A model generated the notes under the pieces. The model was not told where the DNA came from. It saw only the letters and a list, made by a program, of their open reading frames with translations, and made no database searches. The position numbers and the translations under genes are program-made. A stretch of 64,000 nucleotides of DNA from assembly GCA_030425645.1 (NCBI GenBank), contig JAUHZK010000008.1, positions 1-64,000 of the forward strand. The letters are read 5' to 3'. This stretch comes from Gammaproteobacteria bacterium. Its GTDB lineage: Bacteria; Pseudomonadota; Gammaproteobacteria; JAPPPA01. This document shows positions 1 to 64,000 of the stretch, one piece after another; position 1 is the first letter of the stretch; each line of letters begins with the position of its first letter.

Positions 1-388
1 ATGGAACACCAACCTGGCGAGAAAGCAGGATGTGCTCGCGAGTCTGAGGCATAGGGCCGTCAGCTGCGTTAACAACTAGAATAGCGCCGTCCATCTGCGC
101 CGCACCGGTGATCATGTTTTTAACATAGTCAGCGTGGCCTGGGCAGTCTACGTGGGCGTAGTGACGGTTTTCAGTTTCGTACTCAACGTGAGCAGTTGAG
201 ATGGTAATACCACGCTCACGCTCTTCTGGGGCGTTGTCGATTTGATCGTAGGCTTTAGTCTCGCCACCAAACTTCTTCGCTTGGCAAACGGTTAGAGCCG
301 CTGTCAATGTGGTTTTACCATGGTCTACGTGGCCGATGGTGCCAACATTCACATGGGGTTTATTACGTTCAAACTTTTCCTTGGCCAT
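1..388 (-). CDS. tuf: Elongation factor Tu, 5' part (runs off window start)
   Basis: EF-Tu delivers aminoacyl-tRNA to the ribosomal A site as a GTP complex in the cytoplasm. The visible 129 codons start [19 protein letters not shown] and contain the P-loop GHVDHGKT, the switch I region (ERERGITI) and the DCPGH G3 motif, all canonical. A strong Shine-Dalgarno (GGAGG, complement of 397-401) lies 8 bases before the ATG at 386-388. Upstream on the same strand are tRNA-Thr, tRNA-Gly and tRNA-Tyr, the classic tufB arrangement, so this is the tRNA-linked tuf copy. The gene is cut by the window edge, so the GTPase end, domain II and domain III are not seen. Confidence 0.97.
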
Positions 389-479
389 TGCGACAACCTC
401 CGGAGTTAAGCGTTAAGCCTTTAATACAAAATCAAACACTTGCCACAGCAAGCACATAAAACTCATAGCAACACAATAA

Positions 480-555
480 TGGTGCCCATGACCAGAATTG
501 AACTGGTGACCTCACCCTTACCAAGGGTGCGCTCTACCGACTGAGCTACACGGGC
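480..555 (-). tRNA. tRNA-Thr (anticodon GGT)
   Basis: The minus strand folds as a standard 76-nt cloverleaf beginning GCCCGTG. It has the GTTCAATTC T-loop, an encoded 3' CCA and anticodon GGT in the loop TTGGTAA. It is the last tRNA before tuf, equivalent to thrT of the E. coli tyrU-glyT-thrT-tufB operon. Confidence 0.97.
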
Positions 556-594
556 GCATTCTTGCACTGTCGACAGCCCAGCTGTCTAATCAAT

Positions 595-668
595 TGGAGC
601 GGGAGACGGGAATCGAACCCGCGTCATCAGCTTGGAAGGCTGGGGTTCTACCATTGAACTACTCCCGC
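595..668 (-). tRNA. tRNA-Gly (anticodon TCC)
   Basis: A 74-nt cloverleaf on the minus strand, with acceptor GCGGGAG pairing with CTCCCGC and an encoded CCA. The anticodon loop is CTTCCAA (TCC) and the T-loop is GTTCGATTC. It is equivalent to glyT in the tRNA-tufB operon. Confidence 0.97.
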
Positions 669-725
669 CTAACCGCTCACTACAAAGGCCTGACACTCAC
701 ATAACAAGCATCAAGCCTTTAAATA

Positions 726-810
726 TGGTGGAGGGAGAAGGATTCGAACCTTCGTAGGCATAGCCGGCAGAGTTACAGTCTGCTCCCTTTGACCGCTCGG
801 GCATCCCTCC
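726..810 (-). tRNA. tRNA-Tyr (anticodon GTA)
   Basis: An 85-nt class II tRNA on the minus strand with a long variable arm, encoded CCA, anticodon GTA (loop CTGTAAC) and T-loop GTTCGAATC. It is equivalent to tyrU and is the promoter-proximal tRNA of the tyr-gly-thr-tuf transcription unit. Confidence 0.97.
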
Positions 811-892
811 AGATGTCCTTATGGTGTTTTAGGTCCACCCGACCCCGCTTTAAAACCATTAAAAACGGTCCAGCCCTGCTGGAAGGGCGCAT

Positions 893-921
893 ATTCTCTT
901 GATGCGACCCCTCACTGTCAA
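893..921 (-). promoter_or_regulatory. Sigma-70 promoter of the tRNA-Tyr-Gly-Thr-tuf operon
   Basis: On the minus strand a perfect -35 TTGACA (916-921) is separated by 17 bases from GAGAAT (893-898). It is followed by a GC-rich discriminator (GCGCCC). This layout is typical of stringently controlled stable-RNA promoters. It lies about 85 bases upstream of tRNA-Tyr and downstream of the four-gene GTPase module, so tuf does not depend on transcription through that module. Confidence 0.75.
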
Positions 922-1007
922 CAGCAAATGTACTTTTTATGGAATTGTTTTCTAATGTCGGCTTTTTTTTGACCGAGCTACCCAGCTAGGGCGGCATCAA
1001 AATCAGC

Positions 1008-1436
1008 TTATCCCGCTTCAGATAGGCGCTTCTGGACCGCCTGCAGCTCAGTCAATAATTGTTGCCGGCGGTACTCCAATATCCGCACATCATTCGCGAT
1101 TTGCTGGATTTGCTGTTTTTCCGCGTACTCTTGCTGGGCCGCAAACCAGATCACCAAATAGCCTTGCTCATTTTTTTTGATGCAGCAGTGCGCACTAACC
1201 CCGGCTGGCGTCATTAAAAACGGCCAAAGATGCTCACTCTCACCGGCCTCAAACTCAAAACCGTGCAGCTCTGGCGCCACATCCACCAACTCAACACCAA
1301 GCGCCAATTCCGTGTAACCGTAGCGCTCAGCATCACCCCACAACTGACAAACCTTACCCGCACTATCAACCTCTACACATAGCGGTGAATAGTAGCGTTC
1401 TGCCAATTCCCAAACTGTTAACGGGTACTCACGCAT
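1008..1436 (-). CDS. PAS-like protein with C-terminal coiled coil, last gene of the GTPase module
   Basis: A protein of 142 residues from the ATG at 1434-1436; an in-frame TTG lies one codon upstream. Residues about 8-100 have the alternating pattern of a small sensory PAS-like fold (a 'dsaGkv' turn, then a 'GvelvdvaPEL' segment and a strand-rich end 'GYLVIWFAA'). Residues about 103-140 form a charged, Gln-rich coiled coil. No enzyme motif is visible. It starts 12 bases after the small GTPase gene and is very likely co-translated with it. I infer a sensor or adaptor that oligomerises through the coiled coil. I recognise no named family with certainty, and the PAS assignment is by pattern only. 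Confidence 0.7.
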   Translation of the reverse strand: MREYPLTVWELAERYYSPLCVEVDSAGKVCQLWGDAERYGYTELALGVELVDVAPELHGFEFEAGESEHLWPFLMTPAGVSAHCCIKKNEQGYLVIWFAAQQEYAEKQQIQQIANDVRILEYRRQQLLTELQAVQKRLSEAG

Positions 1437-1450
1437 CAAGTATTACCAAA

Positions 1451-1948
1451 CTAAGGCAGGGCCGACGCCAGCCGCTCAAAGGCCAGCTCCACATTGGCAC
1501 TGGTCGAGGCACTGGTCTTAATCCAACGACTATCAGCAGACGCCAATGCTGGGTGCGTCTCTTCAATTTCCCATTCATCTACCAAGTCAGCCTTATTAAG
1601 TAGACCCACCCAAGGCAGATCTCCCATTTGCTGCACAATCGAGTCTTTAAGCTTCAAAGCGTTGTCCAGCGTATAAGCACGGGTACCATCCGCCACCAAC
1701 AAAAAGCCTGCCATGCCACGCAAATAACTACGGTAGACAGCATTCGCCTCCTCGGTGCCGGCTATATCCCAAATCACCAACTTCATCGGTGCGCCATTTA
1801 CCTCAACCACCTTGGTATCAATTTTGACACCGACGGTTGTTAAATAACGGTCATCAAAAATTTCTCGGACATAGCGATTGACCAAGCTGGTTTTGCCAAC
1901 TCCAAAGTCACCGATCAAACACAACTTCCTTGTTAATTCAGCAGCCAC
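1451..1948 (-). CDS. Ras-superfamily small GTPase (Rab/Rup-like)
   Basis: A single 165-residue G domain with all the nucleotide-binding motifs: G1 GDFGVGKT (13-20), switch I threonine in TTVG (T38), G3 DIAG (61-64), G4 NKAD (118-121) and a G5-like TSAS (145-148). It resembles eukaryotic Rab proteins and the bacterial small GTPases related to MglA more than translation GTPases. The residue after DxxG, normally the catalytic Gln of Ras/Rab, is Thr65, so intrinsic hydrolysis may be poor. There is no C-terminal cysteine for lipidation. The start is GTG with a good AGGAG about 6 bases upstream. It sits 9 bases after the roadblock/OmpA-like membrane protein, a plausible regulator or effector. The exact family needs a tree. 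Confidence 0.9.
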   Translation of the reverse strand: MAAELTRKLCLIGDFGVGKTSLVNRYVREIFDDRYLTTVGVKIDTKVVEVNGAPMKLVIWDIAGTEEANAVYRSYLRGMAGFLLVADGTRAYTLDNALKLKDSIVQQMGDLPWVGLLNKADLVDEWEIEETHPALASADSRWIKTSASTSANVELAFERLASALP

Positions 1949-1957
1949 AATTTTCTC

Positions 1958-3880
1958 CTAAAGGGTTATTGCTAATGCTGGCAATGGCTGTTGCTTCAAG
2001 ACAACGCCAACCGCATCGACAGTATCCGACTGAACCAATTCTTCACTAGGCTGAACCACCACCTCAAGCATCACCGCTTGCTGCTGCAATAGACCGCGCA
2101 ATTTTTCGGCCCGCCGAGCGGCCAACTCAGTGGCATCATGAAACAACACCACTCGCGCATCAATTTCGTCGGCCGCGAGTTCAATCCAGCGTTTTAAGCG
2201 ATCTGCCAGCTGCTGCATCGAGGCCCAACCCGCTGGCGACATTACTACACCGGTCGCAAATTCCAAATCCTGCTGCGCCACCAAATCACCCAACCGTAAC
2301 AACTCAGACGCCCTAACGCGCCGTAAAGCCGATGTATCAACCTCGGTAAACATCAGCAAATTACCGGCATACCAATGCCGAAGCTCTTCAGCCAACAACA
2401 ACTCGTCCGCCATTTCCACACGCCCCGTCAGCTGCAACACCTGACCCTGCAACTTAGCCTGAACACCACTAGGTAAGCGGTCAGCCAACCACTTGGCAAG
2501 CTCAGCCTCTGGCACCACCACCAAGCCTACATCAGGGTGCGGCAGGCCCAAGTGAGCCAGCGCGCGCATAGATTGAACCCAAGCCATCGACGCCTCCCCA
2601 TGAGCACGCCAACGACCATCACGCAAAACCAAGTCAACAGATGGGGGCACTGACCAGTGCTCACGCTTGTCCGCCACAGCCGCCTCGGGCAAAGCTGACC
2701 GGTAAGGGGCAAAAAGCCAATCCACTTCCGGCACCAAACCTTCTGGCAAATAATCACCTTGGTCAACTATGCCAAACACTGGATCGTACAAGCCCCGAGC
2801 CAACAACACGTCGCCCCGCACAACCCAGTCCATGACAATTAAATCTTCACGCAACTCCAGCTGCTGCTTGACCGCCTGAAGCTGTTGATGCTGATGCCAT
2901 TGCTGCCAGCCATTCCAAGCAAAAAACGACAACAAAGCCACCAACAGCAGCCACCAAAACCATAGTCGCGACTTGATTCGGCCTTTCGGCTGCAATTGCC
3001 GCGCCCCCTCCAAACTCCCCGCAATCAGATCTTGAAGTTCCTCAACCAACGGCTCGACCATCTTGCCATCGGCAGCAAATGCACTGATTTCCTCGGCATA
3101 GTCCACATGCAAACGCTGCAACAGCTCATCCATATCCTCTCTAAGAGAGACAGGCGGCGTTCCATGCACTACCACCGCAAATGACATACGGCTACCGTTA
3201 ATCACCCATACCATGCGACCGCCGATTTCAACTTCTTCTAGCTGACCATCGCCAACCGCAAAGGAGTCACGCACAAAGTCTTGAATCGCCGTGAGCATCG
3301 CCGAGACCGCATCATTGTCGACCTTAGAGCGCCCACTAGAGGAAGCATGCGCGACTAGCAAACCCGAGTCGTTATGGATCAGAAAGGCCTCTTCCACCAC
3401 GTAAGGCAAGGTATGACGCATAATCAATTGCGCATAGGGCACACCAGTACGCCACGCCTCCCAACGCCAGCGCAGACCATCCATCGACAGACTGTGTTCA
3501 ACTGCCTGGTTAATAGCCTGATTGAAACCTTTCAGCGCATTGGTAATCGCTTTACGAATAGCCGCCCCAATCATCGGCGACAAGGCTTCGGCAAAGCTAT
3601 CCTTATCTGCGCGAACGGACTCTTTAACACTTTCCGCTACCACCGCATTTAAGGCCCCAGCCAAGGCCTCGCGCTCGCTCGATTGAGCCAAATCTAAAGA
3701 CTCCGCCAACAGCGGTGCCAAATGCTCGGGGGTTAACTGCTGCTGAGCCAACTCCTGACGCAAAGCATCCAGTTGACGCTGCAACTCAGCTACATGCTGC
3801 TGCTCATCACTGAGTAAAGCGGCACGTAATGACTGTAAGCGCTGTTCGGCGCTAGTATTTTCAGGCTTCGCCGTTTTCAA
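1958..3880 (-). CDS. Membrane protein with coiled coil, roadblock/LC7-like region, TM helix and OmpA-like C-terminus
   Basis: 640 residues. Residues 8-50 are a coiled coil and 60-130 are helical and Ala-rich. Residues about 158-270 look like a roadblock/LC7 fold ('VEEAFLIHNDSGLLVAHAS', 'LEEVEIGGRMVWVI', 'FAVVVHG'), the fold of MglB-type partners of small GTPases. Residues 306-323 are one hydrophobic transmembrane helix. Residues 345-640 would be periplasmic and end in an OmpA/MotB-like segment ('RVVLFHDATELAARRAEKLRGLL') that could touch peptidoglycan. The start is TTG and overlaps the end of the preceding coiled-coil gene by 20 bases; the GTPase gene follows after 9 bases. I infer a transmembrane link between a cytoplasmic GTPase switch and the cell wall. 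The domain calls are by eye. Confidence 0.8.
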   Translation of the reverse strand: MKTAKPENTSAEQRLQSLRAALLSDEQQHVAELQRQLDALRQELAQQQLTPEHLAPLLAESLDLAQSSEREALAGALNAVVAESVKESVRADKDSFAEALSPMIGAAIRKAITNALKGFNQAINQAVEHSLSMDGLRWRWEAWRTGVPYAQLIMRHTLPYVVEEAFLIHNDSGLLVAHASSSGRSKVDNDAVSAMLTAIQDFVRDSFAVGDGQLEEVEIGGRMVWVINGSRMSFAVVVHGTPPVSLREDMDELLQRLHVDYAEEISAFAADGKMVEPLVEELQDLIAGSLEGARQLQPKGRIKSRLWFWWLLLVALLSFFAWNGWQQWHQHQQLQAVKQQLELREDLIVMDWVVRGDVLLARGLYDPVFGIVDQGDYLPEGLVPEVDWLFAPYRSALPEAAVADKREHWSVPPSVDLVLRDGRWRAHGEASMAWVQSMRALAHLGLPHPDVGLVVVPEAELAKWLADRLPSGVQAKLQGQVLQLTGRVEMADELLLAEELRHWYAGNLLMFTEVDTSALRRVRASELLRLGDLVAQQDLEFATGVVMSPAGWASMQQLADRLKRWIELAADEIDARVVLFHDATELAARRAEKLRGLLQQQAVMLEVVVQPSEELVQSDTVDAVGVVLKQQPLPALAITL

Positions 3881-4184
3881 GCTTATCCGCCACTGATCTC
3901 AGCAGAGCGGCCAAGTCATTCCGCGGAGTCGCCTTATCTGCTTGTGTTTGCAGCTTTAATTCCAGATCTGCCATTTGCCGATCGAGATCCACCGCGCGCG
4001 CCTCAAACGCTTGCATGGTTTCCGCAATCGCGTCTTGCGCCGCTTTTAAGCGCAATTCAATATCAGTTAATTCTTCCCCAAGCAGCGCCGTACGAATCTG
4101 CCCTAGACGACGTTCCGCCCAGTCAGCAGTCGACAAACTTTCTTGTCCATCCACTTGGTTTTGGTGATTACCAGAATCGGTCAT
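3861..4184 (-). CDS. Small coiled-coil protein, first gene of the GTPase module
   Basis: 107 residues, hydrophilic, with no signal peptide or membrane segment. Residues about 20-88 are a long coiled coil. Its 'AERRLGQIRTALLGEE' (24-39) closely matches 'AEQRLQSLRAALLSDE' at residues 11-26 of the downstream 640-residue protein, so the two probably share an oligomerisation segment. The ATG at 4182-4184 follows a G-rich Shine-Dalgarno (GGGGG), and the stop overlaps the TTG start of the next gene, a coupling arrangement. Upstream lies only tRNA-Thr(TGT) with no clear terminator between, so the module may be read from the tRNA promoter. Function unknown; an adaptor is the simplest reading. Confidence 0.75.
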   Translation of the reverse strand: MTDSGNHQNQVDGQESLSTADWAERRLGQIRTALLGEELTDIELRLKAAQDAIAETMQAFEARAVDLDRQMADLELKLQTQADKATPRNDLAALLRSVADKLENGEA

Positions 4185-4293
4185 GACGATACCCCCATGA
4201 TAGTTACGCTTTCCCCGTTTAGCGCAATATGAGCGGTTACATCATGTTTGTAAAGACAGCATTATTAGAACAACAATGCCATTGGTAGAGAAA

Positions 4294-4369
4294 TGGTGCT
4301 GGCGGAGAGACTCGAACTCCCGACCCGCTGCTTACAAAACAGCCGCTCTACCAACTGAGCTACACCAGC
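4294..4369 (-). tRNA. tRNA-Thr (anticodon TGT)
   Basis: A 76-nt cloverleaf on the minus strand: acceptor GCTGGTG pairs with CGCCAGC, CCA is encoded, the anticodon loop is TTTGTAA (TGT) and the T-loop is GTTCGAGTC. It is equivalent to E. coli thrU. There thrU directly precedes tyrU; here about 3.5 kb of protein-coding sequence separates them. Confidence 0.96.
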
Positions 4370-4381
4370 ACGAGGCGCGGT

Positions 4382-4387
4382 ATTCTA
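4382..4387 (-). promoter_or_regulatory. Probable -10 of the tRNA-Thr(TGT) promoter
   Basis: The minus strand has TAGAAT (4382-4387) followed by a GC-rich stretch (ACCGCGCC) 12 bases before the tRNA, as expected for a stable-RNA promoter. No good -35 is seen 16-18 bases upstream (about TGGCGC), so this is tentative. Confidence 0.45.
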
Positions 4388-4486
4388 TGCATCCGACCGC
4401 CACTGCGCCAGCCCTAAATGCAAATTTATTGGAATATTAATGACAGGACGGTGATTAGCGCCTGCAAAAGCCACTAGCGAGGTCGC

Positions 4487-5062
4487 TTAACGACGTTCAA
4501 ACACCTTGTCTTGCTCTGTTTTGTCGGCCGCCGCCGCAACCACCAAAGGCGTTTTGCTCATGGCTTCATAACCAGCCAACAAATCCACCGGCACAAAAAA
4601 CAACTGTTCGGCGTCGCGCTTTACCGTGGCCGCTATTGGCCGCAACAGCTTCCGCGCCAAGGGGATTCCCGGCTCCATTGCCTGCCATAGGCGCTGGCCG
4701 TCATCTCGAAACTTCAGATCTGTGAGCGCATACCAAGAAAACAACCAAACTGAGACACCACTAGCCACGGCTTCCAGATTAGGGCTGCCGCTTTTCATTA
4801 GACTATTTCTTAGGCCCAGCAATTGCGCCTCAAAACCGTCGGCAGCTAGGGTTTCAGCATCGGTGTAGCGACCGGAATAAAACGCTTCAGGGAATCGTTG
4901 ATGGCAAGCTGGCAGTTCTTCAATGTACGCTCGGGCCAACATCGTCGCAGAAACCAGCTCAGCTAACTCTTGCTCATGCGCGGCCTCGGCCGTGGCAATG
5001 AAGCTCGCCAACTCCCGCTTTAGGCGCCTAACGAACAAGCCTGCTCTGATTTTTTTTAGCAT
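4487..5062 (-). CDS. Hypothetical protein, 191 residues
   Basis: I do not recognise this family. The N-terminus (MLKKIRAGLFVRRLKRELA) is a basic amphipathic helix, followed by a helical acidic stretch to about residue 50. A hydrophobic patch near 'SVWLFSWYAL' (about 104-113) is too short for a convincing membrane segment, and the C-terminus is charged. No enzyme motif is visible. The start is supported by AGGAG five bases upstream of the ATG (5060-5062). It lies upstream of tRNA-Thr(TGT) and downstream of the broken SPOR-like gene on the same strand. In Pseudomonas the SPOR-like gene is next to the tRNA-tuf cluster, so this gene is extra relative to that layout. Confidence 0.65.
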   Translation of the reverse strand: MLKKIRAGLFVRRLKRELASFIATAEAAHEQELAELVSATMLARAYIEELPACHQRFPEAFYSGRYTDAETLAADGFEAQLLGLRNSLMKSGSPNLEAVASGVSVWLFSWYALTDLKFRDDGQRLWQAMEPGIPLARKLLRPIAATVKRDAEQLFFVPVDLLAGYEAMSKTPLVVAAAADKTEQDKVFERR

Positions 5063-5180
5063 TCGACTCCTAAGGCTTTAGCCGTAGCGACTCAACGATT
5101 TATGCATCTCACTCCAGCTAGAGATTGTACCCTCAAAAGAATGCCCAAAAATCACCGCTCAGTCGGCTGAAAGCTACCGT

Positions 5181-5627
5181 CTAGTCGCAATTTAGCGCGC
5201 GCTCAAGCTCCTCTGGCTTAGCGCCGTGAAGTCGACCGTTTTGGCGCGCTTTAACCCAAAAGCGGTCCGGCACCAGCAAAATAGCGGCGTCCAGCAAGCC
5301 ATTCGCCGCCAGCTCGGCCGAGGTAAACAGCTCAACATCGGCACCTGCCTGCTGCAACCGGTTTAGCAACTTAGCTGCCGCCAGTGCTCACTCATGCGGG
5401 CCAAACACACGACAGACACTTTTTGCCGCTGGTTTTGGTCGTATATCAACAACGGGCGGTGCGGCCACGCCCTGAGCTTTATCGCTAGACCGATCAACAC
5501 TGGCCATGGCTTGTTGCAGTTGCGCCCTCGCCACCTGCTCCGCGCTCAACACAGTCAGCAATAACAGCGTCACATTGGCCAGCAATAACGCTAGCAACCC
5601 TAACGCTAATGGCCTTGGCATGCCCAC
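5181..5627 (-). pseudogene. SPOR-like membrane protein gene interrupted by an in-frame TGA
   Basis: The reading frame starts at GTG 5625-5627 (or ATG at 5619-5621, MPRPLALG). It has one N-terminal membrane helix rich in Leu, a Pro/Ala linker and then 'CRVFGPHE'. A TGA at 5388-5390 stops it. The same frame then continues without a shift as 'ALAAAKLLNRLQQAGADVELF' and runs to 5181, about 148 codons in total. CRVFGP followed by a helix with rL and a strand is the usual SPOR pattern for peptidoglycan-binding proteins, and a SPOR-like gene follows coaX in Pseudomonas. So this is one gene with a nonsense codon, a sequencing error or, least likely, read-through. It overlaps the coaX end by about 22 bases. 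Confidence 0.75.
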
Positions 5628-6349
5628 AACCGCAAACCCTCCAACACCAAATGCTGCTGATACTGCCAGCCCGGCAAATCATTCAACAAAGACGGCGCGT
5701 CGCCACCGGTTAACCACAGCGCGGCTTCATCACCAGCGCGCAACCGTTGCTGCTGTAGCAACCCAACAACCATCTGCCGGCAACCTGCTGCAATCGCGTT
5801 CTCTGTGCCATGCGCCCATACAGCTGCATTCTTTAGGGCTGAAAGCTCCAAATTGGGTAGATCAGCCGTCTCGCCACTTAAGGCCTGCGCCATCAGTCGT
5901 AACCCCGGGGCAATCAGCCCGCCAAGATGTTCATCCACAGACAACCACTCCAAGGTAACCGCGGTACCACAGTCCGCAATCAGCGCTTGCCCATCCTGGG
6001 CAAGCCCTTTACGCACCGCCAGCATTGCTAACCACCGATCCACACCTAGGCGCGACACATCTGCGTAGCCCAAATGAAACCCCTGGTAATCCTGCTCAAC
6101 AACGGCTTCTTTAAACTCACATGTGGGACTGGAAAAAGCGTCGCGCAACGTCGTTAATGCCTGCGGCTGCCCGACACTAGAAACCGCCACCCATTCCAAT
6201 TCTGTGCTCACAGCCTCCTGCAAGCACCGCAGGCGCGCCTCGATACTTGAGGCATCAGCCCGATTCACCACTTCAATCGGGTCAGCGGCCTTATCTAGAA
6301 CCACATACTTCCAAGCGGTATTACCAACATCAACTAGGAGCACGGCCAT
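5606..6349 (-). CDS. coaX: Type III pantothenate kinase
   Basis: Phosphorylates pantothenate with ATP, the first committed step of coenzyme A synthesis, without needing the CoA-inhibited type I enzyme. At 247 residues it is normal for CoaX. It opens with the ASKHA phosphate motif DVGNT (7-11), has the DCGTAVT motif near the middle and the C-terminal 'LTGGDAPSLL' nucleotide-binding motif. The ATG at 6347-6349 overlaps the 3' end of birA by 16 bases, the common birA-coaX coupling in gammaproteobacteria. coaD lies elsewhere in this window (12830-13306). Confidence 0.95.
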   Translation of the reverse strand: MAVLLVDVGNTAWKYVVLDKAADPIEVVNRADASSIEARLRCLQEAVSTELEWVAVSSVGQPQALTTLRDAFSSPTCEFKEAVVEQDYQGFHLGYADVSRLGVDRWLAMLAVRKGLAQDGQALIADCGTAVTLEWLSVDEHLGGLIAPGLRLMAQALSGETADLPNLELSALKNAAVWAHGTENAIAAGCRQMVVGLLQQQRLRAGDEAALWLTGGDAPSLLNDLPGWQYQQHLVLEGLRLWACQGH

Positions 6350-7299
6350 GGCAGACTCACCTCTCCACTAACAAACCGTTTCAACTGGCCACCTTGAAGA
6401 ACTTCCAAAGCGCCAGTTTTATCAATGCCACTCACCGTCAACGGCTCATCCTCTATCTGCAGCGGCCGCCCTACCACTGCGTCATAACGCATAAATTTCT
6501 CGTAGAAAGGCTCAAAGCCATAATCGGCAAAGGTTTCTAACATCACGCTGAGACGCCGGCCCCATACCCCAAGCAAAACATTCGGCGCTAGCACAACCCC
6601 ACTGTCTGCCACCGAGGCAGCCGGATAACGCAAATCTTGCGCCGGTGTCGCCGACAAATTCACGCCCATTCCAATCACAGCACTGACTTGTTCTTGCTGC
6701 AAACTCGCCTCAATCAAAATCCCGGCCAACTTTTTGCCGTCTAATAAAACATCATTAGGCCACTTAATACTTAGTCGTTGCTGATCAACATTGAGATCAA
6801 CCAGCGACTCAACTAGCGCCAAGGCAACAACCAGCGATAACGCTGGTAGATCTGGGGGATACTGCCCAAAGCGCCAAGCCAGGGAACAGAGCAAGGCATC
6901 TTGCGGACGCGCATGCCATTCACGCTGCAGCCGCCCCCGTCCCTGCGTTTGAAAACCAGCAGCAAACATAGCCGCCTTAGCTGCTGAGGCAGATCGCAAC
7001 CATAGCCCAGCGTCATCGTTGGTAGAAGAGGTGACCGCCGCCACCACTACCGGCATAGCTAAGTCTGCGGCTAGCGATTCTGCATCTAACAGACTCATCT
7101 CAAGCGGCAATCTGTAGCCCAGCCCATGCTTACGCTCTAGAGGATAGCCGGCATCAATCAGTTGGCGTGCATAGTTGTTAATCGTCATACGGCTTACAGG
7201 TCCGTCAGTCGCTAACGATTCAGCCAAAGCGTCGCCGGAGCACCAACCAGCCCCGTCCAAAGCCAGCAGCAAACGCTGCAACTTGTCATTGCCAAGCAT
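6334..7299 (-). CDS. birA: Bifunctional biotin operon repressor / biotin-protein ligase
   Basis: 321 residues. Residues 1-65 form a winged helix-turn-helix for the biotin operator ('VSRMTINNYARQLIDAG'). The catalytic domain carries the biotinyl-AMP loop 'GRGRLQREW' and the 'KWPNDVLL' motif with the lysine and asparagine of the active site, followed by 'KLAGILIE'. The C-terminal SH3-like domain includes 'YDAVVGRPL'. It activates biotin and transfers it to carboxylase carrier proteins, and represses biotin genes when loaded. It starts 3 bases after plsY ends and overlaps coaX, so plsY-birA-coaX is one operon. Confidence 0.96.
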   Translation of the reverse strand: MLGNDKLQRLLLALDGAGWCSGDALAESLATDGPVSRMTINNYARQLIDAGYPLERKHGLGYRLPLEMSLLDAESLAADLAMPVVVAAVTSSTNDDAGLWLRSASAAKAAMFAAGFQTQGRGRLQREWHARPQDALLCSLAWRFGQYPPDLPALSLVVALALVESLVDLNVDQQRLSIKWPNDVLLDGKKLAGILIEASLQQEQVSAVIGMGVNLSATPAQDLRYPAASVADSGVVLAPNVLLGVWGRRLSVMLETFADYGFEPFYEKFMRYDAVVGRPLQIEDEPLTVSGIDKTGALEVLQGGQLKRFVSGEVSLPWPCS

Positions 7300-7302
7300 T
7301 TT

Positions 7303-7923
7303 CTAGTTCAACCATGGCAGCGAATAACGATTCTCTTCGCCACGCAATAATCGCTGTAAATTCGGCCGATGAGCGCCCAATACCAAAGCCGTCATCATCA
7401 TGCAAAAAGCCATCACTGGCTTACCCGTTTCGGCATCGCCAGTAGCAATGGCCCAAACCGGCAACACCAACACGGCTATCGCACTCGCCAAACCAGAATA
7501 GCCACTTAGCAAAAACACCAGCAGCCATAGCAGCAGCAACCACGGTGCCACACTCGGCAGCAGCATTAGCAGCACCGCAAATGCCGTCGCCACACCTTTA
7601 CCGCCTTTAAAGCGATGCAAAGGCGGCCAAATATGGCCCGCCACCAATGCCAATCCCAACAACAATAGATGACCATCGGCAACATCGACACCCAGCTGCG
7701 GTAATAACCACGGTGCCAACAGCAACATCAAAGCCGCTTTTGCCATATCCCAACACAGCACCAACAAGGCAAACCACTTACCGCGCACCCGCAAGGCATT
7801 ACTGGCACCGGGGTTACCAGAGCCGTGCTCGCGCAAAGATTCACCGGGCCATAGCCGCGCCAACAACTCGGCGCCCAACACACCACCCAGCAACCAAGCC
7901 AAGACAAATGCAAGTGCTAGCAT
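7303..7923 (-). CDS. plsY: Glycerol-3-phosphate acyltransferase PlsY
   Basis: Integral inner-membrane enzyme that moves an acyl group from acyl-phosphate to glycerol-3-phosphate, the first step of phospholipid synthesis. The family's conserved loops are present: 'GSGNPGASNALR' near residue 35, 'GHIWPPLHRFKGGKGVAT' in the middle and 'GAHRPNLQRLLRGEE' near the C-terminus, between about five hydrophobic segments. I chose the ATG at 7921-7923 because AAAGGG lies 9 bases upstream; the alternative ATG at 7930-7932 abuts that site. The ATG overlaps the M61 peptidase stop (ATGCTAG). It is placed with birA and coaX rather than next to tsaD as in many bacteria. Confidence 0.94.
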   Translation of the reverse strand: MLALAFVLAWLLGGVLGAELLARLWPGESLREHGSGNPGASNALRVRGKWFALLVLCWDMAKAALMLLLAPWLLPQLGVDVADGHLLLLGLALVAGHIWPPLHRFKGGKGVATAFAVLLMLLPSVAPWLLLLWLLVFLLSGYSGLASAIAVLVLPVWAIATGDAETGKPVMAFCMMMTALVLGAHRPNLQRLLRGEENRYSLPWLN

Positions 7924-9824
7924 TGCAACCATCCCTTTCTATTATCTAAAGCTGCAGCCGTAGTTTCTTCCGGCGCTAGTAACGACAACACCGCTGTTGT
8001 CTTCGGTGCCGCATCCAAACAAACCGTTTTCTGCATTAAACGCCCGCCTCGAAATAGAGTCAGCTCCCAACTCGTCCCAGGAGCCGCGCTTAGGCATTGC
8101 TGCTGAATCCAGTCGGCAGAGACTCTAAAACCATTGATAGCCACTAAGCGATCTTTGACCGACAAACCCGCCTTATAGGCTGGACTGTCATTATCAACCC
8201 GCGTTAGCTCCAACTCGGTACCGACTGACTTCCACAAACAACCCAGCCATACACGCCACGGCTCAGCCTCAACACCGCCTTTGTCGGTTGCTGACGCGGC
8301 AGCGCGCCAATCTAGGCGAACAGCAAACTCAGCCAACAACTCAGCTAAGGGTAGATCTACTGTGCTGCGTAGTGCTAATTCGAAAAAGCCCTGCATTTCC
8401 GCAACCGTCGCAGGAGCACAATCAGCCAACATCGTTAATACGAGGTTTTCTATGCCATCCTCTGGCACGGCCGTTAGCGGCAGGCCGTGACGCTGCCATA
8501 AGGCGCGCATCACATCATCTAGCGTCAACGCCCCAGCGCTTAAGAGTCGCAATTTCAAATCTAAGCACAGGGCCGCCAGTGCACCCTTGGCGTAATAACT
8601 AACAATGGCGTTTGGCGCATTAGCATCTTGCTGATAAAAACGTGTCCAGGTCGTAAAACTGGATTCAGTTAGCGACTGCCCTAGGCGGCCAGTGCCGCGG
8701 TAAACCCGGCTAATGATTTGCGCAAATGTGGTTAACCAGTCTTTGACGTTAATACAGTCCGCCTGCAGCACGGTTAGGTCATCGTAGTAAGAAGTGATGC
8801 CCTCAAATGCCCACAGCTGAACACTATAGTTTTCGCGCTGATAATCCGGCTGCTGAAAAGCCTCCGGAGTAATGCGTTTCACATTCCAGCTATGAAAATA
8901 CTCATGACTGCAAAGGCCTAAAAACTGCTGATAAGAAGCATCGGCGGCAGCATCACTGGCGCCGCTAGGCAAATCCTTCTCTGCGCATACCAAGGCGGTG
9001 CTGTTGCGGTGCTCTAAGCCGCCGTAACCGGCTGGCGTCACATAGGTCAGAAACAAATAGCGTGAAAACGGTGCTGTGTTTGCCTGCGGTTCAAAACGCT
9101 GAATATGCTGCAAACAAATACGGCTCAGATCATCGGCCAAGCGTTGCTGATTGCAATCTACGGCAGCGTAACTGCCCGACAGCAGCATCACATGCGGCAC
9201 CTCAGCCACATCAAAGCCTATCAACTCAAACTCACCAGCCTCTAGCGGATGATCGACCAGGGCGTGGTAATCATCCGCTTGAAAGCGGCCGAAGCCCCAC
9301 TCTGGTGCCTCTAATACATCCAGCCCGGTCGCTAAGCGCCAATTGGCTAGCGCCGGATGTGATGGTGTTAGCACCTCAAGCTCGCAAGGCCAATGTTCGC
9401 GTCCGGCGACCCGCAAAAAACAAGCCGTACCATTCACGAAAGCGCGCTGCTCATCGAACCAAGCAGCCCTCACGGAGTCATCAAAAGCGTAAACCCGCAT
9501 GTTGATGCACAGCGACTGATAAGCCTCTGTAATCACCCAGGTCGACTTATCTAGCATAGATAACTCACAAGCCGCACCATCCGCCTCAGCGGAGATGCCC
9601 ACCACATGCTTGGCAAAGTCCCGAACCATATAACTACCGGGAATCCAAACCGGCAGTGAAAGCTGCTGACCAGCCTGTACATCCTCCAAGTACAACTTAA
9701 CGGTTAGGTAGTGACCGTAGGGATCATCAAACGCTAACTGATAACGCAATACCGGCTCAGCAGAGGGCTCCTTAACAGCCGCTAACCAATAGGCGGACAA
9801 TAAACTTGATTGCTTTTCTTGCAT
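7917..9824 (-). CDS. M61-family (glycyl aminopeptidase-like) zinc peptidase with PDZ domain
   Basis: 635 residues from the ATG at 9822-9824; the open frame extends 50 codons upstream but that part is non-conserved leader. The N-terminal half is the beta-rich region typical of M61 enzymes ('PVWIPGSYMVRDFAKHV'). The metalloprotease motif HEYFH followed by 'SWNVKRI' is characteristic of the family. A PDZ domain near residues 535-605 ('DNDSPAYKAGLSVKDRLVAINGF') would bind substrate termini. There is no signal peptide, so it is probably cytoplasmic. It overlaps plsY by a few bases and heads the plsY-birA-coaX cluster. Substrate unknown. Confidence 0.92.
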   Translation of the reverse strand: MQEKQSSLLSAYWLAAVKEPSAEPVLRYQLAFDDPYGHYLTVKLYLEDVQAGQQLSLPVWIPGSYMVRDFAKHVVGISAEADGAACELSMLDKSTWVITEAYQSLCINMRVYAFDDSVRAAWFDEQRAFVNGTACFLRVAGREHWPCELEVLTPSHPALANWRLATGLDVLEAPEWGFGRFQADDYHALVDHPLEAGEFELIGFDVAEVPHVMLLSGSYAAVDCNQQRLADDLSRICLQHIQRFEPQANTAPFSRYLFLTYVTPAGYGGLEHRNSTALVCAEKDLPSGASDAAADASYQQFLGLCSHEYFHSWNVKRITPEAFQQPDYQRENYSVQLWAFEGITSYYDDLTVLQADCINVKDWLTTFAQIISRVYRGTGRLGQSLTESSFTTWTRFYQQDANAPNAIVSYYAKGALAALCLDLKLRLLSAGALTLDDVMRALWQRHGLPLTAVPEDGIENLVLTMLADCAPATVAEMQGFFELALRSTVDLPLAELLAEFAVRLDWRAAASATDKGGVEAEPWRVWLGCLWKSVGTELELTRVDNDSPAYKAGLSVKDRLVAINGFRVSADWIQQQCLSAAPGTSWELTLFRGGRLMQKTVCLDAAPKTTAVLSLLAPEETTAAALDNRKGWLQC

Positions 9825-9914
9825 TTTGTTAAAACAGTAATTAATCTCGTTCGCAATTCGCTGCAGAATTACAAAAATAAAAACAATACCTTTCCTGGAG
9901 GAAAGAACAATCTC

Positions 9915-9938
9915 AAGGCTCCGTTTGGAGCCTTTTTT
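9915..9938 (+). terminator. Rho-independent terminator with no gene upstream
   Basis: GGCTCC-GTTT-GGAGCC (9917-9932) is followed by six T on the plus strand. The sequence to its left is the start of a minus-strand gene, so there is no annotated plus-strand gene to terminate. A second hairpin (CTTTCC-TGGA-GGAAAG, 9890-9905) lies just before it. It may end a short RNA or act as an attenuator for the SRPBCC gene at 10065. Confidence 0.7.
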
Positions 9939-10064
9939 GTGCCCTGACCATAATCCTCGGTCATACCCAGACACTTCTCATTACACTTTCCCTTGGCAGT
10001 CACAATCCTGTGTGCTGTAATCTGCGCCTGCACAGAAAGCAAAAACCATAACAGGGAGATCGCT

Positions 10065-10520
10065 ATGGGAACCAAAGTTAGCGTAAATTTAAACAAGACT
10101 TTTAACGTCGGCGCAGATATTGATCGCGTCTTCGATTTGTTGGCCAATGTACCTGAATCGGCCAGCCACTACCCGGGTGTAGAGAAATTAAATGACCAAG
10201 GCGATGGAGTCTACGAGTGGGTCATGGAAGAAATTGGCGCTGGCGGCTTTAGCCACCAAGTAATCTACGCCAGCAAATACGTTAGCGACCGCGACGCGGG
10301 CACCATTGAGTGGACCCCAGTGAGCGGCAATAGCGACGTTTCTGGTAACTGGAAATTAACCGCTGACGGTGACGGCACCAAATGCGAATTCACCGCCGCT
10401 GCCGATCTAGATGTACCAGTGCCACGCTTGCTAAAAGGCATGGTTAAGCCTGTTGTTGAACAGCAATTCGGCAGCCAGACTGACACCTACATCAACAACC
10501 TTAAAACTGCCCTAGCCTAA
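10065..10520 (+). CDS. SRPBCC (START-like) family protein
   Basis: 151 residues from the ATG at 10065, preceded by AGGGAG; an upstream in-frame ATG at 9993 has no such site. The sequence fits the polyketide cyclase/START-like helix-grip fold: an N-terminal strand, 'GADIDRVFDLLANVPESASHYPGV' helices, then a run of strands and a long C-terminal helix ('VEQQFGSQTDTYINNLKTAL'). Such proteins bind hydrophobic ligands in a central cavity. There is no signal peptide. The gene is 11 bases upstream of acyl-CoA-binding protein, so a lipid or acyl-CoA ligand is a reasonable inference, not shown by the sequence. Confidence 0.88.
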   Translation: MGTKVSVNLNKTFNVGADIDRVFDLLANVPESASHYPGVEKLNDQGDGVYEWVMEEIGAGGFSHQVIYASKYVSDRDAGTIEWTPVSGNSDVSGNWKLTADGDGTKCEFTAAADLDVPVPRLLKGMVKPVVEQQFGSQTDTYINNLKTALA

Positions 10521-10531
10521 GGAGTTCACCG

Positions 10532-10810
10532 ATGTCTGATTTACAAGCCGCATTCGAAGCCGCCGTTGATCAAGTTCAAAACGCACCAGCTGACGGCAGT
10601 TTTAAGCCAAGCAACGAATACAAACTCACTATGTATGCGCTATTTAAGCAAGCTACTGATGGCGATGTGTCTGGCAAAAAACCCGGCATGCTCGACGTAG
10701 TTGGCCGCGCCAAATACAGCGCCTGGGAAAAATTGAAAGGCACCAGCGCTGAAGACGCAATGCAGCAATACATTGCCGAAGTAGAAAAAGTGGCTGCCGA
10801 TCACGGCTAA
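10532..10810 (+). CDS. Acyl-CoA-binding protein
   Basis: 92 residues, the full size of a four-helix ACBP. It has the hallmark 'EYKLTMYALFKQATDGDVSGKKPGMLD' region with Tyr and Lys that contact acyl-CoA, then 'AKYSAWEKLKGTSAEDAMQQYI'. It binds long-chain acyl-CoA in the cytoplasm as a buffer and carrier. ACBP is widespread in eukaryotes and found in a minority of bacteria. It follows the SRPBCC gene by 11 bases with its own AAGGAG site, so the two form a short operon closed by the terminator at 10833-10861. Confidence 0.95.
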   Translation: MSDLQAAFEAAVDQVQNAPADGSFKPSNEYKLTMYALFKQATDGDVSGKKPGMLDVVGRAKYSAWEKLKGTSAEDAMQQYIAEVEKVAADHG

Positions 10811-10832
10811 AACCCACTGCGCCAAAAACAAT

Positions 10833-10861
10833 AAAGGCCGCTTAATGCGGCCTTTATTTTT
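10833..10861 (+). terminator. Terminator after the acyl-CoA-binding protein gene
   Basis: AAAGGCCGC-TTAAT-GCGGCCTTT with a T-rich tail (TTTATTTTT). The stem is symmetrical enough to serve the convergent gamma-glutamyltransferase gene too. Confidence 0.85.
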
Positions 10862-10890
10862 GCTAGCCCTTTTTGCTAGCCATTCAATCT

Positions 10891-12572
10891 TTAGCGCACA
10901 GCCGCCGCGCCAATACCACGCGGATCACTGGCCGCGCTTAAGCCGCCATCATGCTGCAATACCACCTGCATATTGCCGTACCGACGGTTACGTTCTTTAA
11001 GTGGGTGGCCTAGAGCCTCCAGCCCCTGCAAAAGCTCTGCCGAAAAGCCCGTGTTTTCATAACTGATCACATCCGGTAAATACTGATGGTGATAACGCGG
11101 CACCGCCACCATACTTGCCGCTGTCGCCCCCTGGCCCCAGCCGTCATGCATATATTCCAATGCTGCCAACAACACCATACTAATAATGCGGCTGCCGCCG
11201 GGCGTGCCCAACACGGCAACCTCACCGTCTTTCTCGATAAAGCTTGGCGTCATGCTCGATAACATCCGCTTACCCGGCGCAATGCTATTGGCACGGCCGT
11301 GCACTAGACCGTAGCCATTGGGCTCACCCGGCTTCTTGGAAAAGTCATCCATTTCGTTATTTAGCAGCACGCCAGTGCCGGCGGGCATAAAGCCAGAACC
11401 AAAGGGAAAGTTAATCGACAAGGTCGCAGAAACACGATTCCCTGCCGCATCAACAACAGAAAAATGCGTAGTGTCGGTACCGGCGTAATCCTCAACCGTC
11501 ACTGGCGGCAACGCCGTACTTGCCGTTGCTTGGCGCGGCGACAAACCCGGCACCCACTCCGCCGCATGTTCAACACTGGTTAAACGCTGCACCGGCACCG
11601 GCACAAAATCGGCATCACCCAAATACTGCGCGCGATCTCGGTAGGCGCGGCGCATGGCTTCGGCGATTAAATGCGTGCGTTCAACCGCACTAGCCTTATC
11701 CAGATTAAAAAAGCGCAGAATATTTAAGGTTTCGACCAAGGCCACACCACCAGAAGAAGGCGGCGGCGCGGAGATAATTTGATAGCCCCGATATTCACCA
11801 CGGATAGGTTGGCGTTCTACCACCTGGTACTCAGCTAGGTCTTGTAGGCTCCAAATGCCATTCGCCGCTTGCACCCCGGCAACCAGCTTCTCGGCCACCA
11901 CACCTTTATAAAAACCATCGTGCCCATGCTCTGCTAAGGCAGTCAGGGTTTTCGCCAAATCTGGCTGTCGAATCAGGTCACCCTCATTGGGTAATTGACC
12001 GGCGGGCAAAAATACTTCGGCCGCCGCAGCGGATTGCGCCATAACGGGCTGCCGCCAAGCCAAACGCTTTAATAAATGCGCGTCGGCAGCAAAACCCTGC
12101 TCCGCAGCTCGAATCGCCGGTTGCAGACTACGAACTAGAGGTAGCGCGCCGTAACGCTCAGCAATATGCGCAAGCGCTGCTGGCTGGCCGGGGATACCAG
12201 CAGCCAAGGCACCATCTAAAGACGCTTTGGGAATCACATTGTCCTGCGCATCTAAATACATAAATTCGGTGGCAGCTAACGGCGCTTTCTCACGGCCATC
12301 AACAAACACCTGCCGCTCCGGCTGTCCGTCTTTAGCGGCGACATGTAGCAACCAAAAACCACCGCCACCGATACCCGAGCCAGACGGCTCGACCACGGCC
12401 AAGGCAGCGGACACCGCCACCGCTGCATCAAAGGCGTTGCCGCCGGCAGCTAACACTTCGAAGCCGGCTTCCGTTGCCACCGGGTGGGCGCTAGCAATAG
12501 CTCCTAACTTCGGCTGGTTGGCAGCGGCCGAAAAACTTAGGCACAGCGCCGCCAAAAGACCAAAAGAACGCA

Positions 12573-12573
<1 letters not shown>
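10891..12573 (-). CDS. ggt: Gamma-glutamyltransferase, periplasmic
   Basis: 560 residues with an N-terminal signal peptide ending in SAAANQ. Cleaves the gamma-glutamyl bond of glutathione and related compounds. The proenzyme self-cleaves before a conserved threonine, here in 'DTTHFSVVD', to give large and small subunits. The small subunit shows 'SINFPFGSGFMPAGTGVLLNNEMDDFS' and the 'MLSSMTPSF' plus 'GTPGGSRI' oxyanion and substrate loops. The start codon ATG (12571-12573) overlaps the ferredoxin stop. Convergent with the ACBP operon. Confidence 0.95.
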
Positions 12574-13306
<733 letters not shown>

Positions 13307-13320
13307 GGCGGTTCCTTCCC

Positions 13321-13914
13321 TTATTCGCTCGGTTGATAGCGTAATAGCATAAAGCGCACTTGCCCGGCTGTGCGCTGTTTTAGTAATTCAAAATGGTCCG
13401 GCAAGTCTAGTAAGGCATCTTTGACCGGTTGCTCGGTATAGATCAAAGCGCCTGCTTTGAGCCCTGACTCTGGCAACTGCTGCAACAGTGCCGCCCATAA
13501 ATTGGCCGGGTATGGCGGATCCATAAACACAATATCGGCTCGCAAGCGGGTGCTTTTTAGCCAAGCCATGACCTCAGCTGTCACCAGCTGCGCCTCGGCC
13601 TTCAACAAACTGACATTTTGCTGCAGCGACTGGGTTAAGCGGCGGTCTTTTTCAACACATACCGCCTTGCTGGCACCTCGAGAAAGCGCCTCCAAACTCA
13701 AAGCGCCACTACCCGCAAACAAATCCAATACTTCAGCACCTGCAACATAAGGCTGCAGCCAATTAAAAACGGTTTCTCGCACCCGGTCGCCAGTAGGTCG
13801 AACCGTGGTGTCGTCGGCAAAATGCAAACGCCGGCCTCGCCATTGCCCGGCAATAATGCGAAAACTACCGGACTGTCTATGCGATGGCCGCCGAGTTGAC
13901 CTTTTAACTGACAT
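13321..13914 (-). CDS. rsmD: 16S rRNA (guanine966-N2)-methyltransferase
   Basis: 197 residues with a basic N-terminal tail. The SAM-binding motif 'VLDLFAGSGALSLEALSRGA' and catalytic 'DPPY' (in VFMDPPYPANLW) identify the RsmD/YhhF family, which methylates G966 in the 30S subunit. It is divergent from ftsY with about 125 bases between, the classic rsmD/ftsY layout, and heads the rsmD-coaD-ferredoxin run. Confidence 0.96.
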   Translation of the reverse strand: MSVKRSTRRPSHRQSGSFRIIAGQWRGRRLHFADDTTVRPTGDRVRETVFNWLQPYVAGAEVLDLFAGSGALSLEALSRGASKAVCVEKDRRLTQSLQQNVSLLKAEAQLVTAEVMAWLKSTRLRADIVFMDPPYPANLWAALLQQLPESGLKAGALIYTEQPVKDALLDLPDHFELLKQRTAGQVRFMLLRYQPSE

Positions 13915-14039
13915 TTTCTGCTGTTAGCTGTAGCGAAGTGAGTGGTAGGATACCGCGAACCGGCCGTCCTTGCGCGGCCCACCCAGCATTATCTAACGCC
14001 CAAATGGGAACACCCAATGGGCGGTTTAATACGGTCTAA

Positions 14040-15086
14040 TTGATGACACAAAAAAACGCTTTCTTTTTAGTTCGCTGGATTCGCGGACTACTCGCGCTTT
14101 TTGGCCGCCTATTTGGCGCCAGCTCCAAAGCAGCCCCTCAAGATTTTGATAGCAAACTAGAAGCCGGCATGGGCAAAAGCCGCAGCGGCTTTGTTGAACG
14201 CCTAGCCTCACTGGTGGGCGCCAGCAAAACCATCGACCGCAGCCTACTAGACGATATTGAAACCACCTTATTAACGGCTGACGTTGGCGTTGATGCCACC
14301 CGCCAAATCACCGACGAACTGACTGACGCGCTAAGCCGCAAAGAACTAAAAGACAGCGCCACCTTATGGGCACGCATTCGCAATAGCTTGCTCGGCATTT
14401 TAGAAAACAGCCAAACGCCATTAAGCCTACCCGAGAGCGACGAACAACCCAGCCCATTTGTAATTTTGATGGTTGGCGTTAACGGCGTTGGCAAAACCAC
14501 CACTATCGGCAAGCTCGCCAAGCGTTTTCAAGATCAAGGCAAAAGCGTGATGCTAGCGGCAGGTGATACCTTCCGTGCCGCCGCGGTAGAGCAGTTAAAA
14601 ACTTGGGGCGAACGTAACAACGTGCCCGTGGTTGCCCAAGGCACCGGTGCCGATTCCGCCTCCGTGATTTTCGACGCCCTATCATCAGCCAAAGCCAAAG
14701 GCATTGATGTAGTGCTGGCTGACACCGCCGGCCGCCTACACACCGCTGACAACTTGATGAGCGAGCTCGCCAAAATTCGTCGCGTGGTACAAAAGTTCGA
14801 CCCTAGCGCACCGCATGAAACACTGCTGGTTGTCGACGCCGTAACCGGCCAAAACGCACTTAACCAAGCCACCGAATTCCATGAAACCGCCAAACTGAGC
14901 GGCGTTGTCGTTACCAAGCTAGATGGCACCGCCAAAGGTGGCGTGATCTTCGCTATTGCCAAACGACTAGGCTTGCCCATCCGCTTTGTCGGCGTTGGCG
15001 AAGGCATCGACGACCTTGGTGAATTTAAACCAGAAACCTTTGTTGACGCCCTGCTTGGCAAAGTCTCGGAAGAGTCAGTACAGTAA
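14040..15086 (+). CDS. ftsY: Signal recognition particle receptor FtsY
   Basis: 348 residues. Receptor GTPase that docks ribosome-SRP complexes on the inner membrane. The N-terminus is a short hydrophobic/basic helix ('FFLVRWIRGLLALFGRLFG') that can bind the membrane. It lacks the long acidic A domain of the E. coli protein. The NG domain has GVNGVGKTT, the insertion-box 'AGDTFRAAAVEQL', DTAGR and TKLDG motifs and a C-terminal 'GVGEGIDDLGEF'. ftsE follows after 5 bases. Confidence 0.97.
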   Translation: MMTQKNAFFLVRWIRGLLALFGRLFGASSKAAPQDFDSKLEAGMGKSRSGFVERLASLVGASKTIDRSLLDDIETTLLTADVGVDATRQITDELTDALSRKELKDSATLWARIRNSLLGILENSQTPLSLPESDEQPSPFVILMVGVNGVGKTTTIGKLAKRFQDQGKSVMLAAGDTFRAAAVEQLKTWGERNNVPVVAQGTGADSASVIFDALSSAKAKGIDVVLADTAGRLHTADNLMSELAKIRRVVQKFDPSAPHETLLVVDAVTGQNALNQATEFHETAKLSGVVVTKLDGTAKGGVIFAIAKRLGLPIRFVGVGEGIDDLGEFKPETFVDALLGKVSEESVQ

Positions 15087-15091
15087 GCCGC

Positions 15092-15808
15092 ATGATTGAG
15101 TTCCACCAAGTCAATAAACGCTACGAGAGCGGCCACCAAGCGCTGTCCAATCTCAGCTTTCAAATGAGCGCCAAAGAAATGGCGTTTTTGACTGGGCACT
15201 CCGGCGCCGGCAAAAGCACACTGCTCAAGCTAATTGCGCTGATTGAACGCGCCACCACCGGCAGCGTGGTGATTGGCGGCCAAAACCTAAACGCTATGGG
15301 CCGCGCCCATATCCCCTTTTTGCGCCGTAGCATTGGCTTGATTTTCCAAGACCACCAATTACTGCACGACCGCAGCGTGTTCGACAATGTTGCGCTGCCG
15401 CTGATTATTGCCGGCATGCCGCCGGGCAAAATCGCACCCTTGGTATTGGCAGCCTTAGAGAAAGTTGGCTTAGAGGGTCGTGACAAAGTCCGCCCGATTA
15501 TGCTGTCTGGCGGTGAGCAACAACGCGTTGGCATTGCTCGTGCGCTCGTCGGTCGCCCCAAGGTACTACTGGCGGACGAACCCACTGGTAATTTGGACCC
15601 CGAATTGTCGCGCGAGATTATGCAGCTGTTTGTCGACTACCACTTAGAAGGCAACACCGTGCTAATCGCCACCCACGACTTGGACTTAGTCGCCAATATG
15701 GGCAAGCGTGTACTCACTCTTGAGGGCGGCAAATTGATGCAAGACATCCCCGCCGTTGGCGAGGTGACCCCGCAAGCAGAAGAAGAAACGGCGGTGAGTT
15801 ATGAGTAA
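15092..15808 (+). CDS. ftsE: Cell division ATP-binding protein FtsE
   Basis: ABC ATPase that with FtsX controls periplasmic amidase activation at the septum. 238 residues with Walker A GHSGAGKST, Q-loop 'FQDHQLL', signature LSGGEQQR, Walker B 'VLLADEPTG' and the switch histidine in 'ATHDLDL'. The C-terminus is about 15 residues longer than the E. coli protein (PAVGEVTPQAEEE). ftsX begins 8 bases before its stop. Confidence 0.97.
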   Translation: MIEFHQVNKRYESGHQALSNLSFQMSAKEMAFLTGHSGAGKSTLLKLIALIERATTGSVVIGGQNLNAMGRAHIPFLRRSIGLIFQDHQLLHDRSVFDNVALPLIIAGMPPGKIAPLVLAALEKVGLEGRDKVRPIMLSGGEQQRVGIARALVGRPKVLLADEPTGNLDPELSREIMQLFVDYHLEGNTVLIATHDLDLVANMGKRVLTLEGGKLMQDIPAVGEVTPQAEEETAVSYE

Positions 15809-16832
15809 GCGACCTCGCGCCGGTGTTCGTGCCGCACCGCGCAAAACCACTAAGCGCCGCAGCAGCACTAAGCCCACACGCAGCAGCCGTAGCAAACCGC
15901 TATTAAAGATTCCGCGCGAGCGTTTTGATACTTGGGTCCTACGCCATATTCAGGTAATGACCGGCAGCCTCGGCCGCCTCACCAAACAACCCGTGGCTTC
16001 GTTGCTGACGGCGACGGTGATTGGCATTGCCCTTGCCCTACCGACCAGCATGTATCTATTGGTCGACAACGCCCGCGACATTGTCAGCCAGTGGCAATCA
16101 CAGGGCGAGATTTGGCTATATATGAAGCCCAATGTTAGCGACCTACGCGCCAACCAAATTGCAGCCGAATTAGAGGCTAGACCCGACGTCGCCAGCACTC
16201 GACTCATTACCAAAGAACAGGCTAAGGCACTGTTTATTGAACACTCCAACCTAGGCTCGGCAATGGACTTGTTGGCAGAAAACCCACTGCCTGCCGCCAT
16301 TGTTTTAACCCCTAGCGAACTCAATTCCGCGGTGGTCGACGGCATTCTCTGGCATGTACGAGAGATGCCACAGGTGGATTTAGCCAAAACGGATCGCGAA
16401 TGGATAGAACGCCTGCAAGCGATTATTGATCTGGCGCGCACCTTTGTCTGGATTATTATTTTGGCGCTTTGTTTTGGAGTCACCATTATTGTTGGCAACA
16501 CCATTCGCCTTGATATTGAAAACCACCGCCAAGAAATTATTGTCACCAAACTAGTCGGCGGCACAGACGGTTTTGTACGCCGTCCATTCTTATATGTCGG
16601 CTACTGGTACGGACTTGGCGGCGGCGTGATCGCGCTGATTTTTGTCGGTCTAGCCGTGGCCTTCTTGCAACAGCCGTTTAATCACGTTTTGGGCTTATTT
16701 GAAAGCCACTACCAATTAGCATGGTTGAGCCTAGCGGACTGCCTCGTGCTACTCGCTAGCGGCACCTTCTTGGGCTGGGTCGGTTCTTGGATTGGGGTTT
16801 CTAAGCACCTACGCGATATTGAACCGACTTAA
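15801..16832 (+). CDS. ftsX: Cell division ABC transporter permease FtsX
   Basis: 343 residues. The first 45 residues are very basic (many R, K and S), a cytoplasmic tail. The first membrane helix is around 'ASLLTATVIGIALALPTSMYLL'. A periplasmic domain follows ('ASTRLITKEQAKALF'), then three C-terminal helices with the 'IRLDIENHRQEIIVTKLVGGTDGFVRRPF' coupling segment. Partner of FtsE in septal peptidoglycan splitting. The usual next gene rpoH is absent; a convergent aroE follows. Confidence 0.96.
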   Translation: MSKRPRAGVRAAPRKTTKRRSSTKPTRSSRSKPLLKIPRERFDTWVLRHIQVMTGSLGRLTKQPVASLLTATVIGIALALPTSMYLLVDNARDIVSQWQSQGEIWLYMKPNVSDLRANQIAAELEARPDVASTRLITKEQAKALFIEHSNLGSAMDLLAENPLPAAIVLTPSELNSAVVDGILWHVREMPQVDLAKTDREWIERLQAIIDLARTFVWIIILALCFGVTIIVGNTIRLDIENHRQEIIVTKLVGGTDGFVRRPFLYVGYWYGLGGGVIALIFVGLAVAFLQQPFNHVLGLFESHYQLAWLSLADCLVLLASGTFLGWVGSWIGVSKHLRDIEPT

Positions 16833-16833
16833 T

Positions 16834-16915
16834 GCTATAGCCACTAAACCCACCAAAAACACGAAAGCTTCAATTCAAATTTTTCGTGATTTTCGCGAGG
16901 TTCGTGGCTATAAGC
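16834..16915. repeat. Inverted repeat between convergent ftsX and aroE
   Basis: GCTATAGCCAC (16834-16844) pairs with GTGGCTATAAGC (16904-16915), with a nested pair CACGAAA (16860-16866) and TTTCGTG (16882-16888). It could form a long hairpin in either transcript. There is no clear T-tract, so it may be a repeat element rather than a plain terminator. Confidence 0.7.
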
Positions 16916-16916
16916 A

Positions 16917-17729
16917 CTAACGCATTTTAGCCATAACAGCTGCCGTATCTGGCCGCACACCACGCCAAATGACAAAGGCCTCAGCGGCTTGCTCAACCAA
17001 CATACCCAAACCGTCGTGCAGACGTGTGGCGCCCTGCTCCGCGCACCACTTAAGGAACGCCGTGGGTTCTTGGCTATACATCATGTCGTAGCAAACGGTA
17101 TCGGCGGCAATCACGCCGGGGTTAATCGGCGGCACGTCACCAGCCAAACTCGCGGCAGTGGCATTAATAATCACATCAAAGGGTTTGTCTTTCAGCTCAT
17201 CAAAGCCGGTGCCACAGGTAAAACCGCAATCACCAAATTCGCGCGCCAGTTGCACACCTTTTTCCTTGGTACGGTTACTCACAATCAGTTTGGCGGTGCC
17301 GGCTGCTAACAAGGGCTGCATGACGCCTTTGGCGGCGCCACCGGCACCTAATAGCAATACGCGTTTGTCTTTTAGCTCAACACCGATATTGACCGTTAAG
17401 TCTCGTAGCAGGCCCAAGCCATCGGTGTTATGACCTTTTAACTTGCCGTCGTCCAGCAACTCAATGGTATTCACTGCGCCGGCACGCTCGGCCAAGTCGG
17501 ATAATTCATCAACTAGCTCATAAGCATCATGTTTAAACGGCACGGTGACATTAGCGCCCTGGCCGCCATCCTCTAGAAACTGCTGTATCGCTGTGGCAAA
17601 ACCATCAAGTTCAGCTAAACGTTTTTCATAGCTGATGGCTTGGCCGGTTTGGGCGGCAAAGGCATGGTGGATATCCGGAGATTTGGAATGCGCGATAGGG
17701 TTGCCGAAAACGGCATATAAATCAGTCAT
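16917..17729 (-). CDS. aroE: Shikimate dehydrogenase (NADP+)
   Basis: Reduces 3-dehydroshikimate to shikimate in the aromatic amino acid pathway. 270 residues from the ATG at 17727-17729; the 39 extra upstream codons are a non-conserved open frame. Substrate loop 'FGNPIAHSKSPDIHHAFA', catalytic Lys in 'NVTVPFKHDAY', 'NTDGLGLLRDL', and the NADP-binding 'LLGAGGAAKGV' with 'VSNRTKEK' for the phosphate. Divergent from the AraC-type regulator. Confidence 0.96.
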   Translation of the reverse strand: MTDLYAVFGNPIAHSKSPDIHHAFAAQTGQAISYEKRLAELDGFATAIQQFLEDGGQGANVTVPFKHDAYELVDELSDLAERAGAVNTIELLDDGKLKGHNTDGLGLLRDLTVNIGVELKDKRVLLLGAGGAAKGVMQPLLAAGTAKLIVSNRTKEKGVQLAREFGDCGFTCGTGFDELKDKPFDVIINATAASLAGDVPPINPGVIAADTVCYDMMYSQEPTAFLKWCAEQGATRLHDGLGMLVEQAAEAFVIWRGVRPDTAAVMAKMR

Positions 17730-17766
17730 AAAGATGCGGAAACATTGCTTGCATGGTATTTTTTGA

Positions 17767-18870
17767 ATGATGCAGGAGACCACAAAAATTACAAGCCCCA
17801 AAAGCACGAGCGAAGCGCTGCAATCTGTCAGCGCGGCTGAGAACACGCCGATTTATCACACCTCAACAATCGGCTTGTTCCGCGGCCTTATCGACTATTG
17901 CCGGCAGCATAAGATTCCGATCGAACCGGTTTTGGCCGAAGCTGGCTTGGAAGAAGCCGATCTGGCCAATGTCGACAACCGCATTCCACTGGAACGCCAT
18001 CAGGCAGCTGTGCACAAAGCCTCTGAGCTATCAGGCGACCCGGATTTTGCCATTCATACCGGTGAGGCAATCAAACCCGGGCATTACGGCATTGTTGGGC
18101 TTGTCGCCATGAGCTGCGAAAAAGCGGGCGAGCTTTTGGAGCTACATATTCGCTATCAAAGTCTCGTTGCCGATGGCGTCGATGTCGAATACATCAAAAC
18201 CGATGATGGCGTAGAGCTGCGTATTCACCCCAAGCTAGAGATATTGCAAAACAGTCGCATCCACCAAGAAGGCTCACTTTCCTCTTGGATTTCTTTGGCG
18301 CGCTGGATTACCGGCCTAAAGGATCACTATCCGCTGCGGGTCAATTTCACCACCGACAAACCAGAGAACACCAACGAGCTACACCGTGTACTAGGTGACA
18401 ATATATTTTGGAACCAACCCGTCGCGGGCGGCATTTTTGCTGCCGAACTGATGGAGCACCCGCTACCGCAGTCCAATCCCACCTTACGCCGGCAGCTAGA
18501 ATCCGAAGCCGAAAAACAACTAATCGCAGCTGGCGGCGCACAATTCGATCCATTGCTACAACAAGTTCAGAGCCGCATCGCCAAATCATTGGCAGATGGT
18601 GTGCCTGATATCGAGCAGGTATCCAGCACCCTAAATCTGTCCACCCGCGCGCTGCAACGTAAATTAAGCGACCTTAATACCAGCTTCAGCCAAATGCTCG
18701 ACAACACACGTCGAGAGTTGGCGATGAGCTATATCCGCCAAACCCATATTTCCTTAACCGAAATTGCCTTTCTACTTGGTTTTTCAGAGCAAAGTGCTTT
18801 TAACCGCGCTTTTAAACGTTGGACTGAGCAGTCCCCCAGCGCCTACCGCAAAAGCCTAGCCGCAGATTAG
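17767..18870 (+). CDS. AraC-family transcriptional regulator with Arabinose_bd-type ligand domain
   Basis: 367 residues. The N-terminal two thirds (about 30-225) match the ligand-binding domain type with 'RIPLERHQAAVHKASELSGDPDFAIHTGE' and 'HYGIVGLVAMSCEKAGELLELHIRYQSLV'. The C-terminal part (about 270-365) is a double helix-turn-helix AraC domain ending 'SLTEIAFLLGFSEQSAFNRAFKRW'. It likely regulates the sterol-desaturase-family gene just downstream on the same strand, or lipid genes. The start is uncertain: the ATG at 17767 has no Shine-Dalgarno, whereas a good AGGAG (17774-17778) precedes only a non-standard ATT in frame. Confidence 0.9.
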   Translation: MMQETTKITSPKSTSEALQSVSAAENTPIYHTSTIGLFRGLIDYCRQHKIPIEPVLAEAGLEEADLANVDNRIPLERHQAAVHKASELSGDPDFAIHTGEAIKPGHYGIVGLVAMSCEKAGELLELHIRYQSLVADGVDVEYIKTDDGVELRIHPKLEILQNSRIHQEGSLSSWISLARWITGLKDHYPLRVNFTTDKPENTNELHRVLGDNIFWNQPVAGGIFAAELMEHPLPQSNPTLRRQLESEAEKQLIAAGGAQFDPLLQQVQSRIAKSLADGVPDIEQVSSTLNLSTRALQRKLSDLNTSFSQMLDNTRRELAMSYIRQTHISLTEIAFLLGFSEQSAFNRAFKRWTEQSPSAYRKSLAAD

Positions 18871-18968
18871 CGGTATCTAAGGTCAACTTTTCTGGCGTGC
18901 ATGATCAAGCTTGATTCCGCCGCGGCACACAGAATGAGCTCGACATTCAGAACAACGGGGAGCACCCC

Positions 18969-20267
18969 ATGTACGTATTCGAACAATCTTTACTGATCGC
19001 CATTCCAGCATTCTCACTCTTAATGCTGGTGGAATATCTATACGGCCTTTGGAAAGGTAATAACACTTACGCGAATAAAAGCGACGCCATCTCAAGCTTG
19101 CTCTCAGGCCTGACCTTTATTATTTCCAACACCATTGGTTTTGGTGTGTTGGTGATTTCTTATGACTGGCTACAAAGCCACATCGCCTTAACCAGCGTAG
19201 ACAGCAGCCAATGGTGGGTTTGGGTGGCAACTTTTATCGCTATGGATTTTGCCGGTTACTGGATGCACCGCTGGGCGCATGAAAACGGCTTCCTCTGGAG
19301 CATGCATGTTATTCACCACAGCAGCGAACACTTCAACCTGCCGGTAGCGCTTCGGCAAAATGCCTTTAAATGGCTTAGCTATCGCCCGTTGATGATGTTT
19401 CCCATCGCCCTAATCGGCGTACCGGTTGAGGTTATCGCCATTCTCGCTCCCATCCATTACTTTATGCAGTACTGGTACCACACGGCCCATATCGGAAAAT
19501 TTTCTGGTGTGTGGGGCTGGCTAGAGAAAATCATCGTTACACCGTCTCAGCACCGTGTTCACCACGCCATTAACGACATCTATATCGACAAAAACTACGG
19601 CAATATTTTTAGCGTTTGGGACCGCTGGTTTGGCACTTTTCAAGAAGAGTTAGACGAAGAGCCTTGCGTGTACGGCTGCCTTGGCCCGGTACGCACCTGG
19701 GACCCAATGAAAATTGAGCTGCGTTATATCGGCAAGATGTTGCGCGACGCGGTATTCACCAAACACTGGGGCGACAAAATTCGGGTTTTTACCGCTCATA
19801 CCGGCTGGCGCCCTGACGATGTCGCCGCACGCTGGCCCGGCCCTTTTGTAGACGACTACAAAAACTTTGAACGCTACCAACCGTCGGTACCCAGTTGGTT
19901 AGAGTGGTGGGGATTTACCGAGCTGCTCTCGATTGTTGCCGCAGCACTGTATCTATTCGCCAATATGGCCAGCATCGCGCCGGATAGCTTTCTGCTGTTT
20001 AGCTTTGTCGCCATCGCTTTGCTTAGCATTCAAAGCCTCGCGGCGTTATTAGAAGGTCGTTGCGGCTGGGTAGGTGCTATTGCCCGCGTATCAGTGATGG
20101 CGGCAGTAGTGGTACAAACAGGCAGTTTATATGGCCTAGCCAATGGCGCTGTCGCCGGCGTTGGCATTTATGTTGCGATTAGCCTAGCTGTACGCCTGCA
20201 GCGGCAACTAGCATTAATGCCATCACGGCAGCCAGCGGTAAACGCCCAAATCAACGCGTCCACGTAG
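18969..20267 (+). CDS. Sterol desaturase / fatty acid hydroxylase family membrane protein
   Basis: 432 residues with N-terminal membrane helices. The histidine-box signature of the di-iron hydroxylase superfamily is complete: HRWAH (in 'MHRWAHENGF'), HHSSEH and HRVHH, plus an intervening 'HYFMQYWYH'. Such enzymes use O2 to hydroxylate or desaturate lipids; the alkylglycerol mono-oxygenase branch looks similar. The C-terminal 130 residues are a further block of helices, longer than the minimal family. It lies 98 bases after the AraC regulator. The last 45 bases overlap the convergent alkyltransferase-like gene. Substrate unknown. Confidence 0.92.
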   Translation: MYVFEQSLLIAIPAFSLLMLVEYLYGLWKGNNTYANKSDAISSLLSGLTFIISNTIGFGVLVISYDWLQSHIALTSVDSSQWWVWVATFIAMDFAGYWMHRWAHENGFLWSMHVIHHSSEHFNLPVALRQNAFKWLSYRPLMMFPIALIGVPVEVIAILAPIHYFMQYWYHTAHIGKFSGVWGWLEKIIVTPSQHRVHHAINDIYIDKNYGNIFSVWDRWFGTFQEELDEEPCVYGCLGPVRTWDPMKIELRYIGKMLRDAVFTKHWGDKIRVFTAHTGWRPDDVAARWPGPFVDDYKNFERYQPSVPSWLEWWGFTELLSIVAAALYLFANMASIAPDSFLLFSFVAIALLSIQSLAALLEGRCGWVGAIARVSVMAAVVVQTGSLYGLANGAVAGVGIYVAISLAVRLQRQLALMPSRQPAVNAQINAST

Positions 20268-20537
20268 ATCGAATTCAACACCTTCAGCCTCCAGCAGTTT
20301 TTGCTGGAGGTTTTCACGCTCACCCGCTTCATTACGAACACTGACCTCGCCTTTGGCGTTTAAAACCCGCCACCAAGGAATCTGATGTTGCTTGCCTCGT
20401 AAGGCAGCTAAAGCGTATCCCACCTGCCTAGCGGCACGCGGCATTTCCGCCATCTCTGCCACTTGCCCATAACTACAGACTTTACCGGCCGGAATAGCCG
20501 CCACCACGGTATAAATACGGGCGTAAGAATCAGACAC
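20223..20537 (-). CDS. Alkyltransferase-like DNA repair protein (ATL)
   Basis: 104 residues of the MGMT DNA-binding fold: 'VVAAIPAGKVCSYGQVAEMA', 'ARQVGYAL', then PWWRV at 54-58. MGMT has PCHRV there, so the alkyl-accepting Cys is replaced by Trp55. That defines ATL proteins, which bind O6-alkylguanine and hand it to nucleotide excision repair. The start is GTG and overlaps the stop of the upstream Pmp3 gene by one base. Convergent overlap of 45 bases with the desaturase gene. Confidence 0.93.
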   Translation of the reverse strand: MSDSYARIYTVVAAIPAGKVCSYGQVAEMAEMPRAARQVGYALAALRGKQHQIPWWRVLNAKGEVSVRNEAGERENLQQKLLEAEGVEFDLRGRVDLGVYRWLP

Positions 20538-20788
20538 TAACGGCCTTGTTTAGCCCGGCGTTTACGCTGAGTCGGGGTTTGGCCCGAGCGCTGCCTAACC
20601 GGCTTTTTGATGGTTTTCCGAGGCAACACCAACCACAAAGCATGGAACATACCCGGCACAAAAAATAACAAGGTTAATACTAGGTTGATGTAAAAATGCT
20701 GAGTCACCCCCACCTTCCAATACGCGGCCAACGGCGGTATTAAAAACGCGACTACAAACTTCACTAAATCATCTTCGGCTTTATTCAT
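20537..20788 (-). CDS. YqaE/Pmp3-family small membrane protein (long form)
   Basis: 83 residues. The two hydrophobic segments of Pmp3 are present: 'FVVAFLIPPLAAYWKVGVTQHFYINLVLTLLFFVPGMFHALWLVL'. A basic tail rich in R, K and Q is about 20 residues longer than in typical members. Pmp3 proteins affect membrane potential and salt tolerance in yeast; bacterial roles are unclear. Translationally linked to the ATL gene. A second, shorter paralogue is at 21244-21435. Confidence 0.9.
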   Translation of the reverse strand: MNKAEDDLVKFVVAFLIPPLAAYWKVGVTQHFYINLVLTLLFFVPGMFHALWLVLPRKTIKKPVRQRSGQTPTQRKRRAKQGR

Positions 20789-20894
20789 TTGGTCTCACCC
20801 ACTATTCATTTTTCTACCGCTTGTTATACCGTAATCAAGCAACTAGAAAAATCCCTCTTGCACACATAAAGTGACTCACTACAGGAGAGACATC

Positions 20895-21191
20895 ATGAAT
20901 AAGAAAATCACTTACGGCCTAATGCTAATCATTGTCGCGGGTTATACCGCTTACGTTATCGCCACCGACGGTTATCTATCGATCGTGCATGCTGGCATGG
21001 CTAGCGCCGGTGCATTGCAAATCACGCTGGATTTAGTCGCCGCGCTGCTACTGGTGGTGGCTTGGATCTACCAAGATGCGAAAGCTCAGCAACGCAATCC
21101 ATGGCCTTGGATTGCCGCAACCTGCGTGGTTGGCACCTCAGCACCATTGGCTTATTTATTCATGCGTGAACTAAAAAATCAGCAGGCATAA
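20895..21191 (+). CDS. DUF2834-like small membrane protein
   Basis: 98 residues from the ATG at 20895, which has AGGAGA 6 bases upstream; an earlier in-frame ATG at 20871 lacks one. Three hydrophobic segments: 'ITYGLMLIIVAGYTAYVIA', 'LQITLDLVAALLLVVAWIY' and 'WPWIAATCVVGTSAPLAYLFM'. The 'YQDAKAQ' between helices 2 and 3 is typical of DUF2834. No function is known. It lies between two Pmp3-like genes on the other strand and shares a terminator region with the second. Confidence 0.8.
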   Translation: MNKKITYGLMLIIVAGYTAYVIATDGYLSIVHAGMASAGALQITLDLVAALLLVVAWIYQDAKAQQRNPWPWIAATCVVGTSAPLAYLFMRELKNQQA

Positions 21192-21222
21192 AAAAAGCGC
21201 CCCAAGAAAACTCTTGGAGCGC
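21190..21222 (-). terminator. Terminator after the short Pmp3 gene
   Basis: The minus strand has an 11-bp stem with one mismatch (GCGCTCCAAGA / TCTTGGGGCGC, 21197-21222) followed by seven T. It also sits just after the convergent DUF2834 gene stop and could act both ways. Confidence 0.8.
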
Positions 21223-21243
21223 CTTATCTGGAGCTGCTAGTGA

Positions 21244-21435
21244 CTAACCTTTCTGCTTAGTCAAAATCAGCCATAGCGCATGCAAAATACCTGGGAAGTA
21301 GCCAAACAGGGTCAGCACGATATTGAGGAAGAAATGCAGGCTAACGCCCACTTGCAAGTAAGCCGCAACCGGCGGCAATAGAATTGCAATGATAATACGT
21401 AGTAAATCTTGATCGCTTTGTTTGGCCATATCCAA
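21244..21435 (-). CDS. YqaE/Pmp3-family small membrane protein (short form)
   Basis: 63 residues, possibly starting at the second Met (MAKQSD). The family pattern 'IIIAILLPPVAAYLQVGVSLHFFLNIVLTLFGYFPGILHALWLIL' gives two membrane helices with the conserved PP and GxxxHF. It is clearly paralogous to the 83-residue protein at 20537-20788 but without the basic tail. Closed by the terminator at 21190-21222. Confidence 0.92.
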   Translation of the reverse strand: MDMAKQSDQDLLRIIIAILLPPVAAYLQVGVSLHFFLNIVLTLFGYFPGILHALWLILTKQKG

Positions 21436-21510
21436 ATCCTTACATTCGCTGTGAACAAAAATGTCGCGCTATGATGCGCCTAAGCTCATTCTAATCTTAT
21501 TGGTGACAAC

Positions 21511-22206
21511 ATGCTGACGATTCATCACCTGAACAATTCACGTTCACAACGCATCCTCTGGTTTTTAGAGGAGCTAAAAGCTGAAAGCAGCGACAGCAAA
21601 CCGTTCGACTACCAGATCAAATACTACCAACGCGACAGCAAAACCATGCTCGCGCCAGACGAGCTCAAACAAATTCACCCATTGGGCAAGTCGCCAGTCA
21701 TTACCGACGGCGACCTCACCATTGCCGAAACCGGTGCCATTATTGAATATTTAGTGGATACCTATGCTGACCATCACTGGCGTCCGCAACGTGGCACTCA
21801 GGCACGTAACGACTACAACTATTGGATTCACGCAGCCGAGGGCACTTACGCTCCCTACCTAGTAATGAAGCTGGTATTTAGCAAACTCACTCAACCACCT
21901 GTACCGTTTGTTATTCGGCCAATTACCAAAAGCATTAATGCGCAGGTCAACAAACAGTTTATCGACCCCAATATCCAGCGCGGCTTGGAGCATTTGGAGA
22001 ACACTTTGGCAGGCCAAAACTGGCTACTAGGAGACGCCCTCACCGCCGCCGACATTATGATGAGCTTTGTAGTTGAGGGTTCAGCCGCAAGAATCGGTTT
22101 AGAAAAAAACTATCCCAACATCCATGCCTATAAAACCCGCTTCCAAAGCCGTGCGGCTTATAAGCTAGGTTTAGAAAAAGGCGGCCCCTACCAACTGGGC
22201 CTATAA
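21511..22206 (+). CDS. Glutathione S-transferase family protein
   Basis: 231 residues. The N-terminal thioredoxin-like domain begins 'LTIHHLNNSRSQRILWFLEEL' with 'NNSRS' in the active-site loop; the catalytic residue is likely a Ser or Tyr here. It has the cis-Pro motif 'KSPVITDGD' and the glutathione-binding 'AETGAIIEYL'. The C-terminal helical domain carries 'GDALTAADIMMSF'. It resembles yeast GTT1-like bacterial GSTs. First of a plus-strand run with cytochrome b561 (15 bases on) and truncated haemoglobin, suggesting redox or oxygen stress. Confidence 0.93.
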   Translation: MLTIHHLNNSRSQRILWFLEELKAESSDSKPFDYQIKYYQRDSKTMLAPDELKQIHPLGKSPVITDGDLTIAETGAIIEYLVDTYADHHWRPQRGTQARNDYNYWIHAAEGTYAPYLVMKLVFSKLTQPPVPFVIRPITKSINAQVNKQFIDPNIQRGLEHLENTLAGQNWLLGDALTAADIMMSFVVEGSAARIGLEKNYPNIHAYKTRFQSRAAYKLGLEKGGPYQLGL

Positions 22207-22221
22207 AACGAGGCAAAGCCA

Positions 22222-22782
22222 ATGCAACTAGACACCCCACAACAACTCAGCAAGACCACCATCATTCTGCACTGGGTGGTCGGACTTTCCATGATTGGCC
22301 TACTAGCCGTTGGCCAAGTGATGGAGATTTTCGAGCTTTATAGCCTGTACCCCATCCATAAAGCCCTTGGTTTTCTGATTTTCTTTGTGATCCTAGCGCG
22401 TGTGGTGTGGCGGTTTAAAAACGGCTGGCCAACACCGGTTTCGCAATATCAACGCCATGAACAAATTCTGTCAAAGCTAGTGCATTGGGTACTCATTATT
22501 GGCACCATACTGATGCCAATCTCCGGTTTTCTGATGTCCGCCGTGGGCGGTCATGGCGTCGATGTATTTGGTTGGGAAGTGGTCGCCAGAAACCCTGACC
22601 CCGTGAACGCTGGCAAGGTGATTGCGCATAACGCTGACATTGCCGGTACCGCGCATACCCTGCATGGCATTATCGGCAAAATCATGATGGGCGCGGTGGC
22701 GCTGCATATTGCCGGCGCTCTCAAACACCATATTGCCGACAAGGACAACACCCTGCGTCGTATGCTTGGCAAGGCCGTATAA
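22222..22782 (+). CDS. Cytochrome b561
   Basis: 186 residues, four membrane helices, di-haem b. The ligand-type histidines occur in 'ILHWVVG' (helix 1), 'YPIHKALGF' (helix 2), 'TLHGIIGKI' (helix 3 end) and 'VALHIAGALKHH' (helix 4). Family members move electrons from quinol or superoxide across the inner membrane. It is followed 6 bases later by truncated haemoglobin, a plausible redox partner. Confidence 0.93.
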   Translation: MQLDTPQQLSKTTIILHWVVGLSMIGLLAVGQVMEIFELYSLYPIHKALGFLIFFVILARVVWRFKNGWPTPVSQYQRHEQILSKLVHWVLIIGTILMPISGFLMSAVGGHGVDVFGWEVVARNPDPVNAGKVIAHNADIAGTAHTLHGIIGKIMMGAVALHIAGALKHHIADKDNTLRRMLGKAV

Positions 22783-22788
22783 ACGCTT

Positions 22789-23205
22789 ATGCCAAACCCG
22801 AGCTACGGCACCCTTGATGCCTCCTACCAAGCCGCAGGCCAGCTTGCGGGCATCACGGCCTTGGTCGATGCCTTTTACGGCTATATGGAAACGCTACCGG
22901 AAGCGGCCAAGATTCGAGCCATGCACCCGCAAGACTTGGCCGAATCACGCCGCAAGCTAAGCTATTTCCTCTCAGGCTGGCTTGGCGGCCCTAAGCTTTA
23001 CGCCGAACATTACGGCGGCATTCGCATCCCGCTGTTTCACAAGCCCTTCCCCATCGGCGACGCTGAACGCGACGCTTGGTTGCTGTGCATGCAAAAGGCC
23101 ATTGCCGAGCAACCCTATACCGATGATTTCAAAGAATATTTGCTGACACAGCTGCGCGTGCCCGCCGAACGCATCCGGCAAGTCAACGTCACCCAGCAGC
23201 GCTAG
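22789..23205 (+). CDS. Group II truncated haemoglobin
   Basis: 138 residues, the two-over-two globin fold. The region 'AEHYGGIRIPLFHKPFPIGDAERDAWLLCMQKAI' has the proximal histidine in 'FHKPFPIG' and the conserved Trp of group II. 'LSYFLSGWLGGPKLY' precedes it as in the family. It binds O2 or NO in the cytoplasm. Co-transcribed with GST and cytochrome b561. Its last 4 bases overlap the convergent hypothetical gene at 23202. Confidence 0.94.
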   Translation: MPNPSYGTLDASYQAAGQLAGITALVDAFYGYMETLPEAAKIRAMHPQDLAESRRKLSYFLSGWLGGPKLYAEHYGGIRIPLFHKPFPIGDAERDAWLLCMQKAIAEQPYTDDFKEYLLTQLRVPAERIRQVNVTQQR

Positions 23206-23717
23206 TTAGCACCACTAGCCCGCAAATGGCACTCGGCGATATACCAGAGACTGAGTGCATTAATGCCTTGCTTAGCGATCTCCGCTTCGGCCTCAGTGCG
23301 ACTCTTATAACGACCTAAGCAACCATTACGGTAAGTCTTGGCATCACGGTAAATCACCGTCGTCGCCTCATCTGCTTGCGCCTGTAATTCTGGATACAAC
23401 TGCTGCACTACTGAATTAGACATAAACAGTTCGGCTGACTCTGCCGCCGCCTCTGTGGCCATCTGTAAGGCAAATGCAGCGCAATACGCAGCCGGCTTGG
23501 CGGTAATCAGCCGGCACTGGTCGCCACCACCTTCTTCTTCGTTATCCGTTATCACTACCAGATGTCCAACGGCATACTCGTGCGCAGCGATGCTATAGCC
23601 AAACACATATTCGCAGCACAAAGCCTCGGCTTCTGCCGGGATCTCATCGGCCGCTAGTTCCAGCAGCTCAAAGTCATTTAGGTCAATCGCCTGCACGTCA
23701 GCCAGCGTGTAACTCAT
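23202..23717 (-). CDS. Hypothetical acidic protein, 171 residues
   Basis: I do not recognise the family. From the ATG at 23715-23717 the protein is Ala- and Glu-rich with many predicted helices and five cysteines ('CCEY', 'QCRL', 'YCAA' and two near the C-terminus). No signal peptide or membrane helix is present. The open frame runs 28 codons further upstream, but that part overlaps the YjbQ gene. It follows yjbQ by 11 bases and is probably in that operon (hemB-yjbQ-this). Function unknown. Confidence 0.7.
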   Translation of the reverse strand: MSYTLADVQAIDLNDFELLELAADEIPAEAEALCCEYVFGYSIAAHEYAVGHLVVITDNEEEGGGDQCRLITAKPAAYCAAFALQMATEAAAESAELFMSNSVVQQLYPELQAQADEATTVIYRDAKTYRNGCLGRYKSRTEAEAEIAKQGINALSLWYIAECHLRASGAN

Positions 23718-23728
23718 GTTTTCTACTC

Positions 23729-24142
23729 TTAGGAAATAGTGACAATCACTTGGCGTTGATGCGGCGCCGTGCGGTGCTCCCACAAATACAGGCCCTGCCA
23801 AGTACCAGTGGCTAATTTTCCGGCCGTAATCGGCAGCGTAATTGAAGACTGCGTTAAGGCCGTGCGGATATGCGCTGGCATATCGTCAGGGCCTTCGGCG
23901 GTATGAATAAACAGGCGGTCGCCGTCCGGAACCAAGCGCGCAAAAAAGGCTTCTAGATCAGTTTGTACGTCGCGGTCCCAGTTCTCGTTCAGCAATAAAC
24001 TAGCACTGGTATGCGGCACAAACACATGGCAGAGCCCAGTTTCAACATCGCTTTGGTAAACCAAGGCCTGCAGACGCTCGGTAATATCTAGCAACTGCCG
24101 ACCAGAGGTTTTAATGCTCAGCGTTTGCTGCAACACAGCCAT
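23729..24142 (-). CDS. yjbQ: YjbQ / UPF0047 family protein
   Basis: 137 residues with the complete family signature: 'GLCHVFVPHTSASLLLNENWDRDV' with its metal-type histidine, then 'TAEGPDDMPAHIRTALTQSSITLPI' and 'TWQGLYLWEHR'. E. coli YjbQ has weak thiamine-phosphate synthase activity in vivo tests; the true role is unsettled. It is 9 bases after hemB, and thiC is the next gene upstream, so a thiamine link is plausible but could be chance. Confidence 0.92.
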   Translation of the reverse strand: MAVLQQTLSIKTSGRQLLDITERLQALVYQSDVETGLCHVFVPHTSASLLLNENWDRDVQTDLEAFFARLVPDGDRLFIHTAEGPDDMPAHIRTALTQSSITLPITAGKLATGTWQGLYLWEHRTAPHQRQVIVTIS

Positions 24143-24151
24143 TAGCTACGA

Positions 24152-27110
<2,959 letters not shown>

Positions 27111-27130
27111 TCATGACAAGTTTAAGTAAC

Positions 27131-27146
27131 GGGGCAATATTACCCC
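27131..27146. promoter_or_regulatory. Palindrome between divergent thiC and rhodanese genes
   Basis: GGGGCAATATTACCCC is symmetrical apart from one pair. It lies midway between two divergent starts. It could be an operator for a dimeric regulator or a small hairpin in the rhodanese leader. No protein can be named. Confidence 0.4.
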
Positions 27147-27172
27147 GCCAAGCCCGACCCTGCAGAGAAACC

Positions 27173-27490
27173 ATGCTTGAAATTAGCGTTACTGAATTAA
27201 AAGACAAATTAGATGCCGGTGAGAACCTGCAACTGATTGATGTCAGAGAAACTTGGGAATTGGAAATTTGCCAGCTAGATGGCATCAAAAACCTACCCAT
27301 GACTGAAATTGCCGGCCGTGTCGAAGAAGTTGAAAAAAACATCGAAACCATCGTTATTTGTCACCACGGCGGCCGTAGCATGCAAGTGGCCATGTGGTTA
27401 GAACAACAAGGCCTTGATGAAATGACTAACCTAGCTGGCGGCATGGACGCTTGGGCCAACATTATTGATCCTTCAATGGATCGCTATTAA
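27173..27490 (+). CDS. Single-domain rhodanese-like sulfurtransferase
   Basis: 105 residues from the ATG at 27173; the 20 upstream in-frame codons run through the promoter region. The fold markers are 'LQLIDVRETWELEICQLDGIKNLPM' and the active-site loop CHHGGRS, with the persulfide cysteine followed by the expected six-residue loop, then 'NLAGGMDAW'. It moves sulfane sulfur to an acceptor. It is divergent from thiC, which suggests thiamine sulfur supply, and is followed 16 bases later by tolC. Confidence 0.93.
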   Translation: MLEISVTELKDKLDAGENLQLIDVRETWELEICQLDGIKNLPMTEIAGRVEEVEKNIETIVICHHGGRSMQVAMWLEQQGLDEMTNLAGGMDAWANIIDPSMDRY

Positions 27491-27506
27491 CTCTGAGAGC
27501 TAACCC

Positions 27507-28868
27507 ATGCGCTTTTCTTCTTTTCTGCTTACTGCCGCACTCCTGAGCAGCGCCAATGCACAAGCCAATGCGCTGCTAGAGGTTTACCATTCGGCGCGCC
27601 AAACTGACCCAACCTATCAAGCCGCGCTAGCCGAAGCCGCTGCCAATAGTGAAACCAAAAAACAGGCGATCGGAGCGCTGCTGCCGCAGCTCAACTCCAG
27701 CGCCTATATCAACTCCACTGACCGCGATGCGACGCCGGCTGACCCAAGCAACCCAGCCTCTGCCAGTTTCAACCCCAGTGGCAGCTTCGACACTCAAGGC
27801 TATAGCGTCATCCTTACCCAGAGCATTGTGCGCTTTGATCAGTTTGCCTCTTTAGCCATCGGCTCTCTCACGGCCAAACAAGCAGAAGTAGATGTGCTGC
27901 TAGCCGAGCAGGAATTAGTCGCTCGCGCGGCGGAAGCCTACTTTGCCTTCCTAGCTGCCAAAACCGACCTAGCCACCGCCAAAGCAGAACGTGATGCCAT
28001 TAACAGCCAGCTAGAGCAGGCGCAAAAACGTTTTGAAGTAGGCCTTATTGCCAGTGTTGATGTTCAAGAAGCACAAGCTAGTTTCGACTTAGCTGATGCC
28101 CAGTTGATTGCCGCCGAACAGGCGCTAGAAAACGCTAAGGACATCATGCGCGAGATCGCCGGACAGCAGATTGATGACCTACCTGACCTGAAAGCCAATA
28201 TCCCCATGCAAGCACCCGCCGGTGACGACCAAAGCTGGGTTGAACGGGCCATGACTAACAACCCACAGCTAGTGCGTTCAAAGCTAGGCGTGGCCATTGC
28301 CGACAAGAACATTGCCGCGCAACGTGCCGGACATTTACCGGCGCTAAGCGCACAGGCCGAATATGCTTATCGTGATACGACTGACTTCGGCACCTCAGGC
28401 GCGGAGACCACCGACACACTTCTTAGCCTACAACTGAGCTTGCCTTTGTTTAGCGGCGGCAGCACCCAATCCAAAGTGCGCCAAGCTAGCCAACAGAAAT
28501 TACAAGCGGAACATCTTGCTGAGCAAGCGCGCCGCAGCGTTGAACGTGAAACACGCGCTGCTTACCGCAGCATGGTCAGCGCCATTCGCCGTGTGCAAGC
28601 TTTGGAGCAGGCGGTGCAATCTAACCAAACCGCATTAGAAGCCACGCAGGCCGGTTACGACGTCGGCACTCGCACTAGCGTTGATGTATTGAATGCACGT
28701 AGCGGTTTATTCCGCGCCCAGCGTGATTACGCTAAATCACGTTACGACTATGCGCTAAGCCTGATTCGCCTCTACCGCGCCGAAGGCACGCTGGGCCCGA
28801 ATCATTTGGTGGTTTTGAATGGCTGGTTGGAAAGCTCACTGTCGGATGCAGCGGCTAACCTACAATAG
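27507..28868 (+). CDS. tolC: TolC-family outer-membrane efflux channel
   Basis: 453 residues with a signal peptide ending near ANAQANA. The two internally repeated halves of the OEP fold are visible: 'GLIASVDVQEAQASFDLADAQLIAAEQ' and later 'GTRTSVDVLNARSGLFRAQRDYAKSRY'. These form the coiled-coil tunnel helices, and the 'SLPLFSGGSTQSKVRQA' strand region separates them. It is the outer-membrane exit duct for RND/ABC efflux and type I secretion; no pump gene is nearby. In P. aeruginosa a TolC homologue is also next to thiC. Confidence 0.94.
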   Translation: MRFSSFLLTAALLSSANAQANALLEVYHSARQTDPTYQAALAEAAANSETKKQAIGALLPQLNSSAYINSTDRDATPADPSNPASASFNPSGSFDTQGYSVILTQSIVRFDQFASLAIGSLTAKQAEVDVLLAEQELVARAAEAYFAFLAAKTDLATAKAERDAINSQLEQAQKRFEVGLIASVDVQEAQASFDLADAQLIAAEQALENAKDIMREIAGQQIDDLPDLKANIPMQAPAGDDQSWVERAMTNNPQLVRSKLGVAIADKNIAAQRAGHLPALSAQAEYAYRDTTDFGTSGAETTDTLLSLQLSLPLFSGGSTQSKVRQASQQKLQAEHLAEQARRSVERETRAAYRSMVSAIRRVQALEQAVQSNQTALEATQAGYDVGTRTSVDVLNARSGLFRAQRDYAKSRYDYALSLIRLYRAEGTLGPNHLVVLNGWLESSLSDAAANLQ

Positions 28869-28870
28869 CG

Positions 28871-30109
28871 CTAGCTAATTAAGTCGAGGGTGCGTTTTAA
28901 AGCGCCTCGATTAGCGGCCAAGAAACGGCTCGCTTTTTTAATCAAACGCTGACGTTGTTTGTCGCTGGTTAATAGCGTTAAACATTGCACCGTCAGCGCA
29001 TGTTCATCAGCTGCTTGTAGCAAAGCGCCCTCTTCCACTAAGGCCTCGGCAATCGGCTGCTCATGCAAATGCGGACCGACCACGACCGCCGTCTCCGTTA
29101 ACGCCGGTTCTAAAACATTATGGCCACCTATTGGCGCCAAGCTGCCGCCAACAAACGCCACCTCGGCCACCGCATAAAAGTTCAGCAATTCGCCGAGGGT
29201 GTCGGCCAAGTAGACTTGAACACTGGCATCGCAAGACATGCCTTGCGAGCGACGAGCGATAATAAAACCTGCCTCAACCAAACTTTCTGCTACCGCGTCA
29301 AAACGGTTCTGATGGCGCGGCGCAATCACTAGTAACAAGTTGGGAATTTGTTCGCGCAGTATTTTGGCCGATTCGGCAATCGCCGCTTCTTCGCCCTCAT
29401 GCGTACTGGCCGCTAACAACACGGTGCGGCCTTCAAATTCCGCCGCCAAGGCTTGGCGTTTTTCTTCAAAGCCAGCGGGCAGCGCCAGATCAAACTTAAT
29501 ATTGCCAGTCACCACCACCTTATCTGCCGGCGCACCCAAACTTTCAAAACGCTGTTTGTCGGCTTCGGTTTGGGTAGCAATCACTCGCACTGGTTCTAAT
29601 ACTCGGGTCAGCAGTTTGGCTGACATAAACCGCTGATAACCCGCCACTGAGTTGTCGGTGAGGCGAGCACTGGCATAGCTGACATCAATGCCGCGCTGAT
29701 GGCAGGCGGCTAATAAATTCGGCCACAGCTCGGTTTCCAACACCACCAAGCGTTGCGGTTGGGCTTTTTTCAAGAAGCGCTTAACGGCGCCCGGCCAGTC
29801 TATTGGCAGATAACAATGCTGCACCCGCTCACCGTATTGCTGCTGCACATAGCCAGAACCCGCCGGCGTGACCGTGGTAATCAATAAGCGTTGATCGCGG
29901 CTTAATAGGCTGTCGATTAGCGGCTTAGCTGCGACTAGCTCACCTAAGGAGGCACCGTGGATCCAATAATCCGCACCCGGAGTAACTCGCACCAAGCCGA
30001 GGCGCTCGCCCCAGCGTTGCCGATAGCCAGCCTCATTGCGGCCACGCAACCACAGCCACAGCCAAACGGCCGGAGATAACAGCGCCAGCAGTAAGCGATA
30101 GCGCAACAT
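28871..30109 (-). CDS. waaA: 3-deoxy-D-manno-octulosonic acid (Kdo) transferase
   Basis: 412 residues. Transfers Kdo from CMP-Kdo to lipid IVA on the inner leaflet, starting the LPS core. An N-terminal membrane anchor ('LLLALLSPAVWLWLWLRGR') precedes the GT-B fold with 'WIHGASLGELVAAKPLI' and 'LETELWPNLLAACHQRG'. The C-terminal half has 'LAASTHEGEE' and 'FVGGSLAPIGGHNVLEPA', the CMP-Kdo-binding signature. It lies 9 bases after hldE and only 2 bases from convergent tolC. Confidence 0.97.
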   Translation of the reverse strand: MLRYRLLLALLSPAVWLWLWLRGRNEAGYRQRWGERLGLVRVTPGADYWIHGASLGELVAAKPLIDSLLSRDQRLLITTVTPAGSGYVQQQYGERVQHCYLPIDWPGAVKRFLKKAQPQRLVVLETELWPNLLAACHQRGIDVSYASARLTDNSVAGYQRFMSAKLLTRVLEPVRVIATQTEADKQRFESLGAPADKVVVTGNIKFDLALPAGFEEKRQALAAEFEGRTVLLAASTHEGEEAAIAESAKILREQIPNLLLVIAPRHQNRFDAVAESLVEAGFIIARRSQGMSCDASVQVYLADTLGELLNFYAVAEVAFVGGSLAPIGGHNVLEPALTETAVVVGPHLHEQPIAEALVEEGALLQAADEHALTVQCLTLLTSDKQRQRLIKKASRFLAANRGALKRTLDLIS

Positions 30110-30118
30110 GGAAACGCG

Positions 30119-31555
30119 TTATTTGCCGCCGCTGAGAATGCGTTCCACCATCGTGGTGGTGGAATAACCAGCGAGGAATTGCAGCACTTCGACCTGGCCG
30201 CCATTGGCAATCACAGTATCGGCACCAACAATTTCGTCCGGCTTATAGTCGCCGCCCTTCACCAATACGTCCGGCAGCAGCTCAGCAATAATCTCGGCTG
30301 GCGTGTCTTCACCAAATGGCACCACCCAATCAACACTGGCCAAACCGGCCAATACCGCCATACGCTGTGTGGTGTCATTAATCGGCCGCGTTGGGCCTTT
30401 TAAGCGACTCACAGAATCACTGGTATTGACCGCTACAATCAGGCGATCACCCAAGCTCTTAGCCTGTTCTAAATAGGCCACATGGCCCGGATGCAATAAA
30501 TCGAAACAGCCATTAGTAAAGACCACTCGTTCGCCATGCGCGCGGGCGTCTTCAATCTTTTCTACTAGCTCCTCTTTAGAGACCACCCCGTTCGGGCTAC
30601 CCCAGGTTTTATGGGCCGCTCGGCGTAGCTGTGCGGGCGTGACTTGTACGGCACCAATTTTGGCCACAGCAACGCTGGCCGCCAAATTGGCAAAACGCAC
30701 CGCGTCTTTTACCGGCACATTGGCTGACATGCCCGCCGCCAAGGTACCAATCACCGTGTCACCGGCACCGGTTACATCAAAAACATCTTGCGCGTGGGTA
30801 GGAATATGCAGCGGCTTTTCAGTTGGCTGCACTAGGCTCATGCCTTCTTCGCTGCGCGTCACTAGCAACATATCTAGGCCGCAATCAGCCACCAATTGCT
30901 CAGCTTTAGCGACAATGCTTTCGTCACCACCGGCCGGGCCAACCACAGCTTCAAACTCACCACGGTTAGGCGTTAACAGCGTCGCACCACGGTACTTCTC
31001 AAAATCGCTGCCTTTAGGGTCAACCAAAATAGCCATGCCAGCGGCGCGCGCGGCCTCAATATATGGCTGCGGATCACCCAATACGCCTTTGGCGTAGTCA
31101 GACAAAACCACCAGATTGTATTTCGGCAATACCTGCTTAAAGCTCTCGAGCATGGCCTCGTGCGGCACTGGCATCGCCGTATCTTCAAAATCAATCCGCA
31201 CCAGCTGTTGGTTACGGCTTAAGACCCGCAGTTTTACCGTAGTCGGATAACCCTGCACACGCTGCAAATGCGCCTTAACGCCCTGCTCCGCCAAAAATGC
31301 TTCGAGCTCATCGGCGGCACGATCGGCACCCACCGCACCCATCAAACCAACTTGCCCACCCAGCGCAGCAATATTGGCGGCGACGTTACCGGCACCACCC
31401 AAACAATCACGCTCTTTGCCATGCAGCACCACCGGCACCGGCGCTTCTGGCGACACTCGGCTAGTGGAGCCGCTCCAGTAGCGGTCTAACATCACATCGC
31501 CCAAAACAAGGACTTTGGCGCTGGAATAATCAGGAATAGAAGTGCGGCTGCTCAT
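30119..31555 (-). CDS. hldE: Bifunctional heptose 7-phosphate kinase / heptose 1-phosphate adenylyltransferase
   Basis: 478 residues. The N-terminal ribokinase-like domain (1-320) has 'VLVLGDVMLDRYW', 'GGAGNVAANIAALGG' and the kinase 'DVTGAGDTVIGTLA'. The C-terminal nucleotidyltransferase (345-478) has 'VFTNGCFDLLHPGHVAYL' with the HxGH motif and 'GGDYKPDEIVG'. It makes ADP-heptose for the LPS inner core. It sits directly upstream of waaA and divergent from the lipid A acyltransferase, an LPS cluster. Confidence 0.98.
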   Translation of the reverse strand: MSSRTSIPDYSSAKVLVLGDVMLDRYWSGSTSRVSPEAPVPVVLHGKERDCLGGAGNVAANIAALGGQVGLMGAVGADRAADELEAFLAEQGVKAHLQRVQGYPTTVKLRVLSRNQQLVRIDFEDTAMPVPHEAMLESFKQVLPKYNLVVLSDYAKGVLGDPQPYIEAARAAGMAILVDPKGSDFEKYRGATLLTPNRGEFEAVVGPAGGDESIVAKAEQLVADCGLDMLLVTRSEEGMSLVQPTEKPLHIPTHAQDVFDVTGAGDTVIGTLAAGMSANVPVKDAVRFANLAASVAVAKIGAVQVTPAQLRRAAHKTWGSPNGVVSKEELVEKIEDARAHGERVVFTNGCFDLLHPGHVAYLEQAKSLGDRLIVAVNTSDSVSRLKGPTRPINDTTQRMAVLAGLASVDWVVPFGEDTPAEIIAELLPDVLVKGGDYKPDEIVGADTVIANGGQVEVLQFLAGYSTTTMVERILSGGK

Positions 31556-31650
31556 TAAAGTTATCTTGGCTTATGTTGTTGTATAGAAACTAAGGCTTAG
31601 AATAGCAGCCTGTTATTGTTACAAGCCACCCATAAGCGATAGATTCATCA

Positions 31651-32556
31651 ATGTCCCGACCGCGTTTTTCTGCTGCCTTGCTAAAGCCTAAACACTGGGG
31701 CATTTGGTTTCTATTTGGATTGCTTTGGCTGGTAGTACAAATGCCGCAGTCTGTGCGCATGGCGTTTGGTACTGGCGTTGGTAAATTAGCTTGGAACCTG
31801 AAGTCACGTCGGCATATCACCGAGGTTAATATCCGCCTTGCTTATCCCGATTTATCCGCGGCCGAGCAAGAACAATTGGCGCGTGACCATTTAATCGCCG
31901 TTGGCCGTGGTTTTATTGAAATGGCCATGTGCTGGTGGCTAGCGGAATGGCGTTGCCGCGGCCTAGTGGAATACCAAGGCAAAGAACATTTAGAAGCCGC
32001 GCTAAAAGAAGGCGGCGTGATTATGCTGAGCGCGCACTTTACGCCACTCGAATTTAGCGGCCGCCTATTAGCGCTAGAACACGACATTGCCGCCATGTTC
32101 CGCCCTAGCGAGAACGAAGTGCTGAATTGGGCTTGGTCCAAATTCCGTGGCAAGGTCGCCAAACACGCCATCCCACGTGACGACGTACGCGGCATGATTA
32201 AACGCCTTAAAGAAGGCTACCCCGTTTGGTACGCCGCCGACCAAGCCACAGCCTTTAAATACACCGCCACCGTGCCATTTATGGGCGAACCGGCACTAAC
32301 CAATACCTCTACCAGCCGTTTTGCCAAACTTGGCAAAGCCAAGGTGGTGCCGTTCTTTGTGCACCGTCGTGCTGATAACAAAAAATACATCCTCAAATTC
32401 GGCGAAGCCTTGGACAACTACCCTAGCGGCAACGATGCGGCCGACGCTATCCGCATGAACCAGCTAATTGAGAAAGCCATTGAAGATGCGCCGGAACAAT
32501 ATTTTTGGCTGCATCGACGCTACAAAAACCGCGACGGTTTAGCTGACCCTTATTAG
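31651..32556 (+). CDS. Lipid A biosynthesis acyltransferase, LpxL/HtrB family
   Basis: 301 residues. The N-terminal membrane anchor is 'WGIWFLFGLLWLVVQMP', followed by 'AFGTGVGKLAW'. The catalytic Hx4E motif is HFTPLE at about residue 131, followed by 'FRPSENEVLNWAWSKFRG' and 'VWYAADQA'. The C-terminal 'APEQYFWLHRRYKNR' is typical. It adds a secondary acyl chain to Kdo2-lipid IVA at the inner membrane. Divergent from hldE with 95 bases between. The LpxL versus LpxM assignment cannot be settled by eye. Confidence 0.94.
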   Translation: MSRPRFSAALLKPKHWGIWFLFGLLWLVVQMPQSVRMAFGTGVGKLAWNLKSRRHITEVNIRLAYPDLSAAEQEQLARDHLIAVGRGFIEMAMCWWLAEWRCRGLVEYQGKEHLEAALKEGGVIMLSAHFTPLEFSGRLLALEHDIAAMFRPSENEVLNWAWSKFRGKVAKHAIPRDDVRGMIKRLKEGYPVWYAADQATAFKYTATVPFMGEPALTNTSTSRFAKLGKAKVVPFFVHRRADNKKYILKFGEALDNYPSGNDAADAIRMNQLIEKAIEDAPEQYFWLHRRYKNRDGLADPY

Positions 32557-32608
32557 TGGCCCCTTGTTAGCGACCCCTTGTTAGCGACCCACTATTAGCG
32601 ACCTATCA
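32553..32608. repeat. Four 14-bp tandem repeats at the lpxL-type/ilvY junction
   Basis: Units TTAGTGGCCCCTTG, TTAGCGACCCCTTG, TTAGCGACCCACTA and TTAGCGACCTATCA follow each other without gaps. The first TTAG contains the acyltransferase stop and the last unit reaches the ilvY stop. Each unit adds an in-frame-independent TAG. Confidence 0.85.
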
Positions 32609-33535
32609 CTAACGGCCAGTACTGCGCGTACTCTCACGCGCGCTTTTTAAGAAAGCACTAATCACCGGTCGGCCTTGGTCTTCTTGGCGCGAGACCACAC
32701 CAATGGCTAAAGCCTGATTATCAATATCGGCACTGATCACATTCACTTGGTCGGCATGAATACTGTCTTCCAATACCAAACGCGGCACAACAGCGACACC
32801 AAGCCCAAGTGAAACCATACTCACAATCGCCTCATTACCGCTTACCTGCGCCGATATATTGGGTTTAACGCCATAACCTTTTAGCCAGGCTACGCTGCGG
32901 TCACGTACCAAACCGCGCTCTTGCAAAATAAACGGTAGCGCCGACCACCAACCGGCGGACTGCGTGCTTAGACCAGCTTCGTTGACGCCCGCCACCTGCT
33001 CGCGCACCGCGCAAGGAATACTCGGCGCGATAAATTGCAGCGGCGAATACGTCAGCACGTCAAAGTTTAGGCGTTTGGATAATTGCGGCGGACGCACCGC
33101 AATCGCCACATCCATTTGGCCTTCGGCGACACGTTCTACGGCTTCGGCTTGGTCGCCGGTGTGTAGTTGCAATTCAATATTCGGGTACTGCTGGCGTAGC
33201 GCCGCTAGTACCGGCGACAGTACGCCATGTACCGCCGTTACCGAGCAAAACAAACTAATACTGCCACGCGCCTCCACCTCTGGCGTTTGCATGGCTTGTT
33301 GTAAGCTGGCCCAGCTTTGCAGACTTTGTTCGGCGTAGCTTAGAAACACGCGCCCTTCTGCCGTGAGCGTGACGCTGCGGTTATCACGGTCAAATAACGT
33401 CGCCCCGACTTCTTCTTCCAAACGTTGCACCACCCGCGACAAAGTCGACGGGCTAACGTGCATCGCCTCACTGGTTTTTCCAAAGTGCAGGCTATTGGCT
33501 AAATGGCAAAACAGGGTTAGTGATTTTTGGTCCAT
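32609..33535 (-). CDS. ilvY: LysR-type regulator of ilvC (IlvY)
   Basis: 308 residues. The N-terminal winged helix 'LTLFCHLANSLHFGKTSEAMHVSPSTLSRVVQRLEEEVGATLFDR' is typical of LysR proteins and close to E. coli IlvY. The effector domain (90-300) would bind acetolactate or acetohydroxybutyrate. It is divergent from ilvC, the arrangement in which IlvY activates ilvC. The C-terminus ends 'SARESTRSTGR'. Candidate operators lie in 33655-33690. Confidence 0.95.
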   Translation of the reverse strand: MDQKSLTLFCHLANSLHFGKTSEAMHVSPSTLSRVVQRLEEEVGATLFDRDNRSVTLTAEGRVFLSYAEQSLQSWASLQQAMQTPEVEARGSISLFCSVTAVHGVLSPVLAALRQQYPNIELQLHTGDQAEAVERVAEGQMDVAIAVRPPQLSKRLNFDVLTYSPLQFIAPSIPCAVREQVAGVNEAGLSTQSAGWWSALPFILQERGLVRDRSVAWLKGYGVKPNISAQVSGNEAIVSMVSLGLGVAVVPRLVLEDSIHADQVNVISADIDNQALAIGVVSRQEDQGRPVISAFLKSARESTRSTGR

Positions 33536-33572
33536 CTGTTAATCCGACATTTATACGCAAAGTGCTTCGATT

Positions 33573-33807
33573 CTTCGACAAGCTCAGAACTCAGCCTGAA
33601 CGGTGTATTCCGTTAGTCCTGAGCCTGTCGAAGGACGGGAAAACATAACAATTGTTTCAATAAATGAAATAGTGTTTTTCATATAATTCATTTTACGCAA
33701 CATGGCTATATAAATAAAATAGCGCTCCGAAATTCCCGTCCTTCGACAAGCTCAGGACTAACGGTGGTGGTAATCAAACTATCCCGCTAGCTCTGAGCCT
33801 GTCGAAG
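33573..33807. repeat. Nested inverted repeats in the ilvY-ilvC intergenic region
   Basis: Two hairpin units built on CTTCGACAAGCTCAG and its partner CTGAGCCTGTCGAAG lie at 33573-33635 and 33741-33807. In addition 33610-33641 is the inverse complement of about 33733-33764 with one mismatch, so the two units are themselves inverted about the promoter. This CTGAGCCTGTCGAAG core is a widely dispersed intergenic repeat in many bacteria. The region between the units (33642-33732) holds the ilvC promoter and probable IlvY sites. The second unit lies inside the ilvC leader RNA. Confidence 0.9.
33655..33720 (+). promoter_or_regulatory. ilvC promoter and probable IlvY operators
   Basis: TTTCAATAAATGAAA (33655-33669) contains a symmetrical T-N11-A LysR-type box. 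ATGAAA-N7-TTTCAT (33664-33682) overlaps it, with a further TTCAT at about 33686. Downstream, TTTACG (33692-33697) and TAAAAT (33715-33720) are separated by 17 bases as -35 and -10. Operators just upstream of a weak -35 fit activation by IlvY. Confidence 0.55.
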
Positions 33808-33840
33808 AGCGAAACAAAACACACACTCAAGGACACCATC

Positions 33841-35316
33841 ATGGGTCAAAACTACTTCAACACCCTGCCGCTACGCGTGCAGCTAGAAGAGCTAGGCAAA
33901 TGCCGCTTTATGGACCGCTCTGAATTTGCAGACGGCTGTGACTACCTAAAAGGTAAAAAAATCGTCATCGTTGGTTGTGGCGCGCAAGGCCTTAACCAAG
34001 GCATGAACCTACGTGACTCTGGCCTAGATGTGTCTTACGCACTACGCGCCGCCGCTATCGAAGAAAAGCGCCAGTCTTGGAAAAACGCTACCGAAAACGG
34101 CTTTACCGTAGGCACCTACGAAGAGTTGATCCCAACGGCTGACGTTGTGATGAACCTAACTCCAGACAAGCAACACACCCCAGTAGTTGAAGCAGTAATG
34201 CCGCTAATGAAAGAAGGCGCTTGCTTGGATTACGCACACGGCTTCAACCTAGTTGAAGAAGGCATGCAAATTCGCAAAGACCTTACCGTTGTTATGTGCT
34301 GCCCTAAATGCCCAGGCTCAGAAGTTCGCGCTGAATACGAGCGTGGCTTTGGTGTACCTACCCTTATCGCCGTTCACCGTGAAAACGACCCGAAAGGCGA
34401 AGGCATGGCCATTGCTAAAGCACTAGCGTCTGGCACCGGCGGTGACCGCGCTGGCGTATTGGAATCTTCTCCAATCGCAGAAGTGAAGTCAGACCTAATG
34501 GGCGAGCAAACCATCCTTTGCGGCATGCTACAAACCGGCTCAATCCTTTGCTACGACAAAATGGTTGAGAAAGGCATCGACGCTGGCTACGCAGCCAAGC
34601 TGATCCAATACGGTTGGGAAACCATCACCGAAGGTCTTAAGTACGGCGGCGTAACCAACATGTTGGACCGCCTAAGCAACCCAGACAAAATCCGTTGCTT
34701 TGACGTAGCTGAAGAACTTAAAGACATCATGCGTCCGCTATTCCAGAAGCACCAAGATGACATCATCTCTGGCCACTTCTCAGAAACCATGATGGCCGAC
34801 TGGGCTAACGACGACGCCAACCTACTAGGCTGGCGCGCCGCCACTGCTGAAACCAACTTCGAAAAAGCCGAAGTGGGCAGCATGGAAATCGCCGAGCAAG
34901 AGTTCTACGACAACGGCATCCTAATGGTCGCCATGGTTAAAGCTGGCGTAGAGCTAGCCTTCGAAACCATGGTTGCAGCGGGCATCATCGAAGAATCTGC
35001 TTACTACGAATCACTTCACGAAACCCCGCTTATCGCCAACACCATTGCGCGTAAAAAGCTATACGAAATGAACGTAGTGATCTCAGACACCGCTGAATAC
35101 GGCTGCTACCTCTTCGACCACGCTTGCAAACCACTGCTAGCCGACTTCATGAAGACCGTAGACACCGACATCATCGGCGCCGGCACCAACAACGCCGACA
35201 ACGGCGTAGACAATGCCCGTCTGATTGAAGTGAACGCTGCACTACGTAACCACCCTGTAGAACAGGTGGGTAACAAACTACGTGGCTACATGACTGCGAT
35301 GAAGAAGATCGTTTAA
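33841..35316 (+). CDS. ilvC: Ketol-acid reductoisomerase, class II (long form)
   Basis: Converts acetolactate and acetohydroxybutyrate to the dihydroxy acids of valine and isoleucine synthesis with NADPH and Mg2+. 491 residues, the long E. coli/plant-type form with a duplicated C-terminal knotted domain rather than the ~330-residue class I form. The Rossmann motif is '[21 protein letters not shown]'; '[10 protein letters not shown]' and '[13 protein letters not shown]' mark the metal site. AAGGA precedes the ATG. Leucine codons are mostly CTA (10 of the first 15). Confidence 0.97.
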
Positions 35317-35339
35317 CCCCCGATTAAACCCTTCTAGAT

Positions 35340-35375
35340 AAAAGGCCGCCCTGCTTTTGCAGGGCGGCCTTTTTT
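35340..35375 (+). terminator. ilvC terminator (copy 1 of an identical pair)
   Basis: AAAAGGCCGCCCTGC-TTTT-GCAGGGCGGCC followed by TTTTTT. A 36-base identical copy occurs at 36657-36692. Confidence 0.92.
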
Positions 35376-35529
35376 TATTCTTTCAAGCCAAAATGGCCTG
35401 TGCTATTAGGCCCATATCGCAGACGTAGACATGGAGCAACCAAACGATTAGTTTATATGTGCCGTATTCGGCCGCCACAAATGCAGAATACGGAGTCACC
35501 GAAATTTTAAAATACTGCCGAGTAAAGTC

Positions 35530-36072
35530 ATGACGATAAAGAAAATTTCTGTTGTTTTATGCGCTATTCCGCTATTGGCTGGTTGTATCAACACTAGTTC
35601 AACCGGGGTTTTTGGGAATAAAATAAAACAATATCAAGACGCCACTCAAGGCCCAGTTAGTCTCATCCATTTCAGTAGCGATAAAGCTTACAAGAGTCCT
35701 AAAGGTCAGCCACTATGGGGGGACCCTGTCATTTGTGGCCCATCCGGTGCAGAAAACACCCGAAAAGAACACGAACCAATAAAAAACACTATTAAGGTCA
35801 AATCTGGCGAGGCAATAACATTAACATCAGTTGTTAGAATCACGATGGGCCATACCCCAACGGCGTGCTGGGACTTTGTCACATTTACCCCCAAAGAAAA
35901 TACCGACTACATAGTGGTCAACGAACGAATTGGTGGTGGATGGCTTGATTTCAGCGCTATCAACTGCAGGGTTTCTGTACTAGAAAAGACAACAAACGAA
36001 TTCAAACGCATCCAAGTGGAACGTTCACACAATCAATCCTGCCCCTTATCCCACTATATCGACCCGAACTAA
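35530..36072 (+). CDS. Predicted lipoprotein, 180 residues, family not recognised
   Basis: A signal sequence MTIKKISVVLCAIPLLAGC has a lipobox (LLAGC) and would be lipid-modified at Cys19. The mature part starts with Asn-Thr-Ser-Ser. It has several cysteines ('VICGPSG', 'ACWDF', 'NCRVS', 'SCPLS') that could form disulfides in the periplasm. It contains strand-rich stretches but no motif I can name. Its codon and base use look more AT-rich than the flanking ilvC. It is followed 46 bases later by another small lipoprotein gene. Both sit between identical terminators, which suggests an acquired or duplicated islet. Confidence 0.75.
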   Translation: MTIKKISVVLCAIPLLAGCINTSSTGVFGNKIKQYQDATQGPVSLIHFSSDKAYKSPKGQPLWGDPVICGPSGAENTRKEHEPIKNTIKVKSGEAITLTSVVRITMGHTPTACWDFVTFTPKENTDYIVVNERIGGGWLDFSAINCRVSVLEKTTNEFKRIQVERSHNQSCPLSHYIDPN

Positions 36073-36118
36073 TATAAGCCTAACTACTAACAAATAGATC
36101 TATTAGCTGGAGCAACTA

Positions 36119-36580
36119 ATGAAAAAGATAATACTAGCCTTACTGGTCATTGTACTTTCCGGATGCGTAACCCTTTATGACCCTATCCCTCCCAATTATA
36201 CGGGTGGCGTCGCTGTTATCACTGACACAGTGAGCAATAAAGCGAACACCAAGGCCGACTATTTTATGCTTACCAAAATTGACGACCAGCCAATAGAAAA
36301 TAGTTGGTCCGAGACGCGCTCAGCAAACTATGGCCGCGGCATGTCCTTTAATCCAGTAATGCTAAGCCGACAGGTCTTACCGAAAAACCAAACTTTCACT
36401 ATCGTCGGAATGGTTTTCTTTCCTACAGACTTTCAGTCCATTATTGGGGACGAAATGAAGGTAGAAAAGAACATTACCTTTACGCCCAAGATTGGCATGA
36501 CCTATTACGTGAAGGGCGAACTTAGCAAAGATAATTCGAAAGTATGGCTAGAAGATTCAGCTGGCAATATCATTCCCTAA
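36119..36580 (+). CDS. Predicted lipoprotein, 153 residues, family not recognised
   Basis: MKKIILALLVIVLSGC is a short lipoprotein signal with lipobox LSGC (Cys16). The mature protein is strand-rich ('GGVAVITDTVSNKANTKADYFML', 'TFTIVGMVFFPTDF', 'ITFTPKIGMTYYVKGEL') and ends with 'LEDSAGNIIP', resembling small beta-sandwich envelope lipoproteins. A GGAG lies about 7 bases before the ATG. Together with the preceding gene it forms a two-gene operon ending at the terminator copy 36657-36692. Confidence 0.75.
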   Translation: MKKIILALLVIVLSGCVTLYDPIPPNYTGGVAVITDTVSNKANTKADYFMLTKIDDQPIENSWSETRSANYGRGMSFNPVMLSRQVLPKNQTFTIVGMVFFPTDFQSIIGDEMKVEKNITFTPKIGMTYYVKGELSKDNSKVWLEDSAGNIIP

Positions 36581-36656
36581 AGCGATCTATAAACGCCATA
36601 AATTAAGTTCGCTAGGAACGCCGGTTCTCCGGGCCACCATAATAACTTACCAATAC

Positions 36657-36692
36657 AAAAGGCCGCCCTGCTTTTGCAGGGCGGCCTTTTTT
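36657..36692. terminator. Terminator copy 2, identical to the ilvC terminator
   Basis: The same 36 bases as 35340-35375. It sits between the convergent lipoprotein (+) and barrel (-) genes. Being flanked by A's and T's, it can work both ways. Confidence 0.9.
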
Positions 36693-36711
36693 GTTTTCAG
36701 ACAAGTAGTGA

Positions 36712-37332
36712 CTAGAAGCGGAAATAAACACCCACTCGGATGTCATCTCGATCTAGCGAACCCAAGCCTTCAAGATCGTATTCACCAAACCGTAGCTCCG
36801 CATAAGCGCCGATATTTTCGGCAAAGTCATAGCCTGCTCGAGCAGAGTAGAACAGGCCGTCAGCGTCATCAACGTCAAGGTAATAAAGCTCTGCTTTTAG
36901 CCAGAATTGCTCTACGACGTAGCCACCAATACCTGCCCGCACGCCGAAACCAGTTTCATCTGCAGATGCGCCGCCGACCGACAATTCTAGATTTTCAACT
37001 GAAAGTGAGCCGTAGGCTTGAGCATTATCGGAGATTGAGGTCTTAAAACCCAAACCGGCCGATATAGTGTCGACATCTAGGTCCGGACTGGCGTCATAGG
37101 ATTGTGCATCATACTCCGCAATCACATAGATACCGTCTTGCACATCGGCTTTAACACCAACGACAAAACCATCACCATCGGCTGACCCACCTGAGTCAGA
37201 TAGTTCGGTATCAGCGACAAAAGCCCCCCATACGACATTTTCCGCCTGCGCTTGAAAAGCCAACATTGATCCAAACGCGACCAAAAAGCCGCTTGGAATT
37301 AACGTGCCTATATTCTTGCCTGTATTCTTCAT
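36712..37332 (-). CDS. Outer-membrane beta-barrel protein (opacity/porin-like)
   Basis: 206 residues from the ATG at 37330-37332, which follows GGGAGAG; the upstream in-frame ATG would bury that site. The signal peptide is cleaved near 'AFQAQA-EN'. The mature part is a series of about eight amphipathic strands with alternating hydrophobic residues ('DGIYVIAEYDAQSYD', 'WLKAELYYLDVDD', 'IGAYAELRFGEYDL'). It ends 'DIRVGVYFRF', with the C-terminal Phe needed for BamA-mediated insertion. It is probably an 8-stranded OmpW/Opa-like barrel. The specific role is unknown. Confidence 0.85.
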   Translation of the reverse strand: MKNTGKNIGTLIPSGFLVAFGSMLAFQAQAENVVWGAFVADTELSDSGGSADGDGFVVGVKADVQDGIYVIAEYDAQSYDASPDLDVDTISAGLGFKTSISDNAQAYGSLSVENLELSVGGASADETGFGVRAGIGGYVVEQFWLKAELYYLDVDDADGLFYSARAGYDFAENIGAYAELRFGEYDLEGLGSLDRDDIRVGVYFRF

Positions 37333-37441
37333 TCTTATCTCTCCCAAAAATAACACTGGTTAGCATTTTTATTATTGTTGATAGTTTTGGGATCGCAAGT
37401 TCAGATTTTGTAAAGCAAGATTAAGCATCCCTCTGTGGAGT

Positions 37442-38446
37442 CTACTCACTAGGACAGGCATCAAACCCGTCATCTCCAGCAATTTCCGGTGCCAATACCG
37501 GCAAGCCGTTATCACGCTCATAACGGATAAGCGCACAGGCGGGGAAATTGGTAATCACGCCATCCACGCCAACCTCGGCCATTCGGTCTAGGTCCTCTAT
37601 CTGGTCAGCCGTCCAGGGCACCAGCAGCAGGCCTGCATCATGCGCGGCGGTGACGGCAGCTTGGTCTAAATCACTGGTGTCGTGTTCTGGTGCGGCGATA
37701 TCAAAGCCATTGAGACTGGTGAAGGTGATCGTGTTCTGCGCATTGATTTGGGTAATGCTTTCTGACACTAAAAATAGCGTGCGTAGATTAGGGTTTAGCT
37801 GCTGCACCACCGTTAAAGACGCAGGCCAAAATGACTGCACAATAATGCGATCTTCTAGACCCGGGTATTCAGCGATTTTATTCACAAGCGCCGTGGACAC
37901 GATCAACCCAGTAGGGTCGAAGTTAGCCTCAGAAGGCACGTTCTTCACCTCGATGGTGTAGGTGGTGGTTGTGTCTTCTGGGTTGTTCTGGATGTAGCTA
38001 AATACATCATCTGCGGTTGGCATTAACACTCCCTGGCCGCGCAGCGGATGGTCGCCATTTTCGGCGCCCACCGTCACTGGCTCACCGGGCGTAAACCAAT
38101 AGGCGGCGTCGCAGTCTTTAATGCTGTCCCATAGCTGCAGATTAACCGGCCCGCTGCAATCGGTGGTTCTGTCTAAGGTGTCGTCATGCAAAAACACCAA
38201 CACGTTGTCGGCGGTGAGCTGGATATCTAATTCAATATCTTCAATACCCAAACGGCGGGCATTACGAATAGCCATTAAGGTGTTTTCTGGCGCATAGGCA
38301 GCACCGGCACGGTGTGCTGAGATATAGGGGTAACTTCTTGATGAAGGCGGTTCCGCCGCCTCGGTGCTGCGCACGTTTTCTGGCGACGAACAGGCGACCA
38401 ACAACGCCGTTAGCAACGCGCCAGCAAAGGCAGTGACTCTGCTCAT
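37442..38446 (-). CDS. Glycerophosphodiester phosphodiesterase, lipoprotein
   Basis: 334 residues with a lipoprotein signal (LLVAC, Cys19). The GDPD catalytic signature is complete: 'SAHRAGAAYAPENTLMAIRNARRLGIEDIELDIQLTADNVLVFLHDDTLDRTT', with the acid/base histidines and metal-binding Glu and Asp. It ends 'VDGVITNFPACAL'. It splits glycerophosphodiesters to glycerol-3-phosphate and an alcohol in the periplasm or outer membrane. A GGAGGG site precedes the ATG at 38444-38446. Confidence 0.94.
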   Translation of the reverse strand: MSRVTAFAGALLTALLVACSSPENVRSTEAAEPPSSRSYPYISAHRAGAAYAPENTLMAIRNARRLGIEDIELDIQLTADNVLVFLHDDTLDRTTDCSGPVNLQLWDSIKDCDAAYWFTPGEPVTVGAENGDHPLRGQGVLMPTADDVFSYIQNNPEDTTTTYTIEVKNVPSEANFDPTGLIVSTALVNKIAEYPGLEDRIIVQSFWPASLTVVQQLNPNLRTLFLVSESITQINAQNTITFTSLNGFDIAAPEHDTSDLDQAAVTAAHDAGLLLVPWTADQIEDLDRMAEVGVDGVITNFPACALIRYERDNGLPVLAPEIAGDDGFDACPSE

Positions 38447-38519
38447 AAATACAAACCCTCCAAAAACAAACCTTAATAGTTTTTATTAAGGCAAGCCTAC
38501 ACGGTTTTTTGCGGGATGT

Positions 38520-38576
38520 TTATTTAAGCAGCTGAGCGACAGGCAGGTCTTGCTGGTCAGCCAATTCGGCGGCCTG
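38520..38576 (-). pseudogene. Possible displaced 3' end of the DUF2520 gene
   Basis: In one minus-strand frame the 19 codons read QAAELADQQDLPVAQLLK and stop. The first seven residues nearly match QAAELVD near the end of the DUF2520 protein (39223-40005). The parDE pair lies exactly between the two. This looks like the original gene end pushed away by insertion of the toxin-antitoxin cassette, which supplied a substitute end. The match is short, so this is a tentative call. Confidence 0.4.
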
Positions 38577-38596
38577 TAATAATTAGGGTCGGAATA

Positions 38597-38902
38597 CTAT
38601 TTTCTTAGATGTAAATCAGCATCCATAGAAATATGCAGTACTCGAACGATGTACAGATCATCTGCTCTTGGCAAATAAAACACGGCATGGGAACGGAACT
38701 CAAAACGCCTAAGACTTGGAAACAACGCCTCGGCTGATTTTCCCATCAATGGAAATGTCGCTAGCTGCCCAAAGCTAGATTCCAATTCCTGTCCGTATTT
38801 CTTTGCTTGGTCAACGCCAAATTGCCGGACTGTGTAACGCGCTATTTCAGATAAGTCTTCAGCTGCCTGGTTCGAGAGCGTATAGCTAACCTTTTTCGGC
38901 AT
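38597..38902 (-). CDS. parE: ParE-family toxin
   Basis: 101 residues from the ATG at 38900-38902, overlapping the antitoxin stop by 17 bases. The RelE/ParE fold markers are 'YTLSNQAAEDLSEIARYTVRQFG', 'AKKYGQELESSFGQLATFPLMGKSAEAL', 'RRFEFRSHAVFYLP' and 'YIVRVLHISMDADLHL'. ParE toxins inhibit DNA gyrase. This is unrelated to the topoisomerase IV parE at 61080-62969. It forms a type II pair with the ParD-like gene upstream. Confidence 0.92.
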   Translation of the reverse strand: MPKKVSYTLSNQAAEDLSEIARYTVRQFGVDQAKKYGQELESSFGQLATFPLMGKSAEALFPSLRRFEFRSHAVFYLPRADDLYIVRVLHISMDADLHLRK

Positions 38903-39134
38903 CGCTGATCGCCTTATCCCAAATATCACCAACGGTTAACTCGCTTTCACCGCTAGCAACGCCGAGGTCAACCGCCGCTTTTAACTGCTGAAATTGTGCC
39001 TGCCGTTTTTGCTCTTGCCGAACAAGGTCGCGAAAGTACTCGCTGTCGTTGGTATAACCACCCACTTCAAGCTGAGCTTTTACCCATTCATCCTGCTGAG
39101 TAGTTAACGTAATTGTTTTGCGTAACGCCGCCAT
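38886..39134 (-). CDS. parD: ParD-family (CopG/Arc-like) antitoxin
   Basis: 82 residues from the ATG at 39132-39134. The N-terminal ribbon-helix-helix is 'LRKTITLTTQQDEWVKAQLEVGGYTNDSEYFRDLVRQEQKR', and the flexible C-terminal half would wrap the toxin. It is of the CC2985 type common in proteobacteria. It is autoregulatory in related pairs; the 88 bases upstream would contain its operator. The gene pair inserts between the DUF2520 gene and its putative displaced tail. Confidence 0.92.
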   Translation of the reverse strand: MAALRKTITLTTQQDEWVKAQLEVGGYTNDSEYFRDLVRQEQKRQAQFQQLKAAVDLGVASGESELTVGDIWDKAISDAEKG

Positions 39135-39222
39135 TATGTGCACCAATAGTCATACTATTGATTAAATATAGATTACTGCACCAGATAAATAAACCTTAAT
39201 AAATAAACTCCAACAACCAGGG

Positions 39223-40005
39223 TCAAAGTGCGACTTTTCTATCTACCAACTCGGCTGCTTGCGACGCCATTTCGCGATAAACCTTTTCCTGTGTTTCATC
39301 GAGTCGTGAATTCGACTCAATAGCATTCAAATGCGAACGCAACGTTTCAATATCACCCCTCGCAACCGGCCCAGTGAGTGCATCCTTCGTTCCATGCTTA
39401 TCAATATTCTCAACCGTTGCATCTATCAGCGGCTTCAGCGATTGCCACATGATGTCCCGGTTGATATTGGCGGCTTCGCCTAGTTTTAGGGCGCATTCCA
39501 TTAGCGCCACTAGGTTGTTGCAGGCCATGACGGCGGCGGCGTGGTAGAGCGGTTTGTTTTTAGAGGCAATTTCTACAGGTTGCATGCCGAGCGCTTGAGC
39601 GAGCGCTTTGACGTCAGGCAATGCGGCTTCGTCACCTTCGCAATAAGCGTAAGTGCCTTTTACCTTGGGTAAGGCGGCTTCTACGTTTGGGAAAGTTTGC
39701 AGCGGGTGCATAGAGGCAGTTGGGCCTGCATGTGCTTTTAAGATGTCGCTAGTAAGCGCGCCAGAACAATGCGCCACCACGGCGTCGGCTTTGAAGCTAT
39801 TAGCCAGTTCAACACAGACACTTTCAATCGCACTATCGGAAACCGTTAGCAATACCACCTCGGCATCCTGCACTGCGCCGTGCATATTGCCTTGCGCACG
39901 TGAGCCAAGCGCAACCACATACTGCGAACAGTCGGCCAGCAGCTGGGCAAATGTTTGCCCAACTACCCCGGCCCCAATAATGGCAATGCGGGTTTGCGTT
40001 GGCAT
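39223..40005 (-). CDS. Rossmann-fold / DUF2520 protein, possible oxidoreductase
   Basis: 260 residues. An N-terminal NAD(P)-binding motif 'IAIIGAGVVGQTFAQLL' is followed by 'DAEVVLLTVSDSAIESV', 'VAHCSGALTSDIL', 'ASMHPLQTFP' and the DUF2520 helical domain with 'YHAAAVMACNNLVALMECAL'. The family resembles 6-phosphogluconate/ketopantoate-reductase-like enzymes, but the substrate is not clear. The C-terminus ends abruptly 'QAAELVDRKVAL'; a similar fragment beyond the parDE genes suggests the end was replaced. Confidence 0.88.
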   Translation of the reverse strand: MPTQTRIAIIGAGVVGQTFAQLLADCSQYVVALGSRAQGNMHGAVQDAEVVLLTVSDSAIESVCVELANSFKADAVVAHCSGALTSDILKAHAGPTASMHPLQTFPNVEAALPKVKGTYAYCEGDEAALPDVKALAQALGMQPVEIASKNKPLYHAAAVMACNNLVALMECALKLGEAANINRDIMWQSLKPLIDATVENIDKHGTKDALTGPVARGDIETLRSHLNAIESNSRLDETQEKVYREMASQAAELVDRKVAL

Positions 40006-40095
40006 AAGTATTCTCGGTAATTAACTCGGGCTTGTTAAAAGCCGCGAAATCACAACAGTGTAATGCAAGCGCCTGCCCAGATTAATGCCCGAGGC

Positions 40096-41667
40096 CTATT
40101 CACCACACTCTAGGCGAATATCATCACAAACCACGTCTTGGCCGCCACGCGTAGGGAAATCTCGCGCCGAAGCAAAGTGCATGCTCATCCGGTCTGCCCA
40201 AGCCGCATCGTTTAACAGTCGCGCGTCGGCTTCTTCATAACCCTGCTCGCCAGCTTGTTTCAACCAGCGGTCAAACCAAGCGACGGTGTATTCGGTAATC
40301 ATGGGACGCGCCCAGCCGCCGACACAGGCATTATCAACCACCTCAGGGCACCAAGAAGTAGCCGGTAGATCTGGCCCCAGCGAATAATCTAGGTGAGTTG
40401 AACCGGCAATTGTTAGCGACACCACCGGCACATCGGCTTGCTGCCATTGCACGAACGGCACTTTATGCAGCTCTCGATCTGGGTCGCTGATAAACGGCAC
40501 AGGGGTAAAGCCGTATTCCGATTTAAAACTTAAAGCGGGCTTGTGTGCCACCACAGTTGGAAAACCCTCACCGCCAACTAAGCCACCGGGCACGTCAGCG
40601 GCTGAAAACGGCAGTTGCAGACTGGTTAATGTGGCGTTATTGCCATTATCGCTATATCCCAGCGCATCCCAAGCCACGACCACATCTACTGGGTTGTCTT
40701 GCGTCAGTAGACCCGGCCAAGCCTCAGCACCCTCGGCACCATAGCTTTGCACCCAAGTCACGCCACCAGCACCATATGAGTGACCGGCAATACCAAGACG
40801 CTCAGCGTCTATATATTCGTAAAACGGATTATGCGTGGCAGTAACGGTTGGGTAAGTATCAGCACAGCTTTGCTCATGCGGGTAAGGCTGGTTTGGGGAC
40901 GACAACATAAAATCGATGTCATTCACTAAACCTTCATAGAACACGCGACCATTAATATTGCCTCCCTGCTCTCCAAAGTTTGGAGTAGCCATGTCTGAGT
41001 CACCCTGCCCGCGCGGATCACTGGTTAACACCACATAACCGGCCCGCACCAATGGTTGCGCTGCCCACCAGTAAAGCTCTTCGCTTGCTTGCACAGAGCC
41101 GTTTTTGATCACGATCATTGGTGCTTTTTGACCTTCGGCCAAATTTCTAGGACGCCATACATGGCCGGAAGTGCGCGCGCAGGCTTGGTCGTAATACACC
41201 ACCGGCACCACTTCGGCTTCTTGCTCGTAAAAGACTTTGCCATCAGCACCATCCACACCCGGATAGCGGAATGGATCACCAACACAAGGGCCCATGCCGG
41301 CAGAACACAATGGTGTGGCAATGGTATTACCTTGCGTTGGCGGCAGGTTCCAGCTGGGATCATCTAGAAAGCGCTGAATTTGCTGCATGCGGTTTTCTTG
41401 CTGCTGGGTTTGCGAGCGCAGCTGAAATGCCGGGTTTAATTGCTCAAGGTTGCCTTGCAGGCTGAGCTGCCAGTTTGCCAATTCACACTCGGCCCATTTG
41501 GCCGAAAAGAAGTCAGCCACATCACAACTAGTGTCAACCGAATGGCGGGTGATTGGCGGTACGCCATCATTCCGCTCTTCATTGTTTTCACCATTTGCAC
41601 CAGAACCACTACCGCCACAAGCCGCCATCACTAGGACCAGCGACACTACAGACATTAACCGAATCAT
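40096..41667 (-). CDS. Secreted alpha/beta hydrolase lipoprotein
   Basis: 523 residues from the ATG at 41665-41667 with GGAG close upstream. A lipoprotein signal (VMAAC near residue 17) is followed by a Gly/Ser-rich stretch. The hydrolase core has 'MIVIKNGSVQ', 'VVLTSDPRGQGDSD' and the nucleophile elbow GHSYGAGG; the later 'VVSLTIAGSTHLDY' probably contributes the catalytic His. Several cysteine pairs fit a periplasmic location. It resembles dienelactone-hydrolase/acyl-peptide hydrolase-like esterases. Substrate unknown. It stands alone between the DUF2520 and trp genes. Confidence 0.85.
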   Translation of the reverse strand: MIRLMSVVSLVLVMAACGGSGSGANGENNEERNDGVPPITRHSVDTSCDVADFFSAKWAECELANWQLSLQGNLEQLNPAFQLRSQTQQQENRMQQIQRFLDDPSWNLPPTQGNTIATPLCSAGMGPCVGDPFRYPGVDGADGKVFYEQEAEVVPVVYYDQACARTSGHVWRPRNLAEGQKAPMIVIKNGSVQASEELYWWAAQPLVRAGYVVLTSDPRGQGDSDMATPNFGEQGGNINGRVFYEGLVNDIDFMLSSPNQPYPHEQSCADTYPTVTATHNPFYEYIDAERLGIAGHSYGAGGVTWVQSYGAEGAEAWPGLLTQDNPVDVVVAWDALGYSDNGNNATLTSLQLPFSAADVPGGLVGGEGFPTVVAHKPALSFKSEYGFTPVPFISDPDRELHKVPFVQWQQADVPVVSLTIAGSTHLDYSLGPDLPATSWCPEVVDNACVGGWARPMITEYTVAWFDRWLKQAGEQGYEEADARLLNDAAWADRMSMHFASARDFPTRGGQDVVCDDIRLECGE

Positions 41668-41885
41668 GTGTTTCTCCACCCGCTTCAACCGAAGCCAATC
41701 ATTATGCTAATAGGCTGAAGTTACCGAAAAAGACCAAGGGCAGCGATAGCCGCAGCGACATAGCCGCTGGCCTAACTGCCAATATTTAGCAGGAAACGGG
41801 CCGGAAAAGTGACAGGTGAAAGTGCTAACTGAAAGCGCTGACGGGAAGTGGCGACCGAACGAATCAGCCGCCAACAGACAAGCGG

Positions 41886-42473
41886 CTAACGCTTTAGGAA
41901 GTTAGCCAGCAGATCATGCCCACAACGGGTCAGAATGCTTTCCGGGTGGAATTGCACGCCCTCGGCACCTGTGGGCTTGTGAATTACGCCCATGATTTCG
42001 TCTAACTCACCGTTTTCGTTTTCAGTCCAAGCGGTGATTTCAAAATCATCCGGGATACTGGTTTTTTCAATTACCAACGAGTGATAACGGGTGGCTTCAA
42101 ACGGCTGCGGCAAACCGGCAAATACGCCTTTGTCGCTGTGGTGCATCATTGAGGTTTTGCCGTGCATGATTTGGTTGGCATGCACGATTTTGCCGCCGAA
42201 GACCTGGCCCAAACTTTGGTGACCTAAGCAAACACCTAATAGCGGCTTCTTGCCGGCAAAGTGGCGAATCATGTCCATCGACACACCGGCTTTGTCCGGG
42301 TCACAAGGGCCGGGCGAAATCACAATATGGGTTGGGTCTTTGGCCTCAACTTCGGCCACGGTGATTTCGTCATTACGATGCACTTCTACCTCAGCACCTA
42401 GCTCAGCCAGATACTGCACCAAATTAAAGGTGAAGGAGTCGTAATTATCGATCATCAATAGACGGATGCTCAC
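41886..42473 (-). CDS. trpG: Anthranilate synthase component II (glutamine amidotransferase)
   Basis: 195 residues, class I glutamine amidotransferase. Nucleophile '[10 protein letters not shown]', with His and Glu in '[11 protein letters not shown]'. It begins '[18 protein letters not shown]' like TrpG/PabA. It supplies ammonia to TrpE for anthranilate and may also serve p-aminobenzoate. It overlaps trpE by 4 bases. trpD and trpC, usually next in Pseudomonas, are not adjacent. Confidence 0.95.
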
Positions 42474-43975
42474 TTTGTGCCCCTTGTTGCGCCTTGGGCC
42501 ATTCCGGCCGCAGTCATTACAGCACGTGCCTTATTCATGGTTTCGTCCCATTCAAGCTGGGGTTTTGAGTCGTAGACCACACCGGCTCCCGCTTGCGCGT
42601 AGAGCTTGCCGTTTTTAATCACCGCGGTGCGGATGGCAATGGCAGTATCCATATCGCCATTCCAAGCAATATAGCCAACTGCGCCGCCATATATGCCGCG
42701 CTTAACGGGTTCGACTTCGTCAATAATTTCTAGCGCGCGAATTTTAGGTGCGCCGCTTAATGTGCCGGCCGGGAAGGTTGCTTTTAGCGCATCAATCGGG
42801 CCCATACCGGCTTTCATTTGGCCTTTGACGTTAGAGACGATATGCATCACATGCGAATAACGCTCTACTACCATTTGGTCACTAACAACCACGGTTTTGG
42901 TATTGCTGACACGGCCAACGTCATTGCGACCCAGGTCAATCAACATCAGATGCTCGGCGACTTCTTTCGGGTCAGCCAGCAACTCTTCTTCTAGAGCCAA
43001 GTCCTCTTCAGGGGTAGCACCACGCTTGCGGGTTCCCGCAATCGGCCGCACGGTAATTTCGTCGCCTTCGGCGCGCACTAAAATTTCTGGTGAAGCACCG
43101 GCCACATGGAAGTCATCCATATGCAGGTAATACATATACGGCGATGGATTCAGCGTACGCAGCGCGCGGTACACATTAATTGGATCGCCATCAAAGTCTG
43201 CGCTTAACTGTTGCGACGGTACTACCTGCATCGCGTCACCGTCGGTAATGTACTGACGGATATGTTCTACCGTATCTTTATAGGCCTGCTCACCAAAGCT
43301 GGAGACAAACTGGTCTTCTTTGCTGGCATTGCCAAGTTCCGTGCGGCTACCGTCTGGCAGCTGAGCGCCCAGCGCCGTTTCTAGTTCATCTAAGCGCGCT
43401 TGGGCTTGTTCTAGGCCATCAGCTTGTTGAGTATCGGCATGCACAATCAAATGCATACGACCACTGAGATTGTCGAATACGACTAGCTCAGTTGATAGCA
43501 GCAATAATATGTCTGGCGCGCCAATATCATCTGCCTTATGACCTGTCACCAAAACGTCGCTAAAACGCTTTTCGATATAGCCAATAGTCTCGTGACCGAA
43601 ATACCCCACCAGGCCGCCAGTTAACATTGGCATATCCGGCAACTGGTTAGCGATTGGGGCTGCAGAAAACGTTTGTCGGTATTCATCAACCCAATCGAGC
43701 GGGTTTTCATGCTCGATGGTTTCACTACCGGCTACGGTCACATGCGTAATTTGCTGACCGCGAATTTCAACGCGCTCAGCACAGGGCAATCCAATAATGG
43801 AATAACGGCCCCAGCGCTCGCCGCCTTCGACGGATTCGAATAAATAACTATAAGGCTGATTCGCCAGCTTTAAATAAACACTAACCGGCGTGTCTACGTC
43901 GGCCAACAAGGAGCGCACCACCGGCATATGGCTATGCCCAGCTGCGGCGGCTTGTTGTAAGTCAGTCTGCGTCAT
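42470..43975 (-). CDS. trpE: Anthranilate synthase component I
   Basis: 501 residues from the ATG at 43973-43975. Makes anthranilate from chorismate with ammonia from TrpG. The tryptophan-feedback region near the N-terminus contains '[32 protein letters not shown]'. The catalytic chorismate-binding part has '[16 protein letters not shown]', '[15 protein letters not shown]' and '[19 protein letters not shown]'. It follows rpe immediately with no room for a trp leader, so attenuation is not evident. gph, commonly between rpe and trpE, is absent. Confidence 0.97.
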
Positions 43976-43978
43976 GCC

Positions 43979-44008
43979 GTGGTTATGCACTATGTGGTTA
44001 TGTACTAT
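43979..44008. repeat. 15-bp tandem repeat at the rpe-trpE junction
   Basis: GTGGTTATGCACTAT is followed directly by GTGGTTATGTACTAT. The second copy contains the rpe stop codon (complement of 44005-44007); the first lies in the trpE translation-start region. Confidence 0.85.
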
Positions 44009-44682
44009 TTAGTCAGCGCTAGCTGCTCGCGCATAGCGCCAATGGTTGCGGCGTAATCGTCGCTGCCAAAAATCGCGGAGCCAGCAACAAAGGTATCGGC
44101 ACCTGCTTCATGGATTTCAGCGATATTGCCGGTTTTCACACCACCGTCTATTTCTAAACGGATATCACGGCCGCTAGCATCAATCAGCGCACGCGCTTCG
44201 CGCAACTTATCTAAGGTCGCCGGGATAAAACTCTGACCGCCATAACCGGGGTTAACCGACATTAATAAAATCATGTCGAGTTTATCCATCACATATTTGG
44301 CGGCGTCTAAGGAGCTGGCAGGGTTAAAGACCAAGCCGGCCTGGCAACCAAGTGACTTAATCAGCTGCAGCGAACGATCAACATGCTTGCTGGCTTCTGG
44401 GTGAAAGGTAATCATGCTAGCGCCTGCGTCGGCGAACATTTTGATTAACTCATCGACTGGCTCCACCATCAGGTGTACATCAATCGGGGCGGTGATGCCA
44501 TGCCTCTTCAATGCCTCACACACCATTGGGCCAATGGTGAGGTTAGGCACATAGTGATTATCCATTACATCAAAATGAACCCAGTCGGCACCGGCGGCAA
44601 TCACATTGTCGACCTCCTCACCTAGGCGCGCAAAATCGGCGGCCAGAATAGAAGCCGAGATAATCGGTGACTGCATAGACAT
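44005..44682 (-). CDS. rpe: Ribulose-phosphate 3-epimerase
   Basis: 225 residues, TIM barrel. Interconverts ribulose-5-phosphate and xylulose-5-phosphate. Family motifs: '[18 protein letters not shown]', '[17 protein letters not shown]', 'IDVHLMVEP', '[13 protein letters not shown]' and '[11 protein letters not shown]' with the metal ligands. It is linked to trpE as in other gammaproteobacteria but without gph between. Confidence 0.97.
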
Positions 44683-44844
44683 AATGTGTAAACCCTAAAC
44701 ACGAATACGGTGTGAATTAGGCGCAACTTTAACGGATTACGGCGCACCTTTCAGCATGCATCTACGCCGTAACATGACAGAAAAAGTTCACGTGCTAAAC
44801 TCGAGGCAGGCAAAACAGCAGAGCCACAGCTTGGGGATCATCGA

Positions 44845-45117
44845 ATGAACACATTTAAAACACTTGGCATCGCTGCAATCGTCTTGGTTATTGCAGCCTG
44901 TTCCAAAGTGACTGAAGACAACTACCGCAAATTAGAGACAGGGATGACACTCGACGAAGTGCATGCCGTTCTGGGTAAAGCGGATGTCTCAGAGAGCACC
45001 AGTTTGGCGGGTATTTCTACTACCCGAGCGGAATGGCATGGTAAAGACGGCACCATCTCTATTCGCTTTATTGAAGAAAAAGTCCGCGCAAAAAACTGGC
45101 AGCCGCCTCAAGAGTAA
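44845..45117 (+). CDS. Small BamE/SmpA-like lipoprotein
   Basis: 90 residues with lipoprotein signal VIAAC (Cys19). The mature domain has 'TEDNYRKLETGMTLDEVHAVLGKADVSES' and then a strand pair 'TRAEWHGKDGTISIRFIEEKV', the BamE/DUF3862-type fold found in small outer-membrane lipoproteins. It is not BamE itself, judging by size and context. Role unknown. It stands alone upstream of the AlgP-like gene. Confidence 0.85.
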   Translation: MNTFKTLGIAAIVLVIAACSKVTEDNYRKLETGMTLDEVHAVLGKADVSESTSLAGISTTRAEWHGKDGTISIRFIEEKVRAKNWQPPQE

Positions 45118-45184
45118 GTCGTGTTGAACGACTTTAATCACTGTCTTACTCACGGTGTGGCAAACAATCTATCTTAAGCATTTC

Positions 45185-45213
45185 TTGACTTTATAACGAT
45201 CTGCCGTTAAATT
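45185..45213 (+). promoter_or_regulatory. Promoter of the AlgP-like gene
   Basis: TTGACT (45185-45190) and TAAATT (45208-45213) with a 17-base spacer, 43 bases before the ATG at 45257. Confidence 0.55.
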
Positions 45214-45256
45214 CGCGGCAATTTTATTGCACTGCAACATTTTTGGGAGTCATTCG

Positions 45257-45955
45257 ATGGCCATTCAAGACAGCATTAAACAACTTAAGGCGCAAGCTCA
45301 GGACCTAACCAAACAGGTTAAAGCTCAAGCCGACCAAGCCGCCAAACTACGCGAGCAAGCTTCTGCTGCCGCGACTAAAGGTGGCGACATCCTTAAGAAC
45401 AGCGCTAACGAGCTAGCTCAAATTGAGCTTGCAGCTCTTAAAGCCGGTTACGAGTCTGTTCTAGACGAACTGAAGAAAGCCAAAGGCGTTAAAAGCGTTG
45501 ATGAGCTACGCGCAGTTCTACAAAAGCAAGTTGACGGCCTAAGCAAGGCTGGTAACAAATACGTTAAAGACGCCAGCAAAGGCGGCGACATTGTTGCCAA
45601 AGCTCGCGCAGAACTAGCTGCCCTAGTTAAAGCTGTTAGCGGCAAGCCTGCTAAGAAAGCTGCTGCTAAGAAGCCAGCTGCTAAGAAAGCACCAGCCAAA
45701 AAAGCTCCTGCTAAGAAAGCCGCTGCTAAGCCAGCCGCTAAAAAAGCACCAGCTAAGAAAGCTCCTGCCAAGAAAGCCGCTGCTAAGCCAGCCGCTAAGA
45801 AAGCACCAGCTAAGAAGGCTCCGGCTAAGAAAGCTGCTGCCAAGCCAGCTGCTGCTAAAGCTCCAGCTAAAAAAGCACCGGCTAAGAAAGCTGCTGCCAA
45901 ACCAGCTGCTCGTAAAACTACGACTACCCGTAAGACCACTGTTAAAGCCAGCTAA
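45257..45955 (+). CDS. AlgP / histone H1-like protein with Lys-Ala-Pro repeats
   Basis: 232 residues from the ATG at 45257 (GGGAG upstream). The N-terminal 120 residues are a helical coiled-coil-like domain ('AIQDSIKQLKAQAQDLTKQVKAQADQAAKL'). The C-terminal tail is almost only K, A and P, including four 19-residue units of the KPAAKKAPAKKAPAKKAAA type encoded by 57-bp DNA units at 45671, 45728, 45785 and 45842. This resembles AlgP of Pseudomonas, a histone H1-like DNA-binding protein linked to alginate gene control. The repeats are prone to length change. Closed by the terminator at 45978-46015. Confidence 0.88.
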   Translation: MAIQDSIKQLKAQAQDLTKQVKAQADQAAKLREQASAAATKGGDILKNSANELAQIELAALKAGYESVLDELKKAKGVKSVDELRAVLQKQVDGLSKAGNKYVKDASKGGDIVAKARAELAALVKAVSGKPAKKAAAKKPAAKKAPAKKAPAKKAAAKPAAKKAPAKKAPAKKAAAKPAAKKAPAKKAPAKKAAAKPAAAKAPAKKAPAKKAAAKPAARKTTTTRKTTVKAS

Positions 45956-45977
45956 GCTGACCGTAAACAGTACTTAC

Positions 45978-46015
45978 AAAAAAGGCCGCTCCCAAGTTTG
46001 GGAGCGGCCTTTTTT
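45978..46015 (+). terminator. Terminator of the AlgP-like gene
   Basis: GGCCGCTCCCAA-GT-TTGGGAGCGGCC (45984-46009) followed by TTTTTT, preceded by A's. It could also serve the convergent gene at 46039. Confidence 0.92.
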
Positions 46016-46038
46016 ATGTCTATAAACAAACGAGTTAA

Positions 46039-46347
46039 TTAGTCGTCGCTGGATTTACGCCTACGGGTTCTTTTCTTAGGCTCAGCTTCTGCTTCTTGAT
46101 CGTCAGCTTCATCACCAGCAAAGCGTTTAAAGCCCTTCATAAAGGCTTTTTGCAAACCTTCTGCGGTTTGAATCGAAACCGGGACCATTTGCTTCATTAA
46201 CGTTAGCGGCTCAAAGCCTTCAACACCCGCCGCCATTTTTTCGCGGATGTACTGGATCATGTCGTCTTGCAAACCAGCAATATCGGGCAAACCGATAAGG
46301 GTGCGCACTTCTTCTGGCTTAACTTTAATGTCGATACGAATTTTCAC
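46039..46347 (-). CDS. DUF6489-like small protein
   Basis: 102 residues. It begins 'MKIRIDIKVKPEEVRTLIGLPDIAGLQDDMIQYIREKM', then a helical region, and ends with an acidic then basic tail (QEAEAEPKKRTRRRKSS). This fits the DUF6489 family of small proteobacterial proteins of unknown function. No membrane segment or signal is present. It is convergent with the AlgP-like gene, with which it shares the terminator, and lies downstream of purC on the same strand. Confidence 0.75.
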   Translation of the reverse strand: MKIRIDIKVKPEEVRTLIGLPDIAGLQDDMIQYIREKMAAGVEGFEPLTLMKQMVPVSIQTAEGLQKAFMKGFKRFAGDEADDQEAEAEPKKRTRRRKSSDD

Positions 46348-46419
46348 GCGTCGTCTCCGCTTGCAATGAAATCCAGCCTACACGCATCTGCCATAAGGTC
46401 AAGCGCGACTCAGAACGAT

Positions 46420-47307
46420 TTAAGCTTCCGTTAGCAGGCGCTGAGCCTGCCGGTAGCGGTCAGCACTCTGCTGCAAAATATCGGCTGGCAGCTCTGGGCC
46501 TGGAGCGGTTTTATCCCAATCCAAGGTTTCCAGATAGTCGCGAACAAACTGTTTATCAAAGCTAGGGGGATTTTGCCCAGGCGACCACTCATTCAACGGC
46601 CAGAAACGCGATGAGTCAGGGGTCAGCGCCTCATCAATCAAAATAATTTCGCCGCTTTCATCCAAGCCAAACTCAAATTTGGTGTCAGCAATAATAATGC
46701 CGCGCTCACGCGCAAAGGCGGCAGCATCTTTATAAATTTCTAAACTGAGATCACGCACCCGATTGGCAATATCTTCGCCCAATACTTGCTGCGCTTTCTC
46801 AAAGCTGATGTTTTCGTCGTGGTCGCCCACCTCGGCCTTAGTAGACGGCGTAAACAAGGGCTCGGGTAGCTGCTGTGCCATTTGCAGGCCTTCAGGAAGC
46901 TGAATACCGCAAACCGCACCCGTCTGCTGATAATCCTTCCAGCCAGAGCCAATAATATAACCACGCACAATGGCTTCTACTGGCAGCGCATTTAGACGCC
47001 GCACAATCATCCAACGATCGCCAATCGCTTCGCGCTCGGCCGGATCTTTGACCACGTCTTCTAGCGGCATATCCACCAAGTGATTTTTCACTAGGTGTTC
47101 GGTGCGCTTAAACCAAAAACGCGCCACTTGTGTCAGCACCTCGCCCTTACCCGCAATAGGGTCCGGCAACACCACGTCAAACGCAGAAAGACGATCGCTG
47201 GTAATAATGAGCAGGTGCTGCTCATCAATTGCATAAACGTCACGGACTTTGCCGCGATGGACTAGCTCTAAACCGCTGAGGTTGGTTTCGAATAACGCTT
47301 GGGTCAT
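46420..47307 (-). CDS. purC: SAICAR synthetase (phosphoribosylaminoimidazole-succinocarboxamide synthase)
   Basis: 295 residues, the longer, eukaryote-like form rather than the ~237-residue E. coli enzyme. Joins CAIR and aspartate in purine synthesis. Signature regions are 'VHRGKVRDVYAI', 'SDRLSAFDVVLPDPIAGKG', 'VEAIVRGYIIGSGWKDYQ' and 'FEFGLDESGEIILIDEALTPDSSRFW'. It stands alone and is divergent from the BrkB-type gene. Confidence 0.96.
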   Translation of the reverse strand: MTQALFETNLSGLELVHRGKVRDVYAIDEQHLLIITSDRLSAFDVVLPDPIAGKGEVLTQVARFWFKRTEHLVKNHLVDMPLEDVVKDPAEREAIGDRWMIVRRLNALPVEAIVRGYIIGSGWKDYQQTGAVCGIQLPEGLQMAQQLPEPLFTPSTKAEVGDHDENISFEKAQQVLGEDIANRVRDLSLEIYKDAAAFARERGIIIADTKFEFGLDESGEIILIDEALTPDSSRFWPLNEWSPGQNPPSFDKQFVRDYLETLDWDKTAPGPELPADILQQSADRYRQAQRLLTEA

Positions 47308-47421
47308 GAGGGGGCCTGAGTAAAGCTTTTAACTGGGCTGATTAATGAGGTGCGGATGTTGCCAGCCCTGCCGCGCTACCGCAAGCGCCCACCGCGGTTT
47401 ATAGGGCGTTATACTGCCGCT

Positions 47422-48798
47422 ATGATTAAATCAATGGTTGAAACCAGCAGTCGCTGGTTATGGGAAACAAGAGCCGACCAACTGCCAGCTTGGCAGGCAG
47501 GTTTGCTACATTTTTGCCGCCTACTCTACGCGGGCATCCGCGACCTCATCGAAGGTGACCTCAATTTACGCGCCATGAGCTTGGTATATACCAGCTTACT
47601 GTCGCTGGTACCGATGCTAGCGCTAAGCTTTTCGGTACTGAAGGCGTTTAACGTACATAACCAAGTAGAGCCGTTCTTGCTGTCGCTGGTGGCACCGCTG
47701 GGTGACAAAGCGCCCGCCTTGGTGGAGCAACTGATTGGTTTTGTGAGTAACGTTAAAGTTGGTGTACTTGGCGGCGTAGGTTTAGGCCTATTGTTGTTTA
47801 CCGTTATTTCACTGCTGCAAAAGACTGCGTTCGCCTTTGACTATATTTGGAAGGTGTCACCAACCGCCCGCTTAGCCAAGCGCTTCAGCGGCTACTTTGG
47901 CGTTATCACACTCGGCCCGGTGATTATCTTTACCGCGATCGGTTCGATTACAGACTTTGCCAAATCAGGCGCATTCTCCGAATGGCAAGCCATTGAACCA
48001 TTCGGAACCCTGCTATGGATGGCCGGCATCGCCATTCCTTACCTACTGATGTGGGCCGCCTTCGCCGCTATTTATACCTATGTTCCCAATACCAAGGTGA
48101 AGTTAATTCCGGCACTCTCTGGCGCCGCCGTAGCTGCGGTTTTATGGGAATCCTCAGGGTCCATTTTTGCCGCCTTTGTCACCACCTCACGCAACTATGA
48201 CGTGATTTATTCCGGTTTTGCGGCCGGTATTTTGTTTCTTATTTGGATCTACCTTGGCTGGATGATTTTGTTACTCGGTGCGGCGTTCTCATTCTATGTT
48301 CAAAACCCACAATACCTGCGCTATCGCAAGCCGCCCGAAAAACTCAGCGGCTGGCAAAAAGAACGTGTGGGGTTAGCCTTGATGACGCTAGTCGCGCGCC
48401 GGCACCACAAAGGTCAAACTCCTTGGACTACTGACGCCCTAGCTCGCCATATGGGTTTGCCACGACTACCGGTTGAGTCCCTACTCAGGCAATTCAAACA
48501 TCGCGGCATGCTTTCTAATACCAATGACTTTCCAGCTCGCTGGTTGTTGAACAGCGACCCAGCCAAAATGCCAGTAATGGATATTCTGTGGGCTATTCGC
48601 CGTCACGGCGAAGACAACCTGCCGTTGTCGCCACAACATGATTTAGACGTAGTCGACCAAACATTGGAGTCTTTAGAAGGCCAGCTACAGCAAATCTTAG
48701 CGCAGCAAATGCTAGAGGATCTGGTGCAAGAGCCTGAGTTAAGCGCGCCTACTGCACCCGAGAAGAAGCGCTCGCGGCGTTGGAAGCGAGCGCGCTAG
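47422..48798 (+). CDS. YihY/BrkB-family inner-membrane protein
   Basis: 458 residues from the ATG at 47422. The open frame continues 24 codons upstream, but a -10-like TATACT just before 47422 and the non-conserved upstream part favour this start. Six hydrophobic segments include the family's 'RAMSLVYTSLLSLVPMLALSF' and 'YDVIYSGFAAGILFLIWIYLGWMILLLGAAFSFYVQ'. The C-terminal 150 residues are a cytoplasmic domain with a winged-helix-like 'TTDALARHMGLPRLPVESLLRQFKHRGML'. The old 'tRNA-processing ribonuclease BN' name for this family is wrong; function unknown. The last 50 bases overlap convergent hslO. Confidence 0.88.
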   Translation: MIKSMVETSSRWLWETRADQLPAWQAGLLHFCRLLYAGIRDLIEGDLNLRAMSLVYTSLLSLVPMLALSFSVLKAFNVHNQVEPFLLSLVAPLGDKAPALVEQLIGFVSNVKVGVLGGVGLGLLLFTVISLLQKTAFAFDYIWKVSPTARLAKRFSGYFGVITLGPVIIFTAIGSITDFAKSGAFSEWQAIEPFGTLLWMAGIAIPYLLMWAAFAAIYTYVPNTKVKLIPALSGAAVAAVLWESSGSIFAAFVTTSRNYDVIYSGFAAGILFLIWIYLGWMILLLGAAFSFYVQNPQYLRYRKPPEKLSGWQKERVGLALMTLVARRHHKGQTPWTTDALARHMGLPRLPVESLLRQFKHRGMLSNTNDFPARWLLNSDPAKMPVMDILWAIRRHGEDNLPLSPQHDLDVVDQTLESLEGQLQQILAQQMLEDLVQEPELSAPTAPEKKRSRRWKRAR

Positions 48799-49624
48799 CC
48801 AAATCAACGGCGTCATAAGCGAACTGCTTGGCACAGAATTCACAGGTCACTTCGACTTGGCCGGTTTCCGCTACCAGCGCATCTAGTTCTGCACGGTCAA
48901 CCTGTTTAAGCATCGCCTCCACTCGGTCAGCACAACCAACACAGTTAAAGAAGGCGCTATGCGGTTCGTAAACGCGCACGGTTTCCTCGTGGAACAGCCG
49001 GTTTACAATTTCTGCGGCTTCTAACGACAAAGCCTCTTCTGCGGTTAGCGTTTCTGCCAACTGGCAAACGCGATCCCAGCCGTCAGCATCATCACTGTTT
49101 TCATTAGGCAACTTCTGCAGCAACAGGCCAAAACATTGCTCAGCCTTTGAGAACAATATGAGCTTGGTATCCAATTGTTCAGATTGTCCAAAATAAGCCT
49201 CTATCATGGCGGCCACGCTTGGATACTGCGTGTCAATCACACCCTGCCAGGGCTGCGCATGCTTGTCGGCTTGAATATTAATCAGCGTGCGGCCCTTGCC
49301 AGTTAACTCTGCAAAACTCGCCGCCGCCGGCAAATCACCGTCATAGCGGGCCATGCCACGCAAACCGTAACTATTGGTACTTTGCGCCAATAGCAGCCGC
49401 AAAGCGCCCTGACCTTGCACTTGCAAGGTCAGGCGGCCGTCATACTTGATAGTTGATGACATTAGGGCGCTGGCACATAAGGCCTGCCCTAAGAGGCTCT
49501 GAATAGCCTCTGGGTACTGTGCATGTTCACTGGTTTTCTGAAAAACGTCTTGGAGCTGAACCAAGGCGCCCCGGACTGCTAGCTCTTCAAATGTAAAGCG
49601 ATGTACCGCATCAACCAGTGCCAT
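48749..49624 (-). CDS. hslO: Redox-regulated chaperone Hsp33
   Basis: 291 residues. The N-terminal domain has 'ALLGQALCASALMSSTIKYDGRLTLQVQGQGALRLLLAQ' and 'LFGQSEQL'-like features of Hsp33. The C-terminal zinc switch has CEFC as the second pair. The first pair is CVGC, that is CxxC instead of the usual CxC. Hsp33 is activated by oxidation and holds unfolding proteins. The 3' end overlaps the convergent BrkB-type gene by 50 bases. Confidence 0.94.
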   Translation of the reverse strand: MALVDAVHRFTFEELAVRGALVQLQDVFQKTSEHAQYPEAIQSLLGQALCASALMSSTIKYDGRLTLQVQGQGALRLLLAQSTNSYGLRGMARYDGDLPAAASFAELTGKGRTLINIQADKHAQPWQGVIDTQYPSVAAMIEAYFGQSEQLDTKLILFSKAEQCFGLLLQKLPNENSDDADGWDRVCQLAETLTAEEALSLEAAEIVNRLFHEETVRVYEPHSAFFNCVGCADRVEAMLKQVDRAELDALVAETGQVEVTCEFCAKQFAYDAVDLASALASNAASASSRVQ

Positions 49625-49659
49625 TAATATCCTGCTATTTCGTAAAAGTTATGTTTAGT

Positions 49660-50103
49660 CTAGTTCACGGCTAGCAATTCAACGTCGAATACCAACGTTG
49701 CGCCACCCGGGATCAAGTTGCCAGCGCCGCGGTCGCCGTAACCTAGGTGAGATGGAATCACCAAGCGGCGCTTCTCGCCAACTTTCATGCCGGCAACGCC
49801 TTGGTCCCAACCCTGAATCACTCGGCCTGCGCCTAGTGGGAATGAAAACGGACGGCTACGGTCGAGCGAGCTATCAAATTTCTGTCCTTGGTTGTTTTCA
49901 GCGCTGCCGTCAAACAACCAACCGGTGTAATGCACCGTTACATTGCTGCCGGCGACTGCTTCGGCACCATCGCCTTCTGCCAAAGTCGTGCTTTGTAACT
50001 CTTTTGGAGCTTCAGTAGCGGCCGCTCCACCAGCAGCATCATCGCCGCTTTTGCCACAAGCCACAGCCATCATGGCTGCAAAAATAATCACCAATAAACG
50101 CAT
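49660..50103 (-). CDS. FKBP-type peptidyl-prolyl cis-trans isomerase, lipoprotein
   Basis: 147 residues from the ATG at 50101-50103; the upstream open frame is not conserved. The signal peptide ends in a probable lipobox AVAC (Cys16). The FKBP domain (about 45-147) has '[13 protein letters not shown]', '[48 protein letters not shown]' and ends '[11 protein letters not shown]', all typical. It assists proline isomerisation of envelope proteins. It stands alone between hslO and nadC. Confidence 0.94.
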
Positions 50104-50391
50104 CGTATTCTCACTCGTTTTATTTTGTTTCAGCCCCTCATAGGCCCCGTGCTTAATCATGCCACGCATTACCAAACGGGTGAAGGCCACAGAGGCATAT
50201 ACTGAGCCAATTGCTGCTGCATTCTCTGGGACTTTGTTGCCTCAGACTAGTCAGCAGGCGATGTTACTCGGCAAAGCAACTCAATCAGGATCCATCTAGC
50301 AATACGATTATTCGCCTTCTGGCTTGGCTACGAGGCGCGATACGACTATCCTAGCGGGCATTCAACGCCAACCTATTAAAGCCCGAACAGA

Positions 50392-51399
50392 ATGACCGCA
50401 CCTGCCCTACCCCAAGATATTGAAACGGTTGTTGCCTTAGCCTTACAGGAAGACATCGGCGACGGCGATCTGACCGCAGAGCTACTGCCAGAGCAGGCTA
50501 TTGCCGAAGGCCAGGTTATTACGCGAGACGCTGCTGTATTTTGCGGCAAAGCTTGGTTTACGGCGGTTTTCACGCAACTTAGCGAAGAGATTCAAATTGA
50601 CTGGCAGGTAGAGGACGGCGACGACATACAACCTAATCAGGTGCTATGCCGTTTTCACGGCCCCGCCCGCGCCTTGGTAACCGGCGAACGAACGGCTTTA
50701 AATTTCTTACAAACACTGTCAGGCACCGCCACCACGGCGAACCGTTTTGCCAAGCGTATTAAAGGCACCCGCGCGACTGTGCGCGACACCCGCAAAACCC
50801 TGCCGGGCCTGCGCACCGCACAAAAATATGCGGTTGCCTGCGGCGGCTGCGCCAATCACCGTATGGGCTTATACGACGCCATTCTGATTAAAGAGAATCA
50901 CATCATGGCAGCCGGCAGCATTACGGCCGCTGTCCAACAAGCCAAAGCGGTGGCGGCAACACGCAGCCAAGCCACGGGCCGGCCGATCACGATTGAAGTA
51001 GAAGTCGAAAACATTGAAGAAATGGATGAAGCGGTATTAGCCGGCGCCGAATTGGTGTTGGTGGACAACTTCTCCATTCCGCTGCTCAACAAAGCCGCTG
51101 CAGCGAACAAAAAACACCGCATGATGAACCGCAGTCAAGCCTTGGTTGAGGCCAGCGGCGGTATTACTTGGGAAAACGCTCGTTCTATCGCTGACACCGG
51201 TGTCGACTATATTGCCGTTGGCACACTAACCAAGGACTTACAGTCGGTGGATTTGTCGATGCGCTTCAATGTCAGCGAAGAAGAACCGCAGGCGGCAAAC
51301 CCCAACCAAGTTGGCGACGGCACCGCCACCAGCGGCAACAGCATGGAGTCAGTGGCTGAGCTATTACGCTCTAAGAACGTTAAGAACGTTCAGCGCTAA
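50392..51399 (+). CDS. nadC: Nicotinate-nucleotide pyrophosphorylase (carboxylating)
   Basis: 335 residues. Converts quinolinate and PRPP to nicotinate mononucleotide in NAD synthesis. It has 'GERTALNFLQTLSGTATTA', 'VRDTRKTLPGLR', 'GGCANHRMGLYDAILIKENHI', 'IEVEVEN' and 'VDYIAVGTLTKDLQSVDLSMRF'. The family normally ends at that point; this protein has about 44 extra polar residues ending in KNVKNVQR. The last 20 bases overlap convergent epmA. Confidence 0.96.
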   Translation: MTAPALPQDIETVVALALQEDIGDGDLTAELLPEQAIAEGQVITRDAAVFCGKAWFTAVFTQLSEEIQIDWQVEDGDDIQPNQVLCRFHGPARALVTGERTALNFLQTLSGTATTANRFAKRIKGTRATVRDTRKTLPGLRTAQKYAVACGGCANHRMGLYDAILIKENHIMAAGSITAAVQQAKAVAATRSQATGRPITIEVEVENIEEMDEAVLAGAELVLVDNFSIPLLNKAAAANKKHRMMNRSQALVEASGGITWENARSIADTGVDYIAVGTLTKDLQSVDLSMRFNVSEEEPQAANPNQVGDGTATSGNSMESVAELLRSKNVKNVQR

Positions 51400-52339
51400 A
51401 ACTAAGCGCTCCGGCTAAGCGGTCTTGGCCCAACAGCAGCGCTACTAAGCGGTCAAAACCGACCGCGACACCGGCACAGTCTGGCAAGCCGCTTTCGAGG
51501 GCCGCCAAAAATTTCTCATCCAGGGTAACCGCAGGCTTATCGCTTGCATGCCGATCAAGATTGTCTTGCTGAAACCGCTGGCGCTGCTCATTCGCATTGG
51601 CCAACTCCACAAAACCGTTAGCCAACTCCACGCCCTGCCAAAACAATTCAAAACGTTCAGCCACATTCGGGTTATCGGCATCCAGTCGCGCCAATGACGC
51701 CTGCTCGGCGGGATAGTGATACACAAAACACAGCCCATCACGCCCCAACTGCGGCTGCAGCAACATTGAAAACGCTAGGTCTTGAAGCTCGGCCAATGTT
51801 AGTCCTGCCGGCACATCAATGGCCTCTGACGCTAGGGCATCCAACAAAGCCTGCTCGCTACTGCTATCAATACCAGCGTTGCTCCAGACCTGCGCCCAAG
51901 TTAACGACTGCTGTGGCAATTTTTGACCAAACAGCTGCTCCACCAACGATGCCACTTCCGCCATCAATTGCTGCATAGAGAAGCCCAAGCGGTACCACTC
52001 TAAAATCGTAAACTCGGGGTTATGCCAACGCCCGGCCTCACCGGCACGAAAAGCCGAGCAGAGCTGGTAGATATCGCCACTACCGGCCACCAATAGGCGT
52101 TTCATACAAAACTCTGGCGAGGTGTTTAAATAGCCCGCCTCTGCCTCATAGCCGCCGGCCGACAAATCAACCGCTATTGAATCGATGTGCGGGTCTGGAT
52201 TGCCGCTAGCTGCGACAATCGGAGTTTGCACCTCGCAAACTTCGCGCGCAGAAAAAAACGCCCGCGTTGCCGATAGCAACTGCGCGCGTTTTTTTAAGTC
52301 CGCCGTCGCAATTGACGGCTGCCAATTACGCTCGACCAA
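51380..52339 (-). CDS. epmA: EF-P--(R)-beta-lysine ligase
   Basis: 319 residues, a paralogue of the LysRS catalytic core without the anticodon-binding domain. It activates (R)-beta-lysine and joins it to Lys34 of EF-P. Class II motifs are '[17 protein letters not shown]', '[21 protein letters not shown]' and the C-terminal '[15 protein letters not shown]'. The likely start is TTG at 52337-52339, 14 bases inside the efp 3' end, so translation would be coupled to efp. Confidence 0.94.
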
Positions 52340-52889
52340 GATATTCTTTGGTCTCGGTATTCACGCGGATTTCGTTACCAATTTCAATAAACAACGGCAC
52401 GTTGATTACCGCACCGGACTCCAAAGTGGCTGGCTTGCTGCCGCCTTGCGCGGTGTCGCCTTTCATACCCGGATCGGTCTCGGTCACTTTCAACACGGTT
52501 TGAGTCGGCGCATCCACCGACAAAATAGCGCCATTAAAGAAGGTAACGGTGCACTCGTCCTGCTCTTTAATCCACATCACGGCATCAGCCATCGCTGTTG
52601 CGTCAGCGCCATGCTGTTCAAACGTCGTGTTGTCCATGAAATACCAAGTATCACCATCGTTATAGAGGTATTGCAGGTCTGTCACGTGTACATCTGCCGC
52701 CTCTACGCTTTCGCCCGACTTAAAGGTGCGCTCAACAACACGACCAGTTTTTAGGTTACGCAATTTAACGCGGTTAAAAGCTTGGCCTTTACCCGGTTTT
52801 ACAATTTCGTTACCCACAATGCTTTGTGGATCGCCGTCTACCAGAAGTTTTAAGCCATTTTTAAATTGGTTGGTGCTGTAAGTAGCCAT
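52326..52889 (-). CDS. efp: Elongation factor P
   Basis: 187 residues from the ATG at 52887-52889; the longer open frame upstream is not EF-P. EF-P relieves ribosome stalling at proline runs. The modified lysine is Lys34 in 'VKPGKGQAF', the sequence used by the beta-lysylation pathway. The presence of epmA just downstream and epmB divergently upstream agrees. It ends '[15 protein letters not shown]'. Confidence 0.97.
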
Positions 52890-52977
52890 AGGTATCAATG
52901 TGTAAATGCAATAGGATATAAAGAAAGGCTGTGCCTTTAGACGCGGCATGATAGCACGCAGAAACGGTAAATTTACT

Positions 52978-53994
52978 ATGCCCAGCAACGACATTACTGC
53001 TATCAGCAGCCACACTAGCGAGCCTTGGCAGCAGTCGCTGCAAGACGCCATTAAAGATCCGGCCGAGTTGCTGCAGCTACTTGGCCTGCCCTCCACTTTA
53101 CTGCCAGCGGCCAAGCTGGCGGCCAAGCAGTTCCCACTTAGGGTGCCGCGCGGCTTTGTAAACCGCATGCGCGTCGGCGATGTAGACGATCCGTTACTAA
53201 AGCAGGTGCTGCCGCTTGGTGCCGAACTGATTGCTGAGGATGGCTATAGCCATGACCCGGTCGGCGACTCCCTCGCCAAAGCAGAGGCGGGAGTCATTCA
53301 CAAATACCACCAGCGCGCCTTACTTATTAGCACTGGCGCCTGCGCCATTCATTGTCGCTACTGCTTTCGCCGCCACTTTCCCTATGCAGAGGAAATGGCC
53401 GCCAAGAACCGCTGGCAGCATAGTCTGGAGTGGTTAGCAGAGAACCCGAAAATCAATGAAGTGATTCTCAGTGGCGGCGACCCCTTATCCCTGAGCGACG
53501 CCAAGCTGAAACCACTAATGAACGGCCTTGCGCAAAACCCTAATGTGGACACCTTACGTATCCATAGCCGCCAACCTATCGTACTACCTGAACGCATTAC
53601 CGAAGAGTTGATCCAGACCCTAAAACTGGCAAACAAGAAAATTGTCTTGGTTATTCATGCCAACCACGCCAACGAAATTGACCCTAGCGTGAGCAAGGCA
53701 CTGCTGACATTGCATGCGGCGGACATCCAGCTACTAAACCAAGCGGTTTTATTACGCGGCATTAACGACAGCGCAGAAGCACAAGCTGAGCTGAGCCGAA
53801 AACTGTTCGCAAATCATGTTTTGCCGTACTATCTGCATTTACTGGATGCGGTACAAGGCGCTGCGCACTTTGATATGGAGACTAGCCAAGCGCTGGCTAT
53901 CCATAAATCACTGAGTGCGCTGCTGCCGGGTTATTTAGTACCGCGATTAGTAAAAGAAATAGCCGGCGAGCCAAATAAAACGCTCGTCAGCTAA
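52978..53994 (+). CDS. epmB: EF-P beta-lysylation protein EpmB (lysine 2,3-aminomutase-like)
   Basis: 338 residues from the ATG at 52978; a further in-frame start lies 10 codons upstream. Radical SAM protein that makes (R)-beta-lysine for EpmA. The cluster motif is '[17 protein letters not shown]' (CxxxCxxC), followed by '[14 protein letters not shown]' and '[15 protein letters not shown]'. The PLP-binding lysine is expected further on. Divergent from efp with 88 bases between, which carry the small palindrome AAAGGCTGTGCCTTT (52924-52938). Confidence 0.95.
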
Positions 53995-54092
53995 ATGCGA
54001 CCTTTTATCTAATCGCTCGTTCAAAAAACAAGCTGTTAGACTATAGTTCGCAAATAGGGGTATTAGGCAGGCCAGTTAATGGCCATGGGGTC

Positions 54093-55838
54093 ATGAAAGA
54101 AGTCAAAGACATCAGGCTCGTCGTTGTCGACGAAAAGCCAGAATCGGCTGAATCGATTTCACGCATTATGCGTGATGCCGGTCAACTGATGCCTGTGCAA
54201 TGGGCCAACAGCCCGCTACGTCTTGAGAACTTAATCAACGACGCCAGCACACCCGTAGTACTCGCCAATGCCTCATTGCCTTGGTATCCCTTTGATCAGA
54301 TCTGCCAAACCACCCAGCAATATGGCCTCGTCACAATTGCGTTAGGGGCGACTCCGGATACCAGTTTAGAGTTACGCGTGTTACGCCAAGGCGCGATCTG
54401 CTTAGCTAACCCAGAACACCCGGCACTACTGGAACAGCAAGTGCAGCTAGCACTCCAGCTCTGCGGTCTGAAAAACGAAATTCAGCGCAAGCAGTCGCAA
54501 CTCGACTCGCTAGATACCCGCTGCGATGCACTACTAGATACCGCTGCCGAACCCATTGCCTATACCAGCGAAGGCGTTATCACTAGTGCTAACAGCGCTT
54601 TCGCCACACTTGTTGGTGCCGACAATAGCGCCGACCTCAGCGGCCGCTTAATTAGTGACTTTATCGCCGCCGAGTCGCTTTACGACTTCAGCCGAGAGTT
54701 GCGTCGTTTAATGCGTGACGAAAGCAACCACGTGCAGATGGATAACGCCCTTATCGCCAGCCTGCAGGGCCATAACTCCAGTGCCATTGTGTTTATGCAT
54801 AACGTCGAAATTAACGGTGAGCACAGCATCCAAATTTTGATTCGCGAACAGGCAGCTGGCCAACAAGCCGCCAGCAGCACAGCAGCGACAAGCACTCGCC
54901 AGCAGCGCGGCTTTGAAAAAGCACTGCCTAACAAGATAAAAACTACTCCTGACGCGCTGCCAAGTTTGGCTATTGTGCATGACCAAAGCAGCTATGAGCC
55001 GGCTGAGCCAGTACCGCTTAAAGCACCTCTGGACCGAAACAATATCAACGGCATGATGGCGCGGCTCAGCGCCTGGGAAGCACAAACAGGAGGCCCTGCC
55101 AGCAAGAGCATTAGCGACTCCGCTAACGACGCTTATTCTGTAGAAGCCTTGCCGCAACTATTACAAAAGCAATCCGCGCGAGTAGAAGCACAACCACTGT
55201 TGTCGCTACATTCAGACAACAACATGGTACTGACGCGAATCAAAAGTGACGATCGCCTAATGCCGATCTCACAAATGCTGGTACAACCGCTAGACGGCGA
55301 AAGTGCAACCTGGCTGTTAGAACAAGCCAACCAGCTAGCTCTACCCGAACAGTGGGTTCTAGCACCAGTAAGCCAGGGGCTAATCAGCGCCAGTTGTATT
55401 GAGCAGCTACAAACCCTAAACGCCAGCAAACAGCTCGTCTTAGGCCTATCGGAAGAAGCCCTCCATAACGACTTCCACGGCAGCAACCAATTTTTGTTAC
55501 AACTGCAAAAAATCGGTATGAAGGCGGCACTCTGGTCAAACAGCCCTGCCAGCGTATTAGCAGATTGCCTAAGTGACCTTGCCAACAGCGTTCGTAGCGG
55601 CATTCACTGCGTCGTCCTCGACGCTAGTCATTCGCCAACGCTCAGCCAAGAGCAAGCTGATTCCAGCTGGTCGCGACTACTATCGCTTTGCCATAGCAAC
55701 AATATTGCCTTGATTGTGCAACGGCCTGAAGACGAAGCCAGCTTACAAACTTGGTGGCGCTTAGGTATCGGCTGGTGCATGACCGAAAGCCAAGTAACGA
55801 TCAACAAATTCCAACAAACTGGCACGACCGCCAAATAA
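54093..55838 (+). CDS. FimX-like protein: receiver-like, PAS and degenerate EAL, no GGDEF
   Basis: 581 residues. Residues 5-125 look like the receiver-like domain of Pseudomonas FimX ('IRLVVVDEKPESAESISRIMRDAG'), without the usual phosphoacceptor pattern. Residues 140-255 are a PAS domain ('RCDALLDTAAEPIAYTSEGVITSANSAFATLVG'). A low-complexity linker (about 260-365) replaces GGDEF. Residues 370-570 follow the EAL scaffold ('AQPLLSLHSDNNMVLTRI', 'LMPISQMLVQPLDGESATWLLEQAN') but lack the EAL motif and most metal ligands. I infer a non-catalytic c-di-GMP receptor or scaffold for type IV pilus or surface behaviour, as FimX is. It lies downstream of epmB with a terminator after it. Confidence 0.8.
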   Translation: MKEVKDIRLVVVDEKPESAESISRIMRDAGQLMPVQWANSPLRLENLINDASTPVVLANASLPWYPFDQICQTTQQYGLVTIALGATPDTSLELRVLRQGAICLANPEHPALLEQQVQLALQLCGLKNEIQRKQSQLDSLDTRCDALLDTAAEPIAYTSEGVITSANSAFATLVGADNSADLSGRLISDFIAAESLYDFSRELRRLMRDESNHVQMDNALIASLQGHNSSAIVFMHNVEINGEHSIQILIREQAAGQQAASSTAATSTRQQRGFEKALPNKIKTTPDALPSLAIVHDQSSYEPAEPVPLKAPLDRNNINGMMARLSAWEAQTGGPASKSISDSANDAYSVEALPQLLQKQSARVEAQPLLSLHSDNNMVLTRIKSDDRLMPISQMLVQPLDGESATWLLEQANQLALPEQWVLAPVSQGLISASCIEQLQTLNASKQLVLGLSEEALHNDFHGSNQFLLQLQKIGMKAALWSNSPASVLADCLSDLANSVRSGIHCVVLDASHSPTLSQEQADSSWSRLLSLCHSNNIALIVQRPEDEASLQTWWRLGIGWCMTESQVTINKFQQTGTTAK

Positions 55839-55840
55839 TA

Positions 55841-55867
55841 AAAAAGCCCCTTAACGGGGCTTTTTTA
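55841..55867. terminator. Terminator between the FimX-like gene and htpX
   Basis: AAAAAAGCCCC-TTAA-CGGGGCTTTTTT, symmetrical, serving both convergent genes. Confidence 0.93.
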
Positions 55868-55873
55868 TGTCGC

Positions 55874-56785
55874 TTAACGCCTTACCGCGCCTTCATTTTC
55901 CAGCGCCGCAATACGCTCTTCTAATGGCGGGTGCGACATAAACAAACGCCCCACGCCACCGCGGCCAAAAATACCGAAAGCATGTAGCTCTTCTGGCAAT
56001 TGCACCGGATTATTGGCTGCTTGCTGAGTTTGTAAGCGCCGCAATGCATTGGCCATTTTTTGACGGCCCGCCAACTGCGCGCCGCCGGCATCGGCCCTGA
56101 ACTCGCGATAACGCGAGAACGCCATCACGATCATATGCGCCAAAAAGCCCAACAACACCTCAGCCAAAATCGTCATCGCAAAATAACCAATGCCGTGGCC
56201 ACCGCCCTGTCCGTCCCGACGGAAAAGCATATTGTCTAAAGCGCGGCCAATGACCCGCGAGAAGATAATCACGAAAGTATTCAACACGCCCTGAATCAGA
56301 CTCAAGGTAATCATGTCACCATTCGCCACATGGCTTACCTCATGCGCTAACACGGCTTCTACCTCGTCCTGGTTCATATTCCGCAGCAGCCCCGTACTCA
56401 CCGCCACTAGGGCGTTATTACGGCTAGCGCCGGTTGCAAAGGCATTCATCTCAGGGCCGTCATAAATAGCTACATCAGGCATGCCAATACCGGCGTCTTC
56501 AGCCTGCATCTTCACCGTCTGCAACAACCAACGTTCAACGTTGTTACTCGGGTTTTCAATTACCTTGGCGCGGGTACTCATTAGCGCCATCTTTTTCGAT
56601 AGCAGCAAACTAATGATCGAACCGCCCATACCAAAGGCCAAAGCAATCGGCAGAATACGCACAATGTCAGCATTTACGCCGTTGGCGTACATAATTTGAT
56701 CTAGGCCCAACACCTGCCAAACCACGGTAAGCACGATCAGAATGGCGAAGTTGGTCAGGCCGAAAAGAATCATCCGAGTAAACAC
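55874..56785 (-). CDS. htpX: Membrane zinc protease HtpX
   Basis: 303 residues, M48 family. Four hydrophobic segments. The catalytic HEVSH is in 'VLAHEVSHVANGDM', and the third zinc ligand Glu lies in 'YREFRADAGGAQLAG'. 'DVAIYDGPEMNAFATGASRNNALVAVSTGLL' precedes it as usual. It degrades damaged membrane proteins from the cytoplasmic face. Single gene; upstream lies the large repeat element. Confidence 0.97.
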   Translation of the reverse strand: MFTRMILFGLTNFAILIVLTVVWQVLGLDQIMYANGVNADIVRILPIALAFGMGGSIISLLLSKKMALMSTRAKVIENPSNNVERWLLQTVKMQAEDAGIGMPDVAIYDGPEMNAFATGASRNNALVAVSTGLLRNMNQDEVEAVLAHEVSHVANGDMITLSLIQGVLNTFVIIFSRVIGRALDNMLFRRDGQGGGHGIGYFAMTILAEVLLGFLAHMIVMAFSRYREFRADAGGAQLAGRQKMANALRRLQTQQAANNPVQLPEELHAFGIFGRGGVGRLFMSHPPLEERIAALENEGAVRR

Positions 56786-56915
56786 GGTTTGCTCCAGAAA
56801 AATAACTGTGTATTGGGATTATAGATGCGGGTTTAGGGGGGAAGTTTCAAGGGTTAACGAACGAGCAAGAACAGTGGCGCTACCACACCCCAACTACTGC
56901 CATTGGCTTCTTGGA

Positions 56916-57535
56916 GTTTGGCTAGTGTCGTTTTCGGCCTTTAGAAGGCTTTGTACGCTTTCGGTTATTTTCGTTAGTGCGGGCCGAGTGACTTTTCTTT
57001 GCGTCGCCAAAGAAAAGTAACCAAAAGAAAGGCGATCCCACCATGCGGCCGCTATCGCGGTTCCCTGCGCTACTCGCCAAATCGAGCGCCTGCGGAACTC
57101 GCTGCGCTCAAACAGGCCGCAGGCTCAATCTCGATTTAGCTCCGTTGCTCGGCCGCATAGAAGGGCAAAGGTACTGCTAACCAACAATGCTGGTAGCGTG
57201 CAGTCTTTCTCCAAAGGCCCCTTTTGCGCCGCTGAGCATCGCAGTGGGTTTTGGATTGAGGGAGCGGCTTGTTTGAGCGTTAGCGACAAAACGGCAGGAC
57301 TGCCGTTTTGAAATGCGCAGCACCCGCAGGGGCAGCGGGCAGGACGCCCGCTGATTCTTTCCCGCGACCGCCAAAACCCGCGAGAAGCGCAAGGCACCCC
57401 GAAGGGGCTGCGCGGTTGGCGGTGGCTCTTTTGGTTACTTTTCTCGCCATAGAGAAAAGTAACTCGGCCTTACCTGCACACTTGCCGAAAGCAGATAGAA
57501 GCTACCAGGGCCGAAACAAACACCAGCCAAGCTAG
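56916..57535. repeat. Large noncoding element with inverted ends and internal hairpins
   Basis: No convincing gene lies in 56786-57547. The ends are inverted repeats: 56982-57027 (GCCGAGTGACTTTTCTTTG then CAAAGAAAAGTAACCAAAAG) matches the complement of 57427-57469, and the similarity continues outward to about 56917 and 57535 (TTGGCT..GTG...TTTCGGCC). Each end is itself a hairpin (ACTTTTCTTTG/CAAAGAAAAGT). Inside are perfect hairpins at 57287-57310 (10-bp arms, loop GGAC) and 57333-57353 (8-bp arms, loop AGGAC). Elements with such AAAAGTAACCAAAAG ends occur in many gammaproteobacterial genomes, to my knowledge without an established function. Confidence 0.85.
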
Positions 57536-57547
57536 ACAAGCCTGACG

Positions 57548-58744
57548 TTACTGAAGCGTAGTCTTAATCTCCGCTTCACCCTGAAGCGCCCTCGTCACCG
57601 GCGTTCTATCCGCAATCTCCAACACCTTCTGCTTCTGCGCCTCAGAAAGATCACCATCTAACTCAATAGTCCGCTCAATCTTGCTAGCACCATCATCAGT
57701 GCGCTCATGCTTAAGCTTCACGCGCACGGCCTCTAGCGGAATGTCTTTAAGGTTGGCATACATGCGAATAGTCATGCTGGTGCAGGAGCCTAATGAGGCC
57801 AACAGCATGTCGAATGGATTCGGGCCTAAATTAGCGCCACCCGCGTCAACTGGCTCGTCAGCGACCCAGTTATGGCCTTGAGTGATAACTTCGCGGGTAA
57901 AAGCTTTATTACGCTCGACAATAAGCACCTCACCAGCGGCGGCATCACTTTGATGACCACCGGCGGTAATCACTTCTGGCAGATAGCGCGTTACCCAGGC
58001 AACAATCGCGTCGGCCACATATTGGGCATCTTCACGTTTGGTGAGTAGATGGTCGGCTTTTTCTAGCGAGATAAAGCTTTTCGGGTGTTTGGCCGCGCCG
58101 TAAATAATGGCGGCCTGATTGATGGAAACGGTGTCGTCCATCGGCGAATGGAAAACCAGCAGCGCCTTACGCAGGCTGCCGATCATTTTGTCTTGTTCTT
58201 CATGCTGCGCTTCAATGTCGTCGATGAAGTGCTTTTTCACCACAAACGGGCGACCACCCAGCAAAACATCGGCTTGGCCTTCGGCGTTAATCTCGTCTTC
58301 GTGTTTTTCAAAGTGATGACGCACATGATCTGGTGTGCTCGGCGCAGCGATGGTAACCACGGCTTTCGCTTCTGGCACTTTATGCGCGGCCCACAACACG
58401 GCTGCGCCACCTAAGCTGTGCCCAATAATGATGCTGGGTGCTTCATATTGGTCACGCATAAAGTCAGCCGCTGAGGCTAAGTCTTCTACGTTGGTAGAAA
58501 AGTTGGTGTCTTCAAACGCGCCTTCGCTTTTGCCAATACCAGCAAAATCAAAACGCAGCGTGGCAATGCCTTTAGCGGCTAGCGTTTGGCAAATGCGACT
58601 GGCAGCGGGAATATCTTTAGAGCAGGTAAAACAGTGTGCAAACAAGGCATAAGCGCGGGGAGCCTCTACCGGCGCCTCTAAAACGCCCGACAACTTCACC
58701 CCCGCCTTATTAGTAAATTCGACCTTTTGGCGTTTTGCTGACAT
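57548..58744 (-). CDS. Alpha/beta hydrolase - OsmC fusion protein
   Basis: 398 residues. Residues 1-250 are an alpha/beta hydrolase: 'ALFAHCFTCSKD' oxyanion region, nucleophile 'IIGHSLGGAAVL', and 'HSPMDDTVSI' plus 'ADHLL' for the acid and base. Residues 262-398 are an OsmC/Ohr-like domain ('GPNPFDMLLASLGSCTSMTIRMYANLKDIPLEAVRVKLKHER'), with one peroxidatic-type cysteine in 'SLGSCTS'. This fusion is a known bacterial architecture, probably for peroxide or acyl-thiol stress. Cytoplasmic. It stands alone between the repeat element and parC. Confidence 0.93.
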   Translation of the reverse strand: MSAKRQKVEFTNKAGVKLSGVLEAPVEAPRAYALFAHCFTCSKDIPAASRICQTLAAKGIATLRFDFAGIGKSEGAFEDTNFSTNVEDLASAADFMRDQYEAPSIIIGHSLGGAAVLWAAHKVPEAKAVVTIAAPSTPDHVRHHFEKHEDEINAEGQADVLLGGRPFVVKKHFIDDIEAQHEEQDKMIGSLRKALLVFHSPMDDTVSINQAAIIYGAAKHPKSFISLEKADHLLTKREDAQYVADAIVAWVTRYLPEVITAGGHQSDAAAGEVLIVERNKAFTREVITQGHNWVADEPVDAGGANLGPNPFDMLLASLGSCTSMTIRMYANLKDIPLEAVRVKLKHERTDDGASKIERTIELDGDLSEAQKQKVLEIADRTPVTRALQGEAEIKTTLQ

Positions 58745-58814
58745 TTATCCTCTCCCCATTTTTTTACACAGTGTGCCGAAAACCTAGCACAGAGCAAACT
58801 CCATGCCAGCTAGG

Positions 58815-61064
58815 CTATTCAGTTTCGGCCGACATGCTAGTAACTTGGCGCAGACCTCTAGGCAACAAAGCCCCCCTGCGGCCACGTTCACCAAGATAAG
58901 TTTCCATATCTTTTGGCTTCACCACAAAGTGGCGGCCGCCGGCTTCTACGCGTAGCGACTGCTCCGGCCCTAACACCGTCATGGCGGCGACAAATTCCTC
59001 CCGGCTGGCAACGTTAGCCGAAGGAATACCTAGCATTTTGTTGCCTTTACCCTTCGGAAGTTCCGGCAGGTCTTTTAACGGGAATATCAGTAGCCGGCCT
59101 TGGTTACTGGCAACCGCCACTAAAATTTCTTCACTCATGCCAACACGGACCGGTGGCATCGGCTTGGCGCCTTTCGGCAAACTCAACGTGGCTTTACCCG
59201 CTTTAGCGCGGGCAAACATATGACCTAGGCGGCCAATAAAACCATAGCCAGCATCAGACGCTACCAAGTAGCGGTCACCTTCTAAACCAATCATGGCGGC
59301 TTTAAATACCGCGCCATCTGGCGGGTTAAGCTTACCCGATAGCGGCTCGCCACTGCCACGCGCACCCGGCAAGGTGTTAGCAAGAATAGAATAAGTGCGG
59401 CCTGTGCTATCTAAAAACACCGCTTGCTGGTTACTGCGGCCACGGGCATGTGATTGATAACCGTCGCCATCTTTGTACTGCAAGCCTTCTGGATCGACTT
59501 CATGGCCTTTGGCAGCGCGCACCCAGCCTTTTTCAGACAAGACAATGGTCACTGGCTCAGCAGGCTGTAAGTCAGCGGCATCAATGGCTTTAGCGGCTTC
59601 GCGTTCCACCAACAGCGTGCGGCGGTCGTCGCCAAAGTTTTCGGCGTCTTCTTTAAGCTCTTTCTTAACAAGCCGTTTTAGCTTGGCGCGAGAGCCTAAT
59701 AGTGACTCTAGCTCTAAGCGCTCAGCTTCTAACTCGGCTTGTTCGCCACGAATTTTGATCTCTTCCAACTTCGCCAATTGGCGAAGTTTGATTTCCAAAA
59801 TCGCTTCCGCCTGAATATCCGTCAGGCCGAAGGCATCCATCAGCGCCAATTTAGGATGGTCTTCCTCACGAATAATGCGGATGACTTCATCAATATTAAG
59901 GAAGGCAACTAATAAACCTTCCAAAATATGTAGGCGTTTCTTCACCTTCTCTAGGCGGAACTCTAAACGGCGCGTAACGGTGGCAAGACGGTAGTCCAAC
60001 CATTCGCTGAGCATATCCACGAGATTTTTAACGCGTGGGCGGCCATCTAGGCCGATCACGTTTAAGTTCACGCGATAGCTGCGCTCTAAATCCGTAGTGG
60101 CAAATAAATGCGACATCACTTCATCGGCATTAACGCGGTTAGAACGTAGCGACAGCACCAAACGCGTTGGATTTTCGTGGTCCGACTCATCGCGTAAATC
60201 CACCACCATCGGCAGCTTCTTATTACGCATTTGCGCAGCGATTTGTTCTTGAATTTTATTGCCAGAAACCTGATGCGGCAGTGCAGTCACGACCACGGTT
60301 TCTTTGTCTTCCATTTCATACACGGCACGCATTTTTAGGCTGCCGTTGCCTGTGCTGTACATCTGCGCCAATTCGAGTTTTGGCGTAATCAGTTCAGCAT
60401 CAGTTGGGAAATCTGGGCCTTTAATAAACTCCAACAGGTCGTAAGTTGTGGCCGCTGAGTTCTCTAGCAGGTGAATGCAGGCATTCACCACTTCACGCAG
60501 GTTATGCGGCGGAATATCAGTCGCCATGCCCACAGCAATACCAGTAGTGCCGTTTAGCAATACATGCGGCACACGGGCCGGCAGCGTCACCGGCTCTTCA
60601 ATGGTGCCGTCAAAGTTTGGCTGCCAATCCACCGTGCCTTGGCCGGTTTCAGCTAGCAATAGCTCTGAGAACTTAGCGAGCTTGGCTTCGGTGTAACGCA
60701 TGGCAGCGAAGGATTTAGGGTCGTCTGGCGAGCCCCAGTTACCTTGGCCGTCGACTAGTGGATAGCGGTAAGAAAAGTCCTGCGCCATCAGCACCATGGC
60801 TTCATAACAAGCCGAATCACCATGCGGGTGGAATTTACCAAGCACGTCACCGACGGTACGAGCGGCTTTTTTGTATTTAGCTTCAGCTTTCAGGCCGAGT
60901 TCGCTCATCGCGTACACAATTCGGCGCTGAACGGGTTTAAGGCCGTCGCCAATATGCGGCAGCGCGCGGTCCAAAATCACGTACATGGAGTAGTCCAAGT
61001 ACGCTTTTTCAGTAAAGGTTTTAATCGGTAGCGTTTCGGTCGCTGCGTTTGGAATATCGTTCAT
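58815..61064 (-). CDS. parC: DNA topoisomerase IV subunit A
   Basis: 749 residues. Catalytic tyrosine in '[13 protein letters not shown]'; the N-terminal quinolone-resistance region reads '[26 protein letters not shown]' (Ser-like position is Asp-Ser). The C-terminal beta-pinwheel follows after about residue 490. With ParE it decatenates daughter chromosomes. It starts 15 bases after parE. Confidence 0.97.
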
Positions 61065-61079
61065 TGTTTTATTCTTTAC

Positions 61080-62969
61080 CTACACCTCAGCGAGGTTGCC
61101 CTTGTCTTCTAGCCAGGCTTTGCGGTCGCCCGCGCGTTTTTTCGCTAGCAGCATGTCGAGGGTTTGTTCGGCGTTATCTTCGGCCGCGATAGAAAGTTGC
61201 ACTAGGCGGCGCGTGTCTGGGTTCATGGTGGTTTCGCGCAGTTGCAGCGGGTTCATTTCACCCAAACCTTTAAAGCGGGTGATCTGCACTTTACCTTTGA
61301 TCTTTTCAGCAGAAATACGATCTTCAATGCCCCGTAGCTCAGCATCATCTAATGCGTAAAAGACATTTTTACCTACATCAATCCGATATAGAGGCGGCAT
61401 TGCCACATAAACATTGCCCGCTTCGACCAAAGGCCGGAAGTGGCGCAAGAATAAGGCGCAAATGAGCGTGGCGATATGCAGACCATCCGAGTCCGCGTCA
61501 GCCAGAATACAAATCTTGCCGTAACGCAGCTTGTCGATATTGGGCACGCCGGGATCAACACCAATCGCCACCGAAATATCGTGAATCTCTTGCGAGCCCA
61601 ACACCTCAGAAGAGTCCACTTCCCAAGTATTTAGAATCTTGCCTCGTAGCGGCATGATGGCTTGAAAGTCACGGTCACGCGCTTGTTTGGCCGACCCACC
61701 CGCCGAGTCACCCTCTACCAAAAACAGTTCAGTGCGATTCGGCTCATCAGAAACACAGTCAGCCAACTTACCCGGCAAGGCAGGGCCAGAAACCAGCTTC
61801 TTACGTACCACTTTCTTGGCGGACTTGCTGCGCGCCTGGGCATTACCAATCGCGTGCTGAGCAATCTGATCGCCCGTTTCTGGATGCTGGTGCAACCATA
61901 AGCTAAAGGCGTCTTTGACTACGCCAGAAACAAACGGCGCACATTCACGCGATGACAGGCGCTCTTTGGTTTGACCCGAAAACTGCGGGTCTTCCAACTT
62001 AACCGAGATCACATAACTCAGTTTTTCAAAAATATCTTCCGGCGCCAGTTTTAAACCGCGCGGCAATAAGTTACGGAAATCACAGTATTCACGCACCGCC
62101 TCAATCAAACCGGTACGCAGACCATTCACATGCGTACCGCCCTGCGCGGTCGGAATCAGATTCACATAACTTTCGGTAATGAGTTCGCCACCTTCCGGCA
62201 TCCACACCACCGCCCACTCAGCGGCTTCATGCTCACTAGAGCGCTCGCCGGTAAACGGCGTTTCTGGCAGCAGCGTCCAACCGCGCAAACCTTCCTGCAA
62301 ATAGTCGGTTAGGCCAGACTCAAAAAACCACTCTTCTTTTTCTTTGTTTTTCAGGTCGTTAAAAACAACCTTTAGGCCGGGGCAGAGCACCGCTTTGGCG
62401 CGTAGCAAATGCTTTAAGCGCGGGCGCGAGATATTGGCGCTGTCGAAATATTGCGGGTCTGGCCAAAAACGCACGGCAGTGCCGGTATTACGCGCGCCAA
62501 CCTCACCAATTTCTTCTAGATCAGCAACCTTATCACCGCCATTACCGTAGGCAATGTTGTATTCCTTGCCACCGCGACGGATATAAACCTCTAAACGACT
62601 AGACAGAGCGTTTACTACGCTGACACCCACGCCATGCAAACCGCCAGAGAACTGGTAATTTTTATTAGAGAACTTACCGCCGGCGTGCAACTTGGTCAGA
62701 ATTAACTCAACGCCGGGCACGCCTTCTTCCGGGTGAATATCAGTCGGCATGCCACGACCGTCGTCGCGTACTTCAACTGACTCATCTGGATGAATGGTGA
62801 CCTCGATTTTTTTGGCGTGGCCAGCTAAGGCCTCATCTACCGAGTTATCAATAACCTCTTGCGCGAGGTGGTTAGGGCGACTGGTCTCGGTATACATGCC
62901 GGGGCGGCGTTTTACCGGATCTAAACCAGACAGGACTTCAATGTCAGCGGCGCTATAATTCTGCGTCAT
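61080..62969 (-). CDS. parE: DNA topoisomerase IV subunit B
   Basis: 629 residues. GHKL ATPase motifs are 'EVIDNSVDEALAGHA', 'DDGRGMPTDIHPEEGVPGVELILTKLHAGGKF' and 'GLHGVGVSVVNALS'. The TOPRIM acids are in 'LFLVEGDSAGGSAKQARDRDFQAIMPLRGKILN' and 'ADADSDGLHIATL'. A TAGGAGA site precedes the ATG at 62967-62969. In an operon with parC. Not to be confused with the toxin gene at 38597. Confidence 0.97.
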   Translation of the reverse strand: MTQNYSAADIEVLSGLDPVKRRPGMYTETSRPNHLAQEVIDNSVDEALAGHAKKIEVTIHPDESVEVRDDGRGMPTDIHPEEGVPGVELILTKLHAGGKFSNKNYQFSGGLHGVGVSVVNALSSRLEVYIRRGGKEYNIAYGNGGDKVADLEEIGEVGARNTGTAVRFWPDPQYFDSANISRPRLKHLLRAKAVLCPGLKVVFNDLKNKEKEEWFFESGLTDYLQEGLRGWTLLPETPFTGERSSEHEAAEWAVVWMPEGGELITESYVNLIPTAQGGTHVNGLRTGLIEAVREYCDFRNLLPRGLKLAPEDIFEKLSYVISVKLEDPQFSGQTKERLSSRECAPFVSGVVKDAFSLWLHQHPETGDQIAQHAIGNAQARSKSAKKVVRKKLVSGPALPGKLADCVSDEPNRTELFLVEGDSAGGSAKQARDRDFQAIMPLRGKILNTWEVDSSEVLGSQEIHDISVAIGVDPGVPNIDKLRYGKICILADADSDGLHIATLICALFLRHFRPLVEAGNVYVAMPPLYRIDVGKNVFYALDDAELRGIEDRISAEKIKGKVQITRFKGLGEMNPLQLRETTMNPDTRRLVQLSIAAEDNAEQTLDMLLAKKRAGDRKAWLEDKGNLAEV

Positions 62970-63107
62970 GTGGCGCAGCGTCTCCTACGGGCGGTGGAAA
63001 TAATAAAGGTCTTTAGAATTAGCCCTTAAAAGTACCAGCGCGAAGCTTCTGTTGTCCACCTATAATGCGCAACCTGACTATTGATAGAACGCCTGAGAGC
63101 CAAGCCA

Positions 63108-63335
63108 ATGAGCGACACGCCAAGTATTAATGACCTAGAAAAAAACCTTGATGAACTCAGCAGCTTGGTGGAACGCCTAGAATCAGGTGATCTCAGCCTA
63201 GACGACGCTCTAAAACAATTTGAGCGCGGCATCGCCCTCACCCGCCAAGCGCAAGGCGCATTGCAGGCGGCGGAACAGAAGGTTCAACTGCTGATGGCAA
63301 ACGGCGAGCTCACTAATTTAGACGATGCCGACTAG
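63108..63335 (+). CDS. xseB: Exodeoxyribonuclease VII small subunit
   Basis: 75 residues from the ATG at 63108. The whole length is the XseB pattern: 'INDLEKNLDELSSLVERLESGDLSLDDALKQFERGIALTRQAQGALQAAEQKVQLL'. It partners XseA to degrade single-stranded DNA. A -10-like TATAAT lies at 63061-63066. ispA begins 3 bases after the stop, the usual xseB-ispA-dxs operon. Confidence 0.95.
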   Translation: MSDTPSINDLEKNLDELSSLVERLESGDLSLDDALKQFERGIALTRQAQGALQAAEQKVQLLMANGELTNLDDAD

Positions 63336-63338
63336 CCA

Positions 63339-64000
63339 ATGACGTTTGAAGACAAGCTAGGCCAATGGCGCCTGCGTATCGAAAACTATCTTCAGCAATA
63401 CTTGCAGCAACAGGATAGCGACTGCGGCAACCTAGCCGAGGCCATGCGCTACGGCACCTTAGGTGGTGGTAAACGGCTACGAGCCGTTCTGGTTTATGCG
63501 ACAGCAGAAACCATTGGCTTGCCGGCTGATGACGTCGACAGCATTGCCGCCGCCATCGAAATGATTCACGCCTATTCGCTGATTCACGATGACCTACCGG
63601 CCATGGATGATGACGACTTGCGCCGTGGCCAGCCCACTACCCATATCCAGTATGGCGACGCCACCGCGATTCTGGCGGGCGACGCGCTGCAAGCAGAGGC
63701 GTTTGCCGTTTTGGTCTCGGCTACCGCCGTTCAAAACAAACCCGACACTATCGCCGCACTAGTGCAACGACTGGCGCTCGCAGCCGGCCAAGCCGGCATG
63801 GTCGGCGGGCAACAGCTCGACTTAGACGCTGAAGGTCAAGCCGTTAGCCTAGAAACGCTAAGCCGTATTCATCAACTCAAGACCGGCGCTTTAATACGCG
63901 CCTGCTGCACCATGCCAGCAGTGCTAGCCGGCCTACCAGCATCAGAAATAGCGCGACTTGATGACTACGCCAACAACATCGGGCTTGCCTTCCAAGTGCA
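63339..64000 (+). CDS. ispA: Farnesyl diphosphate synthase, 5' part (runs off window end)
   Basis: Condenses IPP with DMAPP and GPP to farnesyl diphosphate. The visible 220 codons start MTFEDKLGQW. They contain 'GGGKRLRAVLVYA', the first aspartate-rich motif DDLPAMDDDD, 'GDALQAEAF' and 'GQAGMVGGQQLDL'; the second Asp-rich motif lies beyond the window. The ATG (63339-63341) is 3 bases after xseB. The matching dxs gene is expected downstream. Confidence 0.96.
   Translation, partial: MTFEDKLGQWRLRIENYLQQYLQQQDSDCGNLAEAMRYGTLGGGKRLRAVLVYATAETIGLPADDVDSIAAAIEMIHAYSLIHDDLPAMDDDDLRRGQPTTHIQYGDATAILAGDALQAEAFAVLVSATAVQNKPDTIAALVQRLALAAGQAGMVGGQQLDLDAEGQAVSLETLSRIHQLKTGALIRACCTMPAVLAGLPASEIARLDDYANNIGLAFQV

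Follow-up and report, generated by a model that had tools for sequence, protein, structure and literature searches.

A published counterpart of the locus analysed here is the Group 1 Rup neighbourhood, in which a coiled-coil protein is encoded together with a Rup GTPase without the G3 Gln and an output module in which one Gln is invariant (PMC4316618). The architecture "domain of unknown function – TM helix – OmpA" was noted for these loci in 2014, and the same authors suggested that the output Gln could replace the missing catalytic Gln of the Rup GTPase (PMC4316618). By 2014 no Rup-family GTPase had been characterised experimentally. Searching the literature available without subscription, we found no later characterisation of one, and no work beyond the 2014 paper on Rup systems or on bacterial longin-OmpA proteins.

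Other known systems share parts of this arrangement with the protein studied here, P0001. MglA-MglB of Myxococcus and Thermus pairs a bacterial roadblock-class domain with a small GTPase, but MglB is free, whereas the P0001 domain is longer, longin-like in its predicted fold and Robl_LC7-negative, and sits in a membrane-spanning protein with a Rab-like partner. The actinobacterial conservons (CvnA–D) are likewise operons of a membrane signalling component, a roadblock-class protein, an unknown protein and a small GTPase; there the membrane protein is a histidine kinase and the roadblock protein is soluble, whereas here the predicted longin-fold protein itself spans the membrane. Longin-type GTPase platforms are usually regarded as archaeal and eukaryotic, and in Ykt6 and Sec22b the longin domain lies N-terminal to a membrane anchor. 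These two proteins, Mon1-Ccz1 and the TRAPP core resemble P0001 in the longin fold predicted for it, being among its best Foldseek matches, and in a Rab-like GTPase partner; P0001 differs in being bacterial and in its periplasmic OmpA-type arm, and no sequence similarity to them was found. Finally, the C-terminal domains of MotB, Pal and OmpA correspond to the P0001 tail in predicted fold and by family-level profile match, but the copy studied here lacks the loop carrying the peptidoglycan-binding Asp.

The window, that is, the whole stretch of DNA analysed, comprises the first 64,000 nt of contig JAUHZK010000008.1 from a gammaproteobacterial assembly. The original prediction described an ORF at 1958–3880; the frame and its residue numbering held, and its strand is the minus strand, the plus strand there being full of stops. 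The 640-aa ORF runs from 3880 to 1958, begins with TTG, and overlaps the 3′ end of the upstream P0003 gene by 20 nt at its start. It is the second gene of a four-gene operon encoding a coiled-coil protein (P0003), P0001, a Rab-like GTPase (P0002) and an output protein (P0004), with the following features:

3861..4184, minus strand: gene 1, P0003, small coiled-coil protein of 107 aa; an ORF with the motif xxIRxxLxG lies directly upstream of most P0001 relatives
1958..3880, minus strand: gene 2, P0001, coiled coil, predicted longin/roadblock-fold domain, TM helix, periplasmic alpha/beta modules and OmpA-like tail
3500..3880, minus strand: P0001 residues 1–127, helical/coiled-coil N-terminus with LRxLLLGxE motif (36-member alignment)
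2993..3400, minus strand: P0001 residues 161–296, predicted longin/roadblock-fold domain, E-E-H-E-E-E-H-H (AlphaFold2, Foldseek, invariant residues)
2909..2965, minus strand: P0001 residues 306–324, single TM helix, N-terminus inside (hydrophobicity and charge)
2318..2842, minus strand: P0001 residues 347–521, predicted periplasmic alpha/beta modules, BON/secretion-ring-like (OsmY, CdsD; AlphaFold2, Foldseek)
1991..2311, minus strand: P0001 residues 524–630, degenerate OmpA-like C-terminal domain, loop with the peptidoglycan-binding Asp absent (AlphaFold2, Foldseek, alignment)
1451..1948, minus strand: gene 3, P0002, Rab-like small GTPase of 165 aa (Pfam Ras, G-motifs)
1008..1436, minus strand: gene 4, P0004, shortened output protein, N-terminal domain and helix with invariant Gln
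1101..1103, minus strand: codon of the invariant Gln in the P0004 N-terminal domain (17/17 aligned outputs)
949..1081, strand not applicable: deletion junction interval, joining sequence about 2.7 kb apart in the same-genus genome L040

The operon is flanked by a tRNA-Thr gene on its upstream side and, downstream, by genes for tRNA-Tyr, tRNA-Gly, tRNA-Thr and EF-Tu. The host assembly (2.75 Mb, 99.5% complete) carries a single copy of the P0001 gene, for which Pfam, NCBIfam and PADLOC searches returned nothing useful. The N-terminal part of P0003 is similar to the first ~90 residues of P0001 in a shuffle test (500 shuffles), with none of the shuffles scoring as well in the sister-species pair and 18/500 doing so in the window pair.

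Judged by gene order and by its GTPase and output motifs, the operon is a Group 1 Rup neighbourhood. It has in common with the published set the coiled-coil gene (P0003 and its upstream counterparts, the coiled coil being judged from sequence), a gene for a domain followed by a TM helix and OmpA (as found in P0001 by alignment and by a TM scan of the family), a Gln-less Ras-like GTPase and an output with an invariant Gln; it differs in that the output enzyme of the window appears to have been deleted and the OmpA binding residues lost. Because the same neighbourhood was published in 2014, the three-part architecture of P0001 was already known (PMC4316618). What is new is the fold assignment, since the cytoplasmic domain was left unassigned in 2014 and is here predicted to have a longin/roadblock fold, and the truncated-output variant.

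Nor is the arrangement unusual, as had been supposed: it was described in 2014 (PMC4316618), and, counting the window's own genome, 24 of the 274 genomes searched in the class have a P0001 match. One of these 24 matches (L062, in genome G122) was too weak to count and was left out, its open frame not resembling a relative. One genome of the same genus, that of a sister species (L040), encodes a P0001 relative at 53% identity, and 13 further loci come from Alphaproteobacteria, Verrucomicrobia, Planctomycetes, Actinobacteria, Acidobacteria and a Beggiatoa (taxa as recorded). The cultured species Rhodopila globiformis (L007) is among the organisms with a P0001 relative. The family alignment comprised 36 P0001 sequences; of the 36 loci carrying P0001 or a relative, 32 yielded a GTPase gene. 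Three relatives (in L005, L046 and L050) are 916–974 aa long, with the periplasmic module repeated several times and a second copy of the N-terminal motif.

The P0002 gene lies directly downstream of P0001, and its product matches Pfam Ras at 1.1e-30; its nearest solved relatives are Rab proteins. The motifs read GDFGVGKTS (G1), WDIAGTE (G3, without the catalytic Gln), NKAD (G4) and SA (G5), and the aligned relatives of P0002 also have no Gln at the G3 position. No other close Ras-type small GTPase was found in the host genome, where the remaining Ras-profile matches were much weaker and fell in frames of 448–870 aa. In two loci from actinobacterial MAGs (L010 and L011), a single reading frame encodes the GTPase together with the output N-terminal domain and an HD-like domain, and this natural fusion supports contact between GTPase and output. 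The P0001 relative of the same two loci is a soluble 291-aa form without TM helix or OmpA domain, which argues that the longin-fold part is the core of P0001.

We modelled residues 128–300 of P0001 with AlphaFold2, using the 36-sequence alignment, and obtained a mean pLDDT of 83.3 and a pTM of 0.74, with elements in the order H-H-E-E-H-E-E-E-H-H-H. All 50 of the 50 Foldseek matches listed from the PDB belonged to the longin/roadblock/TRAPP/adaptin-sigma class or were complexes holding such a domain, led by Ykt6 (E 1.4e-4) and Sec22b (9.2e-4) and including Mon1-Ccz1, Rag C-terminal domains, TRAPP, adaptin sigma and MglB; the E-values, from 1.4e-4 to 5e-3, are modest, and compact single-domain matches have target TM-scores of about 0.4–0.74. 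The family alignment shows this region to be the most conserved portion of P0001, with A198 and G240, as well as R139 just before the domain, invariant in the 36 sequences. These results predict that the cytoplasmic domain belongs to the longin/roadblock fold class, a new assignment for this protein. A roadblock/LC7 domain had been proposed for residues 158–270. The fold class of that proposal is supported by structure prediction, and its roadblock type is not supported by profile comparison: hhalign, run with the domain against 30 Robl_LC7 domains, gave no significant match (probability 2%, E 0.023). Robl_LC7 (PF03259) was likewise not among the 25 Pfam families most often matched by the 36 members, any match outside these 25 being to one member at E above about 0.08, and a profile search of the host genome found no Robl_LC7. 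A PDB sequence search with the cytoplasmic-domain profile gave nothing above chance level; a Roadblock/LC7 protein was among the matches, at E=0.73.

The single TM helix that had been placed at residues 306–323 was confirmed as the sole strongly hydrophobic stretch of P0001 (306–324, score 2.01; next best 1.20), and it was kept in at least 33 of the 36 family sequences. Five K/R residues precede it and one follows, and P0001 is therefore predicted to be N-in/C-out. Beyond the membrane, an AlphaFold2 model of residues 330–640 (pLDDT 86.4) contains alpha/beta modules at 347–521 similar by Foldseek to BON (OsmY) and secretion-ring (CdsD) domains, followed at 524–630 by a tail with the fold of an OmpA C-terminal domain (5wtp_A, probability 1.00, E 8.5e-3). 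A profile of the family tail retrieved 85 PDB sequences at E<=1, with solved OmpA-family domains ranking first (best 2.5e-19), and Pfam OmpA was found in the periplasmic parts of 20 of 21 family members. The exception was the window copy, with no match to Pfam OmpA (PF00691) up to E=10. In the window genus, a shorter loop takes the place of the GH(S/T)DxxGxxxxN segment: the Asp column, D in 20/23 sequences, holds T in the window copy and E in the sister species, and the G column (G in 21/23) and the N column have been deleted. All 23 of 23 sequences retain the Arg of LSxxRA, and the final Arg is lost in the window genus. Since Asp and Arg form the diaminopimelate-binding pair of OmpA domains, loss of the GxxD...G...N loop and of the final Arg makes canonical peptidoglycan binding by the window tail doubtful. 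The expected OmpA/MotB-like C-terminus is thus present as a predicted fold and in the family profile, while the window copy itself gives no Pfam match and lacks the binding positions. A Ras/Rab-like GTPase gene does adjoin P0001; the physical link once envisaged between a GTPase and the cell wall is likely for most relatives and doubtful here, where the OmpA domain is degenerate.

P0004 is 143 aa long and has no kinase, and so lacks the enzymatic domain of the Group 1 Rup output. Its sister-species counterpart is a 506-aa protein comprising HisKA, HATPase and receiver domains, and the next gene there has a product that is receiver-like in the middle and GGDEF-like at the end (judged by eye, not by profile); output enzymes at other loci are of the HD-domain or SpoIIE type. 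Window positions 1–949 align with L040 3187–4134, and those from 1081 onward with L040 from 6954 onward, so that the window is short of about 2.7 kb relative to L040. The simpler reading of this alignment is that a deletion of ~2.7 kb removed the kinase/receiver half of the output together with the diguanylate-cyclase gene, and it is preferred because the full-length output form is widespread. We also considered relocation of the kinase half elsewhere in the genome and rejected it, its best matches being only about 30–33% identical; the best matches elsewhere in the genome to the missing halves were only about 31–34% identical. What remains of P0004 ends cleanly and keeps Q112, which is invariant in 17/17 aligned outputs; from its position, we infer that this is the same invariant Gln as in PMC4316618. 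Searching the PDB with the N-terminal domain of the output yielded no match, and "PAS-like" therefore stays a guess for this domain.

Three other readings of these data have to be weighed. The cytoplasmic domain might be an ordinary MglB-type roadblock (an N-terminal helix followed by E-E-H-E-E-E-H) serving as the GAP of P0002. In favour of this, the known target of MglB is a small GTPase, MglB structures are among the Foldseek matches (3t1r_A, target TM-score 0.57), and a short helix does precede the first strand of the model. That helix is only 9 residues long, however, and the model has a long, confident C-terminal helix (277–297), as in longins. Longin domains, moreover, align over their full length with target TM-scores of 0.70 (Ykt6; 138 columns, 137 residues) and 0.74 (Sec22b), whereas MglB aligns over 108–116 columns at 0.47–0.57, and the Robl_LC7 sequence signal is absent. 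Compared with the roadblock order alpha-beta-beta-alpha-beta-beta-beta-alpha, the model matches in its core, with its N-terminal helix reduced to those few residues and a C-terminal helix in addition; the longin order beta-beta-alpha-beta-beta-beta-alpha-alpha is that of the predicted model. The two classes are distinguished by the origin of the last helix (PMC10933270, PMC3521125). On these scores and helix lengths we favour a longin-type topology and consider the MglB-type roadblock unlikely. The sequence gives no support to calling P0001 a roadblock/LC7 protein; the reading we prefer is that it works in the manner of a roadblock/longin platform.

The remaining two readings concern what such a protein would do. 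As a passive envelope tether or scaffold of the MotB/TolR kind, P0001 would merely localise the GTPase and leave its nucleotide state unregulated, as its TM helix and OmpA-type periplasmic end might suggest; roadblock domains are scaffolds in many eukaryotic complexes, which also fits such a role. Yet the part of P0001 that is most conserved is the longin-fold part, and the L010 and L011 forms keep it without TM helix or OmpA domain, so that anchoring is not a constant function of P0001; we think a purely passive role not very likely. The whole operon could, alternatively, be a functionless relic decaying after the deletion, with the output enzyme and cyclase gene gone and the OmpA tail degenerate. 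Against this, all four ORFs are open, and the GTPase G-motifs, the invariant Gln, the TM helix and the longin-fold invariants are kept. The OmpA changes, for their part, are common to the sister species, which retains the full kinase, and hence are older than the deletion rather than a sign of accompanying decay. Decay of the operon as a whole thus seems improbable to us.

We instead think it probable, though well short of certain, that P0001 serves as the membrane platform in a GTPase operon of the Group 1 Rup type, one that has lost its enzymatic output in this genome. In this platform model, the predicted longin/roadblock domain would bind P0002 and control its nucleotide state, as gene order and the behaviour of longin/roadblock domains elsewhere suggest, while the N-terminal coiled coil of P0001 may pair with P0003. 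The TM helix would lead to the BON-like modules and the OmpA-type tail, which may grip or read the envelope. In complete systems the GTPase would act on the N-terminal domain of the output enzyme (histidine kinase-receiver, HD or SpoIIE phosphatase), presumably switching it through the Gln-bearing domain. The window genome would then hold a set of receptor, platform, GTPase and docking domain without an enzymatic output of its own; the P0004 domain that is left might partner the GTPase by itself, or the set might be a remnant. More tentatively, it is possible that a membrane-spanning longin protein widespread in bacteria is a dedicated regulator of a Rab-like GTPase, an envelope-wired counterpart of Mon1-Ccz1/TRAPP, which here would form an enzyme-free switch with the Gln domain as stand-alone partner or GAP.

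The longin/roadblock assignment names a likely, directly testable regulator of the Gln-less Rup GTPases. A bacterial, envelope-linked, Rab-paired version of the longin domain would bear on the origin of the longin-GTPase partnership, and the truncated variant, by separating switch from enzyme, offers a natural experiment.

Two observations were made upstream of the operon. At 4487–5062 on the minus strand, the window encodes a 191-aa protein without a Pfam match, present singly here and as two adjacent relatives in the same-genus genome. At 5160–5625, also on the minus strand and just downstream of a coaX-like gene, a frame that would encode a hydrophobic helix at the N-terminus and a short domain at the C-terminus contains one in-frame stop; the matching stretch of the same-genus genome (L040 11698–11940) is open, and the interruption looks like either recent pseudogene formation or a sequencing error.

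Follow-up and report, generated by a model that had tools for sequence, protein, structure and literature searches.

The window, the 64,000-nucleotide stretch of gammaproteobacterial DNA analysed here, carries a fimX-type gene (54093..55838, + strand, ATG start) whose 581-aa product consists of a receiver (REC)-like domain, a PAS domain, a linker and a degenerate EAL domain, with no GGDEF domain in between. Judged from its sequence, the protein is the ortholog of FimX in a gammaproteobacterial order that is poorly sampled, and we lean slightly towards the view that it serves the pilus motor as a REC-PAS scaffold and receives little or no input from c-di-GMP. The sequence-only reading, which already described the protein as FimX-like, had offered two possibilities, a minimal c-di-GMP receptor or a scaffold that no longer binds the ligand.

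For the assignment to FimX we made separate profiles of the N-terminal, GGDEF and EAL parts from 97 full-length FimX proteins. The N-terminal profile matched the window protein with 134 bits and covered residues 3-250, whereas the best score among other EAL proteins of the same genome was 23 bits (nine of the ten other EAL proteins were scored; they derive from 11 loci, of which two pairs overlap). A class-wide search with the window protein returned matches in 129 of 369 genomes (E<=1e-6); outside the genus these were mostly confined to the part before about residue 260. The majority of the matched open frames were about 700 aa long. Short frames of G215, G354, G291 and G221 were left out as contig-edge cuts, G272 was left out as it contains a run of Ns, and the frame of G187 (L026) extends past its locus. 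For one of the class-wide matches, locus L013, the best PDB match was FimX (4j40), and a single match in each of G000 and G001 reached the L013 receiver part. When the window protein itself was used against PDB sequences, one weak match, to PAS, was obtained, and neither a scan of the genome contigs with this protein as the only query nor a tblastn search of plasmids yielded a relative.

Gene order points in the same direction. Upstream of fimX lies what we take from its translation to be an epmB-type gene (EF-P lysine 2,3-aminomutase; 52948..53994, + strand), and downstream, convergent with fimX, a presumed htpX-type protease gene (55874..56785, - strand), both of which were also matched near fimX in other genomes; genes that we read from their translations as efp- and epmA-type adjoin these neighbours. 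A terminator-like hairpin followed by a T run, read from the sequence, separates the fimX stop codon from htpX (55839..55868, + strand). Flanks of about 1.5 kb around fimX were inspected in 35 other genomes: EpmB, EF-P or HtpX was present there in 16 genomes, and EpmB and HtpX together in three of them (G366, G202 and G086), with contig ends cutting some of the loci; the order epmB-fimX-htpX is thus that of other gammaproteobacterial fimX genes, and the EF-P neighbourhood of fimX is therefore old. The sequence-only reading was right that EF-P genes are adjacent, but they are nothing special to this variant, as full-length fimX genes share the same surroundings. Together, the N-terminal profile score and the gene order identify the ORF as this genome's ortholog of FimX. 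Further downstream, a 398-aa ORF (57548-58744, - strand) resembles, by its translation, an alpha/beta hydrolase fused to an OsmC-like domain.

REC-like and PAS domains are common to the window protein and to the REC-PAS-GGDEF-EAL FimX proteins of P. aeruginosa and Xanthomonas, and their retention, as first read from the sequence, agrees with the FimX N-terminal profile, AlphaFold2 and Pfam. The REC-like domain (residues about 5-108; 54105..54416, + strand) gave no Pfam receiver match at E<=1 and was delimited by the FimX N-terminal profile and AlphaFold2, which predicted alternating strands and helices for the N-terminal part with block pLDDT values mostly between 80 and 94. It is followed by a long REC-PAS helix in the AlphaFold2 secondary structure (residues 110-150; 54420..54542, + strand) and by the PAS domain (residues about 151-256; 54543..54860, + strand), for which PF00989 scored 28 bits against a cut-off of 22.6 over residues 145-216. 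At the place of the GGDEF domain of full-length FimX there is a linker of about 85 residues (257-340; 54861..55112, + strand), predicted mostly with low confidence. The absence of a GGDEF domain was borne out by the profile made from the GGDEF part of FimX, which gave 0.4 bits, and by the lack of any Pfam GGDEF match at E<=1. The linker had also been described as rich in Ser and Ala; this enrichment is mild, as the two residues make up 28% of positions 257-345 and 21.5% of the whole protein.

The C-terminal part (residues 362-563; 55176..55781, + strand), defined by Pfam, the FimX-EAL profile, AlphaFold2 and structure alignment, is in our models a shrunken EAL barrel that has lost the metal-binding Glu and several ligand positions. 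Pfam EAL scored 18.3 bits, below the cut-off of 31.3, and the FimX-EAL profile gave 12 bits with filters off, compared with 79-184 bits for the nine other EAL proteins of the genome that were scored. An EAL fold without the EAL motif is shared with FimX, and aligning the window protein with FimX EAL domains located the remains of the EVLxR motif at M378-V-L-T-R382 (55224..55238, + strand), where EVL has become MVL and Met occupies the position of the metal-binding Glu (E475 in P. aeruginosa FimX). The Q of the QP motif is retained at residue 367. A decayed EAL domain without its catalytic motif, as proposed earlier, is what these data describe, and both the sub-threshold score and the Met at the motif Glu set the protein apart from active EAL phosphodiesterases. 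The predicted fold is nevertheless that of an EAL domain and not an unrelated one, although this evidence is not blind, since FimX EAL domains were among the aligned sequences that AlphaFold2 received as input. Modelled alone, the C-terminal part reached a mean pLDDT of 75 and a pTM of 0.73; in the model of the whole protein (pTM 0.39) its blocks had pLDDT values of 31-81. Both models contain the helices and strands expected for an EAL barrel, all eight barrel strands among them. The model of the C-terminal domain matched the EAL domains of LapD and FimX with Z 15.5-17, and the whole-protein model superposed on a FimX EAL structure with a TM-score of 0.64 by target length. The fold is therefore much like that of LapD, a receptor with a catalytically dead EAL domain (Z 17). 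LapD has a membrane part; the window protein has no LapD-like membrane part and carries a FimX-type N-terminus instead.

Could such a barrel still act as a receptor? A minimal FimX-like receptor, in which the shrunken barrel binds c-di-GMP without a GGDEF domain and does the work of FimX with fewer parts, would be consistent with the eight predicted strands and with equivalents of Q461, L477, R479 and E654 being kept (P. aeruginosa FimX numbering, which depends on the alignment). Of the five c-di-GMP contacts named in the portion of PMC3527489 available to us, which also lists the metal residues of the P. aeruginosa EAL domain, L477, R479 and E654 are kept, and D507 and Y673 are changed. Three of five named ligand positions thus speak against a scaffold blind to c-di-GMP. 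Also in favour of a receptor, excerpts of PMC8389850 and PMC11656802 describe the GGDEF domain of FimX as non-catalytic, and G086 (L035) has a FimX that lacks GGDEF yet scores 218 bits with the EAL profile. Against a receptor stand the replacement of D507, which is Asp in 97/97 full-length FimX proteins, by Glu; the changes of K616, Lys or Arg in 97/97, to Val, of F652 to Arg and of Y673 to Glu (all again alignment-dependent); the missing QGxxLQ-type C-terminal end; and a defective GGDEF-motif mutant of P. aeruginosa FimX described in part of PMC11656802. We consider the receptor explanation unlikely, and a related genome also counts against it.

This genome, a fragmented MAG ('Gammaproteobacteria bacterium isolate SB9156_S5_bin_6', 330 contigs) that is congeneric with the window genome, was the one other genome of the order that we compared. 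Its ortholog is 474 aa long, 50% identical and flanked by the same genes, and the presence of such an ortholog at the same place implies that the architecture of the window ORF is not due to chance. In comparison with the window protein it lacks, in frame, residues 373-486 (114 residues; 55209..55550, + strand), a deletion known from a single MAG contig. According to the predicted strands, the missing segment corresponds to beta2-beta5 of the barrel, including the EVL/R and D507 positions, so that the strands bearing L477, R479 and D507 are gone and half of the barrel has been lost. It is because of this loss that, between the two possibilities put forward in the sequence-only reading, we favour a scaffold; the receptor keeps some standing through L477, R479 and E654.

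The fragmented state of the sister assembly might raise the suspicion that the architecture is an assembly or frameshift artefact, but the open frame, the same neighbours and the absence of GGDEF in both genomes make this extremely improbable. A further explanation, that the gene is functionless and decaying towards loss, would fit the weak EAL score and the way in which two relatives have lost parts step by step. It is, however, at odds with frames that are intact in the two species, whose proteins are 50% identical, and with pN/pS values between window and sister of 0.32 for REC, 0.41 for PAS, 0.47 for the C-terminal remnant and 0.67 for the linker, the segment least conserved with the sister ortholog (35% identity); with pS at 0.62-0.95, near saturation, these values are rough. 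PilB and PilZ are also kept in both genomes. On these rough estimates fimX looks constrained in both and not like a pseudogene, and we regard decay as quite improbable. The C-terminal remnant is 51% identical between the sisters even though one barrel is broken, and it contains a conserved stretch, SGIHxVV...LQTWWRLGxGWC. Through this stretch and the PAS domain the protein might have been recruited to another partner or signal, its role in the pilus being gone; given that no new partner was seen and that the gene order is that of other fimX genes, we judge recruitment very unlikely.

The type IV pilus partners of FimX are encoded in the window and sister genomes. PilB scored above its family cut-off in both (848.3 bits in G000, 846.5 bits in G001), and in G001 a pilin-type ORF adjoins pilB. 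For the PilZ domain there is a single match per genome, the frame being 116-123 aa long and adjoining ORFs we read as holB- and tmk-type. A crude pattern for the c-di-GMP-binding MshEN motif was found in none of the four ATPases of loci L040-L043. Mutation of I10, F49 or L51 of X. citri PilZ breaks FimX binding, as stated in the accessible text of PMC8389850. In both the window and sister genomes positions 10/49/51 are V/L/S, while W69, which binds PilB, and the terminal THTM of PilZ are retained. Of 53 near-invariant PilZ columns, a number that includes one gap column, 13 were changed in both genomes, and 11 of these 13 lie at positions 10-16 and 37-51, a pattern seen post hoc and not predicted.

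These changes at FimX-facing positions hint that PilZ may have changed together with FimX, but the signal is not clean. F49 and L51 were kept in 23/23 PilZ proteins from genomes with full-length FimX, and likewise in 80/80 further PilZ proteins, many of them from genomes without a listed full-length FimX; at position 10, V occurs commonly enough, and 72 of the further 80 have I there. We therefore compared 69 chosen genomes with divergent PilZ, two of which (G209 and G304) were set aside; the PilZ match of G209 (L282) contains an in-frame stop codon. F49 was kept in 23/24 genomes with FimX and in 23/43 without (p 2.5e-4, with kinship ignored and three positions viewed), where 'without FimX' means no class-wide match and a second search whose best hit did not exceed a strength of about 1e-72, as sorted by hand, so that a divergent FimX may hide among them. 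At 50-66% identity the counts were 19/19 and 14/21 (p 0.009, kinship again ignored). L51, on the other hand, had no link with the presence of FimX (15/24 versus 27/43, p 1), and position 10 was frequently outside the fetched stretch. A dependence of F49/L51 on FimX is thus weakly supported by these comparisons.

How a FimX without c-di-GMP input would work has to be weighed against what is described for the known proteins, on which reports from Pseudomonas and Xanthomonas conflict as to what c-di-GMP and PilZ do (PMC11656802, in part). FimX of P. aeruginosa requires its EAL domain and the binding of c-di-GMP both to function and to interact with PilB, as set out in the consulted portion of PMC5595344, and by these rules the window protein should not work, which argues against a scaffold. 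Passages of PMC11656802 further state that calorimetry showed no binding of PilZ to the P. aeruginosa FimX EAL domain and that the ATPase activity of the X. citri complex was unchanged by added c-di-GMP; in X. citri the FimX EAL domain binds PilZ (PMC8389850, excerpt). If the window protein is a REC-PAS scaffold, dimerisation via REC would still occur, FimX would help to position PilB at the pole or to activate it there, and the C-terminal remnant would contribute no more than structure or docking. The control that c-di-GMP exerts on pilus extension through FimX would then be weakened or lost, with the sister lineage further along, as barrel strands 2-5 are gone.

A broader model can be offered tentatively, with rather less than even confidence: in this order FimX may be uncoupled from c-di-GMP while the motor and PilZ are kept, the sisters recording a stepwise dismantling of the EAL domain and PilZ having changed at its FimX-facing positions. 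FimX would then scaffold PilB at the pole through REC-PAS, with control by the second messenger being optional, and loss of GGDEF would come first, in more than one lineage. The data suggest that a regulator that normally depends on a signal may be becoming uncoupled from it. Natural FimX proteins without GGDEF, here losing EAL too, separate the role of REC-PAS from c-di-GMP binding without engineered truncations, and listings from an open-licence library yielded no description of a FimX without GGDEF.

The window is not alone in its loss of the GGDEF domain. In the family f75, which contains Thiothrix, GGDEF was missing in all 12 fetched loci that were scored (<=4.4 bits), and the 504-aa query from G075 had a match in 57 of the 60 genomes of its order. 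The f75 proteins share with the window protein the succession of REC, PAS, linker and degenerate EAL, but their EAL scores are mostly higher (22-65 bits for eight loci, 8.5-34 for four) and the D507 position is Asp in 8/8 aligned, where the window protein has Glu. An assignment of f75 to Legionella was ruled out by two of its members, G386 and G389, whose plasmid contigs match Thiothrix subterranea plasmids at 100%; the failure to find a FimX homolog in L. pneumophila, as given in the available part of PMC7811196, is therefore not contradicted. In G086 (L035), which shares with the window both the GGDEF loss and the order efp-epmB-fimX-htpX, the EAL domain is well kept, with 122 bits for Pfam EAL, in contrast to its degenerate state in the window. 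As the FimX of G311 (L340), a member of that family, is full-length, the loss in G086 is a separate one, and the two loci form a clean pair in which GGDEF was lost within one family and EAL was kept.

The trait recurs in f75 and G086; at least two independent losses of GGDEF are supported, the one in G086 by the full-length FimX of G311, and we do not claim three. In AU tests, on a tree that flags long branches, a single loss for all short proteins was weakly rejected (p 0.033), while one shared loss for the window and f75 was not rejected (p 0.41) and a grouping of the window with L035 gave p 0.058. The first five aligned PilZ proteins of f75 (G075 and relatives; L052, L061-L072) differ at the FimX-facing positions and have no THTM end. 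Unlike the window locus, L052 has neither EpmB nor HtpX in its available flanks, and its fimX-type gene is immediately preceded by a 458-aa ORF.
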